Both the position numbers and the translations under genes were made by a program. The notes beneath the pieces are model-generated. The model had not been told where the DNA came from. It was given only the letters and a program-made list of their open reading frames with translations, and did not search any database. Below, in pieces: positions 1-64,000 of a DNA stretch of 64,000 bases (the stretch's first letter is position 1; the number at the start of each line of letters is the position of its first letter). Source of the DNA: Tractidigestivibacter scatoligenes (GTDB lineage: Bacteria > Actinomycetota > Coriobacteriia > Coriobacteriales > Atopobiaceae); assembly GCF_001494635.1 (NCBI RefSeq), contig NZ_LOJF01000010.1:1-64000 (forward strand), written 5' to 3'.

Positions 1-94
1 CGATCTTTCTCTGCTCAGCGCTGTGCATGCGGCTTCCTTCCTGTTCCGATTTGGTCCAGGATTCCCACCGCAGTCCCACAAGTCATTTTTAAGT

Positions 95-121
95 TTGCAT
101 AAACAATACCTATGTTATCAT
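95..121 (+). promoter_or_regulatory. Possible promoter of the pilus locus
   Basis: The first 240 bases hold no convincing gene. An AT-rich patch contains a TTGCAT box at 95-100 and a TATCAT box at 116-121 (spacing 15, slightly short), about 120 bases before the first gene. This is only a sigma-70-like guess made on composition. Confidence 0.3.
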
Positions 122-240
122 CCTGCAAAGTGGGTCTGGAAGTCGCTCTATCGTGAGTTAATTGATTCGCCTCGACCACCCATCTGGCTGACATTGCACG
201 GCGTGCCCCTTATCCGCACAGGGAAAGGAGGAGGGTTTAC

Positions 241-858
241 ATGTTCTTGTCTCCTGCAACATACATGCTGCTTGCAGGCGGATTCTCCGCTGTTGCCCTC
301 ATCTCTGCTCCGCGTGCTTTGCTTGCTGATAATGGCGCAGATGCTAGGCGCGGCCATCCCGGCGCGCCAGCACTGACATTCCCCCGCACCGCCACAATAA
401 GCGGCATCTTTGGCCTTCGCCGGGGCAACGATCACAAGGATTCCGCGCCCCAGCGTGTGTCGCTGCCTGCTGCCAAGCAGGCTCCGGTAGGCCATGCCCC
501 CGCAGACGCCCTCGACCTCAGCAAGCTCGACCGCGTGCAGCTGCTCCAGCTCCTGCGTGACGCCATGGAGGAGAACGACCGTCTCCGCGCCCAGACGGCA
601 GAAGCCACTCGTCGCGCGGAAGAGGCCGAGAAGAAGCTCGAGGACCGACGAATCCAGATAGAGGACTCCGAGTCTCTGGCCGAGGCGTCGTTGCGCTTGG
701 CGGGGATCTTTGTTGACGCCCAGCACGCGATTGACCTCTATGGTTACAACGTCGAGCAAAACAAACTCGGGGGGGGGTCTCCCAGCAGGGGCGTAGCGAC
801 CTCGGGAGACGCGACGCCAGAAGGCCCGGTGGAGAAAAATGAGCGCGCACGGGAATGA
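241..858 (+). CDS. Coiled-coil protein of unknown function, first gene of the pilus locus
   Basis: 205 residues. The ATG follows AAAGGAGGAGG by a good spacing, which fixes the start. Residues 7-28 are moderately hydrophobic. Residues 91-162 form a charged alpha-helical, probably coiled-coil segment (LLQLLRDAMEENDRL, then EEAEKKLEDRR). The tail is low-complexity. Similar proteins sit beside sortase and signal-peptidase genes in other actinobacteria and are sometimes labelled DNA repair protein without support that I know of; I give no function. Signal peptidase I follows 36 bases after the stop, so co-transcription is likely. A run of nine G residues (769-777) lies in the last third of the gene and could make the C-terminus prone to frame slippage. 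Confidence 0.7.
   Translation: MFLSPATYMLLAGGFSAVALISAPRALLADNGADARRGHPGAPALTFPRTATISGIFGLRRGNDHKDSAPQRVSLPAAKQAPVGHAPADALDLSKLDRVQLLQLLRDAMEENDRLRAQTAEATRRAEEAEKKLEDRRIQIEDSESLAEASLRLAGIFVDAQHAIDLYGYNVEQNKLGGGSPSRGVATSGDATPEGPVEKNERARE
769..777. repeat. Homopolymeric G9 tract inside coding sequence
   Basis: Nine consecutive G residues within the coiled-coil gene, encoding part of a Gly-Gly-Gly stretch after residue 175. Tracts this long are rare in coding DNA and are typical slipped-strand sites; gain or loss of one base would replace the last ~28 residues. Confidence 0.85.
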
Positions 859-894
859 TTCCATGCCCGAGCGCGACGGTGCGGGGCGGTTGCA

Positions 895-1545
895 ATGAAC
901 GCCGCGCAGAGAAGACCACGACTACAAGAGGCAGCTGGGAGCAAGCGTAACCAGGGCGCAAGCCAAGTCCAGCTTCCCACTGTCGACCAGATAGATGAAG
1001 AGCTCCAGCGCACCGAGGGCCTGCGGAATAGGCACGGCTTTAGGCGCAACGTAGCATTTGCGCTGGTAGGTGTCTTTGCGGCGTCCGTGCTCCTCTCCAC
1101 CTTTGTGCTTCCTACTTTCAAAATTTATGGCCAGTCCATGTCACCCACCTTGAACGAGGGCGACATTGTGGCGGCCACCAAGTCCGCCTCGTACAGCCGA
1201 GGCGACCTCGTGGCCTTCTCGTACAACAACAAGGTGCTCACCAAGCGCGTGATTGGCTGCCCGGGCGACTGGGTGGACATCGACTCCAACGGCAACGTGA
1301 GCATCAACGGCGAGATGATCGACGAGCCCTACCTCCAGGCGGGTGCCAAAAGCCTGGGCCAGTGCGATATCAGCCTGCCCTACCAGGTGCCTGAGGACAC
1401 GTACTTCGTGATGGGCGACAAGCGCTCCGTTTCGGTGGACTCCCGCCTCACGCAGGTGGGTTGCATTCCGCGGGACCAGATTGTGGGCAAGCTCGCGCTT
1501 CGGGTGTGGCCCCTGGGAAGCTTTGGGGTGGTGGGGTCGTTATGA
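895..1545 (+). CDS. lepB: Signal peptidase I (type I leader peptidase)
   Basis: 216 residues. It cleaves Sec signal peptides at the outer face of the membrane. A cytoplasmic N-terminus is followed by one membrane segment at about residues 51-73. The serine nucleophile motif is SMSP with Ser81, the general-base lysine is in the KRVIG motif (Lys117), and the conserved GDxR...S-x-DSR box is present as GDKR (174-177) and SVDSR (180-184). Length and motif order are normal for Gram-positive enzymes. No strong ribosome site precedes the ATG, so the start could be internal by a few codons. It lies just upstream of pilin genes, and in several actinobacterial pilus loci a dedicated signal peptidase is needed for assembly; that role is inferred here. 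Confidence 0.93.
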   Translation: MNAAQRRPRLQEAAGSKRNQGASQVQLPTVDQIDEELQRTEGLRNRHGFRRNVAFALVGVFAASVLLSTFVLPTFKIYGQSMSPTLNEGDIVAATKSASYSRGDLVAFSYNNKVLTKRVIGCPGDWVDIDSNGNVSINGEMIDEPYLQAGAKSLGQCDISLPYQVPEDTYFVMGDKRSVSVDSRLTQVGCIPRDQIVGKLALRVWPLGSFGVVGSL

Positions 1546-1637
1546 GACATGCGAGTGACCGTGGCCCGTAATCGGCTGCGATGACATTGGGCTGTGTATG
1601 GCACGAGAAGGCTACTCATGCTGAGAAAGGAAGGACA

Positions 1638-3137
1638 ATGAAACACCTAAGCAAGAAGCTGACGTCCGTCATTACTGCCGTGCTTGCGGTTGTGATGGCG
1701 CTGACGCTGGCACCCACAGCGTACGCGGCAGACTCGACGTACAAGCTGACGCTTACGGGCACCGCGACGGGCCACACCTACGAGGCATACCAGATTTTCA
1801 CTGGTGACCTTTCGACGAAGGAGGACGGCACCAAGGCCCTCTCCAACGCCAAGTGGGGCGAGGGCGTCACCTACACGGGCACCGAGTCTGCGGCTGACGT
1901 GGCGAAGGCCCTGGGCGACGGCACGATGACGATTGCGCAGCTTGAGGAAAAGCTCACGCTCACGAAGCCTGCGAAGACCGTGACCTCCGCGAAGGACTCG
2001 ACGGTTATCGAGGGCCTTGACGCCGGCTACTATCTGGTGAAGGACAAGGACGGCACCCAGGCCAACACGTCTGACGCCTACACCAAGTTCATCGTCCAGG
2101 TTGTGGGCGACACCGAGGCCAAGATCAAGTCCGATGTCCCGACCGTCGTGAAGAAGGTCAAGGACACGAACGAGTCCACCGGCGACACCACCGACTGGCA
2201 GGACTCTGCCGACTACAAGATCGGCGCTGATGTGCCGTACCAGATCACCGGCACCATGCCCTCCAACATTGCCGACTACACCACCTACAAGTATGTGTTC
2301 ACCGATACCATGTCCAAGGGCCTGACCTACACGGCCAAGAACGCCAAGGTCACGATTGGCGACAAGGACGTTACCTCGAGCTTTGCCGAGGTCGTTACCC
2401 CCAAGGAGGACGGCTCCACGGTCGTTACCTGGACCTGCAACAACCTCAGGGGCATCGACGGCGTCACGCTCGACAAGGACACCAAGGTCGTCGTGAACTA
2501 CACCGCTAAGCTGAACGAGAGCGCCGTTCTCGGTTCTGCTGGCAACCCCAACGAGGTTGACCTTACCTACTCCAACAACCCCAATAAGGGTGGCGAGGGC
2601 GAGACCGGCAAGACCCCCAAGGACAAGAACATCGTCTTCACCTACAAGACCGTCGTGAACAAGGTCGACCAGGATAAGAAGTCCCTGGCTGGCGCCGCGT
2701 TCAAGCTCGAGAAGAAGGTTAAGAAGACCGACGGCACAACCGAGTACAAGACCGTCAAGGAGTTCACCGCCGGCGAGGAGACCAGCTTCGAGTTCAAGGG
2801 CCTGGACGACGGCGAGTACAAGCTCACCGAGACCACGACCCCCGCTGGCTACAACACGATTACCCCGATCGAGTTCACCATCAGCGCAGATCACGATACC
2901 GAATCCGACAGCCCCACGCTGACCAGCCTTTCCGGCAACGCGACCACGGGCGAGGCTACGTTCACCGCTGACAAAGATGCCGGCTCCCTCACGACCGACG
3001 TCGTGAACAAGAAGGGTTCCACGCTTCCCTCCACGGGCGGTATGGGCACCACCGTCCTCTACGTCGCTGGTGCAGCAATCGTTGTTGCTGCGGGCGTTGG
3101 CCTGGCCATCCGTCGCAACAAGCGTCGTGACGCATAG
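1638..3137 (+). CDS. LPxTG-anchored major pilin (SpaA/FctA-type backbone)
   Basis: 499 residues. The ATG follows AGAAAGGAAGGA and opens a clear Sec signal peptide (two Lys, hydrophobic core, cleavage near residue 31 after AYA). The body is beta-rich and Lys/Thr/Asp-rich. A TVVKKV stretch after the first domain (about residue 172) is a candidate pilin lysine. An isopeptide domain with an E-box (YKLTETTTPAGY, about residues 394-405) is typical of Cna-B/SpaA folds. The sorting signal is LPSTG at 463-467, then a membrane segment and a basic tail. The adjacent class C sortase should polymerise it through the pilin lysine. Codon use is strongly biased, as in highly expressed genes. Assignment as the shaft subunit rests on size, E-box and position. 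Confidence 0.9.
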   Translation: MKHLSKKLTSVITAVLAVVMALTLAPTAYAADSTYKLTLTGTATGHTYEAYQIFTGDLSTKEDGTKALSNAKWGEGVTYTGTESAADVAKALGDGTMTIAQLEEKLTLTKPAKTVTSAKDSTVIEGLDAGYYLVKDKDGTQANTSDAYTKFIVQVVGDTEAKIKSDVPTVVKKVKDTNESTGDTTDWQDSADYKIGADVPYQITGTMPSNIADYTTYKYVFTDTMSKGLTYTAKNAKVTIGDKDVTSSFAEVVTPKEDGSTVVTWTCNNLRGIDGVTLDKDTKVVVNYTAKLNESAVLGSAGNPNEVDLTYSNNPNKGGEGETGKTPKDKNIVFTYKTVVNKVDQDKKSLAGAAFKLEKKVKKTDGTTEYKTVKEFTAGEETSFEFKGLDDGEYKLTETTTPAGYNTITPIEFTISADHDTESDSPTLTSLSGNATTGEATFTADKDAGSLTTDVVNKKGSTLPSTGGMGTTVLYVAGAAIVVAAGVGLAIRRNKRRDA

Positions 3138-3165
3138 TCCTGTTCCTTAGTTCTTCTCATGCCAA

Positions 3166-3196
3166 GCGGCCGCCCCAGCCACGGGGGGGCGGCCGC
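3166..3196 (+). terminator. G+C hairpin between pilin and sortase genes
   Basis: An 11-bp perfect stem (GCGGCCGCCCC with its complement) and a 9-base loop between the pilin stop and the sortase ribosome site. No T-run follows, so it is more likely an attenuator or a 3' stabiliser of pilin mRNA than a full terminator. This would fit the usual excess of pilin over sortase. Confidence 0.55.
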
Positions 3197-3219
3197 GGAC
3201 GCCGCGAAAGGAGGTGCAG

Positions 3220-4158
3220 ATGGGAAGGTGGCTTAGGACGCACGTACCTGAGGTCCTTCTCAGCTGCGCTCTTATCGTTGGCGTTGGCATGATGCTCTAC
3301 CCCTCGGTGAGCGACTGGTGGAACTCCATGCACCAGTCGCAAGCCATCGCCACCTATCAGGAGGTGGTGAGCGACAACTCCGCAGAGCGCAACCAGCAGA
3401 TGTGGGACGAGGCGGTTGCGTACAACCAATCGCTTTCGCACGACGGTAGCCGGTTCACGCTTTCGGACGAGGAGCGCGAGAGGTACGAGCAGACGCTCGA
3501 CGTGACCGGTACCGGGATCATGGGCTACGTGGAGATCCCCAAGATTAGCGTCTCTCTTCCCATCTACCACGGGACGGACGACACGATTTTGCAGATTGCC
3601 ATCGGCCACATTCCCGGTTCCTCGCTGCCGGTTGGCGGGGAGGGCACGCACTGCGTGATTTCCGGCCACAGGGGTCTTCCGTCCGCGCGTCTGTTCACGG
3701 ACATCGACCAGCTCCGCGAGGGTGACGTCTTCATGCTGCACGTTCTGGACAAGACGCTCACCTACCAGGTGGACCAGATTCGCGTGGTCCTGCCCGACGA
3801 GCTGGACGATCTGGCAATAGACGACGGGCTGGACCTTTGCACGCTGGTCACGTGCACGCCCTATGGGGTGAACACTCACCGGCTGCTTGTGCGCGGCCAC
3901 CGCATTCCCAACCAGAGCGCGGCGATTGCGGACGGTGACGCGGTGCAGGTGAGTCCCGCCATCGTGGCGGTGGTGCTCACGGCGCTGGTGCTGCTGGTGG
4001 CGCTTTTCGTCCGGGCGGTGCGAAGGCGCGCGGACGGCTCGGGTGGAGGTCCGGGCAGTGGTCCGAGCAGAGGCACGGGCGGCACGCGGCACCGAGGCGC
4101 ACCACGCGGGCGAGCATCAAAGGTTGTAGTAGGTACGAGAGAGGGAGCACAGTCGTGA
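3220..4158 (+). CDS. Class C (pilus-assembling) sortase
   Basis: 312 residues. The transpeptidase links pilin subunits via the Thr of LPxTG to a pilin lysine. N-terminal membrane segment at about 10-30, then the sortase fold with EIPKISVSLPIYHGT, catalytic His150 in SGHRGL, Cys212 in TLVTCTPYG and Arg221 in NTHRLL, nine residues after the Cys as usual. A second membrane segment (about 247-267) and a basic tail are typical of class C. The start is the ATG six bases after AAAGGAGG; a GTG two codons upstream overlaps the ribosome site and is less likely. Its stop overlaps the next start (GTGA), indicating translational coupling. Confidence 0.95.
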   Translation: MGRWLRTHVPEVLLSCALIVGVGMMLYPSVSDWWNSMHQSQAIATYQEVVSDNSAERNQQMWDEAVAYNQSLSHDGSRFTLSDEERERYEQTLDVTGTGIMGYVEIPKISVSLPIYHGTDDTILQIAIGHIPGSSLPVGGEGTHCVISGHRGLPSARLFTDIDQLREGDVFMLHVLDKTLTYQVDQIRVVLPDELDDLAIDDGLDLCTLVTCTPYGVNTHRLLVRGHRIPNQSAAIADGDAVQVSPAIVAVVLTALVLLVALFVRAVRRRADGSGGGPGSGPSRGTGGTRHRGAPRGRASKVVVGTREGAQS

Positions 4159-5153
4159 CACGCAGAGAGACAAAGCCGTTTGGCTCCGCAGGGCGAGTCC
4201 TCGTGGCTGTGGCGGTCCTTCTCGCAGCGGTGCTTGCCGCCGTGCCCGCGACCGCCCGCGCACAGGTGGGCATTGCGCGCGGCACAGTCTGCTCGCTTGA
4301 GGTTGAGAAGTGCCCAGCCGAGGGGCAGGGCTTCCACCTTGCGCTTGTGGCGCGGATGGACGCGGCAGGCAAGCTCACGGCGGTGCCGGCCCTTGAGGAT
4401 GCGGTGACGGAGACCGGAATCGACCCGGCAACCTTTAGCGAGGCGACCGACGCCCAGACCCTCTCAGCCGCGGCGTCCAGCTACCTGGGCTACGTTGCTT
4501 CTGGCAAGGGATCCTTTGACGAGAAGGACGCCACGGTCGCTGGCGGCAAGGCAAGCTTTGCCGGACTCGAGCCTGGCATGTACCTTCTCACCGCAGACCC
4601 TGCAACCGTGGGCGGCTCAACCTACACCGCCCTTCCCAACCTGGTGATTGTGTCGCGCGTAGACGGCAGCACGTATGCCACGGACTGCCAGGTGGAGGCA
4701 AAGTTCGAGGTTCGCCCGGCAGAGACGCAGCACAACCGCGTGACCAAGCTCTGGCAGGGTGACAGCGCTTCCACGCGTCCTCAGTCCGTGCAGGTTGCCA
4801 TCTACAACGGAGACCAGCTCTACCAAGAGGTCACGCTCGACGCCTCGAACAACTGGACGTTTGCCTGGGACGGTGAGGGCAACTGGTCCGTGCGCGAGAA
4901 GGACGTGCCCGCCGGTTATACGTGCTCGGTCCTCATGACGCGCGGAGACTCGGAGTCTGGCCAGGACGGCATGGACTTCACGCTCACCAACACCGCGCCC
5001 ACTGGCAAGCACGAGAACCCCCGCACGCCTGGCTCCATCTCCAACACGGGCGACCCCACCTCGCCTGTGGTGCCGGCGGCGCTTCTCTGCGCTGGTGGCG
5101 TACTGGTTCTTCTCGGCCTTGCGGGACGTCGCAGGGAGGAGGGCCGCGCGTGA
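4155..5153 (+). CDS. Ancillary pilus/surface protein with non-canonical sorting signal
   Basis: 332 residues starting with GTG in a four-base overlap with the sortase stop. Signal peptide at about 1-36 (cleavage near ARA). The middle contains a Cna-B-like repeat with EKDVPAGY and a preceding NWSVR strand. The C-terminus has a membrane helix and a Arg/Glu tail, but the expected LPxTG is replaced by ISNTG at about 295-299 followed by DPTSP. It is probably a minor pilin at the base or the tip, or a cell-wall anchor partner. The unusual sorting signal suggests either a relaxed sortase or simple membrane anchoring. The stop overlaps the next start as GTGA. Confidence 0.82.
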   Translation: MTRRETKPFGSAGRVLVAVAVLLAAVLAAVPATARAQVGIARGTVCSLEVEKCPAEGQGFHLALVARMDAAGKLTAVPALEDAVTETGIDPATFSEATDAQTLSAAASSYLGYVASGKGSFDEKDATVAGGKASFAGLEPGMYLLTADPATVGGSTYTALPNLVIVSRVDGSTYATDCQVEAKFEVRPAETQHNRVTKLWQGDSASTRPQSVQVAIYNGDQLYQEVTLDASNNWTFAWDGEGNWSVREKDVPAGYTCSVLMTRGDSESGQDGMDFTLTNTAPTGKHENPRTPGSISNTGDPTSPVVPAALLCAGGVLVLLGLAGRRREEGRA

Positions 5154-5761
5154 GCGATGCTCGCCTGACATCACGCGAGAAGCGCGGCGGTGCTGCCGGC
5201 GCGGCGTCGCGTCGCTGGCGGTTTGCGCTGGTTGCGGGCGCAGCACTCGTGGCCTGCGGGCTTCTCGTCTGGTGGCAGGGCATGCAGCGCGCGACGGCTC
5301 AGGCTAGCGAGGGAAGTGCGCTCTGCCAGGCGGTGCTGGCAGACCTTGATGCCACGGTGCCTGCCTCTGGGCCCGCGGCAGAGGAGGACCCGGCGGCCCT
5401 TCCTGTGGCGCAGCTCGAGGGCGTCGACGTGGTGGGCCGGCTTGTCTGCAAGGACGCGTTGCTCGACCTTCCCGTGGCGACGCTGGGTGAGGACGCGAGC
5501 CTTGTCCCCGCGCTTGAAGAGGGCAATGACGGCGAGCTTGTGGTGCGCGTGCCCGCATGGCTTGCGCGCGAGGCCGGCCTGGACGCGCTGAAGGCGGGCG
5601 ACAGGCTTGTGTTTGTGCAGGTGAACGGTGCGCGGAGAACCTTCTCCGTTGCGGATGCAGGTACGACGAGCGCGGACTTTAACGACAACTTTGACCTTCT
5701 CGTCTACACCGAGGGGTCGTTTGGCGAGAAGACCTGGGTGGGTTGCTCGCAGTCCTCCTAG
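5150..5761 (+). CDS. Sortase-like membrane protein without catalytic residues
   Basis: 203 residues. GTG start in a four-base overlap with the upstream gene, behind AGGGAGGA. Membrane segment at about 24-43, then an extracytoplasmic domain. Segments DVVGRLVCKDALLDLPVA, GDRLVFVQVNGARRTFSV and FDLLVYTEG align by eye with the early, middle and late strands of sortases, but the SGH and TLVTC motifs and the catalytic Arg are absent; a Tyr takes the Cys position. Either it is a degenerate sortase retained as an assembly factor, or the resemblance is chance. Tight coupling with the pilus genes argues for a pilus role. Confidence 0.6.
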   Translation: MSDARLTSREKRGGAAGAASRRWRFALVAGAALVACGLLVWWQGMQRATAQASEGSALCQAVLADLDATVPASGPAAEEDPAALPVAQLEGVDVVGRLVCKDALLDLPVATLGEDASLVPALEEGNDGELVVRVPAWLAREAGLDALKAGDRLVFVQVNGARRTFSVADAGTTSADFNDNFDLLVYTEGSFGEKTWVGCSQSS

Positions 5762-5813
5762 CAGGAGGCTTGCGAGCAGCGTACGCGGATCGAGACGACG
5801 ATTCGAGGAAACG

Positions 5814-8800
5814 ATGAACCGACTCTTCGAAAAAGCAAGCAGGATGCTCAAGGACAACCGCCGGAGGCATGGCCTTCTCGGCTTGGCGGCTGTGGTTGGC
5901 GCGGCGGTGGCCGTGGTGTGCACAGTGCTGCTCATGTACCCGGCGCACGCGCTTACGGGCGGCGACGCGCTGAGGAACGCGATCAACGACGACTCGGCCG
6001 TGTTCTGGCGCCCGGCGGGCGCAGACGACGACGCCTGGAGCAAGACGGACGGCGGCAGCGCAGTGGACGCCGATGCCGAGCTACGCCTTCGTGTGGCGTT
6101 CACGCTTCCTGCGGGTACGCTGGCCAACGGGACCACGCTGCAGTACAAGGTGCCGTCTTCGGTTCATCCGGACACGTCTACCGGCGCGATTAAGGGCGAG
6201 GTCTATGCCAGCCCCACGGTTGGGGACCCGTCGAGGAACGGCGCGAACGCCATCGGCACGTACAGCCTGGACGGCGACGTGCTCACGCTGACCTTCAACG
6301 ACGACGTTGGGACGGCGAATGCGGGTAGCGCTCAGGGCGATGGGGCGAGCGACGCTTCGGCCGACGCTGGCGAGAAGACCGCGAGCGCGCTGAACGGCTA
6401 CGTGGACCTTGACCTTGGCTTTGACCAGCTGACCTGCGACGACAGCGGTCTTGCGAGCATCGAGCTGAACGATTCCGTGAGTCTCAAGGTTGCGAAGGCG
6501 GCGGAGGAAGAGGCGTCTGCTCAGAGCGCGGATGACAGCGCTGCGACGGCGACCGTCGAGGCCACGACTGACGACGAGCAGGACTCGGCCGGTGTTGAGG
6601 CAATGTCTCTGATGGCTGCGGCACCCTCGGCCACCCTTGCAGACGCCAATGGGACGGGCGTGGACCTCACGCAGTACCTCAAGACGGTGACGGTCTCGAA
6701 GCAGCAGGGCAACAAGATGGTGCCTGCGACCGAGTTCAATGATGGCGATCAGGTGGAAACCTACATTAGCTACAAAATTCCGGCGAATGTTATCACCGCC
6801 ACCAATCGTACGGCTAGGTATCAGATACCTAAGGGGCTTAAACCCAATCAGGAGCTTTCTGGCAAGATTACGAGGAATGGTGAGGAGATCGGCGACTACA
6901 CCATCTCAACGAGCGGCCTCGTTACGCTTACTTTTTACGACAAAGTGGTCGAGGATGGCGGAGCAATTACCGGTGACGTTACCTTTGATGGCGTTGTGAG
7001 CAACAGCAGCACGACTGAAGACCTTCCCATCAACTTTGGAAACAACTCCGGGCAGATTACCATCAAGAAGAAGCAGGGCGGCGGCGGCAACGAGGACACC
7101 AACCACGATGTGAAAGTCAGCAAGACTTCTTCTCCGAGTGATGATAACAAGACCATCAACTACTCCGTAACCATCTCTTCCGATAAGGGCACGTCTGGTC
7201 CGGTGAGCTTCACGGACTATCTGAACAAGTACTATAAGAACAATGCCAATCCTGCCTATCAGCGGGGTTCCCTCCAGCTGGTAAAGATCTCTAGCAGCGG
7301 CAGGGAGACGCTTACTCCATCTTCTTATGGCCTTTCGTGGAATGACAACGGTACAAATGGCCCGACCTTCTCGCTCGGCACTCTGCCGCAGCTGAAGGCG
7401 GGTGAGAGCTATGTGCTCACGTATACGGTAGACGTGAATGCCACAGATTCATCAGCCATGGTCAGCAATAACGCAAATGCCTCCTCTGGCAACAACAGCG
7501 GCAGTGATGATGACCACGTGGAATTCAAGCAGGACGTATCCAAGACAGGCACGTATTACAAGGATAGTAACTCCATCATTTGGAGGCTTGAGATTAACCC
7601 CACTGGAAAGAAGGATATCTCGAACTGGCTTGTGACCGATGCCATGCCAGGTGGCACAAAGATGTCGCAGTACAGGGTCTTTAGCTCTGATGGTCAGGTT
7701 GACCACACGTTTACGAGCGATAATGACTCCAGCTTCAATGAGAGCAATCTCTATTTCAACTTCTCGAGCCTAGGCCTTACTGGTGACCAGAAGACTAAGA
7801 CCTATTACATCGACATCTACACAGACGCTCCCGCAAGCGATAACACCAGTTTCGCGAATACGGCAACAACGTGGACTAATAGCGGGAAGGTTGAATCTAC
7901 GGGAACCGTTGATGTCGAGCACCGCACTACCAACATCTCAAAGACCCATGTCTCCGACGTGGCGGACGCGACCAAGGCGAAGGGAATCCGTAAAGAGACC
8001 TGGTCTTCAGATGCCACTCTTCCGGAGGGCAACCTCTCTGGGATGACGTATACGTATACAGATAACATCAAGAATGCTACGGACGGAAACGGTACAGACC
8101 TTGGCCCTGACAGCCACTATGCGATTGCGGCTGATCTTGATGCGGCGCTCAAGGGCAACGATGGGCTCCGTGTAAACCTCAACTCCTATGACAAGTATCG
8201 CTATGTCGGCAATGGCACAGGATACTATGACGATTACTACAGATACCACGATAAGCAGGACGTCTTCTTTACGGTGACCTACTACGACGGCCTTAACTGC
8301 ACTGGCAATACGGTTGATGCTAGCAATACCACCATACCTGTGAAGAGTTTCAAGGTACAGGTGAAAATCGCAGATGGAATTACGTTTAGCGCTACGAACA
8401 TGAAGATTGGTGCGTATCCAACGTACATGGACACCACCAAGGTCAAAGAGGGCGAGTCCATTAACGCCAAGAATAAGGGTGAGATTGATAACAAGGAGTC
8501 CGAGCCGCAAGTCACCTACACCAGGCCGCATCGCATCCTGAAGTCGGTCAAAACCGGCAATAACAAGGCGGCGAGCGGCAACAAGTCCTTTAAGCTTAGC
8601 GAGATTAAGGATGGCAAGCTCACCTATCGCATCAACCTTGCAACCGATCCCTCTGATGACAACACGACGATCACCGTTACTGACACGCTCCCGAAGGGCA
8701 TGACGTATGTCGACGATTCGATAAGAGCGGCGTTTTTCAAAGACGAGTACTACGAGGACACCACTAACAATGCTGGCGTGGATCTTGGCAAGGGCAAGGC

Positions 8801-10718
8801 AAACGCGCCCCAGCTAACTACAAGTACCACGGAGGATGGGGGGACTCTTCTCACCATTACAATCCCCAACTTCCACTATGACTCCAATCCCGAGAAGCAA
8901 ACGATTGCCCTGTACTACGACGTGTCGATTAAGTCGGACCCTTCTTGGAACAACGGCTCGACCACGAAGACCTACTCCAATACTGCCAAGTGGGGGGAGA
9001 GCTCCTCTACTCAAAACACCACGGTGAACCGTGACGAAGAGGCTTTCTCTAAGAGCGGAGAGCAGGTCTATGACAGCGATGGTAACCCAACGAATGATTT
9101 GAGCTATTACATCGAGATCAATCCGACGGCTACCGACCTCGACCCCAACTCCAACAGCCTTACGCTAACCGATACCTTCAATTCCAATGGTATTGAGTGC
9201 TCTCTGGATCCGTCGTCGGTCAGGCTCTATGCCTATGACTACTCGCAGCCTCATCATTACGATCCAAACCGTGAGGTCGATGGGGAAAAATACTCGGTTA
9301 AGTACGATAGCAAGGCACATACGATTACGGCGCAAGTGCCTGATGGAATGGCGTGTGTTCTCGTCTATAAGTACTCGCTGAGCTCTTTTGCTAATGGCGC
9401 ATGGGTCACCAATGAGGCTTCTCTCAACGGGCAGAGTTCTGAATCTAAGGGCCTTAGCTTGATTAAGGCATCTTCTTCCGCGCATGCCAACAAGGCACGT
9501 CTCGTTATTTACAAGGTGGATGCGGATAACTTCCACAAGCAGCTCAAGGGTGCCAAATTCAAGCTCTACCAGTGGGACAATTCGCAGCAGGCATGGGTGG
9601 AGAAGTATACCAATAGAGACCTTGTCACCGATGACAATGGTGCTATCACCTACGATCTTGAGGAGGACGCAGACTCACTCGATTCTGATGTTCTCTATAA
9701 ACTGGTGGAGGTTGCGGCTCCTGCCGGGTATTCTGGGAACTCCGTTGTGCGTTACTTCATCATCAAGAATGTGAAGGAAAGCGATTCTGATGACAGCGCA
9801 TTCTCGAAGGCAAATGCAGGCAATGCAAAGGACGACAGCGGCAACTATCTTGGCCTGCAAACCTCGAGCGTCGAGTTCTTTGATAACAATGTAATAAGCT
9901 CAATGTACGTGCCAAATGAGTACACGAGCCTCACCGTGAAGAAGAGCTGGGCAGACGAGAAGGGCTACTCGACTTCTGCTCCTATTGGGTCTTTTGTGAA
10001 GCTCACACTTAACCGTACGACGGACTACTCTGCAAGCGTAAAGGTAATAGGCGAGGGTAGCAATGGGGGCAATGCGAATCCCTCGGTGAGCCTCCTCCAA
10101 GGCAACGGTGTGAGTGACGGCACCGTCAAGGTTAAGAACGGTTCGGACTTCTCGTTTAATGTTGGATATGGATGGAACCAGTCTTTCAGTGTATATGTGA
10201 ATGATAAGAAATACGGGGACTTTACTGCACCAACATCAGTAACGGTGGAAGGCAAGTACATCTCCGGTGCCACGACCATTGAGGTCAAGATGAATAACTG
10301 GGATCTCCCGACGCTTACTGCCAATTCGGACAAGCCATGGACGGCCCCGCCGGAGGGAAGCAGCTCGACGGCGGAAACTGTGGTGCTTTCCGATTCCAAT
10401 AATTGGACCAACAGCTGGGACAATCTTCCCAAGACTGATGACAAGGGCAATACCTACAACTACACGGTGACGGAGGTCAGCTACACCGTGAACGGTACCG
10501 AATACACCCCTGGTACCGGATCCTACGACGTGTCGTACACCAACAACAACGGCATCCAGACCGGTACCATCACGGTGACCAACTCCGAGAAGAAGAACCA
10601 GGGCTACGAGCTGCCCTCGACGGGTGGCACGCCGAGTCCGCTGCCGTGGGTTGGCGGAACGCTTGCGGCGCTGGCCGGCGTCCTTCTCGTCCGCAGGATG
10701 CGTCCGCGCAAGAGCTAG
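5814..10718 (+). CDS. Giant LPxTG-anchored pilus-tip adhesin
   Basis: 1634 residues. The ATG 4 bases after CGAGGAA opens a long basic N-region and a signal peptide/membrane helix (about 22-45, ending AHA). The long middle is built of beta-sandwich modules with recurring TDTLPKGMTY- and TDAMPGGT-type strands (isopeptide/DUF11-like). A SpaA-like domain starts near residue 1226 (IYKVDADN...LKGAKFKLY, then YKLVEVAAPAGY), followed by a Cna-B region from about 1370. The anchor is LPSTG at 1600-1604, membrane helix and RRMRPRKS tail. Residues ~300-1550 use clearly more A/T-ending codons than the N- and C-terminal parts and neighbouring genes, suggesting recombination or import of the exposed region. 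Likely the adhesive tip of the pilus. Confidence 0.9.
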   Translation: MNRLFEKASRMLKDNRRRHGLLGLAAVVGAAVAVVCTVLLMYPAHALTGGDALRNAINDDSAVFWRPAGADDDAWSKTDGGSAVDADAELRLRVAFTLPAGTLANGTTLQYKVPSSVHPDTSTGAIKGEVYASPTVGDPSRNGANAIGTYSLDGDVLTLTFNDDVGTANAGSAQGDGASDASADAGEKTASALNGYVDLDLGFDQLTCDDSGLASIELNDSVSLKVAKAAEEEASAQSADDSAATATVEATTDDEQDSAGVEAMSLMAAAPSATLADANGTGVDLTQYLKTVTVSKQQGNKMVPATEFNDGDQVETYISYKIPANVITATNRTARYQIPKGLKPNQELSGKITRNGEEIGDYTISTSGLVTLTFYDKVVEDGGAITGDVTFDGVVSNSSTTEDLPINFGNNSGQITIKKKQGGGGNEDTNHDVKVSKTSSPSDDNKTINYSVTISSDKGTSGPVSFTDYLNKYYKNNANPAYQRGSLQLVKISSSGRETLTPSSYGLSWNDNGTNGPTFSLGTLPQLKAGESYVLTYTVDVNATDSSAMVSNNANASSGNNSGSDDDHVEFKQDVSKTGTYYKDSNSIIWRLEINPTGKKDISNWLVTDAMPGGTKMSQYRVFSSDGQVDHTFTSDNDSSFNESNLYFNFSSLGLTGDQKTKTYYIDIYTDAPASDNTSFANTATTWTNSGKVESTGTVDVEHRTTNISKTHVSDVADATKAKGIRKETWSSDATLPEGNLSGMTYTYTDNIKNATDGNGTDLGPDSHYAIAADLDAALKGNDGLRVNLNSYDKYRYVGNGTGYYDDYYRYHDKQDVFFTVTYYDGLNCTGNTVDASNTTIPVKSFKVQVKIADGITFSATNMKIGAYPTYMDTTKVKEGESINAKNKGEIDNKESEPQVTYTRPHRILKSVKTGNNKAASGNKSFKLSEIKDGKLTYRINLATDPSDDNTTITVTDTLPKGMTYVDDSIRAAFFKDEYYEDTTNNAGVDLGKGKANAPQLTTSTTEDGGTLLTITIPNFHYDSNPEKQTIALYYDVSIKSDPSWNNGSTTKTYSNTAKWGESSSTQNTTVNRDEEAFSKSGEQVYDSDGNPTNDLSYYIEINPTATDLDPNSNSLTLTDTFNSNGIECSLDPSSVRLYAYDYSQPHHYDPNREVDGEKYSVKYDSKAHTITAQVPDGMACVLVYKYSLSSFANGAWVTNEASLNGQSSESKGLSLIKASSSAHANKARLVIYKVDADNFHKQLKGAKFKLYQWDNSQQAWVEKYTNRDLVTDDNGAITYDLEEDADSLDSDVLYKLVEVAAPAGYSGNSVVRYFIIKNVKESDSDDSAFSKANAGNAKDDSGNYLGLQTSSVEFFDNNVISSMYVPNEYTSLTVKKSWADEKGYSTSAPIGSFVKLTLNRTTDYSASVKVIGEGSNGGNANPSVSLLQGNGVSDGTVKVKNGSDFSFNVGYGWNQSFSVYVNDKKYGDFTAPTSVTVEGKYISGATTIEVKMNNWDLPTLTANSDKPWTAPPEGSSSTAETVVLSDSNNWTNSWDNLPKTDDKGNTYNYTVTEVSYTVNGTEYTPGTGSYDVSYTNNNGIQTGTITVTNSEKKNQGYELPSTGGTPSPLPWVGGTLAALAGVLLVRRMRPRKS

Positions 10719-10744
10719 CCGCGGCATCTGCGAACTGCTTTACT

Positions 10745-10773
10745 GCCCCGCCTCCTTGTGAGGCGGGGCTTTT
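10745..10773 (+). terminator. Rho-independent terminator after the adhesin
   Basis: Nine-bp perfect stem GCCCCGCCT/AGGCGGGGC, a 7-base loop and a TTTT run, 26 bases after the adhesin stop. It closes the pilus operon. Confidence 0.9.
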
Positions 10774-10809
10774 CTCTCGCCATGTGTCGGCTCTTCCTGG
10801 CAAGAACAG

Positions 10810-10925
10810 CGCGTCCCTCTCTGCAAAGATACGCCTTCCGGCGAGAAAACGGCGCCTGAACAGGGGTTTCCGACGGGATTACGTACGAGATGGGGCCTCC
10901 GGCGTCAGAATGACGCCGGAGGGCG
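10810..10925. repeat. Copy 1 of a G+C hairpin repeat family
   Basis: About 116 bases resembling 11480-11599 at close to 90% by eye. It contains CGCCTTCCGGCGAGAAAA and a perfect 12-bp hairpin CCTCCGGCGTCA...TGACGCCGGAGG at 10896-10922. The rest of 10774-11144 shows no gene; a partial third motif (CATTCCGGC) lies near 10957. Confidence 0.8.
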
Positions 10926-11144
10926 ACTTCCGTACGCGATGGCTGCAAAAAACGTGCATTCCGGCATCGGCGGACGGTGGGCGTCTTTCAGGTTCGCCGG
11001 ACCATTGGGTCAGAAGTGTGGTGCCCGGGGCGGTGCCGTTCGACGCTACGAGGGGCGGGTACCTTCTCGTCATTGGCCGGCGGTCGTGCCCCATTTGGGG
11101 TGAACACGGTAGTCCAGCTGCCGACCGTTCTGGAGGTGAGCACG

Positions 11145-11435
11145 ATGATCCTCTTCTTGATCGTTGTTGTCCTGCTGGTGGCTCTTGCAGTGAGACTGTT
11201 CCGTGGACTCTTCTGTGGAGGTTTTGGCTGGGGTCGCCCCGTGTGGGGAGGTGGCTGGTTTGACCGACCCAGCATGTGGGGTTGCTGGGGCCGCGGCTGG
11301 GGCTGGGGTGGGCCCGTCCCGCGCGATGGCGGCATGAGGCCTGGCCCCGGCGGCCCTGGTCCCGATGGTCGCGGCGGCTTTGGCAGACCTCGCGATGCCG
11401 GTGGCCCTGGCGGAAGAGGCGGCGGCCCGCGCTAG
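11145..11435 (+). CDS. Small Gly/Trp/Pro-rich single-span membrane protein
   Basis: 96 residues. The ATG five bases after GGAGGTGA fixes the start. Residues 1-20 form a hydrophobic helix (ILFLIVVVLLVALAV); the remainder is a low-complexity Gly-rich tail with many Trp, Arg and Pro (WGRGWGWGG, then GGPGPDGRGG). I recognise no family with a known role. The gene stands alone and is bracketed by two direct copies of the hairpin repeat (10810-10925 and 11480-11599). Confidence 0.7.
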   Translation: MILFLIVVVLLVALAVRLFRGLFCGGFGWGRPVWGGGWFDRPSMWGCWGRGWGWGGPVPRDGGMRPGPGGPGPDGRGGFGRPRDAGGPGGRGGGPR

Positions 11436-11479
11436 AGTCGGCGGTGGTTCTCGCTGGGAAGCGACTCTCCTATGCGAGA

Positions 11480-11599
11480 GCGCGGTGCCCCTCTCTGCAA
11501 AAATGCGCCTTCCGGCGAGAAAAGGGCGCCTGAACAGGGGCTTCCGACGGGATTCCGTACGAGATGAGCCCTCCGGCGTCAAAACGGCGCCGGAGGGAG
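11480..11599. repeat. Copy 2 of the G+C hairpin repeat family
   Basis: About 120 bases, same orientation as copy 1, with CGCCTTCCGGCGAGAAAA and the hairpin CCCTCCGGCGTC...GCGCCGGAGGG at 11569-11597. It may also terminate transcription of the preceding small gene; nothing else is seen up to 11682. Confidence 0.8.
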
Positions 11600-11682
11600 A
11601 GCTTTGGAAGAAATACCTGAGAAAACGTACCTTCTGGCGTCAGCCAACGGGGGACCCGCCGGTGCTCCGGGCGCCCTCGCGA

Positions 11683-12477
11683 CTAGATTCGTCGCACGCC
11701 CTCCCAGATCCACATGATGACCGGCGCAGGAACGATCTTGTCGGCAATCCTCATGAGGAATCCCGTCACGCAGCATGTGGCGATGGGATAGTTTACGGCG
11801 TTCACCAGCATCGACCAGCGCACCACCCGCCGCGCGCCCAGCACGGGGAAGGGATGACGCACCGTCTGGCCGTTGGCCGTCTGGCGTGCGACGTCGATGA
11901 ACTCGGTCTTCACCCACAGCGGGCACACCGCCGTCACAAAGATGCCGCGACCGCGCAGCTCAAAGCGGAGCGCCCGCGTGTAGCTGCGGACAAACGCCTT
12001 GCTCGCCGCATACACGTTAAGTCCGGGCAGTGGCTGGAAGGACGCGCTGGACGCAATCTGGATGATGCGTCCGCCGCGCTCCATGTGCGCAAGAGCTACC
12101 TGCGTCACGTCGACAAGCGCGCGGCAGTTGAGGTTGACCATCGTGTCGACCTCCTCGCAGGTCATGTCAGCGTAGGTGCCAAACTTCCCCAGGCCGGCCG
12201 CATTGACGAGAAGGCCCACGGAGAACTTCTCGCCACGCGCCTTGTCCTGCGATGCCGCCTCGTCGAGAAGCCCCTTAAGCTGCGTAATCGAGGCCTTGTC
12301 TGTAAGGTCGAGAGGAACTGGCCGCACAGGGGTCGAGAGCTCGGCCGCCAGCTCTTCCAGGCGCTCGCGCCTGCGGGCCACGGCCCAGATCTGGTCGTAG
12401 CCGCCGTGGTCGCTTGCCCAGCGTGCGTACTCGCGCCCCAGCCCGCTCGACGCACCGGTAATCAACGCTATGTGCAT
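11683..12477 (-). CDS. Short-chain dehydrogenase/reductase (SDR)
   Basis: 264 residues. Classical Rossmann SDR: dinucleotide motif TGASSGLG (8-15), NAAG near 92-95, catalytic Ser in IASSASF and Tyr-x3-Lys in YAASK. A basic residue pair after the second strand (ARRRERLE) favours NADP(H). A hydrophobic C-terminal segment (about 225-260) could associate with membrane, as in some lipid-acting SDRs. Substrate unknown. Start ATG follows GAGAGGCGGTG. It lies downstream of the sirtuin/macrodomain pair on the same strand, but a palindrome at 12492-12522 lies between, so co-transcription is uncertain. Confidence 0.88.
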   Translation of the reverse strand: MHIALITGASSGLGREYARWASDHGGYDQIWAVARRRERLEELAAELSTPVRPVPLDLTDKASITQLKGLLDEAASQDKARGEKFSVGLLVNAAGLGKFGTYADMTCEEVDTMVNLNCRALVDVTQVALAHMERGGRIIQIASSASFQPLPGLNVYAASKAFVRSYTRALRFELRGRGIFVTAVCPLWVKTEFIDVARQTANGQTVRHPFPVLGARRVVRWSMLVNAVNYPIATCCVTGFLMRIADKIVPAPVIMWIWEGVRRI

Positions 12478-12491
12478 GACACCGCCTCTCT

Positions 12492-12522
12492 ATGAGACAA
12501 AGGGAAACTCCCTTTGTCTCAT
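12492..12522. repeat. TGAGACAAAGGGA palindrome, copy 1
   Basis: Perfect 14-bp inverted repeat ATGAGACAAAGGGA with a three-base loop. Its right end supplies the TGA stop codon of the sirtuin gene on the minus strand. The same palindrome recurs at 36511-36541 and 36696-36725. Probably a REP-like element that also acts as a transcript 3' end. Confidence 0.9.
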
Positions 12523-13394
12523 GCGAGCTTCGAGATCACCTTTGCCGCGTCTTCATCGTACAGCGCTGACCTCTCCGCGATTCGTGCAGGTGCAATCACG
12601 CTGCCAAGGTTGAGCTGCACGTAGCGCGCGTTGCGGTTCTCAGCCACCTGCCGCCAGAAGGGGTACTTGATAATGCCCGGGGTGTTTGCGCCAACACCAA
12701 TCTCCAGGTAGAGCACCTTGTCATGAGCGTGCTTGCGCACGAAGGCGTCGTAGCGGCGCGCGGCGGAGTGCCAGCCGTCATCCTCCACAAAGCGACCATC
12801 GATCCTGAGGTTCATGGTTATGGGCTCGCCACATACGGGACAGTGCGGAACCAGCTTGGTGGGGATACGAAGGTCCTTCTCGGCCTCAACCATCTGGCGC
12901 ACGGCGTCGTAGTTGTCGTACGTGCGACTATGGCAGGGGACCGAGCACTGGAAGAGCCCGTAGTCGCCCTGCGTGTAGAAGAGTCGCTGCTTGTTGAAGC
13001 CGGCACGCTGGAACTGGTGGTCCACGTTGGTGGTGAGAACAAAGTAATCCCGGCCATTCACAATGCGCCGCAGGTCAAGATATGCGTTGCCCACCGGCCC
13101 GGCGTAGCGCTCGTTCCAGATGACGCGAGTCCACCACGCCCACAGCTCCTCCGGCGAGTCGTACGGGTAGAAGCCGCCGGAGTACTCGTCGTGGAAGCCG
13201 TAGCGCTGGGCAAAGTCTCCGTAGAGGCGCTCGAAGCGCTCCCCGGTGTAGGCAAACTCAGGCCCGCATGCCGCCGAGAGGCCCGCGCCAGCGCCTATGA
13301 GCACGGCGTCGCTCTGGTCTAGCCACGTGGCGATTTGCTCAGCGGCTTGCGAGGAGGTTTCGATAGATGTGCTCATCCACTGGTTTGAAGACAT
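12519..13394 (-). CDS. Macrodomain-linked sirtuin (SirTM, class M), probable protein ADP-ribosyltransferase
   Basis: 291 residues. Sirtuin NAD-binding loop GAGAGLS (34-40), TTNVDH with Asn123/Asp125, and a zinc ribbon made of Cys150-x3-Cys154 and Cys185-x2-Cys188. The catalytic His of ordinary deacetylase sirtuins is replaced by Gln142 (YTQGDYG). That substitution and the neighbouring macrodomain gene define the SirTM class, which in Staphylococcus and Streptococcus ADP-ribosylates a lipoylated GcvH-like protein; known from published work, not tested here. The gene overlaps the end of the macrodomain gene by 56 bases (38 if the second Met is used). No GcvH-L or LplA2 gene is in this window, so the target is open. 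Confidence 0.9.
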   Translation of the reverse strand: MSSNQWMSTSIETSSQAAEQIATWLDQSDAVLIGAGAGLSAACGPEFAYTGERFERLYGDFAQRYGFHDEYSGGFYPYDSPEELWAWWTRVIWNERYAGPVGNAYLDLRRIVNGRDYFVLTTNVDHQFQRAGFNKQRLFYTQGDYGLFQCSVPCHSRTYDNYDAVRQMVEAEKDLRIPTKLVPHCPVCGEPITMNLRIDGRFVEDDGWHSAARRYDAFVRKHAHDKVLYLEIGVGANTPGIIKYPFWRQVAENRNARYVQLNLGSVIAPARIAERSALYDEDAAKVISKLA

Positions 13395-14139
13395 TGAAGA
13401 TCACCTTCATCTGTGGTCGGTTGGGCTGTTCGAGCCTAAAGGCGCGCACTGTGTCGATTGCCACCTGCGCCGCCTCGCGGTTGGGATAGCGGAACTCGCC
13501 GGTCGAGATGCAACAAAAGGCGACGCTGTGCAGGTTGTGCGCGGCGGCAAGCTCCAGGCAGGAGCGGTAGCAGCTGGCGAGAAGCTCGCGGTCGTGCGCG
13601 GAGGGGATGCCCGTGGGGACGATGGGCCCCACGGTATGGAGCACGTGCGCTGCAGGCAGGTTAAAGCCAGACGTAAGCTTGGCCGAGCCCGTTGGCTCCT
13701 CGTGGCCCTGCTCGTTCATGATGCGCTTGCAGGCAAGACGCAGCTGGATGCCAGCGTAGGTGTGGATGGCATTGTCGATGCAGCGGTGGTTGGGGACAAA
13801 GCAGCCGAGCATCTGGCTGTTTGCAGCGTTAACGATGGCATCCGCGTCAAGCGTGGTGATGTCGCCGCGCCACACAGCGATGCCGTCAGCGTTGAAGGGG
13901 AGGTCTGAGACGTGCGAGATACCCCGCTCCGCCAGGCGTTCCTCGAGGTAGGCGTCTTGGATGGCGAGAAACTCCTCGCTTGCGGGTTCCGGCATGCGCA
14001 CGTTCATGAGGGCGCGCAGCAGGTGGCGACGGTCATCGTGCGAGGGCGGCATGGCGATGGGGCTACCGATGGCGTATGCGCATGCAGGGTCTCCTAGCAG
14101 TGCTTTTATCAGGTATTCAAGCCGTTCGTCCTGCGTCAT
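13339..14139 (-). CDS. Zinc-type macrodomain ADP-ribosyl hydrolase paired with SirTM
   Basis: 266 residues. An N-terminal helical part (1-75) precedes the macrodomain. VNAANSQMLGCFVPNHRC contains the ligand-binding Asn residues (104, 107) and a Cys113-His118-Cys120 cluster that matches the zinc site of SirTM-linked macrodomains, which remove ADP-ribose from the sirtuin-modified protein. HTVGPIV and STGEFRYPN are further macrodomain loops. The start is the ATG after GGGAGGCATGC; the frame is open further upstream without a ribosome site. First gene of the pair, translationally overlapping the sirtuin. Confidence 0.92.
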   Translation of the reverse strand: MTQDERLEYLIKALLGDPACAYAIGSPIAMPPSHDDRRHLLRALMNVRMPEPASEEFLAIQDAYLEERLAERGISHVSDLPFNADGIAVWRGDITTLDADAIVNAANSQMLGCFVPNHRCIDNAIHTYAGIQLRLACKRIMNEQGHEEPTGSAKLTSGFNLPAAHVLHTVGPIVPTGIPSAHDRELLASCYRSCLELAAAHNLHSVAFCCISTGEFRYPNREAAQVAIDTVRAFRLEQPNRPQMKVIFNVFKPVDEHIYRNLLASR

Positions 14140-14282
14140 GCATGCCTCCCTTGTTGGGTGGACGCTGTTGCCGCCCGTCGTGTGTACTGGCTCCAGTGTG
14201 GCTCGTTGGCTCCAAAGAGGGAAGTACGCACTAATAAGTAGGCTGGTTACTGCGAGGGAACTGCTGGCGCGGACGTCACGCT

Positions 14283-14530
14283 GCATGAAAGTGCTCTATC
14301 GAACAGATAATTTGGACTCCGTGCATGAAAACGCTCTATCGAACGGTGTGTATCTGGTACCTTCATCAAATATGCAACTAAACATGCGCTAATGTGCATT
14401 TCCTATTAAAAATCTGCATAATCTCGTATATGTAGTTTATTATTTGATGCTAACAGATTCGAAGCACTGTTCGATAGAGCGTTTTCATGCAACGCACGCG
14501 CTTTCCTTGTTCGATAGGGCTTTTTGTGCA
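14283..14530. repeat. AT-rich island with nested inverted repeats (GTTCGATAGAGC motif)
   Basis: Four copies of a 22-23 bp motif: two in one orientation (14283-14305, 14323-14344) and two in the other (14469-14490, 14508-14530). The inner pair is a perfect 22-bp inverted repeat (GCATGAAAACGCTCTATCGA plus two bases). The 124-bp core between is strikingly A+T-rich. No gene is seen from 14140 to 14675. It could be a small non-autonomous element or a regulator-binding array. Confidence 0.85.
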
Positions 14531-14675
14531 GAGTCCAGAAAGCAACTCCTGCTACTCTGGAAGCTAAAGATGAGAATCATCGAAACAATTCATCGTGTGT
14601 ACCCGTGCGCTGCGTGAGGGTTATGCTATCGAAAGTCCTCCAGATAAGTAGTCAGTCTCCTGCGTTGCATACTGT

Positions 14676-14954
14676 CTAGCAGTAGAAACGCACTTCGCCA
14701 AAGTACTCTTCCCACATAGCGATGATTTCCTCGCTCCTTGCCTCCACGATACGCATGATATTTCGCAGAGTTTTGGGCGGTATTTTGGAGTTGTTGTTCG
14801 CGAGATAGGTCTTTCCGGATGCGGTAATCCAAATCTTGGTCGCGTTTTTCGTTGGCGCTCCCTCCGAGACGTGAACATGTATGGGTTCGAGCGGATCGCT
14901 TTCGTTCGTCCAGAAATAGACCCAGTAGGGGCCAATCCTAAAAACCTGAGGCAT
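14676..14954 (-). CDS. DUF4160 family protein (possible toxin-antitoxin member)
   Basis: 92 residues from the ATG that gives MPQVFRIGPYWVYFW, the hallmark opening of DUF4160; the HVHVSEG and FGEVRFYC ends are also typical. The start lies inside the 3' end of the upstream gene (17-base overlap), so the pair is co-translated. DUF4160 proteins commonly occur in two-gene modules with a small partner and have been suggested to be toxin-antitoxin-like; no activity is established here. Lower G+C than the neighbours suggests transfer. Confidence 0.8.
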   Translation of the reverse strand: MPQVFRIGPYWVYFWTNESDPLEPIHVHVSEGAPTKNATKIWITASGKTYLANNNSKIPPKTLRNIMRIVEARSEEIIAMWEEYFGEVRFYC

Positions 14955-15210
14955 TCTCAAAGCCTCCGTTTGCAGCGAATTCAAGGATAAGGTTAGAAGT
15001 GGAACGAACTATGTCCTTGAGGTATCTAAGCTCCTCCTCGGAAAAGCCGTTGTTGTCTTCCCAGGTGCCATCGGGGAGCCAACATGTCACATGGTGGAAT
15101 CCATCTCGAGCGTCCGGCTTCTCGATATATACCTTTACGCGGCCATCTTTGCCCATGTCGGAATGAACAATCTCGGTATCATCATTGAGCGTCATGAATG
15201 GATACATCAT
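14938..15210 (-). CDS. Small acidic partner of the DUF4160 protein
   Basis: 90 residues, acidic, with FHHVTCWLPDGTWEDNNGFS in the middle and GGFENASGF at the C-terminus. I remember closely similar proteins immediately upstream of DUF4160 genes in gut Firmicutes and Actinobacteria, but no function. A ribosome site (GGGGGTGATTTC) precedes the first ATG; a second ATG follows at once. Overlap with the DUF4160 gene indicates one transcript. Confidence 0.75.
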   Translation of the reverse strand: MMYPFMTLNDDTEIVHSDMGKDGRVKVYIEKPDARDGFHHVTCWLPDGTWEDNNGFSEEELRYLKDIVRSTSNLILEFAANGGFENASGF

Positions 15211-15333
15211 TTGAAATCACCCCCTGGCAGGCGAGCAAGCTGGTGGAATGCACCACGATCTCTGACTGAATGATATCAAGACCCGAGCTTGCAAGTCTCG
15301 TCTAGGGTGGAGTATCGCTGCAAGCACGAAAAG

Positions 15334-15360
15334 CCCCGCCGGAACGCGGTTCCGGCGGGG
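15334..15360 (-). terminator. Terminator downstream of ilvC
   Basis: Perfect 12-bp stem CCCCGCCGGAAC with a GCG loop; on the minus strand it is followed by CTTTTCG. It ends the ilvDBNC transcript. Confidence 0.88.
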
Positions 15361-15398
15361 TCATCGGGCAACAAAGCCAAGTTCACGCACCTGCGCGA

Positions 15399-16403
15399 CT
15401 AGTCCTCGTCCTTCGAGAGCCAGGAGAACATGGAGCGCACGCGCTCGCCGGTGGTCTCGATGGGGTGCGTGTTGATCTTCTCGCGCTCCTCGAGCAGCTT
15501 CTTGTGGCCGTTGTTGCAGTCGTCAACGAACTCCTGGGCAAACGAGCCGTCCTGGATGCGCTTGAGGATGTACTTCATGGCCTCGCGCGACTTGTCGTTG
15601 ATGACCAGCGGACCGGCGTAGTACTCGCCGTACTCGGCCGTGTTGGAGATGGAGTAGTTCATGAAGTGGATGCCCTTCTCGTACATGAGGTCCACGATCA
15701 TCTTCATCTCGTGATAGCACTCGAAGTAGGCAAGCTCCTCGGGATATCCTGCCTCGGTGAGGGTCTCGAAGCCGGCCTTGACCAGCTCGACCAGGCCGCC
15801 GCAGAGAACTGCCTGCTCACCAAAGAGGTCCTCCTCGGTCTCCTCGGCGAAGGTCGCCTTGATGAGGCCGGAGCGGGCGCCGCCCAGCGCCCACGCGTAG
15901 GACATGGCCAGCGGCCACGCGTCGCCGGTGGCATCGGTCTCAACGCAGACCAGGTCAGGCACGCCGGAGCCCTCGGTGTACTGACGGCGCACGATGTGGC
16001 CCGGGCCCTTGGGGGCAACCATGATCACGTTGACGCCCTCGGGAGCCTTGATGTAGCCGTAGTGGATGTTGAAGCCGTGGGCAAAGGCCAGGGTGTTGCC
16101 CGGCTCGAGGTTGGGCTCGATGAACTCCTTGTAGACCGCCGGCTGGGTCTCGTCGGGGGTCAGGATCATCACGACGTCGGCCTCCTTGGCGGCCGTCGCC
16201 ATGTCCGTCACCTTGAGGCCGTGCTCGCGGGCCTTTTCGGCAGACTTGGAGCCCTCACGAAGGCCAACGCGCACGTCGACGCCGGAATCCATGAGGTTCA
16301 GCGCGTGGGCATGGCCCTGGGAGCCATAGCCGATGATGGCGACCTTCTTGCCCTGGATGATCGAGGGGTCGCAGTCCTTCTCGTAGTAGATGGTGACGGC
16401 CAT
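15399..16403 (-). CDS. ilvC: Ketol-acid reductoisomerase
   Basis: 334 residues, the normal class I length. It isomerises and reduces acetolactate/acetohydroxybutyrate to the dihydroxy acid using NAD(P)H and Mg2+. The nucleotide motif is [13 protein letters not shown]; the C-terminal knotted domain carries [12 protein letters not shown] and the Mg-ligand segments [15 protein letters not shown]. The start is the ATG after GAAAGGAAG; the frame is open 14 codons further but without support. Fourth gene of the ilv operon, about 100 bases after ilvN. Confidence 0.97.
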
Positions 16404-16507
16404 GTCGTACTTCCTTTCGTTTGTGCCGTTTCCTTCTATGTTCATCCGCCGGACGGCGGGTGTAACCGTGTTCGTGGGGCCGGGTACGTGCGCCGGCCCG
16501 CGGGGTG

Positions 16508-16993
16508 CTACTGGTCGTGCCCGCGCGACATCGCGATCTTGCCGGTGCGCGTGAGCTGGCGAATGCCGTAGCTGCGGAAGAGGTCCTCAAGCGCGTCGAG
16601 CTTGCTCTCGGTGCCGGTTGCCTCCACCGTGAGCGTGTTCTTGCCCACGTCCACGATGTTGGCGCGGAAGACGCCGGCGATCTCGATGATCTCGTGGCGG
16701 CGCTCCGGCGTGCACTGCACCTTGAAGAGCACCAGCTCGCGCTCGATGGCGTCGTCCTCGGTGAGGTCAGAGATCTTGAAGACCGAGACGAGCTTGTGCA
16801 GCTGCTTGGTGATCTGCTCGAAGCCCACGTCGTCGGCCTCGACGATGATGGTCATGCGCGAGAGGTTCTGGTCCTCGGTGGGCGCCACGGTGAGCGAGCC
16901 AATGTTGAACCCGCGACGGCTGATCATGCCGGTGACGCGCGAGAGCACGCCCGGCTTGTTCTCGACCAGCACGGAGAGGATGTGCTTCATCAT
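16508..16993 (-). CDS. ilvN: Acetolactate synthase, regulatory (small) subunit
   Basis: 161 residues. An N-terminal ACT domain ([20 protein letters not shown]) binds valine for feedback inhibition in this family, and the C-terminal half ([18 protein letters not shown]) is the usual second domain. Two adjacent ATG codons exist; the first overlaps the ilvB stop as ATGA, so the two subunits are translationally coupled and made in ratio. Confidence 0.96.
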
Positions 16994-18900
16994 TCGTCAC
17001 CGTCCTTCTCGCCGCCCGCGGTGGCGGGGCGTCCGTCCTTGCCAAAGCCCTTGCCCGAGACGCGTACGCCGCCAAGCGTCACGTCCAGCGCGCCGATAAT
17101 GTCGTCGATGGGCGCGCCAGGAGCCACCATGGGGTAGACCGTTTGGTCCGTGGGGATGACGACGTCCAGGAGGTACGGCTCCTTGGAGGCGAGCATCTCG
17201 TCAAGCGCGTCCTCGACCTCCTCGGGGCGAGAGATGCGCCGGCCGCGCCAGCCGTAGGCGTCTGCCAGCTTCACAAAGTCCGGCACGTCGGGCAGCTTGG
17301 TGAACGAGTAGCGCTCGTGGTAGAAGAGCTTCTGCCACTGGTAGACCATGCCCAGGGCGCTGTTGTCGATGATCAGCACCTTGACGGGCACGTTCTCCTG
17401 GATGGCGGTGGCCATTTCCTGCACGTTCATCTGGAACGAGCCGTCGCCGGCAATGCAGACCACCTCGTCGTCGGGGCAGCCAATCTTGGCGCCAATGGCG
17501 GCGGGGAAGCCAAAGCCCATGGTGCCGGCGCCACCGGACGAGAGGAACGTGCGTGCGTGCTCGCGGCGGATGTTCTGGTGCGCCCACATCTGGTGCTGTC
17601 CCACCTCGGTGGTGACGATGGAGGCATCGGGGTCGAGCTTGTCGGAGAGCATCGAGAGCACGACTTCGGGCGCGATCTTGTCCGGGTAGTCCACGCTGCT
17701 GGCAAAGTCGTCGGTGTAGAACGGCCAGCGCTCGCGCCACGAGCAGACCTCGGCAAACCAGCCGTCGTCCACGGGCTTGGCGCCCTCCTTGTGCAGGCGC
17801 TCGTTGAGCGAGGCGAGAACCACCTTGGCGTCGCCCACGATGGGCACCGTGGGGTTCACGATCTTGCCTATCTCGGCCGGGTCGATGTCGATGTGGATGA
17901 CCTGGGCGTGCGGGGCAAACTCAGAGACCTTGCCGGTCACGCGGTCCGAGAAGCGCGCGCCGACGGCGATGAGCAGGTCGCACTCCATAACGGCCATGTT
18001 TGCGTACTTTGAGCCGTGCATGCCCACGGGCCCCAGGTTGTGCTTGTTCGAGCAGGGCATGGCACCCTTGCCCATAAGCGAGGTCACCACGGGGATGTCC
18101 ATGGTCTCGGAGAGCTCGACCAGCTCCTGGCAGGCGTGGCTGGTCACGATGCCGCCGCCGGCGTAGATGAGCGGGCGCTTGGCCTTCATGATGAGCTGCG
18201 CGGCCTGCTTGACCTGCCGCGCGTTGCCGCGGTAGGTGGGCTTGTAGCTAGCGATGCTAATGGAGTCCGGGTAGTGGAAGACCATCTGCGCGCCGGAGAG
18301 GTCGCTGGGGATGTCGATGAGGACGGGGCCCGGGCGGCCGGTGGAGGCTATGTAGAACGCCTCGCGGAAGGTGCGCGTGAGGTCGTCGGTGGACTGCAGC
18401 AGGAACGAGTGCTTCACGATGGGCATGGTGATGCCCACGATGTCCGACTCCTGGAACGAGTCGGTGCCAATGACGCCGCGCGTGACCTGGCCGGTGATGA
18501 CCACCAGGGGCACGGAGTCCATGTATGCGGTCATGATGCCCGTCACGGTGTTGGTGGCGCCGGGGCCAGAGGTGACGAGAACAACGCCCACCTTGCCCGT
18601 GGCGCGGGCATAGCCGTCGGCCATGTGGGTTGCGCCCTGCTCGTGCCTGGCCAGCACGTGGTGGATGCGCTTGGAGTCATAGAGCGCGTCGTAGATCTTG
18701 ATTGCCTGGCCGCCGGGGTAGCCAAAGATCGTGTCGACGCCCTCGCACTCCAGGCTTGCGATGATCGCCTTGGCTCCGGTCATGGTCTTGCCCTCGTACT
18801 CCGAGTGGGAGCCCATGCCAAAGGGCTTGCCCTCGATGGCCGTCTGCTTGCGGGCGAGCTTCTCGGCGACGGACGCCGCGTGGCTGTCGGTGTTCGTCAT
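16990..18900 (-). CDS. ilvB: Acetolactate synthase, catalytic (large) subunit
   Basis: 636 residues, with an N-terminal extension of about 38 residues relative to the common core, which begins [25 protein letters not shown]. It condenses pyruvate with pyruvate or 2-ketobutyrate using thiamine diphosphate, FAD and Mg2+. The TPP-activating Glu is in [16 protein letters not shown], and the TPP/Mg motif is [15 protein letters not shown]...DNSALGM. Start overlaps the ilvD stop as ATGA. An alternative start at the internal Met before TGAKAI would give a shorter, more conventional protein, but the overlap favours the longer one. Confidence 0.97.
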
Positions 18901-20561
18901 GACAGGTATGCCCCCTTGTCTGCGCTGGTCACGAGCTTGGCGTAACGGGAGAGGACGCCCGTGGTGTACTTGGGCGCGGGCGGCTTCCAGGCGGCGCGGC
19001 GGCGCGCCAGCTCGTCCTCGTCGACGAGCAGGTCGAGCCTACCGGCCTCGATGTCGATGGAGATCTGGTCGCCCTCGTGCACCAGGGCGATGGGTCCGCC
19101 GGCTGCGGCCTCGGGGCTCACGTGGCCGACGCAGGGGCCCTTGCTCGCGCCTGAGAAGCGGCCGTCGGTGATGAGCGCGACGGACTTTGCCAGGCCCATG
19201 CCGCAGATGGCGGAGGTGGGGGTGAGCATCTCGCGCATGCCGGGACCGCCGGCGGGGCCCTCGTAGCGAATCACCACGACGTCGCCGGGGTTGATCTTGC
19301 CGCCAAAGATTGCCTCGCAGGCCGCCTCCTCGGAGTCGAAGACGCGCGCGGGGCCGGTGTGCTTGTACATGCTGGGGTCGACGGCGCTCTTCTTGACCAC
19401 GCCGCAGTCGGGCGCGAGGGTGCCGCGCATGACCTTGAGGCCGCCGTCGGGGGAGTACGGGTTGTCGATGTGGCGCACCACCGTGCCGTCGACGGGCGGG
19501 CACTGCTCGACCCACTCGGCCATGGTGCCGTGGCAGGTGTTGGCCGTGAGGTCAAGGTGCCCGGAGCGGCCCAGCTCGCCGATGATAGCAGAGACGCCGC
19601 CTACGTCGTTCAGGTCCTGGATGTGGAGCGGGCCTGCGGGTGCCAGACGCACGATGTTGGGCGTGGCCGAGCAGGCCTTGTCCCAGTCGTCCATGGTCAC
19701 GGGGCAGCCGGCTGCATGCGCGATGGCCGTGAGGTGCAGCATGGTGTTGGTCGAGCCACCAAAGGCCTGGTCAAGCGCCATGCCGTTGCGCACGGCGCGG
19801 GCGTCGATAATCTGGCGGGCAGTAATGCCCTTCTCGAGCAGCTCCATGACCTTCATGCCGGCGTGCTTTGCCAGGCGGATGCGCTCGGAGTAGACGGCGG
19901 GGATGGTGCCGTTGCCGGGAAGCGCGATGCCCAGGGCCTCGGCCAGGCAGCAGATGGAGTTGGCGGTGAACATACCCGAGCAGCTGCCGCAGGTGGGGCA
20001 GGCGGTGTTCTCGAGCCAGTGCATCTCGTCCTCGGTCATGGTGCCGGCGGTCACCTGGCCCACGGCGTCAAAGAGGCTGTTGAGGTCGGTCTCCTCGCCG
20101 TGGCGGCCGCGGCCTGCGAGCATGGGGCCGCCGGAGACCAGCACGGTGGGGATGTCCAGGCGGCACGCGGCGATGAGCATGCCGGGGACGATCTTGTCGC
20201 AGCTGGGGATGAGGACCATGGCGTCAAACTGGTGGCCCTGGATGGCGCACTCGACAGAGTCTGCAATTACCTCTCGACTGGTGAGCGAGAAGCGCATGCC
20301 CTCGTGGTTCATGGCGATGCCGTCGCAGACGCCGATGGTGTTTACCTGCAGCGGAGTGCCGCCGGCCATGCGGACGCCGGCCTTAACGGCCTCGGCGATC
20401 TTGTCCAAGTGGGTGTGGCCGGGAATGACCTCGTTCTGGGACGAGACAACCGCTACAAGCGGACGCTCGAGTTCCTCGTCGGTAAGGCCGTCGGCCTTGA
20501 GCAGGCTTCTGTGTGGAGCGCGGGCCAAGCCCCGCTTGATGGCATCGCTTCGAAGTTCCAT
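18897..20561 (-). CDS. ilvD: Dihydroxy-acid dehydratase
   Basis: 554 residues. The Fe-S enzyme dehydrates 2,3-dihydroxy acids to branched-chain 2-keto acids. Cluster cysteines are visible in [10 protein letters not shown] and [24 protein letters not shown] and [15 protein letters not shown] are family signatures. The chosen ATG ([11 protein letters not shown]) follows GAGAGGTG and matches the family N-terminus; the frame stays open 79 codons upstream but that part is non-homologous-looking leader DNA. First gene of ilvDBNC. Confidence 0.97.
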
Positions 20562-20742
20562 GGTCACCTCTCGCTTCCTGCGCAACCTTTCTTGTGCGAG
20601 AAATGCGACTTCAGGTGAGACGTGGTGCGTTCTCCCGATACCCTTCACGGTGGGCTCCGGCCCGAGGTAGTTGCGCTGCTGCCTGCGTGGGGGGTGGCCC
20701 AGAGGCGGCGCGCGTTCGCCCGAGCAGCTCGAGGGAATGTTC

Positions 20743-20799
20743 CTTGCCAACCACCGCGGGTTCTCATCTCGCCCGCTTGCTGTGGGATGGCGTGGCAAG
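20743..20799 (-). promoter_or_regulatory. Structured leader upstream of ilvD (possible attenuator)
   Basis: CTTGCCA and TGGCAAG arms, extended by CC/GG-rich inner pairs, enclose about 40 bases roughly 180 bases before the ilvD start. It could be part of a 5' leader. I found neither a T-box consensus in the right orientation nor a short leader peptide rich in Ile/Val/Leu, so regulation is unproven. Confidence 0.3.
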
Positions 20800-20980
20800 T
20801 ACTCGCCCTGTCATCGCATTTGCTCTGAAACTGTGCGGACGATTCTACGCTACGTACTGGTGATGTGCTGTAACGAGGAAGTAAATTCCACAGATGACGA
20901 GGTGATTTACGTGCCGGCGCCGGGCGTTGCGATGTTCTCCTCACCTGTCCTTGCGTTTCTCTTCCCGACGGCGTGGCGCG

Positions 20981-21053
20981 TTGTTACCGGCCCGTTGAAC
21001 TTCTCAGCAGTCAACTGGGCGAACGTAAGTGGGTCTGGTCGAGCCGGTAACAA
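20981..21053. repeat. 73-bp repeat unit bounded by TTGTTACCGG (unit 1)
   Basis: Bounded by TTGTTACCGG and its reverse complement CCGGTAACAA. Its reverse complement matches unit 2 (21086-21158) at both ends (TTGTTACCGGCTCG and CAGTTG...CTG). It lies in the 816-base gap between ilvD and the BMP-fusion gene, where I see no coding region. Confidence 0.8.
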
Positions 21054-21085
21054 CAGGTGGCAGAGCCATTGGCCGAGCAGCGCGC

Positions 21086-21158
21086 TTGTTACCGGCTCGT
21101 CGCGTGGTTGCTGAATATCTGCAGTTGTGAGCTGCGAGAGGCTCCCAGCCGGTAACAA
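21086..21158. repeat. 73-bp repeat unit bounded by TTGTTACCGG (unit 2)
   Basis: Exactly the same length as unit 1 and in the opposite orientation, 32 bases away. Terminal 10-bp inverted repeat is perfect. Together the two units resemble a small BIME-like repeat pair. Confidence 0.8.
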
Positions 21159-21302
21159 TGCTTGGCCGCGTTCGCATGACCAGCGCCACGCAATCCGAAT
21201 AGCGGAAATCCCGATTGGTTAATGTGCTCTAAACAATCGGGATTTACAGGCGGCATAAAGTCGCGCCTCTCGCCTGGGTCCGGCCGGCACATGCGGCGGT
21301 AT

Positions 21303-21318
21303 ACTTGTCTGAACAAGT
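21303..21318. promoter_or_regulatory. Operator-like palindrome ACTTGT-CTGA-ACAAGT
   Basis: Perfect 6-4-6 palindrome overlapping a TATACT -10-like box at 21300-21305, 60 bases before the next gene. A repressor site over the promoter is the simplest reading; the regulator is unknown. Confidence 0.5.
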
Positions 21319-21377
21319 GACCGTGACCAGCCACGCTCGCCGCGCGCCACCGCGCACGAAAGGAGACGTCCGCCACC

Positions 21378-23330
21378 ATGAGCGAGGAGTACAGAAAGGC
21401 CCTCCGTCGCGGCGAGCGAGACCTGCGCCGCGACACGTCGGCGGGCATCTATCCCTATCTGCCTGCGCTCGATTCCGTGCTCGCCCCTGGCGACACTGCC
21501 GGCGAGGTGCGTCTGGGCACCATGGAGATCCCGCTCGACATGGTGGCCGGCACTCGCACCGAGGGCCGCCAACGCTCCTTCTCGCGCACCTTCATGCCCG
21601 TCCTTGCGCCCACCACGGAGTTCGCGGCCAAGTGGTCAAACCTCTACGCCATCCAGACCACGGAGGGCTTCCGCGACCCCGTCAAGGTCTACGAGTACAT
21701 GCACCGCTTCTACGTCCAGGAGGGCAACAAGCGCACCTCCGTGATGCGCTACCTGGGCGCCTATTCCATCGAGGCCGAGGTCACGCGGCTGCTCCCAAAG
21801 CAGTGGGACGCCCCGGAGCGCCGACTCTACGGCGAGTTCCTCGAGTTCTGGCGAGCAGTGCCAACCTACGACATCGAGTTCTCACGCGAGGGCTCCTACC
21901 GACGGCTGGCCGCGCTTCTCGGACGTGACCTTGTCTCGCCCTGGTCCGACGAAGCCGTGCGCGAGCTTACCTCCACCTACCAGTACTTCCGCTCGCTCTA
22001 CCAGCGTGCGGGCGGCTCGCACTTGGACGCAACCTGCGGCGACGCTCTTCTCGCGTACCTGAGCTACTTCCCGGACGAGCGTCTTCTGGACACGCCGCCC
22101 TCCATTGTGGTCGAGCGGCTGGGGCGCCTGTGGTCCGAGCTTGCGCTGGCGGGCCCGCGCGAGGATGTGGTGCTGGTAAGCGAGCCGGAGGCAGAGCCAA
22201 CCTCCCGCGGCGGCGTTCTCTCGCGGCTCTCGTACCACACGCCCTACTCGCCAGCCAATCCGCTTCGCCTGGCGTTTCTCTACGAGAGGCCCTTGGCAAC
22301 CTCGAGCTGGGCACGTGCTCACGACGCCGGACGTCTTGAGGTCGAGAAGCGCTTCAACGGCACGGTGCAGACCGTTGCCTACGACAACTGCTCCTCCCCA
22401 GACGACTTCACTGCCGTAGTGGACGCGGCCGTTGAGCAGGGTGTGCGCGTAATCTTTACCTGCTCGCCCACGCTCATGGCGAACACGGCCAAGGCAGCTA
22501 TTGCCCACCCGGAGGTTCACTTCCTCAACTGCTCGTGCAACCTTCCGCACAGTCGCGTGCGCTCCTACTACGGGCGCATGTACGAGGCCAAGTTCGTGAC
22601 GGGCGCGCTGGCGGCGAGCTTTGCCACCAACCATCGCGTGGGCTACCAGGCAAACGTTCCCATGTTTGGGTCGGTTGCAGAGATAAACGCCTTTGCCATT
22701 GGCGCGGCGCTGGTGGACCCCAAGGTCAAGGTTCGCCTGGTCTGGTCCACGCGCGGCGGTGACTCCCTCTACCACCGGATGGCTAACGAGGGCGTTACCG
22801 TGATGTCTGGCTCGGACGTCACCGCGCCGTGGGACGACCCGCTTGCGCTGGGTCTCTACCAGATGGTGAATGGCCGCGTGCATAACCTCGCGCTTCCGGT
22901 GTGGAACTGGGGACGCTACTACGATCTTATCGTGCAGGGGCTTCTCAACGGGTCCTGGCAGGACTCCGGCGACGCCGCGCGCCCGCAGGCGGTAAGCTAC
23001 TGGTACGGCATGTCGTCGGGGGTCATTGGGCTTAGCCTCTCGGATGATCTGCCCTACTACTCGCGCAAGCTCGTTGACCAGCTCACGCACGGCATCGAGC
23101 GCGGCGTGCTCGATCCCTTTGCGGGCGAGCTGAGAAGCCAGGCGGGCGTGGTTCAGCCGGCGGGCTCGCCCAGGCTGAGGGAGCTGGACGTTGTTTCCAT
23201 GGATTGGCTCAACGACAACGTGGAGGGCATCCTTCCCGCAAACTGGCATCCCGTCGACGAGACGTCCCTGGCCGGCGGGCTGGGAGGCGGCCTTTCCGCC
23301 GGTGGCGTCACGGGGGAGGCGCGGCCATGA
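21378..23330 (+). CDS. Cytoplasmic ParB-like/BMP-domain fusion protein
   Basis: 650 residues, no signal peptide or lipobox. Residues about 97-140 read like a ParB N-terminal domain (FRDPVKVYEYMHRFYV, then EGNKRTSVMRYLGA). From about 293 on (NPLRLAFLYERPL) the sequence follows the BMP/PnrA/Med periplasmic-binding fold, with GRMYEAKFVTGALAA and GYQANVPMFGSVAEINAF. BMP proteins normally bind purine nucleosides outside the cell; here the fold is intracellular, so a sensor role is plausible (inference). The stop overlaps the next start as ATGA. Good ribosome site GAAAGGAGA. Confidence 0.8.
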   Translation: MSEEYRKALRRGERDLRRDTSAGIYPYLPALDSVLAPGDTAGEVRLGTMEIPLDMVAGTRTEGRQRSFSRTFMPVLAPTTEFAAKWSNLYAIQTTEGFRDPVKVYEYMHRFYVQEGNKRTSVMRYLGAYSIEAEVTRLLPKQWDAPERRLYGEFLEFWRAVPTYDIEFSREGSYRRLAALLGRDLVSPWSDEAVRELTSTYQYFRSLYQRAGGSHLDATCGDALLAYLSYFPDERLLDTPPSIVVERLGRLWSELALAGPREDVVLVSEPEAEPTSRGGVLSRLSYHTPYSPANPLRLAFLYERPLATSSWARAHDAGRLEVEKRFNGTVQTVAYDNCSSPDDFTAVVDAAVEQGVRVIFTCSPTLMANTAKAAIAHPEVHFLNCSCNLPHSRVRSYYGRMYEAKFVTGALAASFATNHRVGYQANVPMFGSVAEINAFAIGAALVDPKVKVRLVWSTRGGDSLYHRMANEGVTVMSGSDVTAPWDDPLALGLYQMVNGRVHNLALPVWNWGRYYDLIVQGLLNGSWQDSGDAARPQAVSYWYGMSSGVIGLSLSDDLPYYSRKLVDQLTHGIERGVLDPFAGELRSQAGVVQPAGSPRLRELDVVSMDWLNDNVEGILPANWHPVDETSLAGGLGGGLSAGGVTGEARP

Positions 23331-24052
23331 AGATCCTTGCGATTGCCGACGTCGAGGAGCGCATGCTGTGGGACAACTTCCGCCGCTCGCGCTTCGAGGG
23401 CGTTGACCTTGTCTTGGCGGCGGGTGACCTTGATGCCGACTACCTGGAGTTTCTCGTCACCATGCTCACGTGTCCCGTGCTCTACGTGCACGGCAACCAC
23501 GACGAGAGCTATCGCCGCAAGCCGCCCCTGGGATGCATCTGCGTGGACGACTCGGTCTATGTGTACCGTGGCCTGCGCATTGTTGGGCTGGGTGGTTCCA
23601 TGCGCTACAAGGACGGCACCTACATGTCCACCGAGCAGGAGATGCGCCGGCGCATCCGCAAGGTCGAGCCGAGCATCCGCCTGTTGGGCGGCTTCGACGT
23701 GCTTCTCGCCCATGCGCCCGTGCGCGGCGTGGGAGACCTGGACGACCTGCCACACCGCGGCTTCGAGTGCTTCAACACGCTGCTCGAGCGCTGGCGGCCC
23801 GCCCTTATGGTCCACGGTCACGTGCACGCCAACTACATCACGAATTTCTCGCGCGAGAGGGAGCTTGCCTGCGGAACCCGGGTGGTTAACGCCTTTGGCC
23901 ACGTGGAGCTGGACGCGCCCACGCCGTCGCAGCTCTCGTACGGCTGGAAGGAACATCTGGTCAACAAGCGAGCGCTGCGCAAGAGCGACGGCATTGCCTC
24001 GCACGAGGAAGGCGTCCTCGGCGCCGGTCAGTCTTACGGCCAGCGGTGGTAG
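23327..24052 (+). CDS. Calcineurin-like metallophosphoesterase
   Basis: 241 residues. Metal-binding motifs in order: ADVEE (a variant of the usual D-x-H, with the His lost), AAGDLDADY, YVHGNHDE, LAHAP and VHGHVHANY. This is a phosphodiesterase/phosphatase of the YfcE-like small type; the substrate is not evident. The missing first-motif His may change the metal site, as in some DR1281-like members. Translationally coupled (ATGA) to the ParB-like/BMP protein, so the two probably act together. Confidence 0.87.
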   Translation: MKILAIADVEERMLWDNFRRSRFEGVDLVLAAGDLDADYLEFLVTMLTCPVLYVHGNHDESYRRKPPLGCICVDDSVYVYRGLRIVGLGGSMRYKDGTYMSTEQEMRRRIRKVEPSIRLLGGFDVLLAHAPVRGVGDLDDLPHRGFECFNTLLERWRPALMVHGHVHANYITNFSRERELACGTRVVNAFGHVELDAPTPSQLSYGWKEHLVNKRALRKSDGIASHEEGVLGAGQSYGQRW

Positions 24053-24110
24053 GCTACTCTCTTGTGATGCTGCCCGGCAAGTGGGCAGCCGTTGAGAGAG
24101 GACGAGGCCC

Positions 24111-24593
24111 ATGTCCGTCGAGAGCGTCCGAGCGTACCTCGAGCCCTTTGGCGTTGCCGACAAGATCATCGAGTTTGACCAGTCGAGCGCCACGGTGGAG
24201 CTGGCCGCGCGCGACCTGGGCTGCGAGCCGGCGCGCATTGCCAAGACGATGGCGTGCGCGGTGGGGGATGGCGCCGTTCTCGTGGTGTGCGCGGGCGATG
24301 CCAAGCTGTGGAGCGCGGCCTTCAAGCGTGAGTTTGGGACAAAGCCGCGCTTTGTGGCGCCCGATGACCTGCCGCAGGTGGTGGGTCACCCCATGGGTGG
24401 CGTCTGCCCGTTTGCCGTGAAGCCCGGCGTGCGCACGTACCTGGACGTCTCGCTGCGCCGCTTTGATCGCGTGTTTCCCGCGGCGGGAAGCGAGAGCAGC
24501 GCGATTGGCCTCACCCTTCCCGAGCTGGAGCGCTGCTCGGCATCGCAGGACTGGGTGGACGTGTGCAAGGACTGGCGAGAGGAGATTGCATGA
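24111..24593 (+). CDS. YbaK/ProX-type aminoacyl-tRNA deacylase
   Basis: 160 residues, standard for the family that hydrolyses mischarged tRNAs such as Cys-tRNAPro. RIAKTMACAV contains the conserved catalytic lysine, and VGHPMGGVCPFAV holds the GxxxGGxxPF loop. Start ATG follows GAGAGAGGACGAG. Its stop overlaps the next start (ATGA), pairing it with a Cys/PLP-dependent lyase. Confidence 0.9.
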   Translation: MSVESVRAYLEPFGVADKIIEFDQSSATVELAARDLGCEPARIAKTMACAVGDGAVLVVCAGDAKLWSAAFKREFGTKPRFVAPDDLPQVVGHPMGGVCPFAVKPGVRTYLDVSLRRFDRVFPAAGSESSAIGLTLPELERCSASQDWVDVCKDWREEIA

Positions 24594-25798
24594 CGTACGA
24601 CTTCACATCAATTATGGAACGACACGGCACGGATGCCATTGCGGTCGACGCGCTTGGCTCGGGCGGCATGGCTCCGGATGCGCCGGCGGAGGGCTTCGAC
24701 GCCATCCCCATGTGGGTCGCCGACATGAACTTCCCCACGGCACCCTCCATCACGCGCGCTATGGCAGAGCGCATCCAGCACCCGGCGTTTGGCTACTTCT
24801 CGCCGCGCGATGAGTACTATCAGGCCATTGTTGACTGGCAGCTCAGGCGCAACGGCGTGCGCGGCCTTGAGCCGGCACACATTGGATACGAGAACGGCGT
24901 GCTTGGCGGCCTGGTCTCCACGCTCACGGCCTTTGCCGCGCCAGGTGACGCCGTGCTTCTCCACAGCCCCACCTACATTGGCTTCACGCATTGCATAGAG
25001 GAGAATGGCTACAAGATCGTTCTGTCGCCGCTGGTCAAGGATGAACGGGGCGTCTGGCGCATGGACTATGAGGACATGGCCGCCAAGCTGGAGGAGAACC
25101 ACATCCACGTGGCAGTGTTCTGCTCGCCACACAACCCCTGTGGGCGCGTGTGGGAGCGCTGGGAGCTCGAGCGCGCGATGGAGGTCTACCGCGAGCACGA
25201 CTGCGTGGTGATCTCCGACGAGATCTGGTCCGACCTGGTGCTGCCCGGGCACGCTCACGTGCCCACGCAGTCCGTGAGCGAGGACGCCCGCCGGCGCACG
25301 GTGGCGCTCTACGCGCCGAGCAAGACCTTCAACCTGGCTGGGCTGGTGGGGAGCTACCACATCATCTACGACGACTACCTGCGCGATCGCGTTGTGGCAA
25401 AGAGCGGGAAGTCCTGCTACAACTCGATGAACGTGCTCTCGATGCACGCGCTTATCGGCGCGTATAGCAGCGAGGGCGAGGCCTGGCTGGAGGAGCTGCT
25501 GCAGGTGCTGGACGGCAACGTCTCCTGGGCGTGCGACTTCATCGGCGAGCACTTCGAGGGCGTGCAGGTGAGTAGGCCCGAGGGGACCTACATGCTGTTC
25601 CTCGACTGCAGCGAGTGGTGCGAGCGCCACGGCCGCGACATCGAGTGGGTCGAGCGCGCAGGATGGCGCGTGGGCGTTGACTGGCAGGATGGCCGCGCGT
25701 TCCACGGGCCCTGCCACGTGCGCATGAACCTTGCGCTTCCGCTCTCGCGCGTGCAGGAGGCCTTTGGGCGACTGGACCGCTACGTGTTCAACGCCTAG
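24590..25798 (+). CDS. MalY/PatB-type PLP-dependent C-S lyase/aminotransferase
   Basis: 402 residues. Fold-type I aminotransferase of the MalY/PatB group: MWVADMNFPT near the N-terminus, NPCGRVW, SDEIWSDLVLPG, and the PLP lysine in YAPSKTFNLAGL. Family members cleave cystathionine or cysteine S-conjugates to a thiol, pyruvate and ammonia. Coupled to the preceding YbaK-like gene, hinting at a shared link to cysteine metabolism (inference). Start ATG overlaps the upstream TGA. Confidence 0.93.
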   Translation: MTYDFTSIMERHGTDAIAVDALGSGGMAPDAPAEGFDAIPMWVADMNFPTAPSITRAMAERIQHPAFGYFSPRDEYYQAIVDWQLRRNGVRGLEPAHIGYENGVLGGLVSTLTAFAAPGDAVLLHSPTYIGFTHCIEENGYKIVLSPLVKDERGVWRMDYEDMAAKLEENHIHVAVFCSPHNPCGRVWERWELERAMEVYREHDCVVISDEIWSDLVLPGHAHVPTQSVSEDARRRTVALYAPSKTFNLAGLVGSYHIIYDDYLRDRVVAKSGKSCYNSMNVLSMHALIGAYSSEGEAWLEELLQVLDGNVSWACDFIGEHFEGVQVSRPEGTYMLFLDCSEWCERHGRDIEWVERAGWRVGVDWQDGRAFHGPCHVRMNLALPLSRVQEAFGRLDRYVFNA

Positions 25799-25873
25799 TG
25801 GTGCGGCGCCGGCAGCGCGACGCATCAATGAATGTCGCCGGAGAGACTCTTTTGGCGATATTTGCAACACACA

Positions 25874-25912
25874 GGCCCCTCCGGAGACAAAAGTCGCCGG
25901 AGGGGCCCTTTT
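25874..25912. terminator. Bidirectional hairpin terminator
   Basis: GGCCCCTCCGGAGAC...GTCGCCGGAGGGGCC with AAAA loop and TTTT after it on the plus strand. It ends the MalY transcript. A second small hairpin TCGCC/GGCGA at about 25936-25950 is followed by AATTTTGG on the minus strand and can end the OPT gene. The sequence CCAAAATTCGCCTTTCGGCGA belongs to the dispersed G+C hairpin family. Confidence 0.75.
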
Positions 25913-25962
25913 GAATGCAAGCGCTGCCAAAATTCGCCTTTCGGCGACGTGGCCTCGCGTCC

Positions 25963-27681
25963 CTACGCCGCAAGCCCTGCTATAACGCTCACCATCGCGA
26001 TAATGACGCCCACGATCGACTCGCCGCCCAGCACGCCAGAGGCAATGACCACGCCTGCCTCCTGCCCGTCGGCGTCGCGCGCGGCGCGCTCGTCCGCGGG
26101 CAGGCTGGCCGTGCGCGAGGCACGAACGCGGTCAATCGCCCACTTGAGCGCCGCGCCCAGCGCAGCTGTGAACGACATGTAGAACGGCAGATAGACGCCA
26201 AGTCCCAGCATCATTGCCGGCAGCCCGGCCCAGTAGAGCGCGATGCCCGCCGCAAGGCCAATCACAAACGCAGGGACGCTGGGGATGCCCGAGACCATCG
26301 TGGCCACGACGCTTGCCTGTGCCGAGACAAACTCCTTGCCAAGCCCAAAGGCGTCGGGCCCATAGGCCTCAACAAGCGCCATCATGACGGCTGCAGAGAC
26401 CACGGCCCCCAGTACGCCGCCAATCGCCTGGCCCAGCCACTGGGCGCGCGAATCGGTGCCAAGGATGCTTCCTGCCTTGAAGTCGTTCATCACGTCGCCG
26501 GCAAGCCCGCAGGCAACGGCCACCACGCCGGCAATGAAGAAGAGCTGCACCTTTCGTACCTGCGCAAACGCCGAGACAAGCAACAGCACGATAAGGCCAA
26601 AGATCTCCATGGGGTCGATGCCCGTCTGTCCGCACGACTGCGCGCTCATCGCGGTGGTCACAAAGGCGAGAAGCACCACCGCAACGCTCACCACCGGAGG
26701 AAGTCCAAGCCCCATGCACATGAGAACCACGATGGCGGCGACAATCACCGCAAACGTGCCGGCGTCGGTGTGCACGCTGCCAGTGACCAGCGACTCGGCC
26801 GCGCCCGCGCCATCGCTATCGCTGCCCGTGCCGTTACCGGCGCCCCGCACGCCGCGCACGATGTCCGCAAGCTGCGGCACGATGTCCTTTGCCACCACGG
26901 CAAGGCCTGCGCCCATCATGAGTCCCATGCCCAGGCTCTTCACGATGCCCTGTGCGGCGTCAACGGCCCAAAGTCCCGCGGCGCTGCCTGCAACCACAAT
27001 GCCAAAGTTGGCGAGAAGGGCGCCCGCAAACCACCAGGCCACGGCCACGCCGCCCACGAGAAAGCCCACCGAGAGCATCATGGGTGAGTTGTATATGCCA
27101 AAGCTCACGCCGGGGATGGGAAGCGCGGCCAGCATGGTGGGCACGGCGCCAAGTGCGTCGCGCAGCACGGCGTAAACGCCGGCGAGTCCCATCGATGCAA
27201 AGAGGCGGCGCCCGGTCTTGCCGCCGGCCTCGGTCGCGCGCAGGGTCTGCGCAGCAGAGGCGCCCATGGGAAACTCCAGGTTCGTATCAACAATGAAGTG
27301 CCGGTGGATGATTGCCGTGGCAACAAGGCCCAGGCCCGTGCCGGCAAGCGCCACGACGAGCATCTGCGCAAAGCCCACCTCGTCGGCGTATCCCAGCATC
27401 CATGCGCCGGGAATGGTGAAGGCCAGTCCGCCCGCAACCATGGCGCCAGCAGACATGATGGTGTGTGTGACGTTTGCCTCGTTCAGGCTGGCGTTGCCCA
27501 GAAGCTTGAGGAAGAAGAGCGAGACGATTGCCGCAAACACGATTGGCCATGGCAACGCGCCAAGCTTGAGTGCCGTGTAGGCCGAGGAGGCGGTGATAAT
27601 GACGCAGCCAATGCAGCCAATAACGACGCCGCGCGCCGTCAGCTGCCCGCGCCACGAGGCGCGGCCAGAAGTCTTGTCCAT
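25963..27681 (-). CDS. OPT family oligopeptide/metal-chelate transporter
   Basis: 572 residues, about 14-16 hydrophobic segments. The N-terminal core RGVVIGCIGCVIITASSAYTALKL, then NLEFPMGASAAQTLRA and GLGLPPVVSV...SAQSCGQTGIDPMEIFG are typical of prokaryotic OPT (EspB/YSL-like) proteins that take up peptides or siderophore-like chelates by proton symport. Start ATG follows AAAGGAGAACAAC. Apparently monocistronic; divergent from coaX. Confidence 0.88.
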   Translation of the reverse strand: MDKTSGRASWRGQLTARGVVIGCIGCVIITASSAYTALKLGALPWPIVFAAIVSLFFLKLLGNASLNEANVTHTIMSAGAMVAGGLAFTIPGAWMLGYADEVGFAQMLVVALAGTGLGLVATAIIHRHFIVDTNLEFPMGASAAQTLRATEAGGKTGRRLFASMGLAGVYAVLRDALGAVPTMLAALPIPGVSFGIYNSPMMLSVGFLVGGVAVAWWFAGALLANFGIVVAGSAAGLWAVDAAQGIVKSLGMGLMMGAGLAVVAKDIVPQLADIVRGVRGAGNGTGSDSDGAGAAESLVTGSVHTDAGTFAVIVAAIVVLMCMGLGLPPVVSVAVVLLAFVTTAMSAQSCGQTGIDPMEIFGLIVLLLVSAFAQVRKVQLFFIAGVVAVACGLAGDVMNDFKAGSILGTDSRAQWLGQAIGGVLGAVVSAAVMMALVEAYGPDAFGLGKEFVSAQASVVATMVSGIPSVPAFVIGLAAGIALYWAGLPAMMLGLGVYLPFYMSFTAALGAALKWAIDRVRASRTASLPADERAARDADGQEAGVVIASGVLGGESIVGVIIAMVSVIAGLAA

Positions 27682-27829
27682 GTTGTTCTCCTTTGTGTAT
27701 ATCCGCTCCCCCTGGTGGCCGGCGGTTGCGTGCCGAGGAGTCGGGTTACCGGTGCCGCGCGCCGGACATGCGCGCGGACTTGCTAGAGTATAGCGAATGG
27801 CCTCTGCGGCGTCGTCGAAGGGAGCGCAC

Positions 27830-28726
27830 ATGAGAAAGGGCGAGCAGGCCGAGTGGGCTAGGCAAGCCGAGTCCACGGCAGGCGAGAGGCGCTGTGTCCT
27901 TGCGGTTGACGTGGGCAACACGTCAACCGGCTTCGGGCTCTTCTCGGCAGATGCTGGCGAGACGGACGAGCCGCTTGGTACCTGGGAGCTCACCACGCCC
28001 GAGAAACTCACGGCCGACGAGGCTCGCATGCAGGTGGCGCAGGTCCTGGGCGTGCTTGCTCGCGACGTTGCCGAGCAGCGCTTGCTTGCTCCGGAGCGCG
28101 CGGCGACCTTTGCCGAGCCACCGCTCGACGCGGTTCTCTCCTGCGTGGTGCCATCGTTAACGGAGGCCTGGTCGGCGGCCCTGGCAACGGCCTGTCGCAC
28201 GCGACCCGTGGTGGTGGGCCCCGGACTCAAGACGGGGCTGCGCATGCGCTACAGCGACCCTGCCGAGGTTGGGCCTGACCGCATAGCAGACGTGGTAGCT
28301 GCACGTGCCACGTACGGGGCTCCAGTTGTTGCGGTGGACTTTGGTACCACCATGAACATCGAGGTCATTGATGCCGAGGGGGTGTTTCTCGGCGGAATCA
28401 TCGCGCCGGGGCTTGCGCTTGGGGCACAGGCGCTCTCCCGCGCCGCAGCCCGCCTGCCCGTGATCGAGCTGCATGCGCCCAAGGCGGCCATCGGCCGCTC
28501 CACGCGCGAGGCCATGCAGTCTGGCGTGGTCTTTGGCGAGGTGGCTCGCGTCGATGGTCTTCTCGACCGCATCTTTGCCGAGCTTGGTGGGCAGACCTGC
28601 GTCGTGCTTACGGGAAGCGGCGCCAATCGCGTGGCTCCCCTTATGTCGCATGCGGCCGTGGTGGACGAGACCCTCACGTTGCGCGGGCTGCACCAGCTGC
28701 GCCTTGGGGTCGTCCGCAGGGGATAG
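27830..28726 (+). CDS. coaX: Type III pantothenate kinase
   Basis: 298 residues. First step of coenzyme A synthesis, ATP-dependent phosphorylation of pantothenate. Motifs of the ASKHA fold: VDVGNTSTGFGLF (phosphate 1), GPDRIADVVAA, VDFGTTMNIEVID, GGIIAPGLALGAQAL and TGSGAN. The ATG five bases after AAGGGAG is preferred over an in-frame ATG 11 codons earlier. A TAGAGT -10-like box lies near 27784. Confidence 0.95.
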   Translation: MRKGEQAEWARQAESTAGERRCVLAVDVGNTSTGFGLFSADAGETDEPLGTWELTTPEKLTADEARMQVAQVLGVLARDVAEQRLLAPERAATFAEPPLDAVLSCVVPSLTEAWSAALATACRTRPVVVGPGLKTGLRMRYSDPAEVGPDRIADVVAARATYGAPVVAVDFGTTMNIEVIDAEGVFLGGIIAPGLALGAQALSRAAARLPVIELHAPKAAIGRSTREAMQSGVVFGEVARVDGLLDRIFAELGGQTCVVLTGSGANRVAPLMSHAAVVDETLTLRGLHQLRLGVVRRG

Positions 28727-28760
28727 CCCGGGTAGCTGGCAGTTTGCGCCTGCGCACAAG

Positions 28761-28794
28761 GACGGCCCGGGCGGGCAATCCCGTCCGGGCCGTC
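28761..28794 (+). terminator. Hairpin after coaX
   Basis: GACGGCCCGG...CCGGGCCGTC stem with an inner GGG/CCC pair and CAAT loop, 34 bases after the coaX stop. Strong stem but no T-run. Confidence 0.65.
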
Positions 28795-28846
28795 GCGAGT
28801 CGCCTACGGGTTTCTCGCCTGTGTGCTCTTCGCTTGTGGTCAGCGT

Positions 28847-29032
28847 CTAGTAGCGCGGATAGAGCATGGTGGGGTAGGTGGTCACGTTCTCCTGTGGGCC
28901 GTGCTGGCCGCGCACCTTGTTCACGATTGCCTGTGCCACCGCTGCCACCAGCACGGCACTAAAGAGCAGGGCGATCATGATGAGAAACACGATGAAGATG
29001 ATGAGCGGACTGGACGTGGAAATGCTGGGCAT
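28847..29032 (-). CDS. Small single-span membrane protein, unknown function
   Basis: 61 residues. A hydrophobic segment spans about residues 8-36 (PLIIFIVFLIMIALLFSAVLV), followed by a polar tail ending TMLYPRY. AGGTGA precedes the ATG by eight bases. No recognised family. It could be a real small membrane protein; support is the ribosome site and the composition only. Confidence 0.55.
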   Translation of the reverse strand: MPSISTSSPLIIFIVFLIMIALLFSAVLVAAVAQAIVNKVRGQHGPQENVTTYPTMLYPRY

Positions 29033-29231
29033 ATGCCGTCACCTGCAACTTTCTTGAACGGCCTTCAGTTTTGACAGCTTATTTGTAACACGTTGGCAAC
29101 ATTGTTTCAAGTGTGTTTCGCGATTCTGCACAGGGCGCGGGCGTTGTGGCTGGCGTAAGCCCCTTGGCCTAAAGGGGTAGGATTTCCCGTAATGGGTGGA
29201 TGCCCCGTTGGCGTCCCGAAGGGAAGGTCCC

Positions 29232-29492
29232 ATGATTACGTTTCTTCTCGCATCGTTCTTCGCCATTCTGTTTGCGCCGGTCATGCTGGCCGTCCTGGCG
29301 GTTTGGCTTGTGTTTGCCCTTGTCGTGGGCATATTTCGCATCCTTGGCTGGGCGATAGGAGCGGGGCTTCGCGTGTTCTGGTGGCTGTTCCTCGCATCGC
29401 TGGTGCTTGGGCTTATCGGCTTTGCGCCGGCTGTGCTTGTTGCCATCATCGCAGCCGTTATTGCCTGCACGCACCCCACGCGCATAGGGTAG
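29232..29492 (+). CDS. Small hydrophobic membrane protein, unknown function
   Basis: 86 residues, almost entirely hydrophobic with two or three predicted membrane helices (ITFLLASFFAILFAPVML; WLVFALVVGIF; FLASLVLGLIGFAPAVLV). Start ATG follows GAAGGGAAGG. It lies 17 bases before the amylase gene, so the two may share a transcript. Confidence 0.65.
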   Translation: MITFLLASFFAILFAPVMLAVLAVWLVFALVVGIFRILGWAIGAGLRVFWWLFLASLVLGLIGFAPAVLVAIIAAVIACTHPTRIG

Positions 29493-29509
29493 GTGCGGCA
29501 GCTGCACTT

Positions 29510-31105
29510 ATGAACGGCACGATGCTCCAAGGCTTCTCGTGGTACCTTGACGCGGACGGCGGACACTGGCGCCGCCTGGCCGAGGATGCCCAGCTCTTTG
29601 CCGACAATGGCATCACCGCCGTGTGGCTGCCGCCCGCCTACAAGGGCATGGCCGGTGCAAACGACGTTGGCTATGGCGTGTACGACACCTATGACCTGGG
29701 CGAATTTGACCAGAAGGGCTCTGTGCGCACCAAGTACGGCACGCGGGAGGAGTACCTGGCCGCCATCGACGCGATTCACGCAGCGGGCATGCAGGCTCTG
29801 GCCGACGTGGTTCTCGACCACCGCATGGGCGCCGACGGAACGGAGCGCGTGCGCGCGACCGAGGTGGCCTCGTACAACCGCGAGCAGCCCGTCTCGGCGC
29901 CTCGCGACATCACGGCCTGGACTCGCTTCGACTTTCCCGGACGCGGCAACAGGTACTCTGACTTCAAGTGGAACTGGACCTGTTTCCACGGTGTGGACTA
30001 TGACGAGGCAACGCACGCGAACGCCATCTACCTCTTTGACGGCAAGCACTGGAGCGAGCAGGTAGACCACCATGACAACGGCAACTACGACTACCTCATG
30101 GGCTGCGACGTGGACGAGATGTACCAACCCGTCTACGACGAGCTGCTGCGCTGGGGCGAGTGGTATCTCTCGACCTGTGACCTCGACGGCTTTAGGCTGG
30201 ACGCGCTCAAGCACATGGACCGCCAGTTCTTTCTCCGCTGGCTGCCGGCGCTGCGCCAGGAGTTTGGCAAGGAGCTTTTCACGGTGGGGGAGTACTGGTC
30301 GCCGGATGTAGGTGAGCTTAAGGCCTACCTTGGCTCTGAGCGCGCGATGAGTCTCTTTGACGTGCCGCTCCACTACCACCTGTACCAGGCGTCCTGCTCG
30401 TTTGGCACCTTTGACCTGCGACGCCTCTTCGACGGTACGCTTGTGGGCGCCGATCCCACGCGCGCCGTGACCTTTGTCGAGAACCACGACACCCAGCCTG
30501 GCCAGGCACTTCAGTCCTTTGTGCAGAGCTGGTTCAAGCCCTCAGCGTACGCGCTCATCCTGCTGCGCGAGGCGGGCTACCCGTGCGTCTTCTACGGTGA
30601 CCTCTTTGGCATGCCCAACGACGGCAACATTCCCGCCGTGCGCGAGCTGCCGCTGTTGATGGAGCTGCGACGTCGCTTTGCCTACGGGCCGCAGCACGAC
30701 TACCTCGACGACCCGGATGTTGTTGGCTGGACGCGCGAGGGCGACGGGCGCCATGGCGGCTCGGGTGTGGCGTGCGTGCTCACCGATTGCGCGGGCGGAG
30801 CAAAGCGCATGTACGTGGGGTCGCGCCACGCCGGCGAGCGGTGGGTCTCGGTGCTTGGCGGGGAGTCCGACGCCAGCGTGGGGGACGACGGATGCGCTGA
30901 GTTTGTCTGCAAGGGCGGGGGCCTCTCGGTGTACCTGCCCGAGGACACGGCGGGCGTGCTCGAGAACGACATCGTGCGCTACGGGCGCGACGTGCCTGCA
31001 GACCTGGGAGCGCACCTGCCGCCGCCCACCGAGGAGGAGCAGCGCGAGGCAGACCGCATCAGGCACGACGCCGAGCGCTACTCGTCCAGCCAGGCGAGCA
31101 GGTAG
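29510..31105 (+). CDS. Cytoplasmic alpha-amylase (GH13)
   Basis: 531 residues, no signal peptide, so intracellular; acts on malto-oligosaccharides or glycogen. It begins MNGTMLQGFSWYLDADGGHW, which is typical of the GH13_5 cytoplasmic amylases. Conserved regions: ADVVLDHRMG (I), DGFRLDALKHM with the nucleophile Asp (II), FTVGEYWS with the acid Glu (III) and FVENHDTQPG with the stabiliser Asp (IV). The calcium-type insertion VDYDEATHANAIYLF is present. The C-terminus has an extra acidic/charged tail. Only a distant GGTAGGTG precedes the ATG. Its 3' end overlaps the convergent DUF3810 gene by 28 bases. Confidence 0.93.
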   Translation: MNGTMLQGFSWYLDADGGHWRRLAEDAQLFADNGITAVWLPPAYKGMAGANDVGYGVYDTYDLGEFDQKGSVRTKYGTREEYLAAIDAIHAAGMQALADVVLDHRMGADGTERVRATEVASYNREQPVSAPRDITAWTRFDFPGRGNRYSDFKWNWTCFHGVDYDEATHANAIYLFDGKHWSEQVDHHDNGNYDYLMGCDVDEMYQPVYDELLRWGEWYLSTCDLDGFRLDALKHMDRQFFLRWLPALRQEFGKELFTVGEYWSPDVGELKAYLGSERAMSLFDVPLHYHLYQASCSFGTFDLRRLFDGTLVGADPTRAVTFVENHDTQPGQALQSFVQSWFKPSAYALILLREAGYPCVFYGDLFGMPNDGNIPAVRELPLLMELRRRFAYGPQHDYLDDPDVVGWTREGDGRHGGSGVACVLTDCAGGAKRMYVGSRHAGERWVSVLGGESDASVGDDGCAEFVCKGGGLSVYLPEDTAGVLENDIVRYGRDVPADLGAHLPPPTEEEQREADRIRHDAERYSSSQASR

Positions 31106-32196
31106 TCAACAACCAGGCCGTACGAGCGCACGCCGTCCTTCTCGCCAAAGCTCTTGAGGTAGGTGTCGTTGACCGTGGTGCCCACGTCCTCGAAGGGACC
31201 TTCGAAGGCCTGGTAGTGCTTCTGGGTGGCGGCGCGGTCTTGCAGCACGAGTGCCACGCCAGCGCCGTTTGCACCTGAGAGCGCGTCCGAGACCAGCCGC
31301 TGTGCGCGCTCTGGGTCTTGCGTCAGCAGGGCGTTCACGCAGTAGTTGAAGGCGGAGTAGTAGCCTGAGTACGAGAAGCGCACGTCATCGCTGGCAGAGC
31401 AGGCGAGAAACGCCGAGAAGTTGGCCTCCTGCTCGCTGGCTATGCCCAGGCGGTGCGCCGCTTCGTGGCACATCGTGAAGGGGAGCTCGGCGGCTGCGGT
31501 GTGAAGGGGCACACTCGACTCCGCGGTTGCGGCCCAGAAGATTCCCGTGTGGCCGCTGTAGAGCAGGGGCTCGCCAAAGAGCAGGAGAGACTTCACGGGG
31601 GCGGTGCTGCCTGAGAAGACCTCGTAGCGCTGCGAGAGCGGTGCGTACGATGCTCCGGCGATGCGTGCCAGCTCGTAGAAGTCCTGGTGGGAGAGGGTGC
31701 CGTCCTCCTCGCGCGGGACCAGCTGCGCACGTGAGGCCGCCTGGTCAAGGTAGTACGAGGTGGCGTCCGCAAGCTGGTCCTCGCTGTACTGGCCAACCTC
31801 AAGGCCAAGGTCTTGCGAGAGCTCCGGGGCATAGTGGTTGAGCGCCCAGTCGGCGGTGCCCAGGGAAGCCGTTGCGGCCACGACCAGCGCCACAACCGAG
31901 AGCCACGGAAGGAGGCGCTGGTGGCGGCGGATGCGGTGCACCAGCGTCACGATGGCTGCCACCACAAGGGCGGTGGTGAGCCAGTCCCAGATGGCAAAGG
32001 GAGCCACGGAGGTTGCGGTGGCGAGCGCGGACATCAGGGATTTCGAGAGCCGACGGTAGCCGGGGAAGAGGACCGCCTGCAGGTCTGGCTGCGAAAAGAT
32101 GGCCGCGAGTAGCGGGCAGGCTGCCGTCAGGATGGCGGCGGCTATGAGCCGCGCCCTGATAGGCTGGCTGTGCTTCGTCGGGCTCGCCTGTGCCAT
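31078..32196 (-). CDS. DUF3810 family membrane protein with HExxH motif
   Basis: 372 residues. Three N-terminal membrane segments (about 15-33, 60-85, 95-112), then an extracytoplasmic domain with MCHEAAHRLGIASEQEANFSAF, a zinc-metallopeptidase-like HExxH and downstream Glu. This is the DUF3810 pattern; activity and substrate are unproven. Ribosome site AAAGGAGCAGCAG before the ATG. Overlaps the amylase gene tail to tail. Confidence 0.85.
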   Translation of the reverse strand: MAQASPTKHSQPIRARLIAAAILTAACPLLAAIFSQPDLQAVLFPGYRRLSKSLMSALATATSVAPFAIWDWLTTALVVAAIVTLVHRIRRHQRLLPWLSVVALVVAATASLGTADWALNHYAPELSQDLGLEVGQYSEDQLADATSYYLDQAASRAQLVPREEDGTLSHQDFYELARIAGASYAPLSQRYEVFSGSTAPVKSLLLFGEPLLYSGHTGIFWAATAESSVPLHTAAAELPFTMCHEAAHRLGIASEQEANFSAFLACSASDDVRFSYSGYYSAFNYCVNALLTQDPERAQRLVSDALSGANGAGVALVLQDRAATQKHYQAFEGPFEDVGTTVNDTYLKSFGEKDGVRSYGLVVDYLLAWLDE

Positions 32197-32280
32197 CTGC
32201 TGCTCCTTTCATCTTGGTGCTGTCTCTGGTCATATCCTGCCATTCTCGGCGCTGCTCGTGTTGCTTGAGAGCCCCGTGCC

Positions 32281-32355
32281 GCTGTTGTTGAGAACACAGT
32301 CGACAGAATCGGTATCCGACGGGGCTTGAAACGTCGGGATTCTCCTCAACAGTGC
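32281..32355. repeat. 75-bp dispersed repeat, copy A
   Basis: Begins GCTGTTGTTGAGAACA, contains GTCGACAGAATCGG and ends TTCTCCTCAACAGTGC, so the ends are inverted (TGTTGAGAA/TTCTCCTCAACA). The related copy B is at 55192-55267. Confidence 0.75.
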
Positions 32356-32848
32356 ATGGCGAGTCGCGCGCCTCCCCACCGGCGGCGGGCGGACTTCCGG
32401 TTGGCAGCAGTTTTGGTAAGAATCCTTACGTGACTGCGATGCAGTAGTAATTCTCTGACCTGCGGTTTATCAGGCTTCAAACTGCCTTGTACTTGGGGTG
32501 TCCCCGAAAATCCGTAGCCCAACCGTAGATCTCTGCCACCGTTGCGCACTTGGGGTGTCAACACAACCGTTCTGCACTCCGCACCGTCGACGTCGGGCTT
32601 TTTTCGGACAGAATTCACGCCGGGAAAACCGCAGAACGTCCGGTTTCTGCCGGCAGTGCTCCGGGGGTGGAGAAGACGGCTGCATGAGGCAATCCCATCA
32701 CTCCGACAGATGTCGGATTTACGCACGGTGGGGGACGATACGGGCAAAAGCCCAGCACCACACAAAGCTTAACCGCGACCGTGCGTAGTTCTGGGAAGTT
32801 CGGGAGCGCGAGGGGGGATTGGCTGCTGACCTCGAAGTTTGAGGAATA
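32356..32848. other. Gene-free stretch with short repeats
   Basis: No open frame with a ribosome site or recognisable product. ACTTGGGGTGTC occurs twice (32491-32502 and 32548-32559, 57 bases apart). CCGTAGCCCAACCGT (32512-32526) recurs at 63142-63156. GTTCTGC and GCAGAAC arms (32569-32575, 32631-32637) frame further G+C hairpins. Confidence 0.6.
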
Positions 32849-32869
32849 TCTAAGTATGATTGACTTAGA
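32849..32869. promoter_or_regulatory. HAIR-like inverted repeat upstream of hsp20
   Basis: TCTAAGT-N7-ACTTAGA, a perfect 7-7-7 inverted repeat with the geometry of the actinobacterial HspR site (consensus CTTGAGT-N7-ACTCAAG). It lies in an AT-rich promoter region 106 bases before the hsp20 start. HspR control is an inference from spacing and location. Confidence 0.55.
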
Positions 32870-32974
32870 AAATCTTAGATTAAATGTATAAAGAAACCGC
32901 AGCGGGGAACATATAAGAGTGAACCCAAGGAAGCCCAGAGAAAGGGCTTCCACCACATAGAAGGAGTGGTAACG

Positions 32975-33403
32975 ATGGCTGGCATGGTTCCTTATAGTGA
33001 CTACGAGAAGGCACTCCGCAGGGCATGGCCGTTTGGAGCCTTCGACGACTTCTTCGCTCCTCTCGCAGCGATCAGCGCCGATGACGCATTCAAGATGAAC
33101 GTCGAGGACGCGGGCGACAAGTACGTTGTGACCGCGGAGCTCCCGGGCGTCAAGAAGGACGAGGTCGACGTCGAGCTCAACGAGGGCAGGCTCTCCATCT
33201 CAGTGGACAAGAAGGAGTCCGACGAGGAGAAGAACAAGAACTACCTGCAGAAGGAGACCTCGGAGTGGCAGGCAAGCCGTGGCGTGTATCTGAAGGATGC
33301 CGCAACGGATGGTCTCACCGCAAAGATGGATGGCGGTGTCCTTACCGTCAACGTCCCCAAGCAGGCGGAGAAGTCCAACGTCACGAAGGTCGCTATCGAC
33401 TAG
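32975..33403 (+). CDS. Small heat-shock protein (Hsp20/alpha-crystallin family)
   Basis: 142 residues. ATP-independent holdase chaperone. Alpha-crystallin domain from about 40 to 130: DKYVVTAELPGVKKDEVDVEL, then GVYLKDAATDGLTAKMDGGVLTVNVPK with the GVL core. The ATG eight bases after AAGGAG is chosen over a GTG three codons earlier that overlaps it. Highly biased codons. A HAIR-like site lies upstream and a strong terminator follows. Confidence 0.95.
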   Translation: MAGMVPYSDYEKALRRAWPFGAFDDFFAPLAAISADDAFKMNVEDAGDKYVVTAELPGVKKDEVDVELNEGRLSISVDKKESDEEKNKNYLQKETSEWQASRGVYLKDAATDGLTAKMDGGVLTVNVPKQAEKSNVTKVAID

Positions 33404-33440
33404 CAGCGTAGGCTTTATCTCTTGCAGCGCCTAGCGCAAC

Positions 33441-33472
33441 GGCACCCCGGTTTCGGCCGGGGCGCCTTTTTT
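33441..33472 (+). terminator. Terminator after hsp20
   Basis: GGCACCCCGG-TTTCGG-CCGGGGCGCC stem followed by TTTTTT. Confidence 0.93.
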
Positions 33473-33515
33473 GTTGTGTGCCCCTTCCCGGCGCCCCTGA
33501 GGTCCCTCTTGCCCT

Positions 33516-33605
33516 CCTCCTTCTTTAGCGGTTTCTGAGAATCGGGCGCCGTGTTTGACCAGTTGGCGAGCAACTCTATTCTCAAATTCCGATAAAGAAG
33601 GAAGG
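33516..33605. repeat. Imperfect 27-bp inverted repeat, 36-base spacer
   Basis: CCTCCTTCTTTAGCGGTTTC (33516-33535) continuing to TGAGAAT pairs with ATTCTCAAATTCCGATAAAG and AAGGAAGG (33578-33605) with few mismatches. Outside it lie purine-rich GGGCCGAGGAGG direct repeats (33604-33629). No gene is seen between 33404 and 33866. It may be a degenerate non-autonomous element or a promoter-region structure for the radical-SAM gene. Confidence 0.6.
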
Positions 33606-33866
33606 GGCCGAGGAGGGGGCCGAGGAGGGGAAGGGAGAGGGGGTAGGGTCTAGGGTAAGGGGCAAAAGACCAGGGGACCGACGCGGTGCGGGCACTACCG
33701 TCTACCGTTTGCGTGTTGGAATTGAACTTATTTCAAAAAATGGAATCATCTCAAGTGGCTTGGGGGATGATACTCTCTGTTCCAACCCAGGCCCCACGTA
33801 GCGCGCAACAGCGCGGGCGCGAGGGGTTGCCCCGAGAGCGGTTATCCGCAGGAGAAGGAGAGGCTC

Positions 33867-35303
33867 ATGCCCGCGTTCACGTCCATCAAGGCCAAGGCCA
33901 TCGGCATCGCTGTCGACCAGGGTGTCAACATGCTATACGACGACTTCGATGGCAATCTGCCCAAGGTCGAGTCTCTCATCAACAAGTTTGCCGGCTCTGG
34001 CGACTCCATCAACGACGCCCAGCTCAGGCTCTTCAACATGGTCATGGGCTACATGAAGGATCCCACCAACAACTGGCGTCGCCTGGTCGACAACATCATC
34101 AACAACGTGGACAAGGACGTCGTCAAGACGTTCGTGCACAACTTCTTCGTGAACTCGGTGACCATTGGCGGCGCTCGCCAGCGCGAGGTTAACGACACCG
34201 AGGGCTGCAACTGCCCCTGGGCCATCCTCATGGACCCCACCACCCGTTGCAACCTGCACTGCAACGGCTGCTGGGCGGCCAACTACACCAACGCCAACCA
34301 CAAGGACCTCACCTTCGAGGAGCTTGACTCCATCATCACGCAGGGCAAGGACCTGGGCACCTACATCTACCTCTTCACCGGTGGCGAGCCCATGGTGCGC
34401 AAGAACGACCTCATCCGTCTGTGCGAGAAGCACCCGGACTGCTTCTTCTCGGCGTTCACCAATGGCACGCTGGTGGACGAGAAGTTCGCCGACGAGATGC
34501 TCCGCGTGAAGAACTTCATGCCGGCATTCTCCATCGAGGGCTTCGAGGAGGCAACGGACTCCCGCCGTGGCAAGGGCACCTTTGCGCGCGTGACGCACGC
34601 CATGGACATCCTGCGCGAGCGCAAGCTCCCGTTTGGCGCGTCCATGTGCTACACCAGCGCAAACTACGATTCCATCACGAGCGACGAGTACATCCAGTTC
34701 CTGGTGGACAAGGGCGTCCTCTTTGCGTGGATCTTCACCTACATGCCCGTTGGCCTGGGTGCTCCCGTGGAGCTTCTCGCCACCGCCGAGCAGCGTGCCG
34801 GCATGTACGACAAGGTGCGCAAGAACTGGCGCAACAACGTGCCCATCTTCTTCGCGGACTTCTGGAACGACGGCGAGTACACGGGCGGCTGCATTGCCGG
34901 CGCCCGCCGCTACATGCACATCAACGCCGCCGGCGACGTGGAGCCCTGCGCGTTCATCCACTACTCGGACTCCAACATCCGCGAGAAGAGCCTGCTTGAG
35001 TGCTACAAGAGCCCGCTCTTCAAGAGCTACCAGGCGCATCAGCCGTTCAACTCCAACATGCTGAGGCCGTGCCCGCTGCTTGACAACCCCGGCATGCTCT
35101 CCGAGATGGTGCATGAGACCGGAGCCAAGTCCACGGACTACGTGCACCCCGAGGACGTTGACGAGCTCGAGAGCAAGACGCAGGCGGCAGCTGCGGCATG
35201 GGCCGAGAAGTCCGCGCCCATCTGGGCTGCCAGCCCCAAGGGCAGGCTTTCCGATCGTCTCGCCAAAGAGACCGGCGACCCCAACGCCTGGGTGAAGTAC
35301 TAG
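33867..35303 (+). CDS. Radical SAM/SPASM-like protein of unknown substrate
   Basis: 478 residues. A 110-residue N-terminal domain is followed by the radical-SAM core with Cys128-x3-Cys132-x2-Cys135 (TRCNLHCNGCW), GGEPM, and later SIEGFEE and GASMCYTSANY. A C-terminal region with GGCIAGARRYMHINAAGDVEPC, CYKSPLF and LRPCPLLD suggests an auxiliary-cluster (SPASM-like) part. Proteins of this layout modify peptides or lipids, but nothing nearby names the substrate. Start ATG follows GGAGAAGGAGAGG. Apparently monocistronic and with highly biased codons. Confidence 0.88.
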   Translation: MPAFTSIKAKAIGIAVDQGVNMLYDDFDGNLPKVESLINKFAGSGDSINDAQLRLFNMVMGYMKDPTNNWRRLVDNIINNVDKDVVKTFVHNFFVNSVTIGGARQREVNDTEGCNCPWAILMDPTTRCNLHCNGCWAANYTNANHKDLTFEELDSIITQGKDLGTYIYLFTGGEPMVRKNDLIRLCEKHPDCFFSAFTNGTLVDEKFADEMLRVKNFMPAFSIEGFEEATDSRRGKGTFARVTHAMDILRERKLPFGASMCYTSANYDSITSDEYIQFLVDKGVLFAWIFTYMPVGLGAPVELLATAEQRAGMYDKVRKNWRNNVPIFFADFWNDGEYTGGCIAGARRYMHINAAGDVEPCAFIHYSDSNIREKSLLECYKSPLFKSYQAHQPFNSNMLRPCPLLDNPGMLSEMVHETGAKSTDYVHPEDVDELESKTQAAAAAWAEKSAPIWAASPKGRLSDRLAKETGDPNAWVKY

Positions 35304-35497
35304 GGGGTTCGTGGTCGTAGTCGGACGGTTGCGCGGTTCCGGCGACACGTGGCCTGGCTCCGGCGACATGTCTTTCTCGCCTTTTCCGAGCGGCTGGGGT
35401 GACCTAACTGCTCGGATTTTTCGTTGGAGCGATTCCCGCGGTTTGGCCGTCACCCAGCCGAGATGCCGCGCGATTTCGCCGGTTAGGAATTTTCCGA

Positions 35498-35597
35498 ACG
35501 GTTAGACCAGCTTAAACGGCTAGATTTCGCGGCTTGATACTGGTGCCGCTGAAATACGACGGTTAGGGCGCCTTAAACGTTCGGAATGCGCGGCTTG
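35498..35597. repeat. Two imperfect tandem units of about 61 bp
   Basis: ACGGTTAG-n5-CTTAAACG-n9-CGCGGCTTG occurs at 35498-35536 and 35559-35597. Upstream, GGCTGGGGTGAC (35391-35402) faces GTCACCCAGCC (35448-35458) as an inverted repeat. The 401-base gap 35304-35704 holds no gene. Confidence 0.65.
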
Positions 35598-35704
35598 TTG
35601 CAGCCTCGGCTTCTCGCCAGGGGGCGCAAGGCGGTAAGATATGGCCTGCTTGAAAATGGCTGCGGCTGCTCAGACGGCTAGCGGCCCTCCCGAAAGGAAC
35701 GTAC

Positions 35705-36124
35705 ATGATTCGCGAGCTCTGCAAGGACGACGCCATCCTCTCCAAGAAGTGCCAGCGCGCCACGCCCGAGGACGCGCCCCTGGCGCAGGACCTCATTGAT
35801 ACCCTCCGCTCCGTCGAGGACGGTGCCTGCCTGGCGGCCAACCAGATTGGCGAGACCAAGGCCGTGGCGGTCTACCTCGATGACAACGGTGAGGCGCACG
35901 TGCTCTACAACCCCCGCATCATGATGGGGCTCAACGCCACGCGCACTGTCGAGGGGTGCCTCTCGCACGACGAGCCCTCCAAGGTCACCCGCTACGGTAA
36001 GGTCAAGGTTTCCTATGACGAGCTGGTTGACGGCAAGTTTGTGCCGCGTCGCCGCGATCTTACCGGCTGGGAGGCCCAGATGGTGCAGCACATGGTTGAC
36101 CACTGCAACGGCAAGCTGGTCTAG
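35705..36124 (+). CDS. Peptide deformylase-like protein lacking the catalytic Glu
   Basis: 139 residues. The three deformylase motifs are present: GACLAANQIG (motif I), EGCLSHDE with metal ligand Cys85 (motif II) and QHMVDHCNGKL (motif III). In motif III the HExxH Glu is Met130, while both metal-binding His (129, 133) remain. Metal binding is likely but normal deformylase chemistry is doubtful. A separate true def gene probably exists elsewhere. Ribosome site GAAAGGAACGT. The DUF1858 gene follows after nine bases. Confidence 0.85.
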   Translation: MIRELCKDDAILSKKCQRATPEDAPLAQDLIDTLRSVEDGACLAANQIGETKAVAVYLDDNGEAHVLYNPRIMMGLNATRTVEGCLSHDEPSKVTRYGKVKVSYDELVDGKFVPRRRDLTGWEAQMVQHMVDHCNGKLV

Positions 36125-36133
36125 GAGGCAATC

Positions 36134-36514
36134 GTGGCGGACGAGAAGAAGGTCATCGACCTCGAACTGCCTGCGGGTAAGCTCTTTGCGCAGTACCCGG
36201 ACCTCTCTGGCCTTCTCGCTGAGATGGGCATCGAGAATGTTGATGCCGAGAAGACCTTCCCCGAGGTGGCCGCGGACCTGGGCGTCGAGACAAGCGTGAT
36301 TGCGTTTGCGCTTGAGGCCTCGGGCTACAGCGTGCAGGGCCTCAAGGCCGCAGATGACGGCTACAAGAGCCCGCTTGATGACGTGATGAACGTGCTCTTC
36401 GACAATTCCTTCCATGGCGAGCCGCTGCCGGATACGTCATCATCTGGGCCCATGCTGGCCCACATGGAGATGGCCATTCGCCGCGCGCAGGACGAGGGCA
36501 AGCTGCCCAAATGA
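36134..36514 (+). CDS. DUF1858-domain protein
   Basis: 126 residues from a GTG start after TAGGAGGCAAT. The N-terminal half (about 8-70) resembles DUF1858 (LFAQYPDLSGLLAEMGIENVD...TFPEVAADLGVE), a small helical domain also fused to hybrid-cluster and DUF438 proteins. The C-terminal half is unassigned, acidic. Very likely co-transcribed with the deformylase-like gene. Its TGA stop lies inside a repeated palindrome (36511-36541). Confidence 0.75.
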   Translation: MADEKKVIDLELPAGKLFAQYPDLSGLLAEMGIENVDAEKTFPEVAADLGVETSVIAFALEASGYSVQGLKAADDGYKSPLDDVMNVLFDNSFHGEPLPDTSSSGPMLAHMEMAIRRAQDEGKLPK

Positions 36515-36541
36515 GACAGAGGGACAGTCCCTTTGTCTCAT
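36511..36541. repeat. TGAGACAAAGGGA palindrome, copy 2
   Basis: ATGAGACAGAGGGA-CAG-TCCCTTTGTCTCAT, one mismatch. It supplies the stop codon of the DUF1858 gene and probably terminates it. Confidence 0.9.
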
Positions 36542-36573
36542 TGCGGCGCAGGAGCTGCGATTTTCTGCAGCGG

Positions 36574-36690
36574 GGCTGACGGTTTTCTCGCCTTCGGTGC
36601 AAAACGGGCGCCCGAAGGGCCCTTATCGACAGGATTTACTCAATAGCGTGCCCTCGGGCGTCAAATTGACGCCCGAGGGCTGATTTCGTC
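36574..36690. repeat. G+C hairpin family, diverged copy
   Basis: Same plan as 10810-10925: a first hairpin GCCTTCGG...CCGAAGGGC (36590-36620), a short linker, and a perfect 13-bp hairpin CCCTCGGGCGTCA-AAT-TGACGCCCGAGGG (36651-36679). It is bracketed by two copies of the TGAGACAAAGGGA palindrome. Confidence 0.7.
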
Positions 36691-36695
36691 CAAGG

Positions 36696-36725
36696 ATGAG
36701 ACAAAGGGAGTTTCCCTTTGTCTCA
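36696..36725. repeat. TGAGACAAAGGGA palindrome, copy 3
   Basis: TGAGACAAAGGGA-GTT-TCCCTTTGTCTCA, directly abutting the stop codon of the convergent YhgE-like gene. Confidence 0.9.
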
Positions 36726-39587
36726 CTACTCGTCCTTGTCGCTGCTGGTAAAGAGCGCAGCGAGACGACCCATGAACGACTGGTCCTGCTGCTCGTCGTC
36801 GGACGCCTGCTGCGACTGGTCGTCGGAGCTGCTGCTAGTGTCATCGGCGCTCTTCACGCCGTCAACCACGTAGACAAACTGCACCTCGCGCACGTTGGTG
36901 TTGCTGGGATCGACAAAGGAGTGCAGCTGGTAGCCGCGGCCAAGCTTCTCGTCGATGGTGTCCTGCAGCTCGTCCAGGACCTTCTCGTCCATGCCATCGA
37001 CGGACTCCTGCAGCTCGTCGAGGCCGTTAGAGAGGGTGTGGCTGCCGTCGGCTGCCTGGGAGGTGCCGTCAGCAAGCGTGTCCAGCCCGCTGTCAAGGGC
37101 GTGCGCGCCGGATGCGAGCGCCTTGGCACCCGCGTCGAGCTTGGTTGAGCCGCTGCTCAGCGTGTCGATGCCAGCCGCAAGCCGCTTGGCGCCGTCCTTT
37201 GCCGAGGAGGTCCCGGCAGCAAGCGTGCCCAGGCCGTCATCCAGCTGGTGCGCGCCGGAGGCCAGACTCTTGGCGCCGCTATCCAGCTTGGTGGAGCCGC
37301 TGCTCAGCGTGTCGAGACCTGCCGAGAGGCGCTTTGCACCGTCCTTTGCAGAGGCAGCACCATCTGCAAGCGTGCCAAGTCCGCTGTCGAGGCTCGAGGC
37401 GCCGGATGCGAGGGAATCGACGCCGTTCTTGAGCTCGCCGCCCGCCTGCAGCGAACCGGCAAGCGTGTCGACGCCGGCAGACACCTGGTGCGCCCCGTCG
37501 TTGAGCGTCTTCAGGCTCGTGAGGTCGATGCCCGCCAGCTGCTGCTGCGCGCCGCTCACCATCTCCTGTGAGCTCTTGACCAGCTCGTTCGACTGCGTGA
37601 GCACGGTCTGCGACTGCGCGAGCACACCCTGGATGCCCGTGCCGTCGGGTGCGCTCCCCTCAAGCGAGGAGAGCGTGCCGCTCAGCGCCTGCGCATCGGT
37701 CTGGAGCTGCGTTGCGGTGGAGCTCATACCCTGCAGCCCCTGGGCCAGCGTCTGGATGGTGGATACCGCGGTAGAGGCGTCAGTCGCGGCGCCGCCGGCG
37801 GTTCCGGCGGCAGCGGTGCTCTCGCTGGCAGCGCTCTTGGCGGAGGCCATGGCGCTCTCGACGGCGGCCTTCTGCTCCGCCGTGAGCGTGGCGTCCTGAT
37901 CAAGCGTGGCCATCGTGTCGTATGCGTTGGTTGCGTCGGTCGCCGCCTGTGAGGCCCGGCCCTGCGCTGCCGTTGCCTTGGCAGCGGCGGTACCGGCGCT
38001 GGTTCCCGCAGAGCTCAGCGCCGTCCCCATGCCCGAGGTGGCCTGCGAGAGCGCCTCGAGGTCTGCCTTCACGGCCTCTGCCTGCGAAACGGCCGTCTGG
38101 CCCTGCTGGCTCATGCTTTGCGCAGAGGCCTCAATGGCGGCAAGTTCCTGCTGTATGCCGTCGACGGACTGCTTTGCGGTGTTGAGCTGGGCGTTCATGC
38201 CCGCAAGCTGCTGCGGCAGCATGCTCGAGAGGGTGTCGTAGAGCTGCTGCGTGCCATCCGCTACCTGCGACGCACCGGACTTCAGCGCAGTGAGCGAGCC
38301 ATCCTTTGCCTCGAGCGCGGCCTTGAGCTGCGCCGCGCCACCTGCAAGCTGAGAAGACCCGGCCTTTGCGCTCTGTGCGCCGGCATCCAAGCTGTCTAGG
38401 CCGCCCGAGAGCTGCGTGGCGCCCGAGGAGAGCTGCGCCGTGCCGCTCACGGCCTGTGCTGTGCCGGCGGACAGCTGGTCCGCACCATCTGCTACCTGCG
38501 AGGATCCTGTCTTTGCGCTCTGCGCGCCCGCCTCAAGCTGCGCTGCTCCGCTGGCAAGCTGATGCCCGCCGGAAGAGAGCTGCGCCGTGCCGTTCACGGC
38601 CTCGCCGGTGCCTGCGGCTAGCTGGTCCGCTCCGCTCGCAAGCTCTCCAGAGCCGCTCTGGGCGCTTCCCGCGCCGGCGTTGATGAGGTCAAGCGCGCTT
38701 GCAAGCTCGCGCCCACCAGAGGCCAGCTGGTCTACGCCGTCCGTGAGCTTGGAGGTGGCGTCCGTGAGCTGGGAGTTGTCGGCGTCGCGCACATTGATGT
38801 CCATCGAGAGCGGCATGGCGCTTATCTGCCAGCCGGAGTAGGTGAAGTCCGTTGCCTCGCCCGTGATGTGCCAGTCGCCGTTGGTTCCGGGGAGCAGCAG
38901 GTAGGTGACGAGGGTGTTGTCGCCCACCACGGCAACGGTGCCGTCATCGGAGTCATCCAGGTGGAAGTTGTCGTTGGGGAAGGTGCCTTGCGCCTGCAGC
39001 ATGAAACTCTTGGCAAAGTCCGAGGTTGCGGTGTCGTCGTCCATGCCCGTCACCTTGAGCTCTATGTCCAGCTTGCCGCTCTTGCCCGAGAGCTCATCTG
39101 GTGAGACAACCTTGCCATCCAGGCGGTAGGTCACCTCAACATCCCAGGGCAGCTGCGTTGAGGCGTCAAGGTCGCCCTGGTAGTAGACAGGCTCGCCGGC
39201 CGTGGTGGTGAGCGTTACCGAGCCGTTGGTGTTGGTGAGCTCCTCGGAGGTCGAGAGGTTCTGGACCTTGGTGTAGGTGCCCGGGTCAGTCACGGTCTGG
39301 GCGGTTGGGGTGTCGAAGTCGTTCACCACGTAGACGCCGCTCTTCTTGCCCGTGGCATCGGTCCTTGCGTAGACGACCTCGGTCTTTGCGCTCTGGGTCT
39401 CGCCCGTCTGCGCGTTGGAGTTCGGCTCGGTGGACTGGCCATTCACCTCGTCTGCCAGCGCCTGCGTGGCGCCAAACGGCACGCACATCGTAAAGCACAT
39501 GAGTGTGCCCACAGTTCCCACGAGGGCCCTGCGCCCAAGCGAGGGGACGCTCTTCTCGGCAACGCGCTTCTTGTTCTTGGTGGTCAT
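36726..39587 (-). CDS. YhgE/Pip-like secreted heptad-repeat protein
   Basis: 953 residues. Basic start, signal peptide with cleavage near residue 46 (QALA), beta-rich N-terminal domain (to about 265), then hundreds of residues of LASGAxxLxxG-type heptads (e.g. LSAGLDTLSSGSTKLDSGAK) forming a long extracellular coiled coil, and a short acidic Ser/Asp tail. Such repeats mark YhgE/Pip-like proteins coupled to MMPL or ABC export, including LXG/ESX-type systems. The usual C-terminal multi-span membrane domain of YhgE is absent; the adjacent MMPL protein may provide it. GGAGTGA precedes the ATG. Second gene after MMPL. Confidence 0.82.
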   Translation of the reverse strand: MTTKNKKRVAEKSVPSLGRRALVGTVGTLMCFTMCVPFGATQALADEVNGQSTEPNSNAQTGETQSAKTEVVYARTDATGKKSGVYVVNDFDTPTAQTVTDPGTYTKVQNLSTSEELTNTNGSVTLTTTAGEPVYYQGDLDASTQLPWDVEVTYRLDGKVVSPDELSGKSGKLDIELKVTGMDDDTATSDFAKSFMLQAQGTFPNDNFHLDDSDDGTVAVVGDNTLVTYLLLPGTNGDWHITGEATDFTYSGWQISAMPLSMDINVRDADNSQLTDATSKLTDGVDQLASGGRELASALDLINAGAGSAQSGSGELASGADQLAAGTGEAVNGTAQLSSGGHQLASGAAQLEAGAQSAKTGSSQVADGADQLSAGTAQAVSGTAQLSSGATQLSGGLDSLDAGAQSAKAGSSQLAGGAAQLKAALEAKDGSLTALKSGASQVADGTQQLYDTLSSMLPQQLAGMNAQLNTAKQSVDGIQQELAAIEASAQSMSQQGQTAVSQAEAVKADLEALSQATSGMGTALSSAGTSAGTAAAKATAAQGRASQAATDATNAYDTMATLDQDATLTAEQKAAVESAMASAKSAASESTAAAGTAGGAATDASTAVSTIQTLAQGLQGMSSTATQLQTDAQALSGTLSSLEGSAPDGTGIQGVLAQSQTVLTQSNELVKSSQEMVSGAQQQLAGIDLTSLKTLNDGAHQVSAGVDTLAGSLQAGGELKNGVDSLASGASSLDSGLGTLADGAASAKDGAKRLSAGLDTLSSGSTKLDSGAKSLASGAHQLDDGLGTLAAGTSSAKDGAKRLAAGIDTLSSGSTKLDAGAKALASGAHALDSGLDTLADGTSQAADGSHTLSNGLDELQESVDGMDEKVLDELQDTIDEKLGRGYQLHSFVDPSNTNVREVQFVYVVDGVKSADDTSSSSDDQSQQASDDEQQDQSFMGRLAALFTSSDKDE

Positions 39588-39655
39588 TGCTGTTCACTCC
39601 AAACGTTTGGGGCGGGCGGTGCCCGTCGCGTGATCGATGCGTGTCTTGTCCGCCG

Positions 39656-41806
39656 CTAGGCCGCAGGCGTGGTTGTGGGGGAGTCCGGCAGGGAGCCTGC
39701 GCCCGAGCTGCCAGCAGCGCCCGAGCTGCCCTTACCCTCCTGGTAGAAGCCAATCTTGTAGCTGGTGTGGCGCACAAAGCCGTCAAGCAGCTGGAAGAGC
39801 AGCGGCAGCACAAAGAAGATCTCGACAACCGAGATAAACGCGCCGCGGGCAATGAGCTCGCCCACCTGCTGAATCATGGGGCTCGAGACGGCCACGGTGA
39901 TGCCGATGCAGGCCAAGATCAGGATCGAGCTTGAGGTGATGATGGGCTGGGCGGTCTTCTCAACAGACTGGAACGCGGCGTCCTTCTTGTTCATGCGCTT
40001 GCGGCGCGCCAGGTACTCCTCGGTGAAGATGATGGCGTAGTCCACGGCGGCGCCCAGCTGCACGGCGTCGATAACGAGGAAGGCCACAAAGTTGATGGTG
40101 TCGCCGGTGAAGTACGGCACGGCCTCGTTGATCCAGATGGAGACCTCGATGGCGCTCACCAGGATGATGGGGATCGAGATGCTCTTGAACATCACGAGAA
40201 GCACGGCGCCAATGGCAAGGATCGAGGCCATCTTGACGGTAGTGTTGTCCGTCGTGGTGACGGACTTGATGTCCGCGTAGCTCACCGCGTTGCCGGCAAG
40301 CTTGTAGTTGTCGCCGTAGTGCTCCTGGCAGATGTTGCGCACGGTGGTTACCAGGTCAAAGGCACCCTTTGACTCGTCGGGGATGTTCGAGGTGAGCACG
40401 ATGCGGCTCCAGCCGCTGTTGAGCAGCTGCTTTACCTGGCTCTCGTCCGCAAGCTCGTGCGGCAGGGCGGAGCCGGCAATGGTTGAGTACGAGAGCACGC
40501 TCTTGGTCGTGGGGAGAGCCTTGAGCTCGTCTACCAGGGCATTTTCCTCGGCCCAGTTGCCTTCGGGAACCATGATGGCCCAGGTCTGGGACTCGCCAAA
40601 CGCCTTGTTGATGATGTCGCCGTCAATCTTGACCTGCGAGTCCTGCGCGATGTTCGCCGCCGAGCCATACGTGAAGCTCACGGCACCAGAAGCCTTGAGG
40701 GCGGGCACGGCAAGCACAATGGCGATGATTAGCGCAGGCACCGCACCGGCGCGGCACACCTTGGCCATGCGGTTGAAGGACTTGAAGAATGGCTTGTGCG
40801 AGGTCTTCTCGACGGCATTGCGCATGTTGTACAGGATGCAGGGCATGAAGAGAGTGATCGAGAAGAACGAGCACACGATGCCCTTGGCCAGCGCGATGCC
40901 CATGTCGGCGCCAATGAGGAACTGCATGGCAGCCAGCGAGAGGAAGCCAAAAAACGTGACGGCCGCGGAGGAGAGGATGACGGGGAACGACTTGGTCATG
41001 GCCATGACCATGGCCTCAAACTGGTCGTCCGTCTTCTCGCGGTAGCGGCCAAAGTTGGTGAGCAGCACGATGGAGTAGTCCATCGAGACGGCCAGCTGCA
41101 GCACGCTTGCTACCAGCTGCGTGATGGAAGAGATGGTGCCACGGAAGATGTTGGTGCCCATGTTGAGCGCAATGGCCACGCCAATGGTGAGCAGCATCAC
41201 AACGGGGTGCAGGTAGCTCGTGGTGTTGAGAAGCACCATCACAAACACCACGATGACGGCGATGGTCATGATCTTGGCCATGTCGGTGTTGATCGTCGCC
41301 ATGTTGGCGGCGTCGGACACGGCTGAGCCGTCGATGGCCACGGTCTGGGCGTCTGGTAGCGCCTGCGCCATCGAGCGGATGGAGTCTATCTCGGCCTGGT
41401 CCACGTCGCTCGTGAAGACGCACTGATAGAGGTAGCCCTCGCCGTCGTACCACTCCTTGACGGTGTCTGCGTTTGCAACCTCGATGGGCTTGTCGAGGTC
41501 CACCTCGTCACCGAGCCAAGTGACCGAGGTGACGCCTGGCTGGTTCTTGAGCTGCTCGTCAAACGAGGCGGCGTCCACCTGCGAGATGCCCGTCACATAG
41601 ACGCGGGCGTTGGTGATGTCGTTGCCGTAGATCTCCTTCATGTCATTGAGGTCTTGCGAGGACTTTGCGCTGGTTGGCAAGTAGTCGCTCATGTTGGCGT
41701 CAATCTTCACCTGCGGAATGCACGCCACGCTCAGGCAGGTGAGAATCACAAAGAGCGTGATGACCAGCTTCCTGTGGCGGAGCACCCCACGAAAAAAGCG
41801 TTCCAT
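39656..41806 (-). CDS. MMPL/RND-family transporter
   Basis: 716 residues. Two-fold RND layout: helix 1 (about 13-30), an external loop (31-180), a cluster of five helices (about 185-330), a second loop (about 370-540) and a second cluster (about 548-690). PTSAKSSQDLNDMKEIYGND after helix 1 and GAAVDYAIIFTEEYLARRK in the second half are typical of MMPL proteins. Probably exports a lipid or other hydrophobic cargo, driven by protons. Ribosome site GAAAGGAG. Divergent from a TetR gene that likely represses it. Confidence 0.92.
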   Translation of the reverse strand: MERFFRGVLRHRKLVITLFVILTCLSVACIPQVKIDANMSDYLPTSAKSSQDLNDMKEIYGNDITNARVYVTGISQVDAASFDEQLKNQPGVTSVTWLGDEVDLDKPIEVANADTVKEWYDGEGYLYQCVFTSDVDQAEIDSIRSMAQALPDAQTVAIDGSAVSDAANMATINTDMAKIMTIAVIVVFVMVLLNTTSYLHPVVMLLTIGVAIALNMGTNIFRGTISSITQLVASVLQLAVSMDYSIVLLTNFGRYREKTDDQFEAMVMAMTKSFPVILSSAAVTFFGFLSLAAMQFLIGADMGIALAKGIVCSFFSITLFMPCILYNMRNAVEKTSHKPFFKSFNRMAKVCRAGAVPALIIAIVLAVPALKASGAVSFTYGSAANIAQDSQVKIDGDIINKAFGESQTWAIMVPEGNWAEENALVDELKALPTTKSVLSYSTIAGSALPHELADESQVKQLLNSGWSRIVLTSNIPDESKGAFDLVTTVRNICQEHYGDNYKLAGNAVSYADIKSVTTTDNTTVKMASILAIGAVLLVMFKSISIPIILVSAIEVSIWINEAVPYFTGDTINFVAFLVIDAVQLGAAVDYAIIFTEEYLARRKRMNKKDAAFQSVEKTAQPIITSSSILILACIGITVAVSSPMIQQVGELIARGAFISVVEIFFVLPLLFQLLDGFVRHTSYKIGFYQEGKGSSGAAGSSGAGSLPDSPTTTPAA

Positions 41807-41872
41807 CTGCTTGCTGCTCCTTTCGGATATAAATCACTCACCTGTACGTTGTTAAACACATGGTGATTTTCT

Positions 41873-41915
41873 ACCCGAATTCAATTATTCTGAGAAGCGC
41901 AGAAGAACTTCGGGT
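41873..41915. promoter_or_regulatory. Possible TetR operator between MMPL and TetR genes
   Basis: ACCCGAA (41873-41879) and TTCGGGT (41909-41915) form an inverted repeat over the divergent promoter region. TAACAA-type sites occur on both sides (41849-41854 reversed; 41951-41956). Which one binds the regulator cannot be told. Confidence 0.35.
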
Positions 41916-41985
41916 CATTGCGGGCCACATTTCGTTCGGACTTGTACACTAACAATGTCATTTGTTGCGCTTGGAGGGAGCACAT

Positions 41986-42579
41986 ATGGCAGAGAAGGGC
42001 ATGAACAGGAACGCGCAGCGCTCCATACGCCTGCTCAAGGAGGCGTTCATGGAGTTGCTAGCCGAGAAGCCCTATGAGAGCATCACGGTCTCCGACGTGG
42101 CCCGTAAGGCTGACCTCAACCGCGGCACGTTCTACGCCCACTTCGACAACGTGGACGACCTCATGAGGTCCGTGATGGCAGACACTGCAGACACCATCTC
42201 GGAGTTTCTCTCGCAGGCGGTGGAGAGCGGCTTTCTTGAGGACCCCCTGCCCGTGCTCACGCAGGTGGGGGCCTATCTCGACGAGAACAGGGAGCTTACG
42301 CGCAAGCTGGTTGAGTCGAGAAGCATCGAGCCCTTCGTCTTTGCGCTCGAGTCCCGCTTCCGCGAGTGGGTTCAGCAGCGCATTCCCGTAAACACGCAGC
42401 AGGAGAAGAAGGCCTGCACCATGCTCACCGACTACATTGCCGGCGGCGTGCTGCAGACCTACCGTTCCTGGCTCGTGGGGGACTACCCAGGCGTGGAAAT
42501 CGCCGAGGTCAACAAGTGCCTGAGCGAGTTCGTGCGCTCGACGGGCACGGTGCTCCCCGCGCTGCGTGAGGGGAAGTAG
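41986..42579 (+). CDS. TetR/AcrR-family transcriptional regulator
   Basis: 197 residues. N-terminal helix-turn-helix: RSIRLLKEAFMELLAEKPYESITVSDVARKADLNRGTFYAHFDNVDDL. The C-terminal part resembles TetR_C_33/DhaS-like regulators. ATG five bases after GGAGGGAG. It is divergently transcribed from the MMPL and YhgE-like genes, the usual arrangement for a local repressor of export. Ligand unknown. Confidence 0.93.
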   Translation: MAEKGMNRNAQRSIRLLKEAFMELLAEKPYESITVSDVARKADLNRGTFYAHFDNVDDLMRSVMADTADTISEFLSQAVESGFLEDPLPVLTQVGAYLDENRELTRKLVESRSIEPFVFALESRFREWVQQRIPVNTQQEKKACTMLTDYIAGGVLQTYRSWLVGDYPGVEIAEVNKCLSEFVRSTGTVLPALREGK

Positions 42580-42711
42580 CCGACAAGGACGCAGCGCGCG
42601 CTCCTTTCCGCCCCGTTCGCGAGGTCTTCTCGCTCTCTCTCCTCCCGCTCGGGAAGAAGGCCGGAGCAATGGCGCACAATAGACGCATTGGGAACTCGAG
42701 ACGGAGGCAAC

Positions 42712-44127
42712 ATGGAGACCAAGGACTTCACCCTGCACCGCGACGGAGTCGACGGGGACTTTGACGTGACGCTGTATGGCACGGCCGGGCGGCCGGTCAT
42801 CGCGTTTCCCGAGGGCGACTCCTCGTGCGCAAGCTGGGAGGAGGGCGGCATGGTCGACGCGCTGGCTGGGCTCATCGACGCCGGGCGCGTGCGGCTCTTC
42901 TGCGTGGACTCCGCCGACGGTGCCAGCTGGTATGCGGGCTATGCTCCCACTGACTACCGCATAGCAAGCCTCGGCGGGTATTTTGACCTTGTCGAGAACG
43001 AGCTTTGTCAGTTGGTGCGCGACGAGGCACCTGGAGCCGGTGCGCCCATCGTTGCCGGTGCGGGCCTGGGCGCGCTCAACGCGACCATCGCCATGTTGCG
43101 CAAGCCCAGCATCTACGGCGGGCTTCTCGCACTCTCGGGCACCTATGACGCCGCCTGGGTTGTGGGGGATGCCATGTCCGATGCCTGGCGGGCCTTCTCG
43201 CCTGTGGACCTTGTGCGCGGGCTTGGCGACAACCCGCTGCTGGTAGAGGCCCTGTCTGGGCTACAGCTGGCGTTCGTGTGCGGTACTGGTGCCGGCGAGG
43301 AGGGCGGAGAGACCCAGCGGACGCTTCAGGGAGAGCTTGAGGCTGCGGGCGTTTTCGCAACGTTTGAGTACTGGGGTGCCGACGTTGATCACAGCTGGGG
43401 TTGGTGGCAGGAGGAGGCGCGGCAGCTGCTTCCGTGCCTGCTTGAGGAGGATGGCCTGCAGCGCAGGCATGCGGCTTCTGTTGTGGGAGATGCGCGGGCA
43501 GCCGCGAAGAGTGCCAGCGCAGATCTTGCTGGCGCGGGGGAGCGGCTCGAGCAGGCAAAGGCGCGTCTCGCCCAGGCGCACGACGCGTTGGCTGCGGCCG
43601 AGGAGCGCACCAAGTTCGAGCAGCAGTCCGTTGCCGAGCACGCCAAGGAGGCCGAGCGCCTTGCCGCTGTCGCGCACGATGCGTGGGCAGAGAAGGACCG
43701 CATTGCGGCACTGCTGGAAGATGCCATCCGCAAGGGCAATGAAGCCCAGGTAGAGGCCGATAGGGCTGCTGCCGAGCTCTCCTCGGCCCAGTGGATTGCG
43801 GGTGAAGCCGAGGCGGCTGTTGCTAGTGCGAAGTCCGATCAGGCCGCTGCCGAAGATGAGGTTGCGCGTGCCGAGGAGGGCGTCGAAGCCGCGCGTGCGC
43901 GCGAGGCAGAGGCAAAGGCGCAGCTGCAGGCCGTGCTCGACGAGGCGTCGACGGCGAAGCCGGAAGTCGCACCTTCTGCGAAGGAGTCAGCCGAGAACAA
44001 GCCGGCCGCTCCCGCCAAGAAGACCACGGCGCCTGCGAAGAAGCCAGCAACGAGAAAGGCGACCACCGGCACCAAGCGCTCTTCTCGCACGCACAAGTCA
44101 TCCGGCAACCAGGGCGCTGCACGCTAG
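42712..44127 (+). CDS. Esterase-like domain fused to coiled coil and histone-H1-like basic tail
   Basis: 471 residues. Residues 1-240 look like an EstD/putative-esterase alpha/beta hydrolase (DFDVTLYGTAGRPVIAFPEGD, then VAGAGLGALNATIAML, and a late DHSWGWW with the His). The nucleophile elbow GxSxG is GAGLG, so the catalytic Ser is missing. Residues about 250-420 are an Ala/Glu-rich coiled coil. The end is Lys/Pro/Ala-rich (APAKKTTAPAKKPATRK, RSSRTHKSS), like bacterial histone-H1 proteins. METKDF after GGAGGC is the start. Probably non-enzymatic; possible nucleic-acid or polyanion binding. Confidence 0.78.
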   Translation: METKDFTLHRDGVDGDFDVTLYGTAGRPVIAFPEGDSSCASWEEGGMVDALAGLIDAGRVRLFCVDSADGASWYAGYAPTDYRIASLGGYFDLVENELCQLVRDEAPGAGAPIVAGAGLGALNATIAMLRKPSIYGGLLALSGTYDAAWVVGDAMSDAWRAFSPVDLVRGLGDNPLLVEALSGLQLAFVCGTGAGEEGGETQRTLQGELEAAGVFATFEYWGADVDHSWGWWQEEARQLLPCLLEEDGLQRRHAASVVGDARAAAKSASADLAGAGERLEQAKARLAQAHDALAAAEERTKFEQQSVAEHAKEAERLAAVAHDAWAEKDRIAALLEDAIRKGNEAQVEADRAAAELSSAQWIAGEAEAAVASAKSDQAAAEDEVARAEEGVEAARAREAEAKAQLQAVLDEASTAKPEVAPSAKESAENKPAAPAKKTTAPAKKPATRKATTGTKRSSRTHKSSGNQGAAR

Positions 44128-44134
44128 GTAGCGA

Positions 44135-44749
44135 CTACAGCAGCGGGTCAAACGCGCGGGCGTACTGGGCAAACAGCCGGTCGAAGAAGTACGTGACCCC
44201 AAAGGTCGCGTAGATTCGGTGGAGCGAGGAACCCTCGCTTGCGTCCTTTCCAAAGGCCAGCACGTCGTCGAAAATTGCGTGCAGCGCCGGGTCCTCGCTT
44301 GCCGTCACAATGACCTTGTAGGCGTGGCACTGCTCGATGACCGCACGCTGCCTGCGGGCGAAGCCATTCGACGTGGTCACAACAATGAGCAGGTCGTTGG
44401 GGGTGAGGGTGTCAAGCATCGCGGTGCTGGGAGAGTCCTCGGCCACCAGGTGGACGGTCTTGTCCTCCACAAGCATGGCCTGTTGGAACTCGCGTAGCGC
44501 CAACGTGGAAGACTCCGTCGAGAAGATCACGATACGCCCGCACGTGTTGAGCGAGTTCACGATTGGCAGTAGCTCACCTCTGGCGACAAGCCCGTCTATC
44601 TCGGTGTATATGGCGTCAAGGTCCTTGTGCAGGTTGCGGTGCTCGTCCCTCTCGGCCCAGGCATAGACGAGGTAGTGGCGGCGCAGCGCGTTGAACTCGT
44701 CGTCGGAAAGCTCTCCCGCCTCCTTTATGTGGAAGCCAATTTCGCTCAT
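44135..44749 (-). CDS. SIS-domain protein (RpiR-like without DNA-binding domain)
   Basis: 204 residues. A short helical N-terminus is followed by a sugar-isomerase-type SIS domain (CGRIVIFSTESSTLALREFQQ, then LTPNDLLIVVTTSNGF and YKVIVTASED), the phosphosugar-binding module of RpiR regulators, but no helix-turn-helix. It may bind a sugar phosphate; role unknown. ATG after TAGGAGGCAGC. Its stop is seven bases from the convergent fusion gene. Confidence 0.75.
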   Translation of the reverse strand: MSEIGFHIKEAGELSDDEFNALRRHYLVYAWAERDEHRNLHKDLDAIYTEIDGLVARGELLPIVNSLNTCGRIVIFSTESSTLALREFQQAMLVEDKTVHLVAEDSPSTAMLDTLTPNDLLIVVTTSNGFARRQRAVIEQCHAYKVIVTASEDPALHAIFDDVLAFGKDASEGSSLHRIYATFGVTYFFDRLFAQYARAFDPLL

Positions 44750-44942
44750 GCTGCCTCCTAGCTGCTGGGTCGCCAGCTCGTATGGATGACAACAGTCTAC
44801 GCAACGCGTACGTCGTATGCGTCCGCTCACCCGAATGACCCCGCGAGCGTATGCATCGGTTAGGACGCCTCATGAGAAAACCTGTTGGTGCCCAGCGAGA
44901 AAGAAGCCGGAAGCGTTGGCGATGGTCCCGTCGGCGGTCGCG

Positions 44943-45094
44943 TGCACAAAAATTGCGGTTGCCGGCCCATTTTCGGAGAATCGCCGAGTACGAAGCCTCT
45001 AACTTTTTGCGGAGCCGCAGGTAGGAAAATGGCACCTGTCGGGTGATACTAAGCAAAACTCCCAAAATGGGCCGGCAACCGCAATTTTTGTGCA
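44943..45094. mobile_element. 152-bp MITE-like element with 31-bp perfect terminal inverted repeats
   Basis: TGCACAAAAATTGCGGTTGC (left end) continues for 31 bases and is matched perfectly in reverse at 45064-45094; with mismatches the arms extend to about 49 bases (to GGAG..AGTA). The interior is non-coding. No clear target duplication is visible. It sits in the 542-base gap between the SIS and alcohol-dehydrogenase genes, which holds no gene. Confidence 0.8.
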
Positions 45095-45291
45095 AATGGC
45101 CTCTGGTGAGCATAAAAATATCAAAGTTACTAATGCTTGCGACGGTCGAATGGCAATATCAGGTTCCGTTTGCCGGGAGCTGCAGGCATTTACATGGTCA
45201 TCTCTCCCGCTGACCGCCAATACCGTGCTATCGATTGGCCGCACTGGGTATCAATGGGGCTGGCGCCTGTTTGCACGAGAAGGGAAGCAGC

Positions 45292-46452
45292 ATGTACAAC
45301 TTCACGTTCCACGTCCCCACCACCATCCACTTTGGCAAGGGCCAGATCTCGCACCTCGACGAGCTTGCCCAGTACGGCAAGAAGGCCCTGCTCTGCTATG
45401 GTAGCGGCTCCATCAAGCGCAACGGCATCTACGACGAGGCCCTGCGCATCCTCGGCCAGGCCGGCGTGGAGGTCGAGGAGCTCTCGGGCGTGGAGCCCAA
45501 CCCCCGCATCGAGACCGTCCGCCGCGGCGTCGAGACGTGCAAGACCACGGGTGTCGACATGGTCCTCGCCATTGGCGGCGGCTCCACGATCGATTGCGCC
45601 AAGGTGGTAGCAGCCGGTGCCCGCTATGACGGTGACCCCTGGGACCTGGTGATTCATCCCGAGAAGATTACCGCCGCGCTCCCCATCTTCTCGGTGCTCA
45701 CCCTCTCCGCGACCGGCTCAGAGATGGACCCGTTCGCCGTGATATCGGACATGACCAAGAACGAGAAGTGGGGCACTGCCGCCGAGTGCATGAAGCCCAC
45801 GATGTCCGTGCTCGACCCCACCTACACCTTCACTGTCTCGCGTCGCCAGACGGCCGCCGGTACGGCGGACATGATGAGCCACACCTTCGAGAACTACTTC
45901 ACCATGGAGCCGGGCGCCTACGTCCAGCAGCGCATGGCCGAGGGGCTTCTCCGCACCATGATCCACTATGGGCCCATTGCGCTTGAGGAGCCGGACAACT
46001 ACGAGGCCCGCGCCAACCTCATGTGGGCTGCCTCGCACGCCATAAACGGCCTGGTCAATGCCGGCGCCGCCAACGCCTGGTGCGTGCACCCCATGGAGCA
46101 CGAGCTCTCGGCGTTCTACGACATCACCCATGGCGAGGGACTGGCCATCCTCACACCGGCGTGGATGGAGCACGTGCTCTCCGTCAAGACGGCGCCCATG
46201 TTCGCGACGTACGGCCGCAACGTCTGGGGCCTGCAGGGCACCGACGACATGTCCGTGGCGCGCGACGCCATCGCCAAGACTCGCGAGTTCTTCTTTGTGA
46301 CCATGGGCATGCCGGCCAACCTGCGTGCCGTTGGCATCGATGACGAGAAGAACTTCCGCGTGATGGCCGAGAAGGCCGCCGCTGGCAGCAAGGGCAGCTT
46401 CGTGCCACTTACTGCCGACGATATCGTGGAGATCTACCGCGCGGCACTCTAG
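45292..46452 (+). CDS. Iron-containing alcohol dehydrogenase (butanol-dehydrogenase type)
   Basis: 386 residues. Group III Fe-ADH: GKGQISHLDEL, the NAD-binding GGGSTIDCAK, the ATGSEMDPFAVI segment, and metal ligands in GTADMMSHTFENYF, CVHPMEHELSAFYDITHGEGLA. It reduces aldehydes to alcohols (or the reverse) with NAD(P)H, helping redox balance in fermentation. ATG after AGAAGGGAAGC. Monocistronic; a terminator follows. Confidence 0.94.
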   Translation: MYNFTFHVPTTIHFGKGQISHLDELAQYGKKALLCYGSGSIKRNGIYDEALRILGQAGVEVEELSGVEPNPRIETVRRGVETCKTTGVDMVLAIGGGSTIDCAKVVAAGARYDGDPWDLVIHPEKITAALPIFSVLTLSATGSEMDPFAVISDMTKNEKWGTAAECMKPTMSVLDPTYTFTVSRRQTAAGTADMMSHTFENYFTMEPGAYVQQRMAEGLLRTMIHYGPIALEEPDNYEARANLMWAASHAINGLVNAGAANAWCVHPMEHELSAFYDITHGEGLAILTPAWMEHVLSVKTAPMFATYGRNVWGLQGTDDMSVARDAIAKTREFFFVTMGMPANLRAVGIDDEKNFRVMAEKAAAGSKGSFVPLTADDIVEIYRAAL

Positions 46453-46474
46453 TTCTTACCTGTAGGAAAAGGGA

Positions 46475-46511
46475 GCGCGCCCCTCCCGGCATGCCGTCGA
46501 GAGGGGCGCGC
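46475..46511. terminator. Bidirectional terminator
   Basis: GCGCGCCCCTC/GAGGGGCGCGC, 11-bp perfect stem between the convergent alcohol dehydrogenase and DUF4125 genes; AAAA precedes it and TTCGTT follows. Confidence 0.85.
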
Positions 46512-46533
46512 TTCGTTGAGAGACATCAGTGTC

Positions 46534-47145
46534 CTAGAGCACGGCACCCTTGTAGTTGGCCTCGTAAGCACCAGAGAAACCCAGCTCTACGGCCGCTCCG
46601 TCGTATGCCTGCAGGTTGGGGTTCCTCCCTGCGCCCCAGCACCCAAAGACCCACGACCCGTACTCGTCGATGGTGCGCTGCGAGTAGGACATGAGCTCCG
46701 CCCGCAAGCGCGACTCGTACGACGGCGCGTCCGGCCTGTCTTCCTCTGTGATGAGCGCCCCAAGGCGAGAAGTGAAGCGGGGAACGATCTCTCGGGCGCG
46801 AACCTCCCAGATGAGCGAGAGCTTGGAGATGAGGTCGACCCGCTCGCAGAACTCGTAGGACTTTGGCGGCAGCATGCGGTGGGCGTCAGGTCGGTATGAG
46901 GTCCCAAAGAGGTAGGCTGCCCGCTCCAGCACGATGGACTTCTCGCATGCGCGGGCATTCTCAAGGTCCTGCAGGTACGCCTCGAGGAGGGACTCCGGCC
47001 ACAGGGCAAGCTGCGCCGCTCGAAAACGGTTGAGCACCAGCCCAAACGATGCCGCGTCGCAGGGCGGGTTGGGCTCCTGCAGGGCGCGTTCGAAGTCCTC
47101 GTCCTCGCGCCCAAGCACGGTTTCGACAAGCTCGGAAACAGACAT
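46534..47145 (-). CDS. DUF4125 family protein
   Basis: 203 residues, cytoplasmic, no known catalytic motif. YESRLRAELMSYSQRTIDEYGSW, CWGAGRNPNLQAYDG and GFSGAYEANYKGAVL near the C-terminus match what I remember of DUF4125 proteins. ATG follows AGAGGTGAGATGC. It follows the MFS gene after a terminator-like hairpin (47192-47216); a link with the decarboxylase module is only positional. Confidence 0.75.
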   Translation of the reverse strand: MSVSELVETVLGREDEDFERALQEPNPPCDAASFGLVLNRFRAAQLALWPESLLEAYLQDLENARACEKSIVLERAAYLFGTSYRPDAHRMLPPKSYEFCERVDLISKLSLIWEVRAREIVPRFTSRLGALITEEDRPDAPSYESRLRAELMSYSQRTIDEYGSWVFGCWGAGRNPNLQAYDGAAVELGFSGAYEANYKGAVL

Positions 47146-47191
47146 GCATCTCACCTCTTGAGCTGGCGTTCTTCTCGTATTGTTGCAGAAA

Positions 47192-47216
47192 GGGGCGCCA
47201 GCTGAGCCGGCGCCCC
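47192..47216 (-). terminator. Terminator after the MFS gene
   Basis: GGGGCGCC/GGCGCCCC stem; on the minus strand followed by TTTCTGC. It lies 35 bases after the MFS stop. Confidence 0.7.
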
Positions 47217-47250
47217 CTGGGGGAGTGTCACGCTTTGTGCGCGGCGTACC

Positions 47251-48609
47251 CTACTCGCCCTCGACCTTGCCCGGGAGCAGCAGCGCCGAGATGGTCGACA
47301 CCACGTACGCGCCGATGCCAAAGTAGAGCGCGGGCACGTAGGACTGGAAGGTGTCGAAGAGGAAGGCGCCCATGAAGGTGCCGAACGACGGGCCGATGCC
47401 CATGATGATGAGCGTGGCGAGGCCCCAGATCTTGCCGAGGGATGCGCCGCCAAAGACGGTGCCCGCATAGCCTGCGGCGCCGCCCGGCTCGATGCCCCAG
47501 TACACGGCGAGCAGGACCATGCCCACGATCACGACGGGAAGGCTGCCGGAGAGGGCGAGGAGCACGCCTGCGATGCCAAAGAGCGGGGACACCACGAGCA
47601 TGATGCGGCGGGCCGGGCGCTCGACGCCCATGCGCTTGACCAGGGCGTCCGATGCCCTGCCGGTGAGCGGCATGGTGAAGATGCCCGCGAGTCCGATGAC
47701 CATGTAGATCACGTTGGCGAGCGGCATCCCCAGAAGCGACGGCTGGGTCCAGCCGAGGTCGACGGTGAAGTAGCGCACGATCTGCGACCAGATGAGGAAC
47801 TCGCCCATCACGGCGAACATGAATGCGAAGATGTCGCACCAGAGGGCGCGCGTCTTGAAGGCCTCGCCAACGGTCCAGACGTGTGCGGGCTTCGCTGCGG
47901 CGTCGGTCTTCTTCTTGGGCAGGGAGTCCAGGCCAAAGGGCTGGGCACCCACCTTGTCGGGCATGGGCTTGGCCACGGCGGCGGCGATGAGGAGCATGAC
48001 GGCCATGATCACCGAGAGGACCTTCATGCCGGCGGACCAGCCGGCGCCCTTGAGGATGGGGGAGACCACGATGGTGAGGAGGAGCTGCGCCATGGGGGCG
48101 CCCATGAAGGCGAGGCCCCACTTGGTGCCGTACTCGGTGCCCACGTACCACTTGCGGCACGAGATCGTCGAGGAGACCCACAGCATGCCCGTGCCTACGC
48201 CGGCGAAGACGCCATAGGTCACGAGGTAGACCGGGAAGGACCAGCTCGCGCCCTCGGGGATGAAGGACGTGAGGAAGAACCCGAGGAAGCAGCAGATGGC
48301 GCCTATCGCGTAGGCGGGGCGGGTGCCCTTCTTGTCGATGAGGCCGCCGGAGAAGTACGCGGTGATGGCGTAGAAGGTCATCATGAAGCAGTAGCCGAGC
48401 GAGGCCTGGGTGGAGGTCCAGCTCATGCCCTCCATGAGGGACGACTGCATGATCGAGAACGAGGAGCGGTAGCCGAAGAGGCAGAAGACCGCGAGCCAGG
48501 CGGCGATCACGGTGCAGGTGCCGTACTTCTTCGCGGTCTCCTTGGTGATCTGCTCGGTAGTCGGGGCCTCGTGCTCCGGCTTCTGAGCTGTTGCTTGTTC
48601 AACAGACAT
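47251..48609 (-). CDS. MFS transporter, OFA (oxalate/formate antiporter)-like, of the decarboxylase module
   Basis: 452 residues, 12 predicted helices. GYRSSFSIMQSSLMEGMSWTSTQASLGYCF and SGGLIDKKGTRPAYAIGAI in the first half fit the OFA branch of the major facilitator superfamily. A long central loop (SLPKKKTDAAAKP) separates the halves. It follows the glycyl-radical large and small subunit genes on the same strand, with a strong palindrome between. Likely imports 4-hydroxyphenylacetate (or another arylacetate) and/or exports the product; inferred from position. ATG at MSVEQ is preferred over a TTG four codons earlier; the ribosome site is weak. Confidence 0.88.
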   Translation of the reverse strand: MSVEQATAQKPEHEAPTTEQITKETAKKYGTCTVIAAWLAVFCLFGYRSSFSIMQSSLMEGMSWTSTQASLGYCFMMTFYAITAYFSGGLIDKKGTRPAYAIGAICCFLGFFLTSFIPEGASWSFPVYLVTYGVFAGVGTGMLWVSSTISCRKWYVGTEYGTKWGLAFMGAPMAQLLLTIVVSPILKGAGWSAGMKVLSVIMAVMLLIAAAVAKPMPDKVGAQPFGLDSLPKKKTDAAAKPAHVWTVGEAFKTRALWCDIFAFMFAVMGEFLIWSQIVRYFTVDLGWTQPSLLGMPLANVIYMVIGLAGIFTMPLTGRASDALVKRMGVERPARRIMLVVSPLFGIAGVLLALSGSLPVVIVGMVLLAVYWGIEPGGAAGYAGTVFGGASLGKIWGLATLIIMGIGPSFGTFMGAFLFDTFQSYVPALYFGIGAYVVSTISALLLPGKVEGE

Positions 48610-48654
48610 GGGAACCACCAATCTATTCGAATGGATCTGATTCCGTACAAAGAA

Positions 48655-48684
48655 CGCCCCGGGGAACCATGGTTCCCCGGGGCG
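48655..48684 (-). terminator. Perfect 30-bp palindrome after the small-subunit gene
   Basis: CGCCCCGGGGAACCA with its exact complement, no loop, followed on the minus strand by TTCTTTG. Probably a partial terminator that lowers MFS expression relative to the decarboxylase subunits. Confidence 0.8.
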
Positions 48685-48729
48685 TGGTCCAAACCCTAGG
48701 GCTGGAGCGTGTGCATAGCTCAGATGCGG

Positions 48730-49005
48730 CTATGCCTCGACCTTCTCGGCCGCCCCACGCTCGAACTTCTCGCAGTTCTTGGCGCCGTTGTCGGCGAAGG
48801 CCCAGAACTTGTCCTCAAAGCCCGTGCAGGTTCCCATGTTCTGCTCGCCCGCCTGGTAGTGGCTGCAGAACTTGCACTTGAAGCCGGGGGTGAACTTGGG
48901 GCAGGTGGGCGTGTCAATCTGGACGGTGATGTCACCGTTGGCGTGGCAGATGCCCTTGGCCACGTCGATGGGGATGTAGTTCGCGCAATCAGAGTGCTTG
49001 CACAT
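48730..49005 (-). CDS. hpdC: 4-hydroxyphenylacetate decarboxylase, iron-sulfur small subunit (HpdC-like)
   Basis: 91 residues. The opening CKHSDCANYIPIDVAKGIC and the later CKFCSHY, GTCTGFEDKFWAF and NCEKF match C. difficile HpdC as I remember it. Ligands are at equivalent places: His4, Cys7, Cys20, Cys35 for one [4Fe-4S] cluster and Cys44, Cys47, Cys60, Cys78 for the other. The small subunit is characteristic of 4-hydroxyphenylacetate decarboxylase; glycyl-radical decarboxylases for indoleacetate are reported to work without one. Ribosome site AGAAAGGATTC. It follows the large-subunit gene by 45 bases. Confidence 0.9.
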   Translation of the reverse strand: MCKHSDCANYIPIDVAKGICHANGDITVQIDTPTCPKFTPGFKCKFCSHYQAGEQNMGTCTGFEDKFWAFADNGAKNCEKFERGAAEKVEA

Positions 49006-49050
49006 CGTGGGAATCCTTTCTCGAGAAGGTCGTGGGAATGCGTGACTGGA

Positions 49051-51780
49051 CTAGATGGACTCGTACTCGGTGCGGGCGATGACCTCGTCCTGGATGGGCT
49101 TGCCAATCTCGACCCAGTACTGAGTGAAGCCAGCGACGCGGATGAGCAGGGTGCGGTAGTTCTCGGGGTGAGCCTGTGCCTTCTTGAGCACGCGGGAGTC
49201 CACGATGTTGTACTGGATGTGGAAGCCGCCCTTGCGCATGTAGGCGCGGGTGAGGTCCAGGAGCTTGCGGGAGCCCTCGACGCCCTTGGTGGCGCTGGGG
49301 TGAATCTTGAGGTTCATCTGGGAGTTCTGCGACATGGAGTGATCCCAGCCGGTCGCGGACTCGAAGAGGGCGTACTGGCCGTGAGTGTCGGTGCCGGGGT
49401 AAGCGGACATCGAGGCGTCGGCGAACGTCGTGCCCTCAAGGCGGCCATCAGCGGTGGCAGCGGTGACGGCGCCCTCGGGGCCGTGCGTGGACACGGACAT
49501 CTGGCACACGTAGAGAGGCTCGGCGTAGAGGGACTCGAACTTGTGCGGCATGTCCTCGCAGAACCAATGCTCCCAGTCGTAGAGCATGTCGTCGACGTAG
49601 GGCTCGTCGTTGCCGTACTTGGGCGCGCGCAGGCAGTCCGCGTGAATCTCGTCGTAACGGCCGTCATCGTCGTCACGCTTCTCCTGGTCCTTCAGGGACT
49701 CGGAGCCAACCTCCTTGGACGTCTTGTAGCCAAAGTTGTGGTCGAGTGCGTCCTTGAGCTGGTCAAGCGTGTACTTGTGGTCATCGTAGACGAGCTTCTT
49801 GATGGCCGCGAAGGAGTTGATCTGGTTGCACATGCCGCAGCACTCGATGTTGAACGTGGCGTTGTAGCGATAGCCCTTCTGGGCGATGCCGAGGCCGCGC
49901 TCGAGGCAGTTGGGCTTGAGCAGCGAGTTGACCATCGACGGCGTGAACTTGCGCCAGACGTCGTGCTGGATGTTCATGCACTTGTTGAGAACCTCGACGG
50001 ACTTCTCGTAGTACTTCTTGTACTGATCGACAAGGTCGTCGAACGTGTCGAACGTGCGGTTGTGCGGCTCGAAGACCTGAAGGCCGGTACGCTTGTCGAA
50101 GCCATTGTTGAGCGTGAGCTCGAGGATCTTCGGGTTGTTCAGGAAGTGGACGCCAACAGAGGTAGGCTGACCGGAGCCACCGGGGATCCAGTAAAGCTTG
50201 CCACCGTGGTGCAGGGGCATCCAGGTGCCGGGCGAGGTCTCGAGGCAGCCGCCCACGGACCAGGCGCGGGACTCGCGGACGGTCATGCCCTCGTGCTGGT
50301 ACTGGTTCTGGATGAACTCCATGCCAATGCGGTTGTTCATGATGGCGGGATATCCGGCACCAGTCTTAACGCATTCCATGCACTTGAGGAGGAACTCCTC
50401 GGGCGTGGCCTCGTCGTAGAGCAGCGAGAGCGTGGGCTGGGTGGTCTGGCACTTGATGCCTGCCTCAAGGATGAGCATCTCAAGACGGTTGGCTGCAGAC
50501 TTGCCCTCGCGGTCGAGACCACCAATGCACACGTTGTTGAAGGTGTTGCCCGAGAGGACGCCACCCACGACGCCGGTGCATGCGAAGGCGTCGATGCAGG
50601 TCATCTTGACACGGTAGAGCTCGTTCCACTCCTCGGCCTCGGCCTCGGTGAGGCGGCCAGCCTCGATGTCCTGCTCGAAGTAGGGGTAGAGGACCTGACC
50701 AATGCGGCCGGGGGACAGGCCAGACATGGCGTCCTCGTTGAGCTCGGCAAGGTGCAGCAGGTAGATTGCCTGGAGGGCATCCTTGAAGGTCTTGGGCTTC
50801 TCGTGGGCGATGCGGTGCATGCGCTCGGAGATTTCGGAGAGCTCTGCGCGGGAGGTCTCATCCTCGGTGCAGGTGAGCAGGCGGTCAGCCTCGCGGCCGT
50901 AGTTGTCGAACCAAGCGGACAGGCCACGGCAAAGCTCGGCCATCGACTTGTAGTAGTACAGGCGGTCCATGCCGGAGATGCCGTCGCCGCCAGCCTCGCC
51001 AGCAACTTCACCCGCGCGCTTCTCGCAGAAATCGATGAGGCCATCAAAGCCGTACTCGAGGACGTAGTAGTAGTTCATGACCTCGCGGCCCTGGGGAATC
51101 GTGAAGCCAGAGTCAAAGTTCGACACGACCGACTTCATGATGTTTTCCTTGATCTTGTACTCGGGCACCATCTGCTCGTACTTGCGGCCCACGTCCTCGA
51201 CGGACTTGCCGGCCCAGGCGTAGGCCAGGCGGTGCATGGCGGGGACGATCTCGCGGCGGACACCGTACTTGCCGCCCACGGAGACTACGTTGCCAAAGCT
51301 CTTGGTTACGTTGCCGCCGCCGGCGCCAAAGTGGGAGACCTCTGCGCTGGATTCAGCGCCCGTAGCAAGTGCGGCCTTGTAGAGGTCGGAGTCCTTGTCC
51401 ATGAAGAAGCTCTCGGTGAGCCAGGGCAGCGGGGCGGAGCCGCGATAGAAGCCGGCCTTGGCGCCAACGAGCAGCTCGTGTGGCCAGATGGGGGTGTCGA
51501 GGTGCTGGAAGACGCTCTTCAGGCCGTAGGCGCGGCGCATGATGGGGACTTCGCCGTCGTGCTCGGTTGCGGCGCGCGTGTACCAGTAGGACTCCTGCAC
51601 GTCGAGCGACGAAAGCGTGTCGAAGTAGATGTTGCGCAGGTAGTTGGCGCGCGGCGTGGGCTCCTTCTTGATCTCGCGGTCCTGGATTTCCTTCGGGGCC
51701 TCTCCGTTGGCCTGGCTCTCGAGTGAGAGTCCTCTCTCTGCCAGGACCTCGGTCAGCTTCATCGGATGGAGTTGTGCCAT
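49051..51780 (-). CDS. hpdB: 4-hydroxyphenylacetate decarboxylase, glycyl-radical large subunit (HpdB-like)
   Basis: 909 residues. Catalyses the radical decarboxylation 4-hydroxyphenylacetate to p-cresol. Glycyl radical site RVAGFTQYW with Gly884; thiyl Cys512 in GGCLETSPG, with Glu514. From memory of the C. difficile structure, Ser344, Cys503, Glu505, His536 and Glu637 form its active site; here Ser353, Cys512, Glu514, His545 and Glu646 keep exactly the same intervals (constant offset +9). This plus HpdC favours 4-hydroxyphenylacetate over indoleacetate as substrate. MAQLHPMKL after GGAGGTCAGA is the start. Highly biased codons suggest strong expression. First gene of the minus-strand operon. 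Confidence 0.92.
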   Translation of the reverse strand: MAQLHPMKLTEVLAERGLSLESQANGEAPKEIQDREIKKEPTPRANYLRNIYFDTLSSLDVQESYWYTRAATEHDGEVPIMRRAYGLKSVFQHLDTPIWPHELLVGAKAGFYRGSAPLPWLTESFFMDKDSDLYKAALATGAESSAEVSHFGAGGGNVTKSFGNVVSVGGKYGVRREIVPAMHRLAYAWAGKSVEDVGRKYEQMVPEYKIKENIMKSVVSNFDSGFTIPQGREVMNYYYVLEYGFDGLIDFCEKRAGEVAGEAGGDGISGMDRLYYYKSMAELCRGLSAWFDNYGREADRLLTCTEDETSRAELSEISERMHRIAHEKPKTFKDALQAIYLLHLAELNEDAMSGLSPGRIGQVLYPYFEQDIEAGRLTEAEAEEWNELYRVKMTCIDAFACTGVVGGVLSGNTFNNVCIGGLDREGKSAANRLEMLILEAGIKCQTTQPTLSLLYDEATPEEFLLKCMECVKTGAGYPAIMNNRIGMEFIQNQYQHEGMTVRESRAWSVGGCLETSPGTWMPLHHGGKLYWIPGGSGQPTSVGVHFLNNPKILELTLNNGFDKRTGLQVFEPHNRTFDTFDDLVDQYKKYYEKSVEVLNKCMNIQHDVWRKFTPSMVNSLLKPNCLERGLGIAQKGYRYNATFNIECCGMCNQINSFAAIKKLVYDDHKYTLDQLKDALDHNFGYKTSKEVGSESLKDQEKRDDDDGRYDEIHADCLRAPKYGNDEPYVDDMLYDWEHWFCEDMPHKFESLYAEPLYVCQMSVSTHGPEGAVTAATADGRLEGTTFADASMSAYPGTDTHGQYALFESATGWDHSMSQNSQMNLKIHPSATKGVEGSRKLLDLTRAYMRKGGFHIQYNIVDSRVLKKAQAHPENYRTLLIRVAGFTQYWVEIGKPIQDEVIARTEYESI

Positions 51781-52079
51781 TCTGACCTCCTCGATAGAAA
51801 ACCGTGACGGCTCTGTGCCGCCTCTTACCAATCGTCATTGTGTGTGAGAGGTAGCAATTTGAGATGGGTCTTGGCTCGTGTTTGGCGGTCGTATCTTCTC
51901 GCCGCCAAATAGCACCAAAGGTCGTATGCGGGACCAAAGTAGTAGGTCCGCCCCCCGAAATCCGCCCTCCGGCACGACCTTGGCACTACGGCCAAAATGT
52001 GCCTTTCGCCAATAATCAGGAGATAAACGGGCAGTTTCTACAAGCTGTGATGCTTGCTGTCATGAGAGGAGACAGACAA
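51781..52079. promoter_or_regulatory. Divergent promoter region between decarboxylase and activase
   Basis: 299 bases with no gene. Both ribosome sites lie at its edges. CCAAAATGTGCCTTTCGCCAA (51993-52013) resembles a motif of the G+C hairpin family. I cannot place operators for the nearby PocR-LuxR protein with confidence. Confidence 0.5.
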
Positions 52080-53072
52080 ATGAGGAGGAGTCTTTCCGCG
52101 CCATTGAGCGATAGGGACAGAGAGCTCAAAGGAAGGATCTTCGACATTCAGTCGTACAGCGTCCATGATGGCCCTGGGTGCAGAACGCTCATCTTCATGT
52201 CCGGCTGCCCCTTTCGCTGCAAGTGGTGCTGCAACCCCGAGAGCTTCTACAATCGACAGGGCAAGCTCTACCGAGCCTCAAAGTGCGTGAACCGTGCCGA
52301 CAAGCGCTGCACGCGCTGCCTGGAGGCCTGCCCCTACGGTGCGGTGAGCGACAACTCGCAAGACCCGGACCACCCCATGAAATTTGACTGGGAGAAGTGC
52401 CACGTCTGCACCACGTTTGAGTGCGTGAAGGCCTGCTATGACGATGCCCTGGTCACGATCTCCGAGGAATACACGGTCGAGCAGATCATGCACATCCTCG
52501 AGCGCGACCGCCACTACTGGTCTGGAAATGGTGGCGTGACCTTCTCGGGCGGCGACCCCATGTTCCAGCCCGAGTTCCTTCTTGCCGTGCTGGAGCGCTG
52601 CGACGAGGCCTACATCCACAAGGCCATAGAGACGGAGGCATCTGCCTCGACTGACGTCTACCTCAACGTGATGCGCCACATGGACTTTGCCTTCAACGAC
52701 CTCAAGAGCATGGATACCGAGAAGCACCGCGAGTACACGGGCATGGGCAACGAGCAGGTGCTGCAGAACATTCGGGCCTTTACCAGCTCAAACTGCAGTG
52801 CTCGACTCATCCTGCGTACACCGGTCATCCGGGGCTTCAACGACACCGAGGAGGACTTTGACAAGATTGGTGCGTTCATGAGGGAAGTGGGCTTGAACGA
52901 GCTCAACATCCTGCCGTTCCACCGGCTTGGCGTGAGCAAGTGGGAAGAGCTCTCGATGACGTACGCATTCGCAGACGACAAGCCCACGTCGCCCGAGAAG
53001 CTCGAGAGTCTCCGCAAGGTGGTTCAGGGGCACGGGGTCAAGTGCTACGTGGGAAGCGAGACGCCGTTCTAA
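52080..53072 (+). CDS. hpdA: Glycyl-radical enzyme activating enzyme (HpdA-like radical SAM)
   Basis: 330 residues. Installs the glycyl radical on the decarboxylase using S-adenosylmethionine. Radical-SAM cysteines Cys43-x3-Cys47-x2-Cys50 (GCPFRCKWC), then an insert with two ferredoxin-like clusters (CVNRADKRCTRCLEACPYGA and CHVCTTFECVKAC), as in decarboxylase and B12-independent dehydratase activases. GGVTFSGGDPMFQ is the GGE-like motif. Start ATG (MRRSLS) after GAGAGGAGACAG; an ATG six codons earlier is possible. Divergent from hpdB, unlike the hpdBCA order in C. difficile. Confidence 0.93.
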   Translation: MRRSLSAPLSDRDRELKGRIFDIQSYSVHDGPGCRTLIFMSGCPFRCKWCCNPESFYNRQGKLYRASKCVNRADKRCTRCLEACPYGAVSDNSQDPDHPMKFDWEKCHVCTTFECVKACYDDALVTISEEYTVEQIMHILERDRHYWSGNGGVTFSGGDPMFQPEFLLAVLERCDEAYIHKAIETEASASTDVYLNVMRHMDFAFNDLKSMDTEKHREYTGMGNEQVLQNIRAFTSSNCSARLILRTPVIRGFNDTEEDFDKIGAFMREVGLNELNILPFHRLGVSKWEELSMTYAFADDKPTSPEKLESLRKVVQGHGVKCYVGSETPF

Positions 53073-53123
53073 TGCATGGGACGCGGGATGCGGCGTTTCT
53101 CTCGTCCGCATCCCGCGGTGCGC

Positions 53124-54026
53124 TTAGCCAAAGATGTTGGACATGAAGTCGTCTGCTATAAGGACGCGACGCAGGGCTTCTACCTCGTCGTGGTTCACGG
53201 AGCCATCCGCAGAAATGCGGCTCAGGGCCTCCGAGGGGGTGTAGCCGTCGAGAATCTCCTCGCAGAACATGAGCATGAGGGCGCAGGCGCCATCGGTTGT
53301 GGCGTGGTCAACGTCAAGCGAGAAGCGCTTCCCCTCGTTGCCAAAGACACGGTCAAGCTCCGTACGAGCGGTGGTGCCCTCCCAGAGGTCGCCGAGGTAC
53401 GCAAGGACACCCTCGATGGAGCCATAGCGCGGCACCAGGTCAAGCGTGAGGTTGACCATCTCGTGGACTATTGCCTGAGACTGCTGCTCTAGGTCGACGC
53501 TCTGCGTGAGGACGTCTGTCCAGCGCAGGGCGTCCGACTTTTCCAGCATGCCGTGCGGGCCCTCAATCTTTGTGGGCGGTTCGTCGTTACCAATAATCTG
53601 CCTGTCGGCAACGCGAAGCACCTGATCGAGCGACATGGAGCGCTGCATCATGCGTTTGCCACGCACAAGGAGCATCAACACGTAGTAGAGCCGGTCAAAG
53701 AGAATGGGCTCGAAGGTGAAGATGTTGGCGCCAGAGCGAAAGGCGGCTAGCCGTTCCTCGGGGGAGTCGTGCGTCGAGTAGATAACCGCGGGCTGCTCCA
53801 CAATGTTGTAGTGCTCGCGGAGTCGCCGACATGCCTCGTAGCCGCTCATGTCCTGAAGCTCTACCGAGAAGATCACCACATCGATGCGATACGTGCGGAT
53901 GATGCGGAAGGCCTCCTCGGCACGGTAGCACAGGACCACGTCGCAGCCGTAGGCGGCGAGACCGCGCTTGAAGCGCTCGCGTGCCTTGCCGTCTGAGCAT
54001 ACAAAGAGCAGCTTGGGAGGTCTCAT
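53124..54026 (-). CDS. Protein with degenerate response-regulator receiver domain
   Basis: 300 residues. Residues 1-125 follow the receiver fold (KLLFVCSDGKAR; IDVVIFSVELQDMSGYEACRRLR; GANIFTFEPILFDRL), but the phosphoacceptor Asp is Ser54 and the conserved Lys is replaced in TFEP (Glu106), so it should not be phosphorylated normally. The C-terminal 175 residues are helical with no DNA-binding motif I recognise. The ATG lies four bases after the stop of the PocR-LuxR gene, so both are one transcript. Convergent with hpdA; a role in controlling the decarboxylase module is inferred. Confidence 0.75.
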   Translation of the reverse strand: MRPPKLLFVCSDGKARERFKRGLAAYGCDVVLCYRAEEAFRIIRTYRIDVVIFSVELQDMSGYEACRRLREHYNIVEQPAVIYSTHDSPEERLAAFRSGANIFTFEPILFDRLYYVLMLLVRGKRMMQRSMSLDQVLRVADRQIIGNDEPPTKIEGPHGMLEKSDALRWTDVLTQSVDLEQQSQAIVHEMVNLTLDLVPRYGSIEGVLAYLGDLWEGTTARTELDRVFGNEGKRFSLDVDHATTDGACALMLMFCEEILDGYTPSEALSRISADGSVNHDEVEALRRVLIADDFMSNIFG

Positions 54027-54030
54027 ACTG

Positions 54031-54804
54031 CTACACCACCATAGTCTGGCGGTTGTCCTCATCAAGCGTGTCTGCGTACTCGCAGATAAGCTGGACACGG
54101 TTCTTCACGCCAAGCTTGGCAAGGATGCTGCTCATGTGTGTCTTGACGGTCTTCTCGCTGAGGAAGAGGCGGTCGGCAATCTGGGAGTTGCTTAGGCCAT
54201 CGCATACCAGAACGGCAATCTCGTTCTCACGCGGGGTAAGGACGGGGGAGAGTATGCGCGTGGCGCCTCTGGAATCCGCCGAGGGGTCAAGATGGACGTC
54301 GAGAAGCCGGCAGGTGCACTCGAGCCACGAGGTGGCCTCGCTTAGCTCCTCGTGGGTGATGACGGGAAGGTCGAACTTTGCCTGGAGCTGCTCGGCGTGT
54401 GGCGCGTCATCAAAGACAAAACCGTCGCAGCGCCACAGGGCAACGAGGCGTGTGTTGAAGAAGACAGGTATCGCAAATGAGGTAATGCCAAAGTTGCAGG
54501 TGCGCACCAGTGGGTCAAAGACCCTTCTGTTCTGGAAGTAGCTGGCGACCGCTGCGATGTCGTGTGCTGCGATGCCCGAGCAGTCATGCGCCATCCCAGA
54601 TTGGACAAAGTTGCAAAAGCCCAGCTTGAGCGAGGGGACAAGCAGAGGCTTGCCCTGCGTGTCTATGAGCAGAAGTGGAACGCGATAGTCTCGGACAAAG
54701 CAATCCTGGAAGTCCTGGAGGGCTCCCTTGCCCACCATGGATACCCACCTGTCGGCACTAATCTCTTTGGGCTGGTGGCTGCCACCGCCAACGCTCCTGA
54801 GCAT
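54031..54804 (-). CDS. PocR-domain LuxR-type transcriptional regulator
   Basis: 257 residues. An N-terminal PocR-like sensory domain (ALQDFQDCFVRDYRVPLLLIDTQG, then LGFCNFVQSG, CSGIAAHD, CNFGITSFAIPV), then a LuxR helix-turn-helix (LTPRENEIAVLVCDGLSNSQIADRLFLSEKTVKTHMSSILAKLGVKNR). PocR domains bind small hydrocarbon derivatives, so an aromatic-acid ligand would fit the neighbouring decarboxylase (inference). The ATG nine bases after GGGGGAGG is chosen over a TTG six codons earlier. Confidence 0.88.
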   Translation of the reverse strand: MLRSVGGGSHQPKEISADRWVSMVGKGALQDFQDCFVRDYRVPLLLIDTQGKPLLVPSLKLGFCNFVQSGMAHDCSGIAAHDIAAVASYFQNRRVFDPLVRTCNFGITSFAIPVFFNTRLVALWRCDGFVFDDAPHAEQLQAKFDLPVITHEELSEATSWLECTCRLLDVHLDPSADSRGATRILSPVLTPRENEIAVLVCDGLSNSQIADRLFLSEKTVKTHMSSILAKLGVKNRVQLICEYADTLDEDNRQTMVV

Positions 54805-55191
54805 TGCACAAACCTCCCCCAAGACGGCCGCTTTACACGACGTGCCTGTTTGCTGATGTGTACCCCCTCTACATGTAGGTGGCCCCTACCACCCACGATT
54901 GCGGGCTCTCCCAACTTCCGCACTTTGCACCATTTTGCCCCCGGCGGTTCTGGCTATACGGAATTGTTCGGCAAACGTGCCATTTGCACGCATTCGTGCC
55001 ATACATTCTTGCAGGTAAAGGCTGTTCGCTCATGAGTTTCAGTTATTTTGGTTTTTACGCCAACGGTGCTATGTGGGCGAGCCTGTTGCCCACGCTCTGC
55101 GGCAGACGCTACCAGAAGGTCTCCCGCCACACATTCGCGCCTGAATCCGTGGCCTGGCCTCTCTGCACCATTGACGAGAAGGACTTCACGC

Positions 55192-55267
55192 GGTGCTCTT
55201 GAGAACAATTTCGACAGAATTCGGCTCTAGGATAGAGAATTCCGTCCAGTTTCTTCTCAACAGCGCC
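55192..55267. repeat. 75-bp dispersed repeat, copy B
   Basis: GGTGCTCTTGAGAACA, TTTCGACAGAATTCGG and TTCTTCTCAACAGCGCC match copy A at 32281-32355. No gene is seen in the rest of 54805-55452, apart from a CTACATGTAG palindrome at 54871-54880. Confidence 0.75.
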
Positions 55268-55356
55268 ACAGCAGGGTTGGGAAGGGGGTGTAAGCGTCCC
55301 GCGCGTTGGATGGTGGGTTCACCCTTCTCGCCGTGACTTCCGGGCGATACACTCCC

Positions 55357-55433
55357 GATTATGGTGCTTGTCGGTTCTCGAATATGGTTCTTCTCGCTCC
55401 CGATTATGGTAATATGCACGTACTGATTATGGT
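55357..55433. promoter_or_regulatory. Four phased direct repeats of GATTATGGT
   Basis: GATTATGGT at 55357-55365, GAATATGGT at 55380-55388, GATTATGGT at 55402-55410 and 55425-55433: periods of 23, 22 and 23 bases, i.e. two helical turns. The array ends 19 bases before the DUF4143 ATPase start. Probably an autoregulatory operator array or binding scaffold. Confidence 0.85.
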
Positions 55434-55452
55434 ATTTCATGAGGGGAACTAA

Positions 55453-56613
55453 GTGATAGGGCGAGACATCATCCCATGCGCGAAGAAGAACGCTGACTGG
55501 TTTCCCGTGGTCTCTATCACGGGCCCGCGACAAAGTGGCAAGTCAACGCTGGTTCAGGCCACCTTTCCTGAGTATCGCTATGAGAACCTCGAAGACCCAG
55601 GTGTTCGAGAAATGGCGCTTGAAGACCCGGTTGGGTTCATTCGCCAAAGACCGCATAAGCTCATCATTGATGAGGCTCAGCTTGCGCCAGAACTCTTCAA
55701 TGTTATCCAAGTGGTCTCTGATGAGGTGGGTACACCGGGGCAGTATATTCTCTCCGGCTCGCAGAACTTCCTCCTGCTAAGGCAGATCACGCAATCCCTT
55801 GCGGGGAGAGTGGGCCTACTCAGGCTCATGCCGCTTTCGTATCGGGAAGCGCACAGAGCCATACCCGAGCTGTCGGTGGATGATTTCGTTATTCGCGGCG
55901 GCTATCCCCGTCTGTATGACGTGGACATTCCGCCCGAGGTCTATTACGAGAACTACCTGAGCACGTATATCGCGCGCGATGCGTCCGGGTATGTTGATCC
56001 AGGTAACCTCAGCGCATTTAGAAACTTCATTACGGTCTGTGCTGATAGGTGTGCAAATCTTCTCAACCTCACCAGCCTTGCCAATGACGTGGGTATAAGC
56101 CCAAAGACTGCGAGGTCATGGCTCTCTCTTCTGGAGTCGAGCTATGTGGTGCAGCTTCTTCAGCCGTATCACGCCAACATTCGCAAGCGACTTACCAAGA
56201 CTCCCAAGCTCTACTTTAACGATACAGGGCTTCTCTGCCACCTGCTTGGGATTACGACCAAGGATCAGTTCATGGTTTCCCGCCATAGGGGAGCGATTGT
56301 GGAAGACCTGATTATCTCCGAGACGGCAAAACGACACATCAACTCTGGCAAGCAGCCCCAGCTCTTTTTCTATCGCGATGACAGCAAGATTGAGGTCGAT
56401 TTGCTCGACATGACCAACCCCTTGGAGCCCGAGCTTGTGGAAGTCAAGTCATCGGCAACGTATAGGTCTTCGTTCACGAGACACCTGGCTCGCGTGGGAG
56501 ATCTGGTTGGCGCCGACGTTGCCAACCAAGCGGTTGTCATGAACGTGGACAAGACCGCAACGGTAGGAGGCCGCACGGTGTGGTCGATGGAGGACTGGCT
56601 GCTCCGCGAGTAG
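55453..56613 (+). CDS. AAA ATPase with DUF4143 domain
   Basis: 386 residues from a GTG after GAGGGGAAC. Walker A is GPRQSGKST, Walker B-like LIIDEAQ, and the C-terminal DUF4143 part is VIRGGYPRLYD through LTKTPKLYFNDTGLLCHLLGI, with DDSKIEVDLL near the end (a restriction-nuclease-like patch). These ATPases are abundant in anaerobes and variable between strains; function not settled. A+T richer than neighbours and preceded by phased repeats and repeat copy B, suggesting a mobile cargo gene. Confidence 0.9.
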   Translation: MIGRDIIPCAKKNADWFPVVSITGPRQSGKSTLVQATFPEYRYENLEDPGVREMALEDPVGFIRQRPHKLIIDEAQLAPELFNVIQVVSDEVGTPGQYILSGSQNFLLLRQITQSLAGRVGLLRLMPLSYREAHRAIPELSVDDFVIRGGYPRLYDVDIPPEVYYENYLSTYIARDASGYVDPGNLSAFRNFITVCADRCANLLNLTSLANDVGISPKTARSWLSLLESSYVVQLLQPYHANIRKRLTKTPKLYFNDTGLLCHLLGITTKDQFMVSRHRGAIVEDLIISETAKRHINSGKQPQLFFYRDDSKIEVDLLDMTNPLEPELVEVKSSATYRSSFTRHLARVGDLVGADVANQAVVMNVDKTATVGGRTVWSMEDWLLRE

Positions 56614-56628
56614 CCAGTCTCCGCCATC

Positions 56629-57861
56629 CTATGCCAGCAGTGCCACGTGGGCCGGCACGCCGCCCACAAACGAGAGCGACGGCTCACCGGCAATGAGCGG
56701 ACGGGCGTAGCGCAGGTAGGTCTCGGTTACGCCCATGCCGTCTTCGCGGATCATCTCCGCTGGCACGGCCTTCACGGCGTTTGCCACGCGGTTCACGTCA
56801 ACCAACTCGTAGCGAACCTCGTACGGCGCGTCGGATACGCGCGTGAGCGCGCTCATGACACCCGAGGCGCCGTCCAGCGCGGCGTTCACTCCGCGGGCAC
56901 CAAGGCCGGATGCCTCGGTGAGGTCCGTCTGGCTTGCCAGGTGGGCGGCGCAGCGCTGCGTGGTGCACAGCTCGACGGCACGCGTCTTGCACCCCAGCTC
57001 ACGGTGGGCCACGTCTGCCAGGTAGCGACTCGTGCCCGAGAGTGCGGCCGCGTGCCCAAAAGCATCGACGCGCGCCGTGGAGCCCGCTCGCTCGCAGATG
57101 AGCGTGCCATCCGCCGTGCGCACGCCCTCGCTCACGGCAACGACCACGGTGTTTTTCTCGGCGATAAGTTCCGCGAGCCTTTGGAGAAGGTCCTGCTCGT
57201 CGAGTGGAACCTCGGGAAGGAGCACCAGGTCTGGCGCATGGCCGCCCGCCTCGCCGGCAAGCGCGGCGGAGGCGGCAAGCCAGCCGGCATCGCGGCCCAT
57301 GATCTCGACGAAGGTGACGCTCTTGAGGTCGTAGACGTCGGCGTCGCAGGCAAGCTCGTCCACGGTGGCGGCAATGAACTTTGCCGCGCTGCCATAGCCT
57401 GGCGTGTGGTCGGTGAGGATGAGGTCGTTGTCAATGGTCTTGGGCACGCCCACAAAGCGGATCTTTGAGCCAATGGCCTCGCCGTAGCGGGAGAGCTTCG
57501 CGATGGTGTCCATGGAGTCATTGCCGCCAATGTAGAGCACCGCGCAGGCGCCAAACTCGGAGAAGCGCTTGAAGAGCGTACGGTAGGTCGTCTCGTCCGT
57601 GGAGGGGTCCGGCAGCTTGTAGCGGCAGCTTCCCAGGTAGCTCGACGGCGTGTGCGAGAGAAGCTCGAGCTGGGCGGGGCTTGCCACATGCTCGTCAAGA
57701 TTCACGGTACGCCCATCGAGCAGTCCTTGGATGCCATAGCGCATGCCTACCGTGTGCAGGCCGGCTGCGCGCGCGGCGCCCACCACGCCCGCAAGGCTTG
57801 CGTTGATTGCGGCCGTGGGTCCGCCGGACTGCCCCACCAGCACGTTGTTGCCCAAAGCCAT
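56629..57861 (-). CDS. Pyrophosphate-dependent phosphofructokinase
   Basis: 410 residues. Group II PFK. The donor site reads IGGNDSMD with Asp115 where ATP enzymes have Gly, and PKTIDND with Lys141 where they have Gly; both are the recognised marks of PPi use. GRDAGWLAASAAL and LLPEVPLD further match. It interconverts fructose 6-phosphate and fructose 1,6-bisphosphate, saving ATP in glycolysis. Start after GAGAGGGGCATAT. Monocistronic, divergent from the YidC-like fusion. Confidence 0.93.
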   Translation of the reverse strand: MALGNNVLVGQSGGPTAAINASLAGVVGAARAAGLHTVGMRYGIQGLLDGRTVNLDEHVASPAQLELLSHTPSSYLGSCRYKLPDPSTDETTYRTLFKRFSEFGACAVLYIGGNDSMDTIAKLSRYGEAIGSKIRFVGVPKTIDNDLILTDHTPGYGSAAKFIAATVDELACDADVYDLKSVTFVEIMGRDAGWLAASAALAGEAGGHAPDLVLLPEVPLDEQDLLQRLAELIAEKNTVVVAVSEGVRTADGTLICERAGSTARVDAFGHAAALSGTSRYLADVAHRELGCKTRAVELCTTQRCAAHLASQTDLTEASGLGARGVNAALDGASGVMSALTRVSDAPYEVRYELVDVNRVANAVKAVPAEMIREDGMGVTETYLRYARPLIAGEPSLSFVGGVPAHVALLA

Positions 57862-58054
57862 ATATGCCCCTCTCGCAGTGAGTTTTTCCTGCCTCGAGGA
57901 TACCGCACGACGCCTTCTGGCGGTACAGCTCAGCCTTGCCTGCCGACGGCCGCAACGACTCTATAAGTATGTAATGGAATAGTAATTGTGTCGTTCTCGC
58001 GTGGTAAGGTAGCACGGTCCCAATGTCAGCTGAATAAACTGGGAGTCACACATA

Positions 58055-60001
58055 ATGTTCGAGGCGCTTGCAAGCTTCTTCTCGCTTATCGTGCAGCCGG
58101 CCTATGACCTTACCGGCAGTTGGTGGGCGGCAATCTTTCTCTTCACCCTGTTCTCCAAGGTCATCCTTATGCCCCTCTCGGTGTGGTGTCAGAAGAACAG
58201 CATCGTGATGGTCCAGCTCATGCCCGAGCTCTTCCGCATCAAGTGCCGCTACTACGGCGACCGCGAGACCATCGAGGAAAAGCAGAACGAGCTCTATCAC
58301 GAGAAGCACTACCATGCGCTGCTCTCGCTCATCCCCCTGGCCATCCAGGTGATCATCCTCTTTGGCCTGGTGGACGTCATCCACTCCATCACAGACTCCG
58401 GCGCGCCCGGCACCGAGTTCCTGGGGCTGGTGCCCATCGAGAGCGGTGGTGCATCGCTCATCATGCCGCTTCTTGCCGGACTCTCCGCCGTGATCATGGG
58501 CTGGGCCTCCAACCACATCAACCCCCTCCAGCGTGAGCAGTCCCGCGCCGAGAAGAACATGACCAACGGCCTCTCCATCGCGCTTTCGCTCTTCCTGGGC
58601 TTCTACGTGGTGTGCGGCATGGCGTTCTACTGGGTGTGCTCCAACCTGCTCTCTATTGCGGTGCAGGCGCTGTGCAACGTGATCGTGAAGCCGCGCGACT
58701 ACATCGACTATGAGGACCTCAACAAGGCTCGTGACGAGTTCAACGCCATCGAGGAGGCCACCAAGGGCGACCGCAAGTGGTACCAGCCAGATCCGCTGGC
58801 CCGTCGCGCCAAGGCAGACTACAAGCGCTTCTTCAAGGTGGACGGCAAGCACCTGGTGTTCTACTCGGAGAGTTCGGGCTTCTACAAGTACTTCCAGGGC
58901 GCCATCGAGTGGCTGCTTAACAACTCCGACGTGCGCATCCACTACCTCACAAGCGATCCCGACGACCAGGTCTTTGACATCGCCAAGCGAGAGCCGCGCC
59001 TCATCCCGTACTTCCTTGACCAGAAGCGACTCATCACGCTCATGATGAAGATGGATGCGGACGTGGTGGTGAGCTCGCTTGGCGCGCTCGACGTGTACTA
59101 CATCAAGCGCTCCTACGTGCGCAAGGACATCGAGTACATCTACATGTGCCACCATATGACCTCAATGCACCTTACCTCGACCAAAGAGGAGTACGACAAC
59201 TTCGACACAGTCATGTGCGTGGGGCCGCACCAGCGTCGCGAGCTTCGACGCATGGAGGAGGTCTATCACACACCAAGGAAGAAGCTCCCCAAGATTGGCT
59301 ACGACCTTCTCGACCGCGAGATTGCCGACTACGAGGCCATGCCCAAGGTGGCACACGAGAAGCCCGTCATTCTCATTGCCCCGTCCTGGAACCAGGACAA
59401 CATCCTCGATACCTGCATTGATGACATGCTGGGAAGGCTTCTGGGCCATGGGTACCGCGTGATTGTTCGTCCGCACCCGGAGTATGTGAAGCGCTACCGT
59501 CCGCGCTGGGATGCGCTGGTCGAGCGCTATGCCAAGGTGCCCAAGGACGAGCTGGTCTTTGAGGGCGACTTCTCGGGCCACTCCTCCATCCTTGAGTCCG
59601 ACGTCTTGGTTACCGACTGGTCCTCCATCGCGGAGGAGTTCTCGTTCACCACGCTCAAGCCATCGCTCTTCATCGACACGCCAATGAAGGTCACGAACCC
59701 AGACTGGGAGCAGGTTGGGATAGAACCCACCGACATTAGCCTGCGCAACCAGATTGGCCGCTCGCTCGACCCGGCGGATCTCTCTGAGCTCGAGGGCGTC
59801 ATTGATGACATGGTTTCGAACCCCGCGTCTTGGCATGACAGGATTCGCCAAATTCGCGATAGCTTCATCTACAACCTTGGCCACGGCGGCGAGGCTGCGG
59901 GCGAGTACATCCTGAGGGAGGTTCTCGCCAAGCAGGAGGGTAAGGACATTACGGCTGCCGGTGCTATGGCAGAGAATGGCGGTGTGCGTGATGGTCGCTA
60001 G
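58055..60001 (+). CDS. YidC/Oxa1-like membrane domain fused to CDP-glycerol glycerophosphotransferase
   Basis: 648 residues. Residues 1-215 have the YidC plan: helix at 22-44 (IFLFTLFSKVILMPLS, with Lys35 where YidC usually has the groove Arg), a charged helical hairpin (KCRYYGDRETIEEKQNELYHE), then helices at about 88-108, 130-150 and 172-205. From about 265 on it is a TagF/TagB-type glycerophosphotransferase: HLVFYSESSGFYKYFQ, IAPSWNQDN, VRPHPEY and the signature LVTDWSSIAEEF. It would transfer glycerol phosphate to a membrane-bound acceptor, building a teichoic-acid-like polymer. The YidC part may insert or guide the acceptor; inferred. The next gene overlaps its end. Confidence 0.87.
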   Translation: MFEALASFFSLIVQPAYDLTGSWWAAIFLFTLFSKVILMPLSVWCQKNSIVMVQLMPELFRIKCRYYGDRETIEEKQNELYHEKHYHALLSLIPLAIQVIILFGLVDVIHSITDSGAPGTEFLGLVPIESGGASLIMPLLAGLSAVIMGWASNHINPLQREQSRAEKNMTNGLSIALSLFLGFYVVCGMAFYWVCSNLLSIAVQALCNVIVKPRDYIDYEDLNKARDEFNAIEEATKGDRKWYQPDPLARRAKADYKRFFKVDGKHLVFYSESSGFYKYFQGAIEWLLNNSDVRIHYLTSDPDDQVFDIAKREPRLIPYFLDQKRLITLMMKMDADVVVSSLGALDVYYIKRSYVRKDIEYIYMCHHMTSMHLTSTKEEYDNFDTVMCVGPHQRRELRRMEEVYHTPRKKLPKIGYDLLDREIADYEAMPKVAHEKPVILIAPSWNQDNILDTCIDDMLGRLLGHGYRVIVRPHPEYVKRYRPRWDALVERYAKVPKDELVFEGDFSGHSSILESDVLVTDWSSIAEEFSFTTLKPSLFIDTPMKVTNPDWEQVGIEPTDISLRNQIGRSLDPADLSELEGVIDDMVSNPASWHDRIRQIRDSFIYNLGHGGEAAGEYILREVLAKQEGKDITAAGAMAENGGVRDGR

Positions 60002-62126
60002 GCATGCGTGTGATGGACGCGTTGCGCGTTGCTTCTCGAGGGGAGTCATCGTTGTCTGGGATGTCTTGAGCATTTCTGCGATAAGCGCCTGCCTGCTCAC
60101 GGCCATGGCGACGCCGGCGCTTGCCTACGTGGACCCCTCGGTCATGACTTATACGATTCAAGCGCTGGCCGCGGTTGCTGTTGCGCTCTCCGCGGTCCTG
60201 GGCGTGGCCTTCAGGCGCACCCGCAAGGCGCTCATGAGGATCCTGCACATTGATGAGGGCGCCAAGCGCGTGGCGGAGCCGGCCGTATCGCGCATCGACC
60301 CAGCCGGGAAGCCCGCGGCAGACGCGTCGGCACGCGAGGATCTTGCCGCCATGGGCGGGTCCGCACTTGGCGGCTCCAAGCGCCGCACGACCAGTTTGCC
60401 GTGGGGGCGTCGCCTTGTGCTTGCGCTTCTCGCCTGCGCGCTTCTCGTCCTTACGGTGCTCGTGGTGGCGCCGCTTGAGCTTGTTGCCGGCAGCTCCGAC
60501 AGCCTCCTTTTTGGCATAAAGCAAGTATGGCAGGTTGTGGTGGTGGCGGGTCTCGTCGTTTCCGTTGTTTCCGGCCTTGCCATTTCGGCAGTTCGTGGGC
60601 GCGCCTTTGACGTGGTTGTTGCCATAGTCGTGGCGTTTGGCGTGGGCGCCTACGTGCAGGTGCTCTTTATGAACTCGAGCCTGCCAGTTGCCGATGGCAA
60701 CCTTGTAGACTGGACCCAGTACAACAAAATCACTGCTATCAGCCTGCTCGTGTGGGCAACCATTCTTGTTGCATTTTTGGTGTTTGCGGTCAAGCGTCCA
60801 CGTATCGAGAGGGCTGTTTCCGCAGTGTTGAGCGTTGCCCTCATCATTGTGCAGGTGACTGGCGTCGTGGGCATCGTGACCAAGGCGGCATCCGAGCCAG
60901 AGTCCATCACCATTACCGAGAAAGGCCTCTTTGACGTCTCTGGCAAGAAGAACGTGGTGTGCTTTGTGCTGGACATGACCGACACCGCGGATGCCAAGCA
61001 AGCCTATGCCGACAACCCCAACATGCTTGACGGTTTGGATGGCTTTACCTGGTACCAGAACAGCACGGGGTCGATGATTCCCACGCGCTATGGCATTCCG
61101 TCTCTGCTCACGGGCGCGCGGCCGCAGAAGGGCGAGGATGCGGCGGATTTTCTCTCGTCCATGTACACAAACAGCCACTTCTTGGATGATGTGGCGGCTC
61201 AGGGCTACACCACGGACATCTACTCTGACTCTGCGGATTGGATCGATGGCTGGAGTGAGTACCTGGGACAGCATGCTGAGAACTTCGAGAGTACCTCGGA
61301 CGTTGCCAAAGGTGCCCTTGATCGGCAAGGTACGCTTCGCATTCTGTACCAGTGCGCGCTTTATCGCGACATGCCGTGGATTGCCAAGCCATTCTTCTGG
61401 TTCTACACGGACCAGATCAATCAGGGCATGACCGCAAGTACGAGCGGGACATCTCCTGACCTGACGCCCTATATCATGGATGACCCTGCCTACTACCAGG
61501 CGCTCAAGGAGAATGGCCTTTCCATCAACGACGAGGATGCCTCGTTCCGCTTCATTCACCTTGTTGGTACCCACTGGCCCTATACCATGGATGCCGACGG
61601 CAACAAGGTTGCGGAGTCTAGCGACTGGGAGTCGCAGATGGTTGGTGCCTTCAAGATCGTGCGCACCTACCTTGACGAACTCAAGCGTTTGGGCTTGTAT
61701 GACAGCACAACGGTGATTATTACAGCAGACCATGGTGTGTGGTATCTCACACCAGACGTGTTGGACGGCGTTTCGACGCCAATCATCTTTGTGAAGCCTG
61801 CACAGTCTGCCGAGGCGGACACCGTGCCGTGCCAGATTTCCCAACAGCCAGTGAGCCACTACGATCTTCAGGCAACCATGCTTAAGGGTATGGGTGCCTC
61901 GCAGGATGTGCTTAATCACTACGGCGAGTACAACCAGGCAATTGAGGATCGTAGGGACCCTGCAGATCGCCTGCGCTATTACCTCATGACGACGAGTAAC
62001 GGCAAGTTCGACACCGGTTGGCGTGAGTACCAGATATCCGGCGACTCTCAGGACTTCGCGAACTGGCACCTCGACGGGAACGATTGGACTATCACAGACG
62101 ATGACGCCAAGCGCATCTGGCACTAA
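59991..62126 (+). CDS. LtaS-like membrane sulfatase/phosphoglycerol transferase-type protein
   Basis: 711 residues. Signal/anchor at about 20-45, further helices at about 50-75, 135-155, 165-195, 205-225, 245-270 and 275-300, then a large external alkaline-phosphatase-superfamily domain. Metal and nucleophile motifs: VVCFVLDMTDT (Asp), NSTGSMIPTRYGIPSLLTG (Thr/Ser nucleophile region) and VIITADHGVW (Asp-His). Similar enzymes add or remove phosphoglycerol or phosphoethanolamine on surface polymers. The ATG at 59991 overlaps the upstream gene by 11 bases; a TTG at 60066 is an alternative start, so the N-terminus is uncertain. Coupling with the TagF-like fusion suggests a shared polymer. Confidence 0.85.
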   Translation: MVARHACDGRVARCFSRGVIVVWDVLSISAISACLLTAMATPALAYVDPSVMTYTIQALAAVAVALSAVLGVAFRRTRKALMRILHIDEGAKRVAEPAVSRIDPAGKPAADASAREDLAAMGGSALGGSKRRTTSLPWGRRLVLALLACALLVLTVLVVAPLELVAGSSDSLLFGIKQVWQVVVVAGLVVSVVSGLAISAVRGRAFDVVVAIVVAFGVGAYVQVLFMNSSLPVADGNLVDWTQYNKITAISLLVWATILVAFLVFAVKRPRIERAVSAVLSVALIIVQVTGVVGIVTKAASEPESITITEKGLFDVSGKKNVVCFVLDMTDTADAKQAYADNPNMLDGLDGFTWYQNSTGSMIPTRYGIPSLLTGARPQKGEDAADFLSSMYTNSHFLDDVAAQGYTTDIYSDSADWIDGWSEYLGQHAENFESTSDVAKGALDRQGTLRILYQCALYRDMPWIAKPFFWFYTDQINQGMTASTSGTSPDLTPYIMDDPAYYQALKENGLSINDEDASFRFIHLVGTHWPYTMDADGNKVAESSDWESQMVGAFKIVRTYLDELKRLGLYDSTTVIITADHGVWYLTPDVLDGVSTPIIFVKPAQSAEADTVPCQISQQPVSHYDLQATMLKGMGASQDVLNHYGEYNQAIEDRRDPADRLRYYLMTTSNGKFDTGWREYQISGDSQDFANWHLDGNDWTITDDDAKRIWH

Positions 62127-62160
62127 TTGTCTTCTGAGGTGACGTTTCTATGCTGCAAGT

Positions 62161-62191
62161 GGCGCCACCGCTCATCTTGGGCGGTGGCGCC
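62161..62191 (+). terminator. Terminator after the sulfatase gene
   Basis: GGCGCCACCGC/GCGGTGGCGCC, 11-bp perfect stem, followed by CTTGCTTTT. Confidence 0.88.
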
Positions 62192-62261
62192 CTTGCTTTT
62201 CAACGGCGCCTGAGCCGGCCGCGGTATGATGGCAGGGTTGCGTTATTGAAGGGAGCTGTTG

Positions 62262-63086
62262 ATGACGGGTGCTGGCTTTGCGGGAAGGGCGATGGCGAGC
62301 GACTTTGACGGAACACTCTTCTTTGGCATTGGCGGCAGGGCGCATCCGCTTCATCGGTTCCTCCCGCGCGACATTGAAGCTATCCGGACGTTTCGCGCTG
62401 GGGGTGGACTCTTTGGCGTGTGCACCGGGCGTCCGCTTGGCGCCGTTCTTGCGGATGCGGGAAGAGACCTGAGCTTTGACTTTGCCATCACGAGCAGTGG
62501 AGCGTGCGTGAGCGACGGGGCGGGGAACACGCTGTTCTCGCGAGAGATTCCCGATGACGATGTGCGTGCGCTTCTCGATGCGACGCGTGGGCAAACCGCT
62601 CGCCCGCCGTTTATAGCGTTGGAATCTGGATACCTGGTGCTGGGTGGTGCCAGCATTCCCGGGCTGCCAAAGGGGTTTCTCAAGCGTCTTAGGGTTGTGA
62701 GCTCGGTTGACGAGGCCTTGTCCATGGGCCATGGCGGTGACGGCGTGCAGGTTATCTCGCTGGGGTTTGGTACCCAGGAGCGCGCCGCGCGTTTTGTGGC
62801 TGGAGTGGGGGAGTTGCTTGGGGGCAGGGGTTCCGCTTTCCAGAATCTCGATTCTGTAGACGTGGTGCCCACAGGGTGCTCAAAGGGCGCCGGTCTTGCC
62901 GTCGCGCGTCAGCAGCTGGGGCTTGGCTTGGTTGGCGGTATTGGCGATTCCTTCAATGATCTACCGCTCCTTGACGAAGCTGATGTTGCATACACCTTTA
63001 ATCGCGCGCCCGAGGCGGTGCGCGAGGGCGCCGATGTGCTAGTGGACGACGTTGCTGGAGCACTTGCGGATCTTGAGCAGCGATAG
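62262..63086 (+). CDS. Cof-type HAD-superfamily phosphatase
   Basis: 274 residues. HAD motif I ASDFDGTLFF with nucleophile Asp, motif II FGVCTGRPLG, Lys of motif III near GCSKGAGLAVA and motif IV GIGDSFNDLPLLDEAD. The type IIB cap lies between. Members dephosphorylate sugar phosphates, FMN or other small phosphates. The ATG six bases after AAGGGAG is preferred over an adjacent TTG. Monocistronic. Confidence 0.93.
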   Translation: MTGAGFAGRAMASDFDGTLFFGIGGRAHPLHRFLPRDIEAIRTFRAGGGLFGVCTGRPLGAVLADAGRDLSFDFAITSSGACVSDGAGNTLFSREIPDDDVRALLDATRGQTARPPFIALESGYLVLGGASIPGLPKGFLKRLRVVSSVDEALSMGHGGDGVQVISLGFGTQERAARFVAGVGELLGGRGSAFQNLDSVDVVPTGCSKGAGLAVARQQLGLGLVGGIGDSFNDLPLLDEADVAYTFNRAPEAVREGADVLVDDVAGALADLEQR

Positions 63087-63128
63087 GCGGGTTCGAGAGG
63101 CAGTGGCTTAGCCGTTTCCGCCCCTGGT

Positions 63129-63170
63129 CCTGGCACAAAAACCGTAGCCCAACCGTCGAATTGCGCCAGG
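63129..63170. repeat. Hairpin with CCGTAGCCCAACCGT loop
   Basis: CCTGGCACAA (63129-63138) pairs with TTGCGCCAGG (63161-63170), one mismatch. The loop contains CCGTAGCCCAACCGT, also found at 32512-32526. Confidence 0.55.
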
Positions 63171-63208
63171 TCACGCATGCAGGCGCTTGTGGAATTCCCA
63201 AAGAGCAG

Positions 63209-63242
63209 AGGAGGGGGCGAGACTATGGCCTCGCCCCCTCCT
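63209..63242 (-). terminator. Terminator of the isocitrate dehydrogenase gene
   Basis: AGGAGGGGGCGA/TCGCCCCCTCCT, 12-bp perfect stem, 22 bases beyond the minus-strand stop; a CTCTTTGG tract follows on that strand. Confidence 0.8.
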
Positions 63243-63264
63243 GCCTTGATTCGATGCGGCGTCT

Positions 63265-64000
63265 CTACACGCCGGCTTCAAGCTCGTCGCGAATGGCAAG
63301 GATGAAGTCACGCGTGTTGAGCTTGGTGGGGTTCTCTAGCGTGGTGATGCGCGCAAGGTCGCCCGTCATGCGGCCGTCCTCGATAGTCTTGACGGTCGCG
63401 TGCTCCAGGCGCTTGGCAAAGTCCACAAGCTCCGGCGTGCCGTCCAGCTCGCCGCGCTTGGCGAGTGCCCCGGTCCACGCAAAGATCGTGGCCACCGAGT
63501 TGGTCGAGGTCTCCTCCCCGCGCAGGTACTTGTAATAGTGGCGCTGTACGGTGCCATGTGCCGCCTCGTACTCGTACTGGCCGTGGGGTGATACCAGCAC
63601 CGAGGTCATCATGGCAAGCGACCCAAACGCCGACGAGAGCATGTCGCTCATCACGTCGCCATCGTAGTTCTTGCATGCCCAGATGAAGCCGCCCTCGCTC
63701 TTCATGATGCGTGCCACAGCGTCATCGATGAGGGTGTAGAAGTACGTGATGCCCGCCGCCTCAAAGCGCTCGCGGTACTCGTTCTCGTACATGTCCGCGA
63801 AGATGTCCTTGAAGCGGTGGTCGTAGATCTTCGAGATGGTGTCCTTCGAGGCGAACCACAGGTCCTGATGGGTGGAGAGCGCGTACTCGAAGCAGCTGTG
63901 CGCGAACCCCTCGATGGAGGAGTCCACGTTGTGCATGCCCTGGATCACGCCCGGCTGGTCAAAGTCGTGAATCAGGCGACGCTCCTCGTGGCCCTCCGTG
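63265..64000 (-). CDS. icd: NADP-dependent isocitrate dehydrogenase, 5' end cut by window edge
   Basis: Only the C-terminal 244 or so residues are inside the window; the frame stays open through base 64000. [22 protein letters not shown] contains metal-binding Asp residues, and [34 protein letters not shown] is the NADP-site segment of the dimeric, eukaryote-like (type II) enzymes. It oxidatively decarboxylates isocitrate to 2-oxoglutarate, giving NADPH and a glutamate precursor. An internal GTG near 63948 is not the true start. Confidence 0.95.

Follow-up and report, generated by a model that had tools for sequence, protein, structure and literature searches.

A YidC/Oxa1-like membrane domain fused to a TagF-type transferase and genetically linked to a sulfatase-fold enzyme in Coriobacteriia and Clostridia

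The window analyzed here, a stretch of 64,000 nucleotides from Tractidigestivibacter scatoligenes, encodes a 648-residue protein composed of two domains, a YidC/Oxa1-fold domain (residues ~1–215) followed by a TagF-type GT-B transferase (residues ~238–631). The ORF call, Pfam, and fold matches agree on this architecture, which the first-pass annotation had proposed from the letters, and the fusion is real. The next gene encodes a sulfatase-fold membrane enzyme. We favor, with about even confidence, a reading in which these proteins form a membrane-integrated system for transferring small, cytidylyl-activated head groups, with the product handed to an extracytoplasmic phosphotransferase. The fusion and its partner outside the cell would probably decorate the cell surface with choline-like or phosphonate groups. 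No published description of a YidC–TagF fusion was found in the open-licence literature searched, nor was one of the proposed membrane route for head groups. The features, all on the forward strand, are as follows.

58055–60001, +: YidC/TagF-type fusion, 648 aa (ORF call)
58055–58699, +: YidC/Oxa1-like five-helix membrane domain, residues 1–215 (PF02096, AF2 and Foldseek, conservation)
58700–58842, +: linker helices and charged linker, residues ~216–262 (AF2 secondary structure H219–236, H247–261)
58769–59947, +: TagF-type GT-B transferase domain, residues ~239–631 (PF04464, VIA-align, motifs)
59961–62126, +: sulfatase/alkaline-phosphatase-fold membrane transferase (PF00884 E 2.7e-6, AF2, conservation, hydrophobic segments)
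62161–62191, +: strong terminator-like hairpin closing the two-gene operon (14-pair stem, T-rich tail)

The two halves of the fusion protein

The AF2 model of the fusion has a pLDDT of 86, lowered to 63 in the linker block 231–240. Foldseek matched this model to YidC 3wo7 (E 4e-6, rmsd 3.7 over 218 columns) and also to YidC 6al2, and residues 1–215 keep the five-helix fold with a cytosolic C1 helical hairpin at residues ~39–83, as expected for the YidC-like half that had been predicted. Pfam 60KD_IMP (PF02096) covers residues 23–208 (E 2.6e-27; 96.2 bits, above the cutoff of 35), and TIGR03592 scores 83.5 bits, slightly below its cutoff of 84.3. YidC is absent among the VIA-align matches listed for the fusion; matches to the GT domain fill this list, and the absence is therefore no argument against the YidC fold found by Foldseek.

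Like the YidC/Oxa1/Alb3 insertases (Bacillus halodurans YidC2 3wo7, E. coli YidC), this half has five helices, a C1 hairpin, and a positively charged groove residue. Unlike them, the fusion has a GT-B transferase, a groove Lys, and its own INPLQREQS-x-EKN motif, part of a conserved cytosolic N-x-INPLQREQS-x-EKN stretch. Counted in the alignment, Lys35 occupies the groove position and aligns with R366 of E. coli YidC. The suggestion that it replaces the usual groove Arg is borne out: Lys is invariant in the 40 fusions in the alignment, all 7 Clostridial fusions that were inspected also have it, and the position is Arg in 27 of 28 housekeeping YidCs (for the 28th, from G086, the pattern matched elsewhere in the protein, and the alignment column is at least 95% Arg). 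The conserved groove arginine is thus missing from fusions of both phyla, with the positive charge retained.

Across the same genome pairs, the YidC halves average 62% identity, as compared with 55% for the TagF halves and 52% for the housekeeping YidCs; the comparison on core columns only gives 59% against 54%. The YidC half shares only ~21% identity with the housekeeping YidC of the same genome, and the YidC halves of the fusions group as their own clade. The source genome does encode a separate housekeeping yidC (G000:C1:140445-141029), a gene whose existence the annotation had raised as a question.

In the transferase half, Pfam Glyphos_transf (PF04464) covers residues 374–538 (E 3e-8; 33.4 bits, above the cutoff of 22.1). 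Foldseek matched the fusion model to TagF 3l7l (E 5e-10), and VIA-align gave Z 21.1 to TagF 3l7k over residues 238–631; TagF and TarL are the closest solved structures. The RPHPEY and TDWSS motifs noted earlier are present (H366, R472-P-H474-P-E, T520-D-W-S-S524), and H366, H474, and D521-W522-S523 are invariant across the aligned relatives. The domain thereby resembles the TagF/TarL CDP-alditol phosphotransferases (3l7l, 8va1) in its GT-B fold, conserved His, and RPHP and TD(W/F)SS motifs. It differs from peripheral TagF in being fused to a polytopic domain, and its conserved His lies within HHMTS, whereas TagF has an HG-type motif at the corresponding His.

The sulfatase-fold partner and linkage of the three modules

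The partner ORF contains a YVDPSVMTYTIQ membrane module at residues ~56–110 (ORF numbering), more membrane helices up to residue ~306, and a catalytic domain from residue ~328 that we infer to be extracytoplasmic. Residues of note in this domain are D338, T375, H533, H538, D590, and H591 (A2 numbering plus 28), and the Thr that occupies the nucleophile position is invariant. The AF2 model (pLDDT 86.8) has PbgA/YejM, choline sulfatase, phosphonate monoester hydrolases, and also LtaS among its best structural matches. The earlier description of an LtaS-like enzyme therefore holds for the fold and fails for the family, as the NCBIfam LtaS model scores 14.3 bits, far below its cutoff of 970. With its membrane helices, alkaline-phosphatase fold, and Thr at the nucleophile position, the partner can be classed as a membrane alkaline-phosphatase-fold phosphotransferase; it shares these features and the D-H metal ligands with LtaS/LtaP and PbgA/YejM. 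Unlike those enzymes, it has a YVDPS-TY-IQ N-terminal module and is fused to or in an operon with YidC–TagF, and its first metal ligand is Asp, whereas that of LtaS is Glu.

This gene had been described as an overlapping, multi-span, sulfatase-type transferase. The multi-span sulfatase fold is confirmed; the overlap with the fusion gene requires a start at an in-frame GTG or ATG codon within 59961–59991. The true start is probably ATG/GTG 59976–59991 or TTG 60066, and with the latter the overlap is gone. The terminator scan found 6 sites against 3.4 expected, and sites weaker than the operon-closing hairpin may be due to chance.

Fusion carriers make up ~50 of 298 genomes of the class Coriobacteriia, and the fusion recurs in Clostridia at 44–48% identity. 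A single protein of ~1400 aa unites the three modules in at least five genera, and at two loci a YidC–sulfatase fusion lies beside a separate TagF-like gene (L208, 1164 aa; L074, 978 aa). These two arrangements put YidC at the common core. Genetic linkage of the three modules holds throughout, whether by operon, three-way fusion, or the alternative YidC–sulfatase fusion, and the conserved adjacency and three-way fusions bear out the proposed coupling to an enzyme of LtaS-like fold and support a membrane-integrated machine. The YVDPS-TY-IQ helix is N-terminal in the sulfatase-like enzyme of Coriobacteriia and occurs as a free protein of 77–140 aa in Clostridia, where a small YIDPS-TY-IQ protein is present in the same neighborhood at 17 of 24 loci, usually adjoining the fusion.

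Donor supply and the proposed transfer route

The first-pass annotation took glycerol phosphate to be the transferred unit. Under such a scheme, the TagF-like half would use CDP-glycerol to build a glycerol-phosphate chain on a membrane acceptor, and outside, the LtaS-like enzyme would extend or transfer this chain. TagF and TarL as closest structures, the intact catalytic motifs of TagF, a fold match between the partner and LtaS, and TagD in four carriers are all consistent with this scheme. However, no CDP-glycerol supply gene was found in the source genome, which lacks a TagD match and contains only two CTP_transf_like genes, presumably NadD and CoaD. TagD is not enriched among carriers (4 of 50 vs 31 of 248 others; Fisher p 0.47), lic or phosphonate genes are found in the operons instead, and the partner falls far under the LtaS family model. 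With TagD undetected in the source genome and showing no association with carriage of the fusion, this indirect evidence leaves a weak case for glycerol phosphate, and we consider that reading improbable.

The LicCA-type choline-kinase/cytidylyltransferase is enriched, occurring in 47 of 50 carriers vs 56 of 248 others (Fisher p 3e-22), a co-occurrence that is confounded by phylogeny. It is also no proof, because LicCA is found in many genomes that lack the fusion, where LicD is probably its user. Three carriers (G092, G098, G259) are without a strong match to LicCA, TagD, or PepM. Genes of the lic pathway are in the flank at 15 of 39 Coriobacteriia loci, 12 of which have lic A/B/C on the same strand. 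LicCA-LicB-YidC-GT-Sul operons occur at L043 and L044, and also at L045, L052, and L058. As in the lic pathway (LicA, LicB, LicC, LicD), the operons of several relatives include LicC–LicA fusion and LicB permease genes; unlike in that pathway, the YidC–TagF protein is in LicD's place at L043, L044, and L045, and no LicD was seen in these three operons. In the source genome, LicCA and LicB are present at other loci, away from the fusion operon. A simple pattern search for choline-binding repeats, which would independently point to phosphocholine on the wall, gave none in the window or the fetched loci; such repeats may still occur elsewhere in the genomes.

In several Clostridial operons, the fusion is accompanied by a PepM that has a fused cytidylyltransferase (CTP_transf) domain, together with Fe-ADH, a TPP enzyme similar to Ppd, and a LicC/PntC-like gene. 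These loci resemble clusters for phosphonate tailoring (PepM, Ppd, PntC, Fom1-type CMP-phosphonate synthesis). A published account of phosphonate clusters names LicD-like phosphotransferases and glycosyltransferases, and a term search within it found no YidC–TagF protein (PMC6697681). The source genome has no PepM match, and phosphonate donors are therefore proposed for relatives only.

In the head-group transfer system that we favor, the TagF-like domain would act on the cytosolic side with CDP-choline or a similar CDP-aminoalcohol as donor; some relatives may instead use CMP-phosphonates, such as those of 2-hydroxyethyl- or 2-aminoethyl-phosphonate. LicC/LicA or PntC/Fom1-type enzymes would supply these donors, and the TagF-like domain would attach the phospho- or phosphono-head group to an acceptor in the membrane, either a lipid or a lipid-linked glycan. 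The YidC-like core, with its positively charged groove, could hold and present this acceptor and let the modified head group across the bilayer. Outside, the sulfatase-fold enzyme would dock via the YVDPS-TY-IQ helix and, by way of a phospho-Thr intermediate, transfer the head group to a polymer at the surface. Such a system would make both LicD and a dedicated flippase dispensable in the fusion operons.

By analogy, the YidC domain may act as a scramblase or present lipids: insertases, YidC among them, can scramble lipids both in vitro and in simulations (PMC10491306). It is conceivable, though we hold this only tentatively, that the YidC/Oxa1 fold was recruited from protein insertion to serve as a flippase/scramblase core that links a CDP-head-group transferase in the cytosol with an extracytoplasmic phosphotransferase. 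The fusion bears on the delivery of head groups, including phosphocholine and phosphonate, to the cell surface in Coriobacteriia and Clostridia of the gut and mouth. It would offer a natural system for asking whether Oxa1-superfamily folds move lipids physiologically, and for phosphonate clusters it would be a candidate to carry out the transfer step.

Alternative roles of the YidC-like domain

Short membrane proteins are typical YidC substrates, and the YidC half could be a dedicated insertase or assembly chaperone for the YVDPS-TY-IQ helix, uniting the transferase and the extracellular enzyme in one complex. The small protein encoded near most Clostridial fusions would suit this role, as would the retained C1 hairpin and YidC fold. 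However, the three-way fusion proteins would need no separate insertion factor for the partner, and the source genome already has its own YidC; we regard a dedicated insertase as rather unlikely.

TagF/TarL enzymes work at the membrane surface, where an anchor would be useful, and the YidC half might do no more than tether an otherwise peripheral enzyme to the membrane. This is distinctly unlikely, because the YidC half is more conserved than both the catalytic half and the essential YidC and has an invariant Lys at the groove position. Furthermore, a related YidC domain is fused to a sulfatase-like enzyme, a kind of enzyme with membrane helices of its own. Finally, the possibility that two genes were joined by an error of assembly or frame, for which no supporting evidence was found, is rejected, because independent genomes carry the same fusion, with identical architecture in dozens of independent assemblies from two phyla.

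The fusion protein and its partner

The gene described by the first-pass annotation as a YidC-like insertase domain joined to a TagF-type glycerophosphotransferase was located as follows.

58055-60001, + strand: YidC–transferase fusion gene, a single uninterrupted ORF of 648 aa

Residues 1 to ~215 match PF02096 (YidC/Oxa1 family, E 2.6e-27) and residues 374-538 match PF04464 (CDP-glycerol glycerophosphotransferase family, E 3e-8), which, with the intact frame, bears out the proposed fusion. PDB sequence searches matched bacterial YidC and mitochondrial OXA1L in the first half only. A model made with AF2 from 35 relatives (mean pLDDT 86) had Foldseek matches to TagF at E 5e-10 and to YidC at E 4e-6 (rmsd 3.7 over 218 columns), confirming a YidC-like fold for residues 1-215, and its top VIA-align match was TagF (Z 21, residues 238-631). 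A separate housekeeping YidC, whose presence had been left to be checked, is encoded at another place in the same genome. The only PF04464 gene and the only PF00884 gene of this genome both lie within the fusion operon.

Across 351 pairs of genomes in which both genes are present, mean identity is 62% for the fused YidC half, 55% for the transferase half, and 52% for housekeeping YidC. Shared core columns alone give 59% for the fused half versus 54% for housekeeping YidC (64% versus 55% with two distant genomes left out); in 68% of pairs (79% without those genomes) it is the fused half that is better conserved. Fused YidC domains from both phyla group in a single clade, separate from the housekeeping YidCs sampled, all of which came from Coriobacteriia. 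The groove-position Lys35 is invariant in 40 fusions and in the Clostridial fusions checked, and is Arg in housekeeping YidCs; the fusions also have a conserved cytosolic motif, N-x-INPLQREQS-x-EKN-x-TNG, whose conservation does not extend to housekeeping YidC. The greater conservation and the invariant Lys35 make it unlikely, judging from sequence, that the fused YidC half is a mere anchor.

The product of the next gene (ORF from 59961) is a membrane protein with a sulfatase fold, whose AF2 model (pLDDT 86.8) has structural matches to PbgA/YejM, choline sulfatase, sulfamidase, phosphonate monoester hydrolases, and LtaS. Residues D310, T347, H505, H510, D562, and H563 are invariant in 41 relatives (alignment numbering; adding 28 gives that of the ORF). 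The nucleophile position is Thr; that of true sulfatases is Cys or Ser. By superfamily knowledge, this Thr points to phosphotransfer or phosphodiester cleavage. Against the LtaS family model the partner scores 14 bits (cut-off 970), so the earlier description as LtaS-like holds for the fold, and the protein is not itself an LtaS.

Upstream of the fusion, at 51864-53072 and 53124-54822, translation alone identified a gene resembling those for radical-SAM activating enzymes, along with two ORFs that look like regulators, one receiver-like and one of LuxR type; as far as seen, they are unrelated to the fusion operon.

Distribution and module shuffling

A search of 298 class genomes with the transferase half found close relatives (E < 1e-50) in 50; weaker matches were standalone transferases or fragments. 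The fusion is present in 39 of 40 loci whose surrounding DNA was read, the exception (L074) having been included because of its standalone transferase. Scanning named bacterial genomes gave 353 relatives, the best 80 of which include Olsenella, Atopobium, Lancefieldella, Tractidigestivibacter, Eggerthella, Gordonibacter, Adlercreutzia, and Slackia, as well as Clostridia (Oscillospiraceae, Lachnospiraceae, Eubacterium, and Anaerotruncus) at 44-48% identity over almost the full length. This spread within and beyond Coriobacteriia rules out an assembly or frame artefact. Interrupted ORFs were seen for the fusion of L114 (a Phoenicibacter congonensis MAG) and the partner of L057, reflecting sequencing error or decay.

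YidC, transferase, and sulfatase occur in a single ORF of 1373-1430 aa in Coriobacteriia genomes G056/G044, G182, G156, G238, and G268, and likewise in named relatives. A second architecture, at a further locus in G182 and in G221, has the sulfatase domain fused to YidC with no transferase between them, and a separate TagF-like gene (~420-450 aa) as neighbour.

L208:8443-11934, - strand: YidC–sulfatase fusion of G182, 1164 aa
L074:5520-8453, + strand: YidC–sulfatase fusion of G221, 978 aa

The partner's N-terminal membrane module (YVDPS-TY-IQ) is a free small protein in 17 of 24 Clostridial loci, mostly 77-141 aa by ORF and usually adjoining the fusion. L144, L145, L150, L151-L154, and other Clostridial loci have small membrane proteins of this kind (YIDPS-TY-IQ) close to the fusion; these are the module that forms the partner's N-terminus in Coriobacteriia. 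The fusions and splits indicate that the YidC, transferase, and sulfatase (YidC–GT–Sul) parts work jointly. Every single part belongs to a known family; in the literature open to search, we found no description of the YidC–TagF combination, its shuffled forms, or its link to lic or phosphonate operons.

Head-group donors and a possible route

The first-pass annotation read the system as a glycerol-phosphate polymer machine, which is one of two main rival explanations. The TagD model TIGR01518 had no match in this genome, whose only two CTP_transf_like genes are expected to be NadD and CoaD; a PepM search was likewise negative. Two full winged-helix–LicC–LicA-like proteins (LicCA) are encoded, with NTP-transferase and choline-kinase domains by Pfam.

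G000:C1:267161-268927: LicC–LicA fusion (L212), N-terminal winged-helix-like region
G000:C9:396342-398003: LicC–LicA fusion (L211), N-terminal winged-helix-like region, the only one of the two scored by Pfam (PF13412 and others)

This N-terminus suggests that the enzyme might double as a regulator. The genome further encodes a LicD, a LicC-like protein, and another kinase-like protein, and an EamA-type (LicB-like) permease adjoins one LicCA.

With phylogeny confounding each comparison, strong LicCA matches occur in 47/50 fusion carriers versus 56/248 non-carriers (p 3e-22), TagD in 4/50 versus 31/248 (p 0.47), and PepM in 6/50 versus 5/248 (p 0.004). Gene order strengthens the LicCA co-occurrence: LicCA-LicB-YidC-GT-Sul lie side by side on one strand in Atopobium fossor and A. 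minutum (L043, L044), with similar sets at L045, L052, and L058. No LicD was seen at L043, L044, or L045. Genes flanking the Clostridial fusions code for PepM joined to a cytidylyltransferase domain, a Ppd-kind TPP enzyme, Fe-ADH, a LicC/PntC-like protein, or a LicC-like domain joined to an aminotransferase.

L151:1-1770: LicC-like cytidylyltransferase fused to a class I/II aminotransferase-like domain, beside the YidC–TagF fusion
L154:2104-3939: same architecture, beside the YidC–TagF fusion

These two proteins may make CDP-ethanolamine or CMP-aminoethylphosphonate. PMC6697681 gives Fom1 and PntC as precedents for CMP-2-hydroxyethylphosphonate and CMP-2-aminoethylphosphonate, respectively. 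The probable common factor is a small CDP-/CMP-activated head group rather than glycerol phosphate; the lack of a TagD match in this genome, the lack of TagD enrichment among carriers, and the lic/phosphonate genes seen in operons of relatives speak against glycerol phosphate as the unit.

Modules, folds, conservation, and genetic coupling of the YidC–GT–Sul system are shown by computation. The transferase would face the cytosol, as it comes after the last YidC helix, and would shift a head group carried by CDP or CMP onto a membrane acceptor. The YidC-like core would present this acceptor and may allow the head group through the bilayer. Reconstitution and simulation show lipid scrambling by insertases, YidC among them (PMC10491306), which by analogy makes such a role possible and is not evidence that the fusion has it. 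The other main rival gives the YidC half the part of an insertase dedicated to the partner's YVDPS helix, or of a docking site for it.

In the proposed head-group route, the sulfatase-fold enzyme would carry out the transfer outside. Its gene occurs in 2 or 3 tandem copies in several relatives, as after the fusion at L065, L066, L060, and L051; some copies are only 36-48% identical to that of the window, suggesting that their acceptors may differ.
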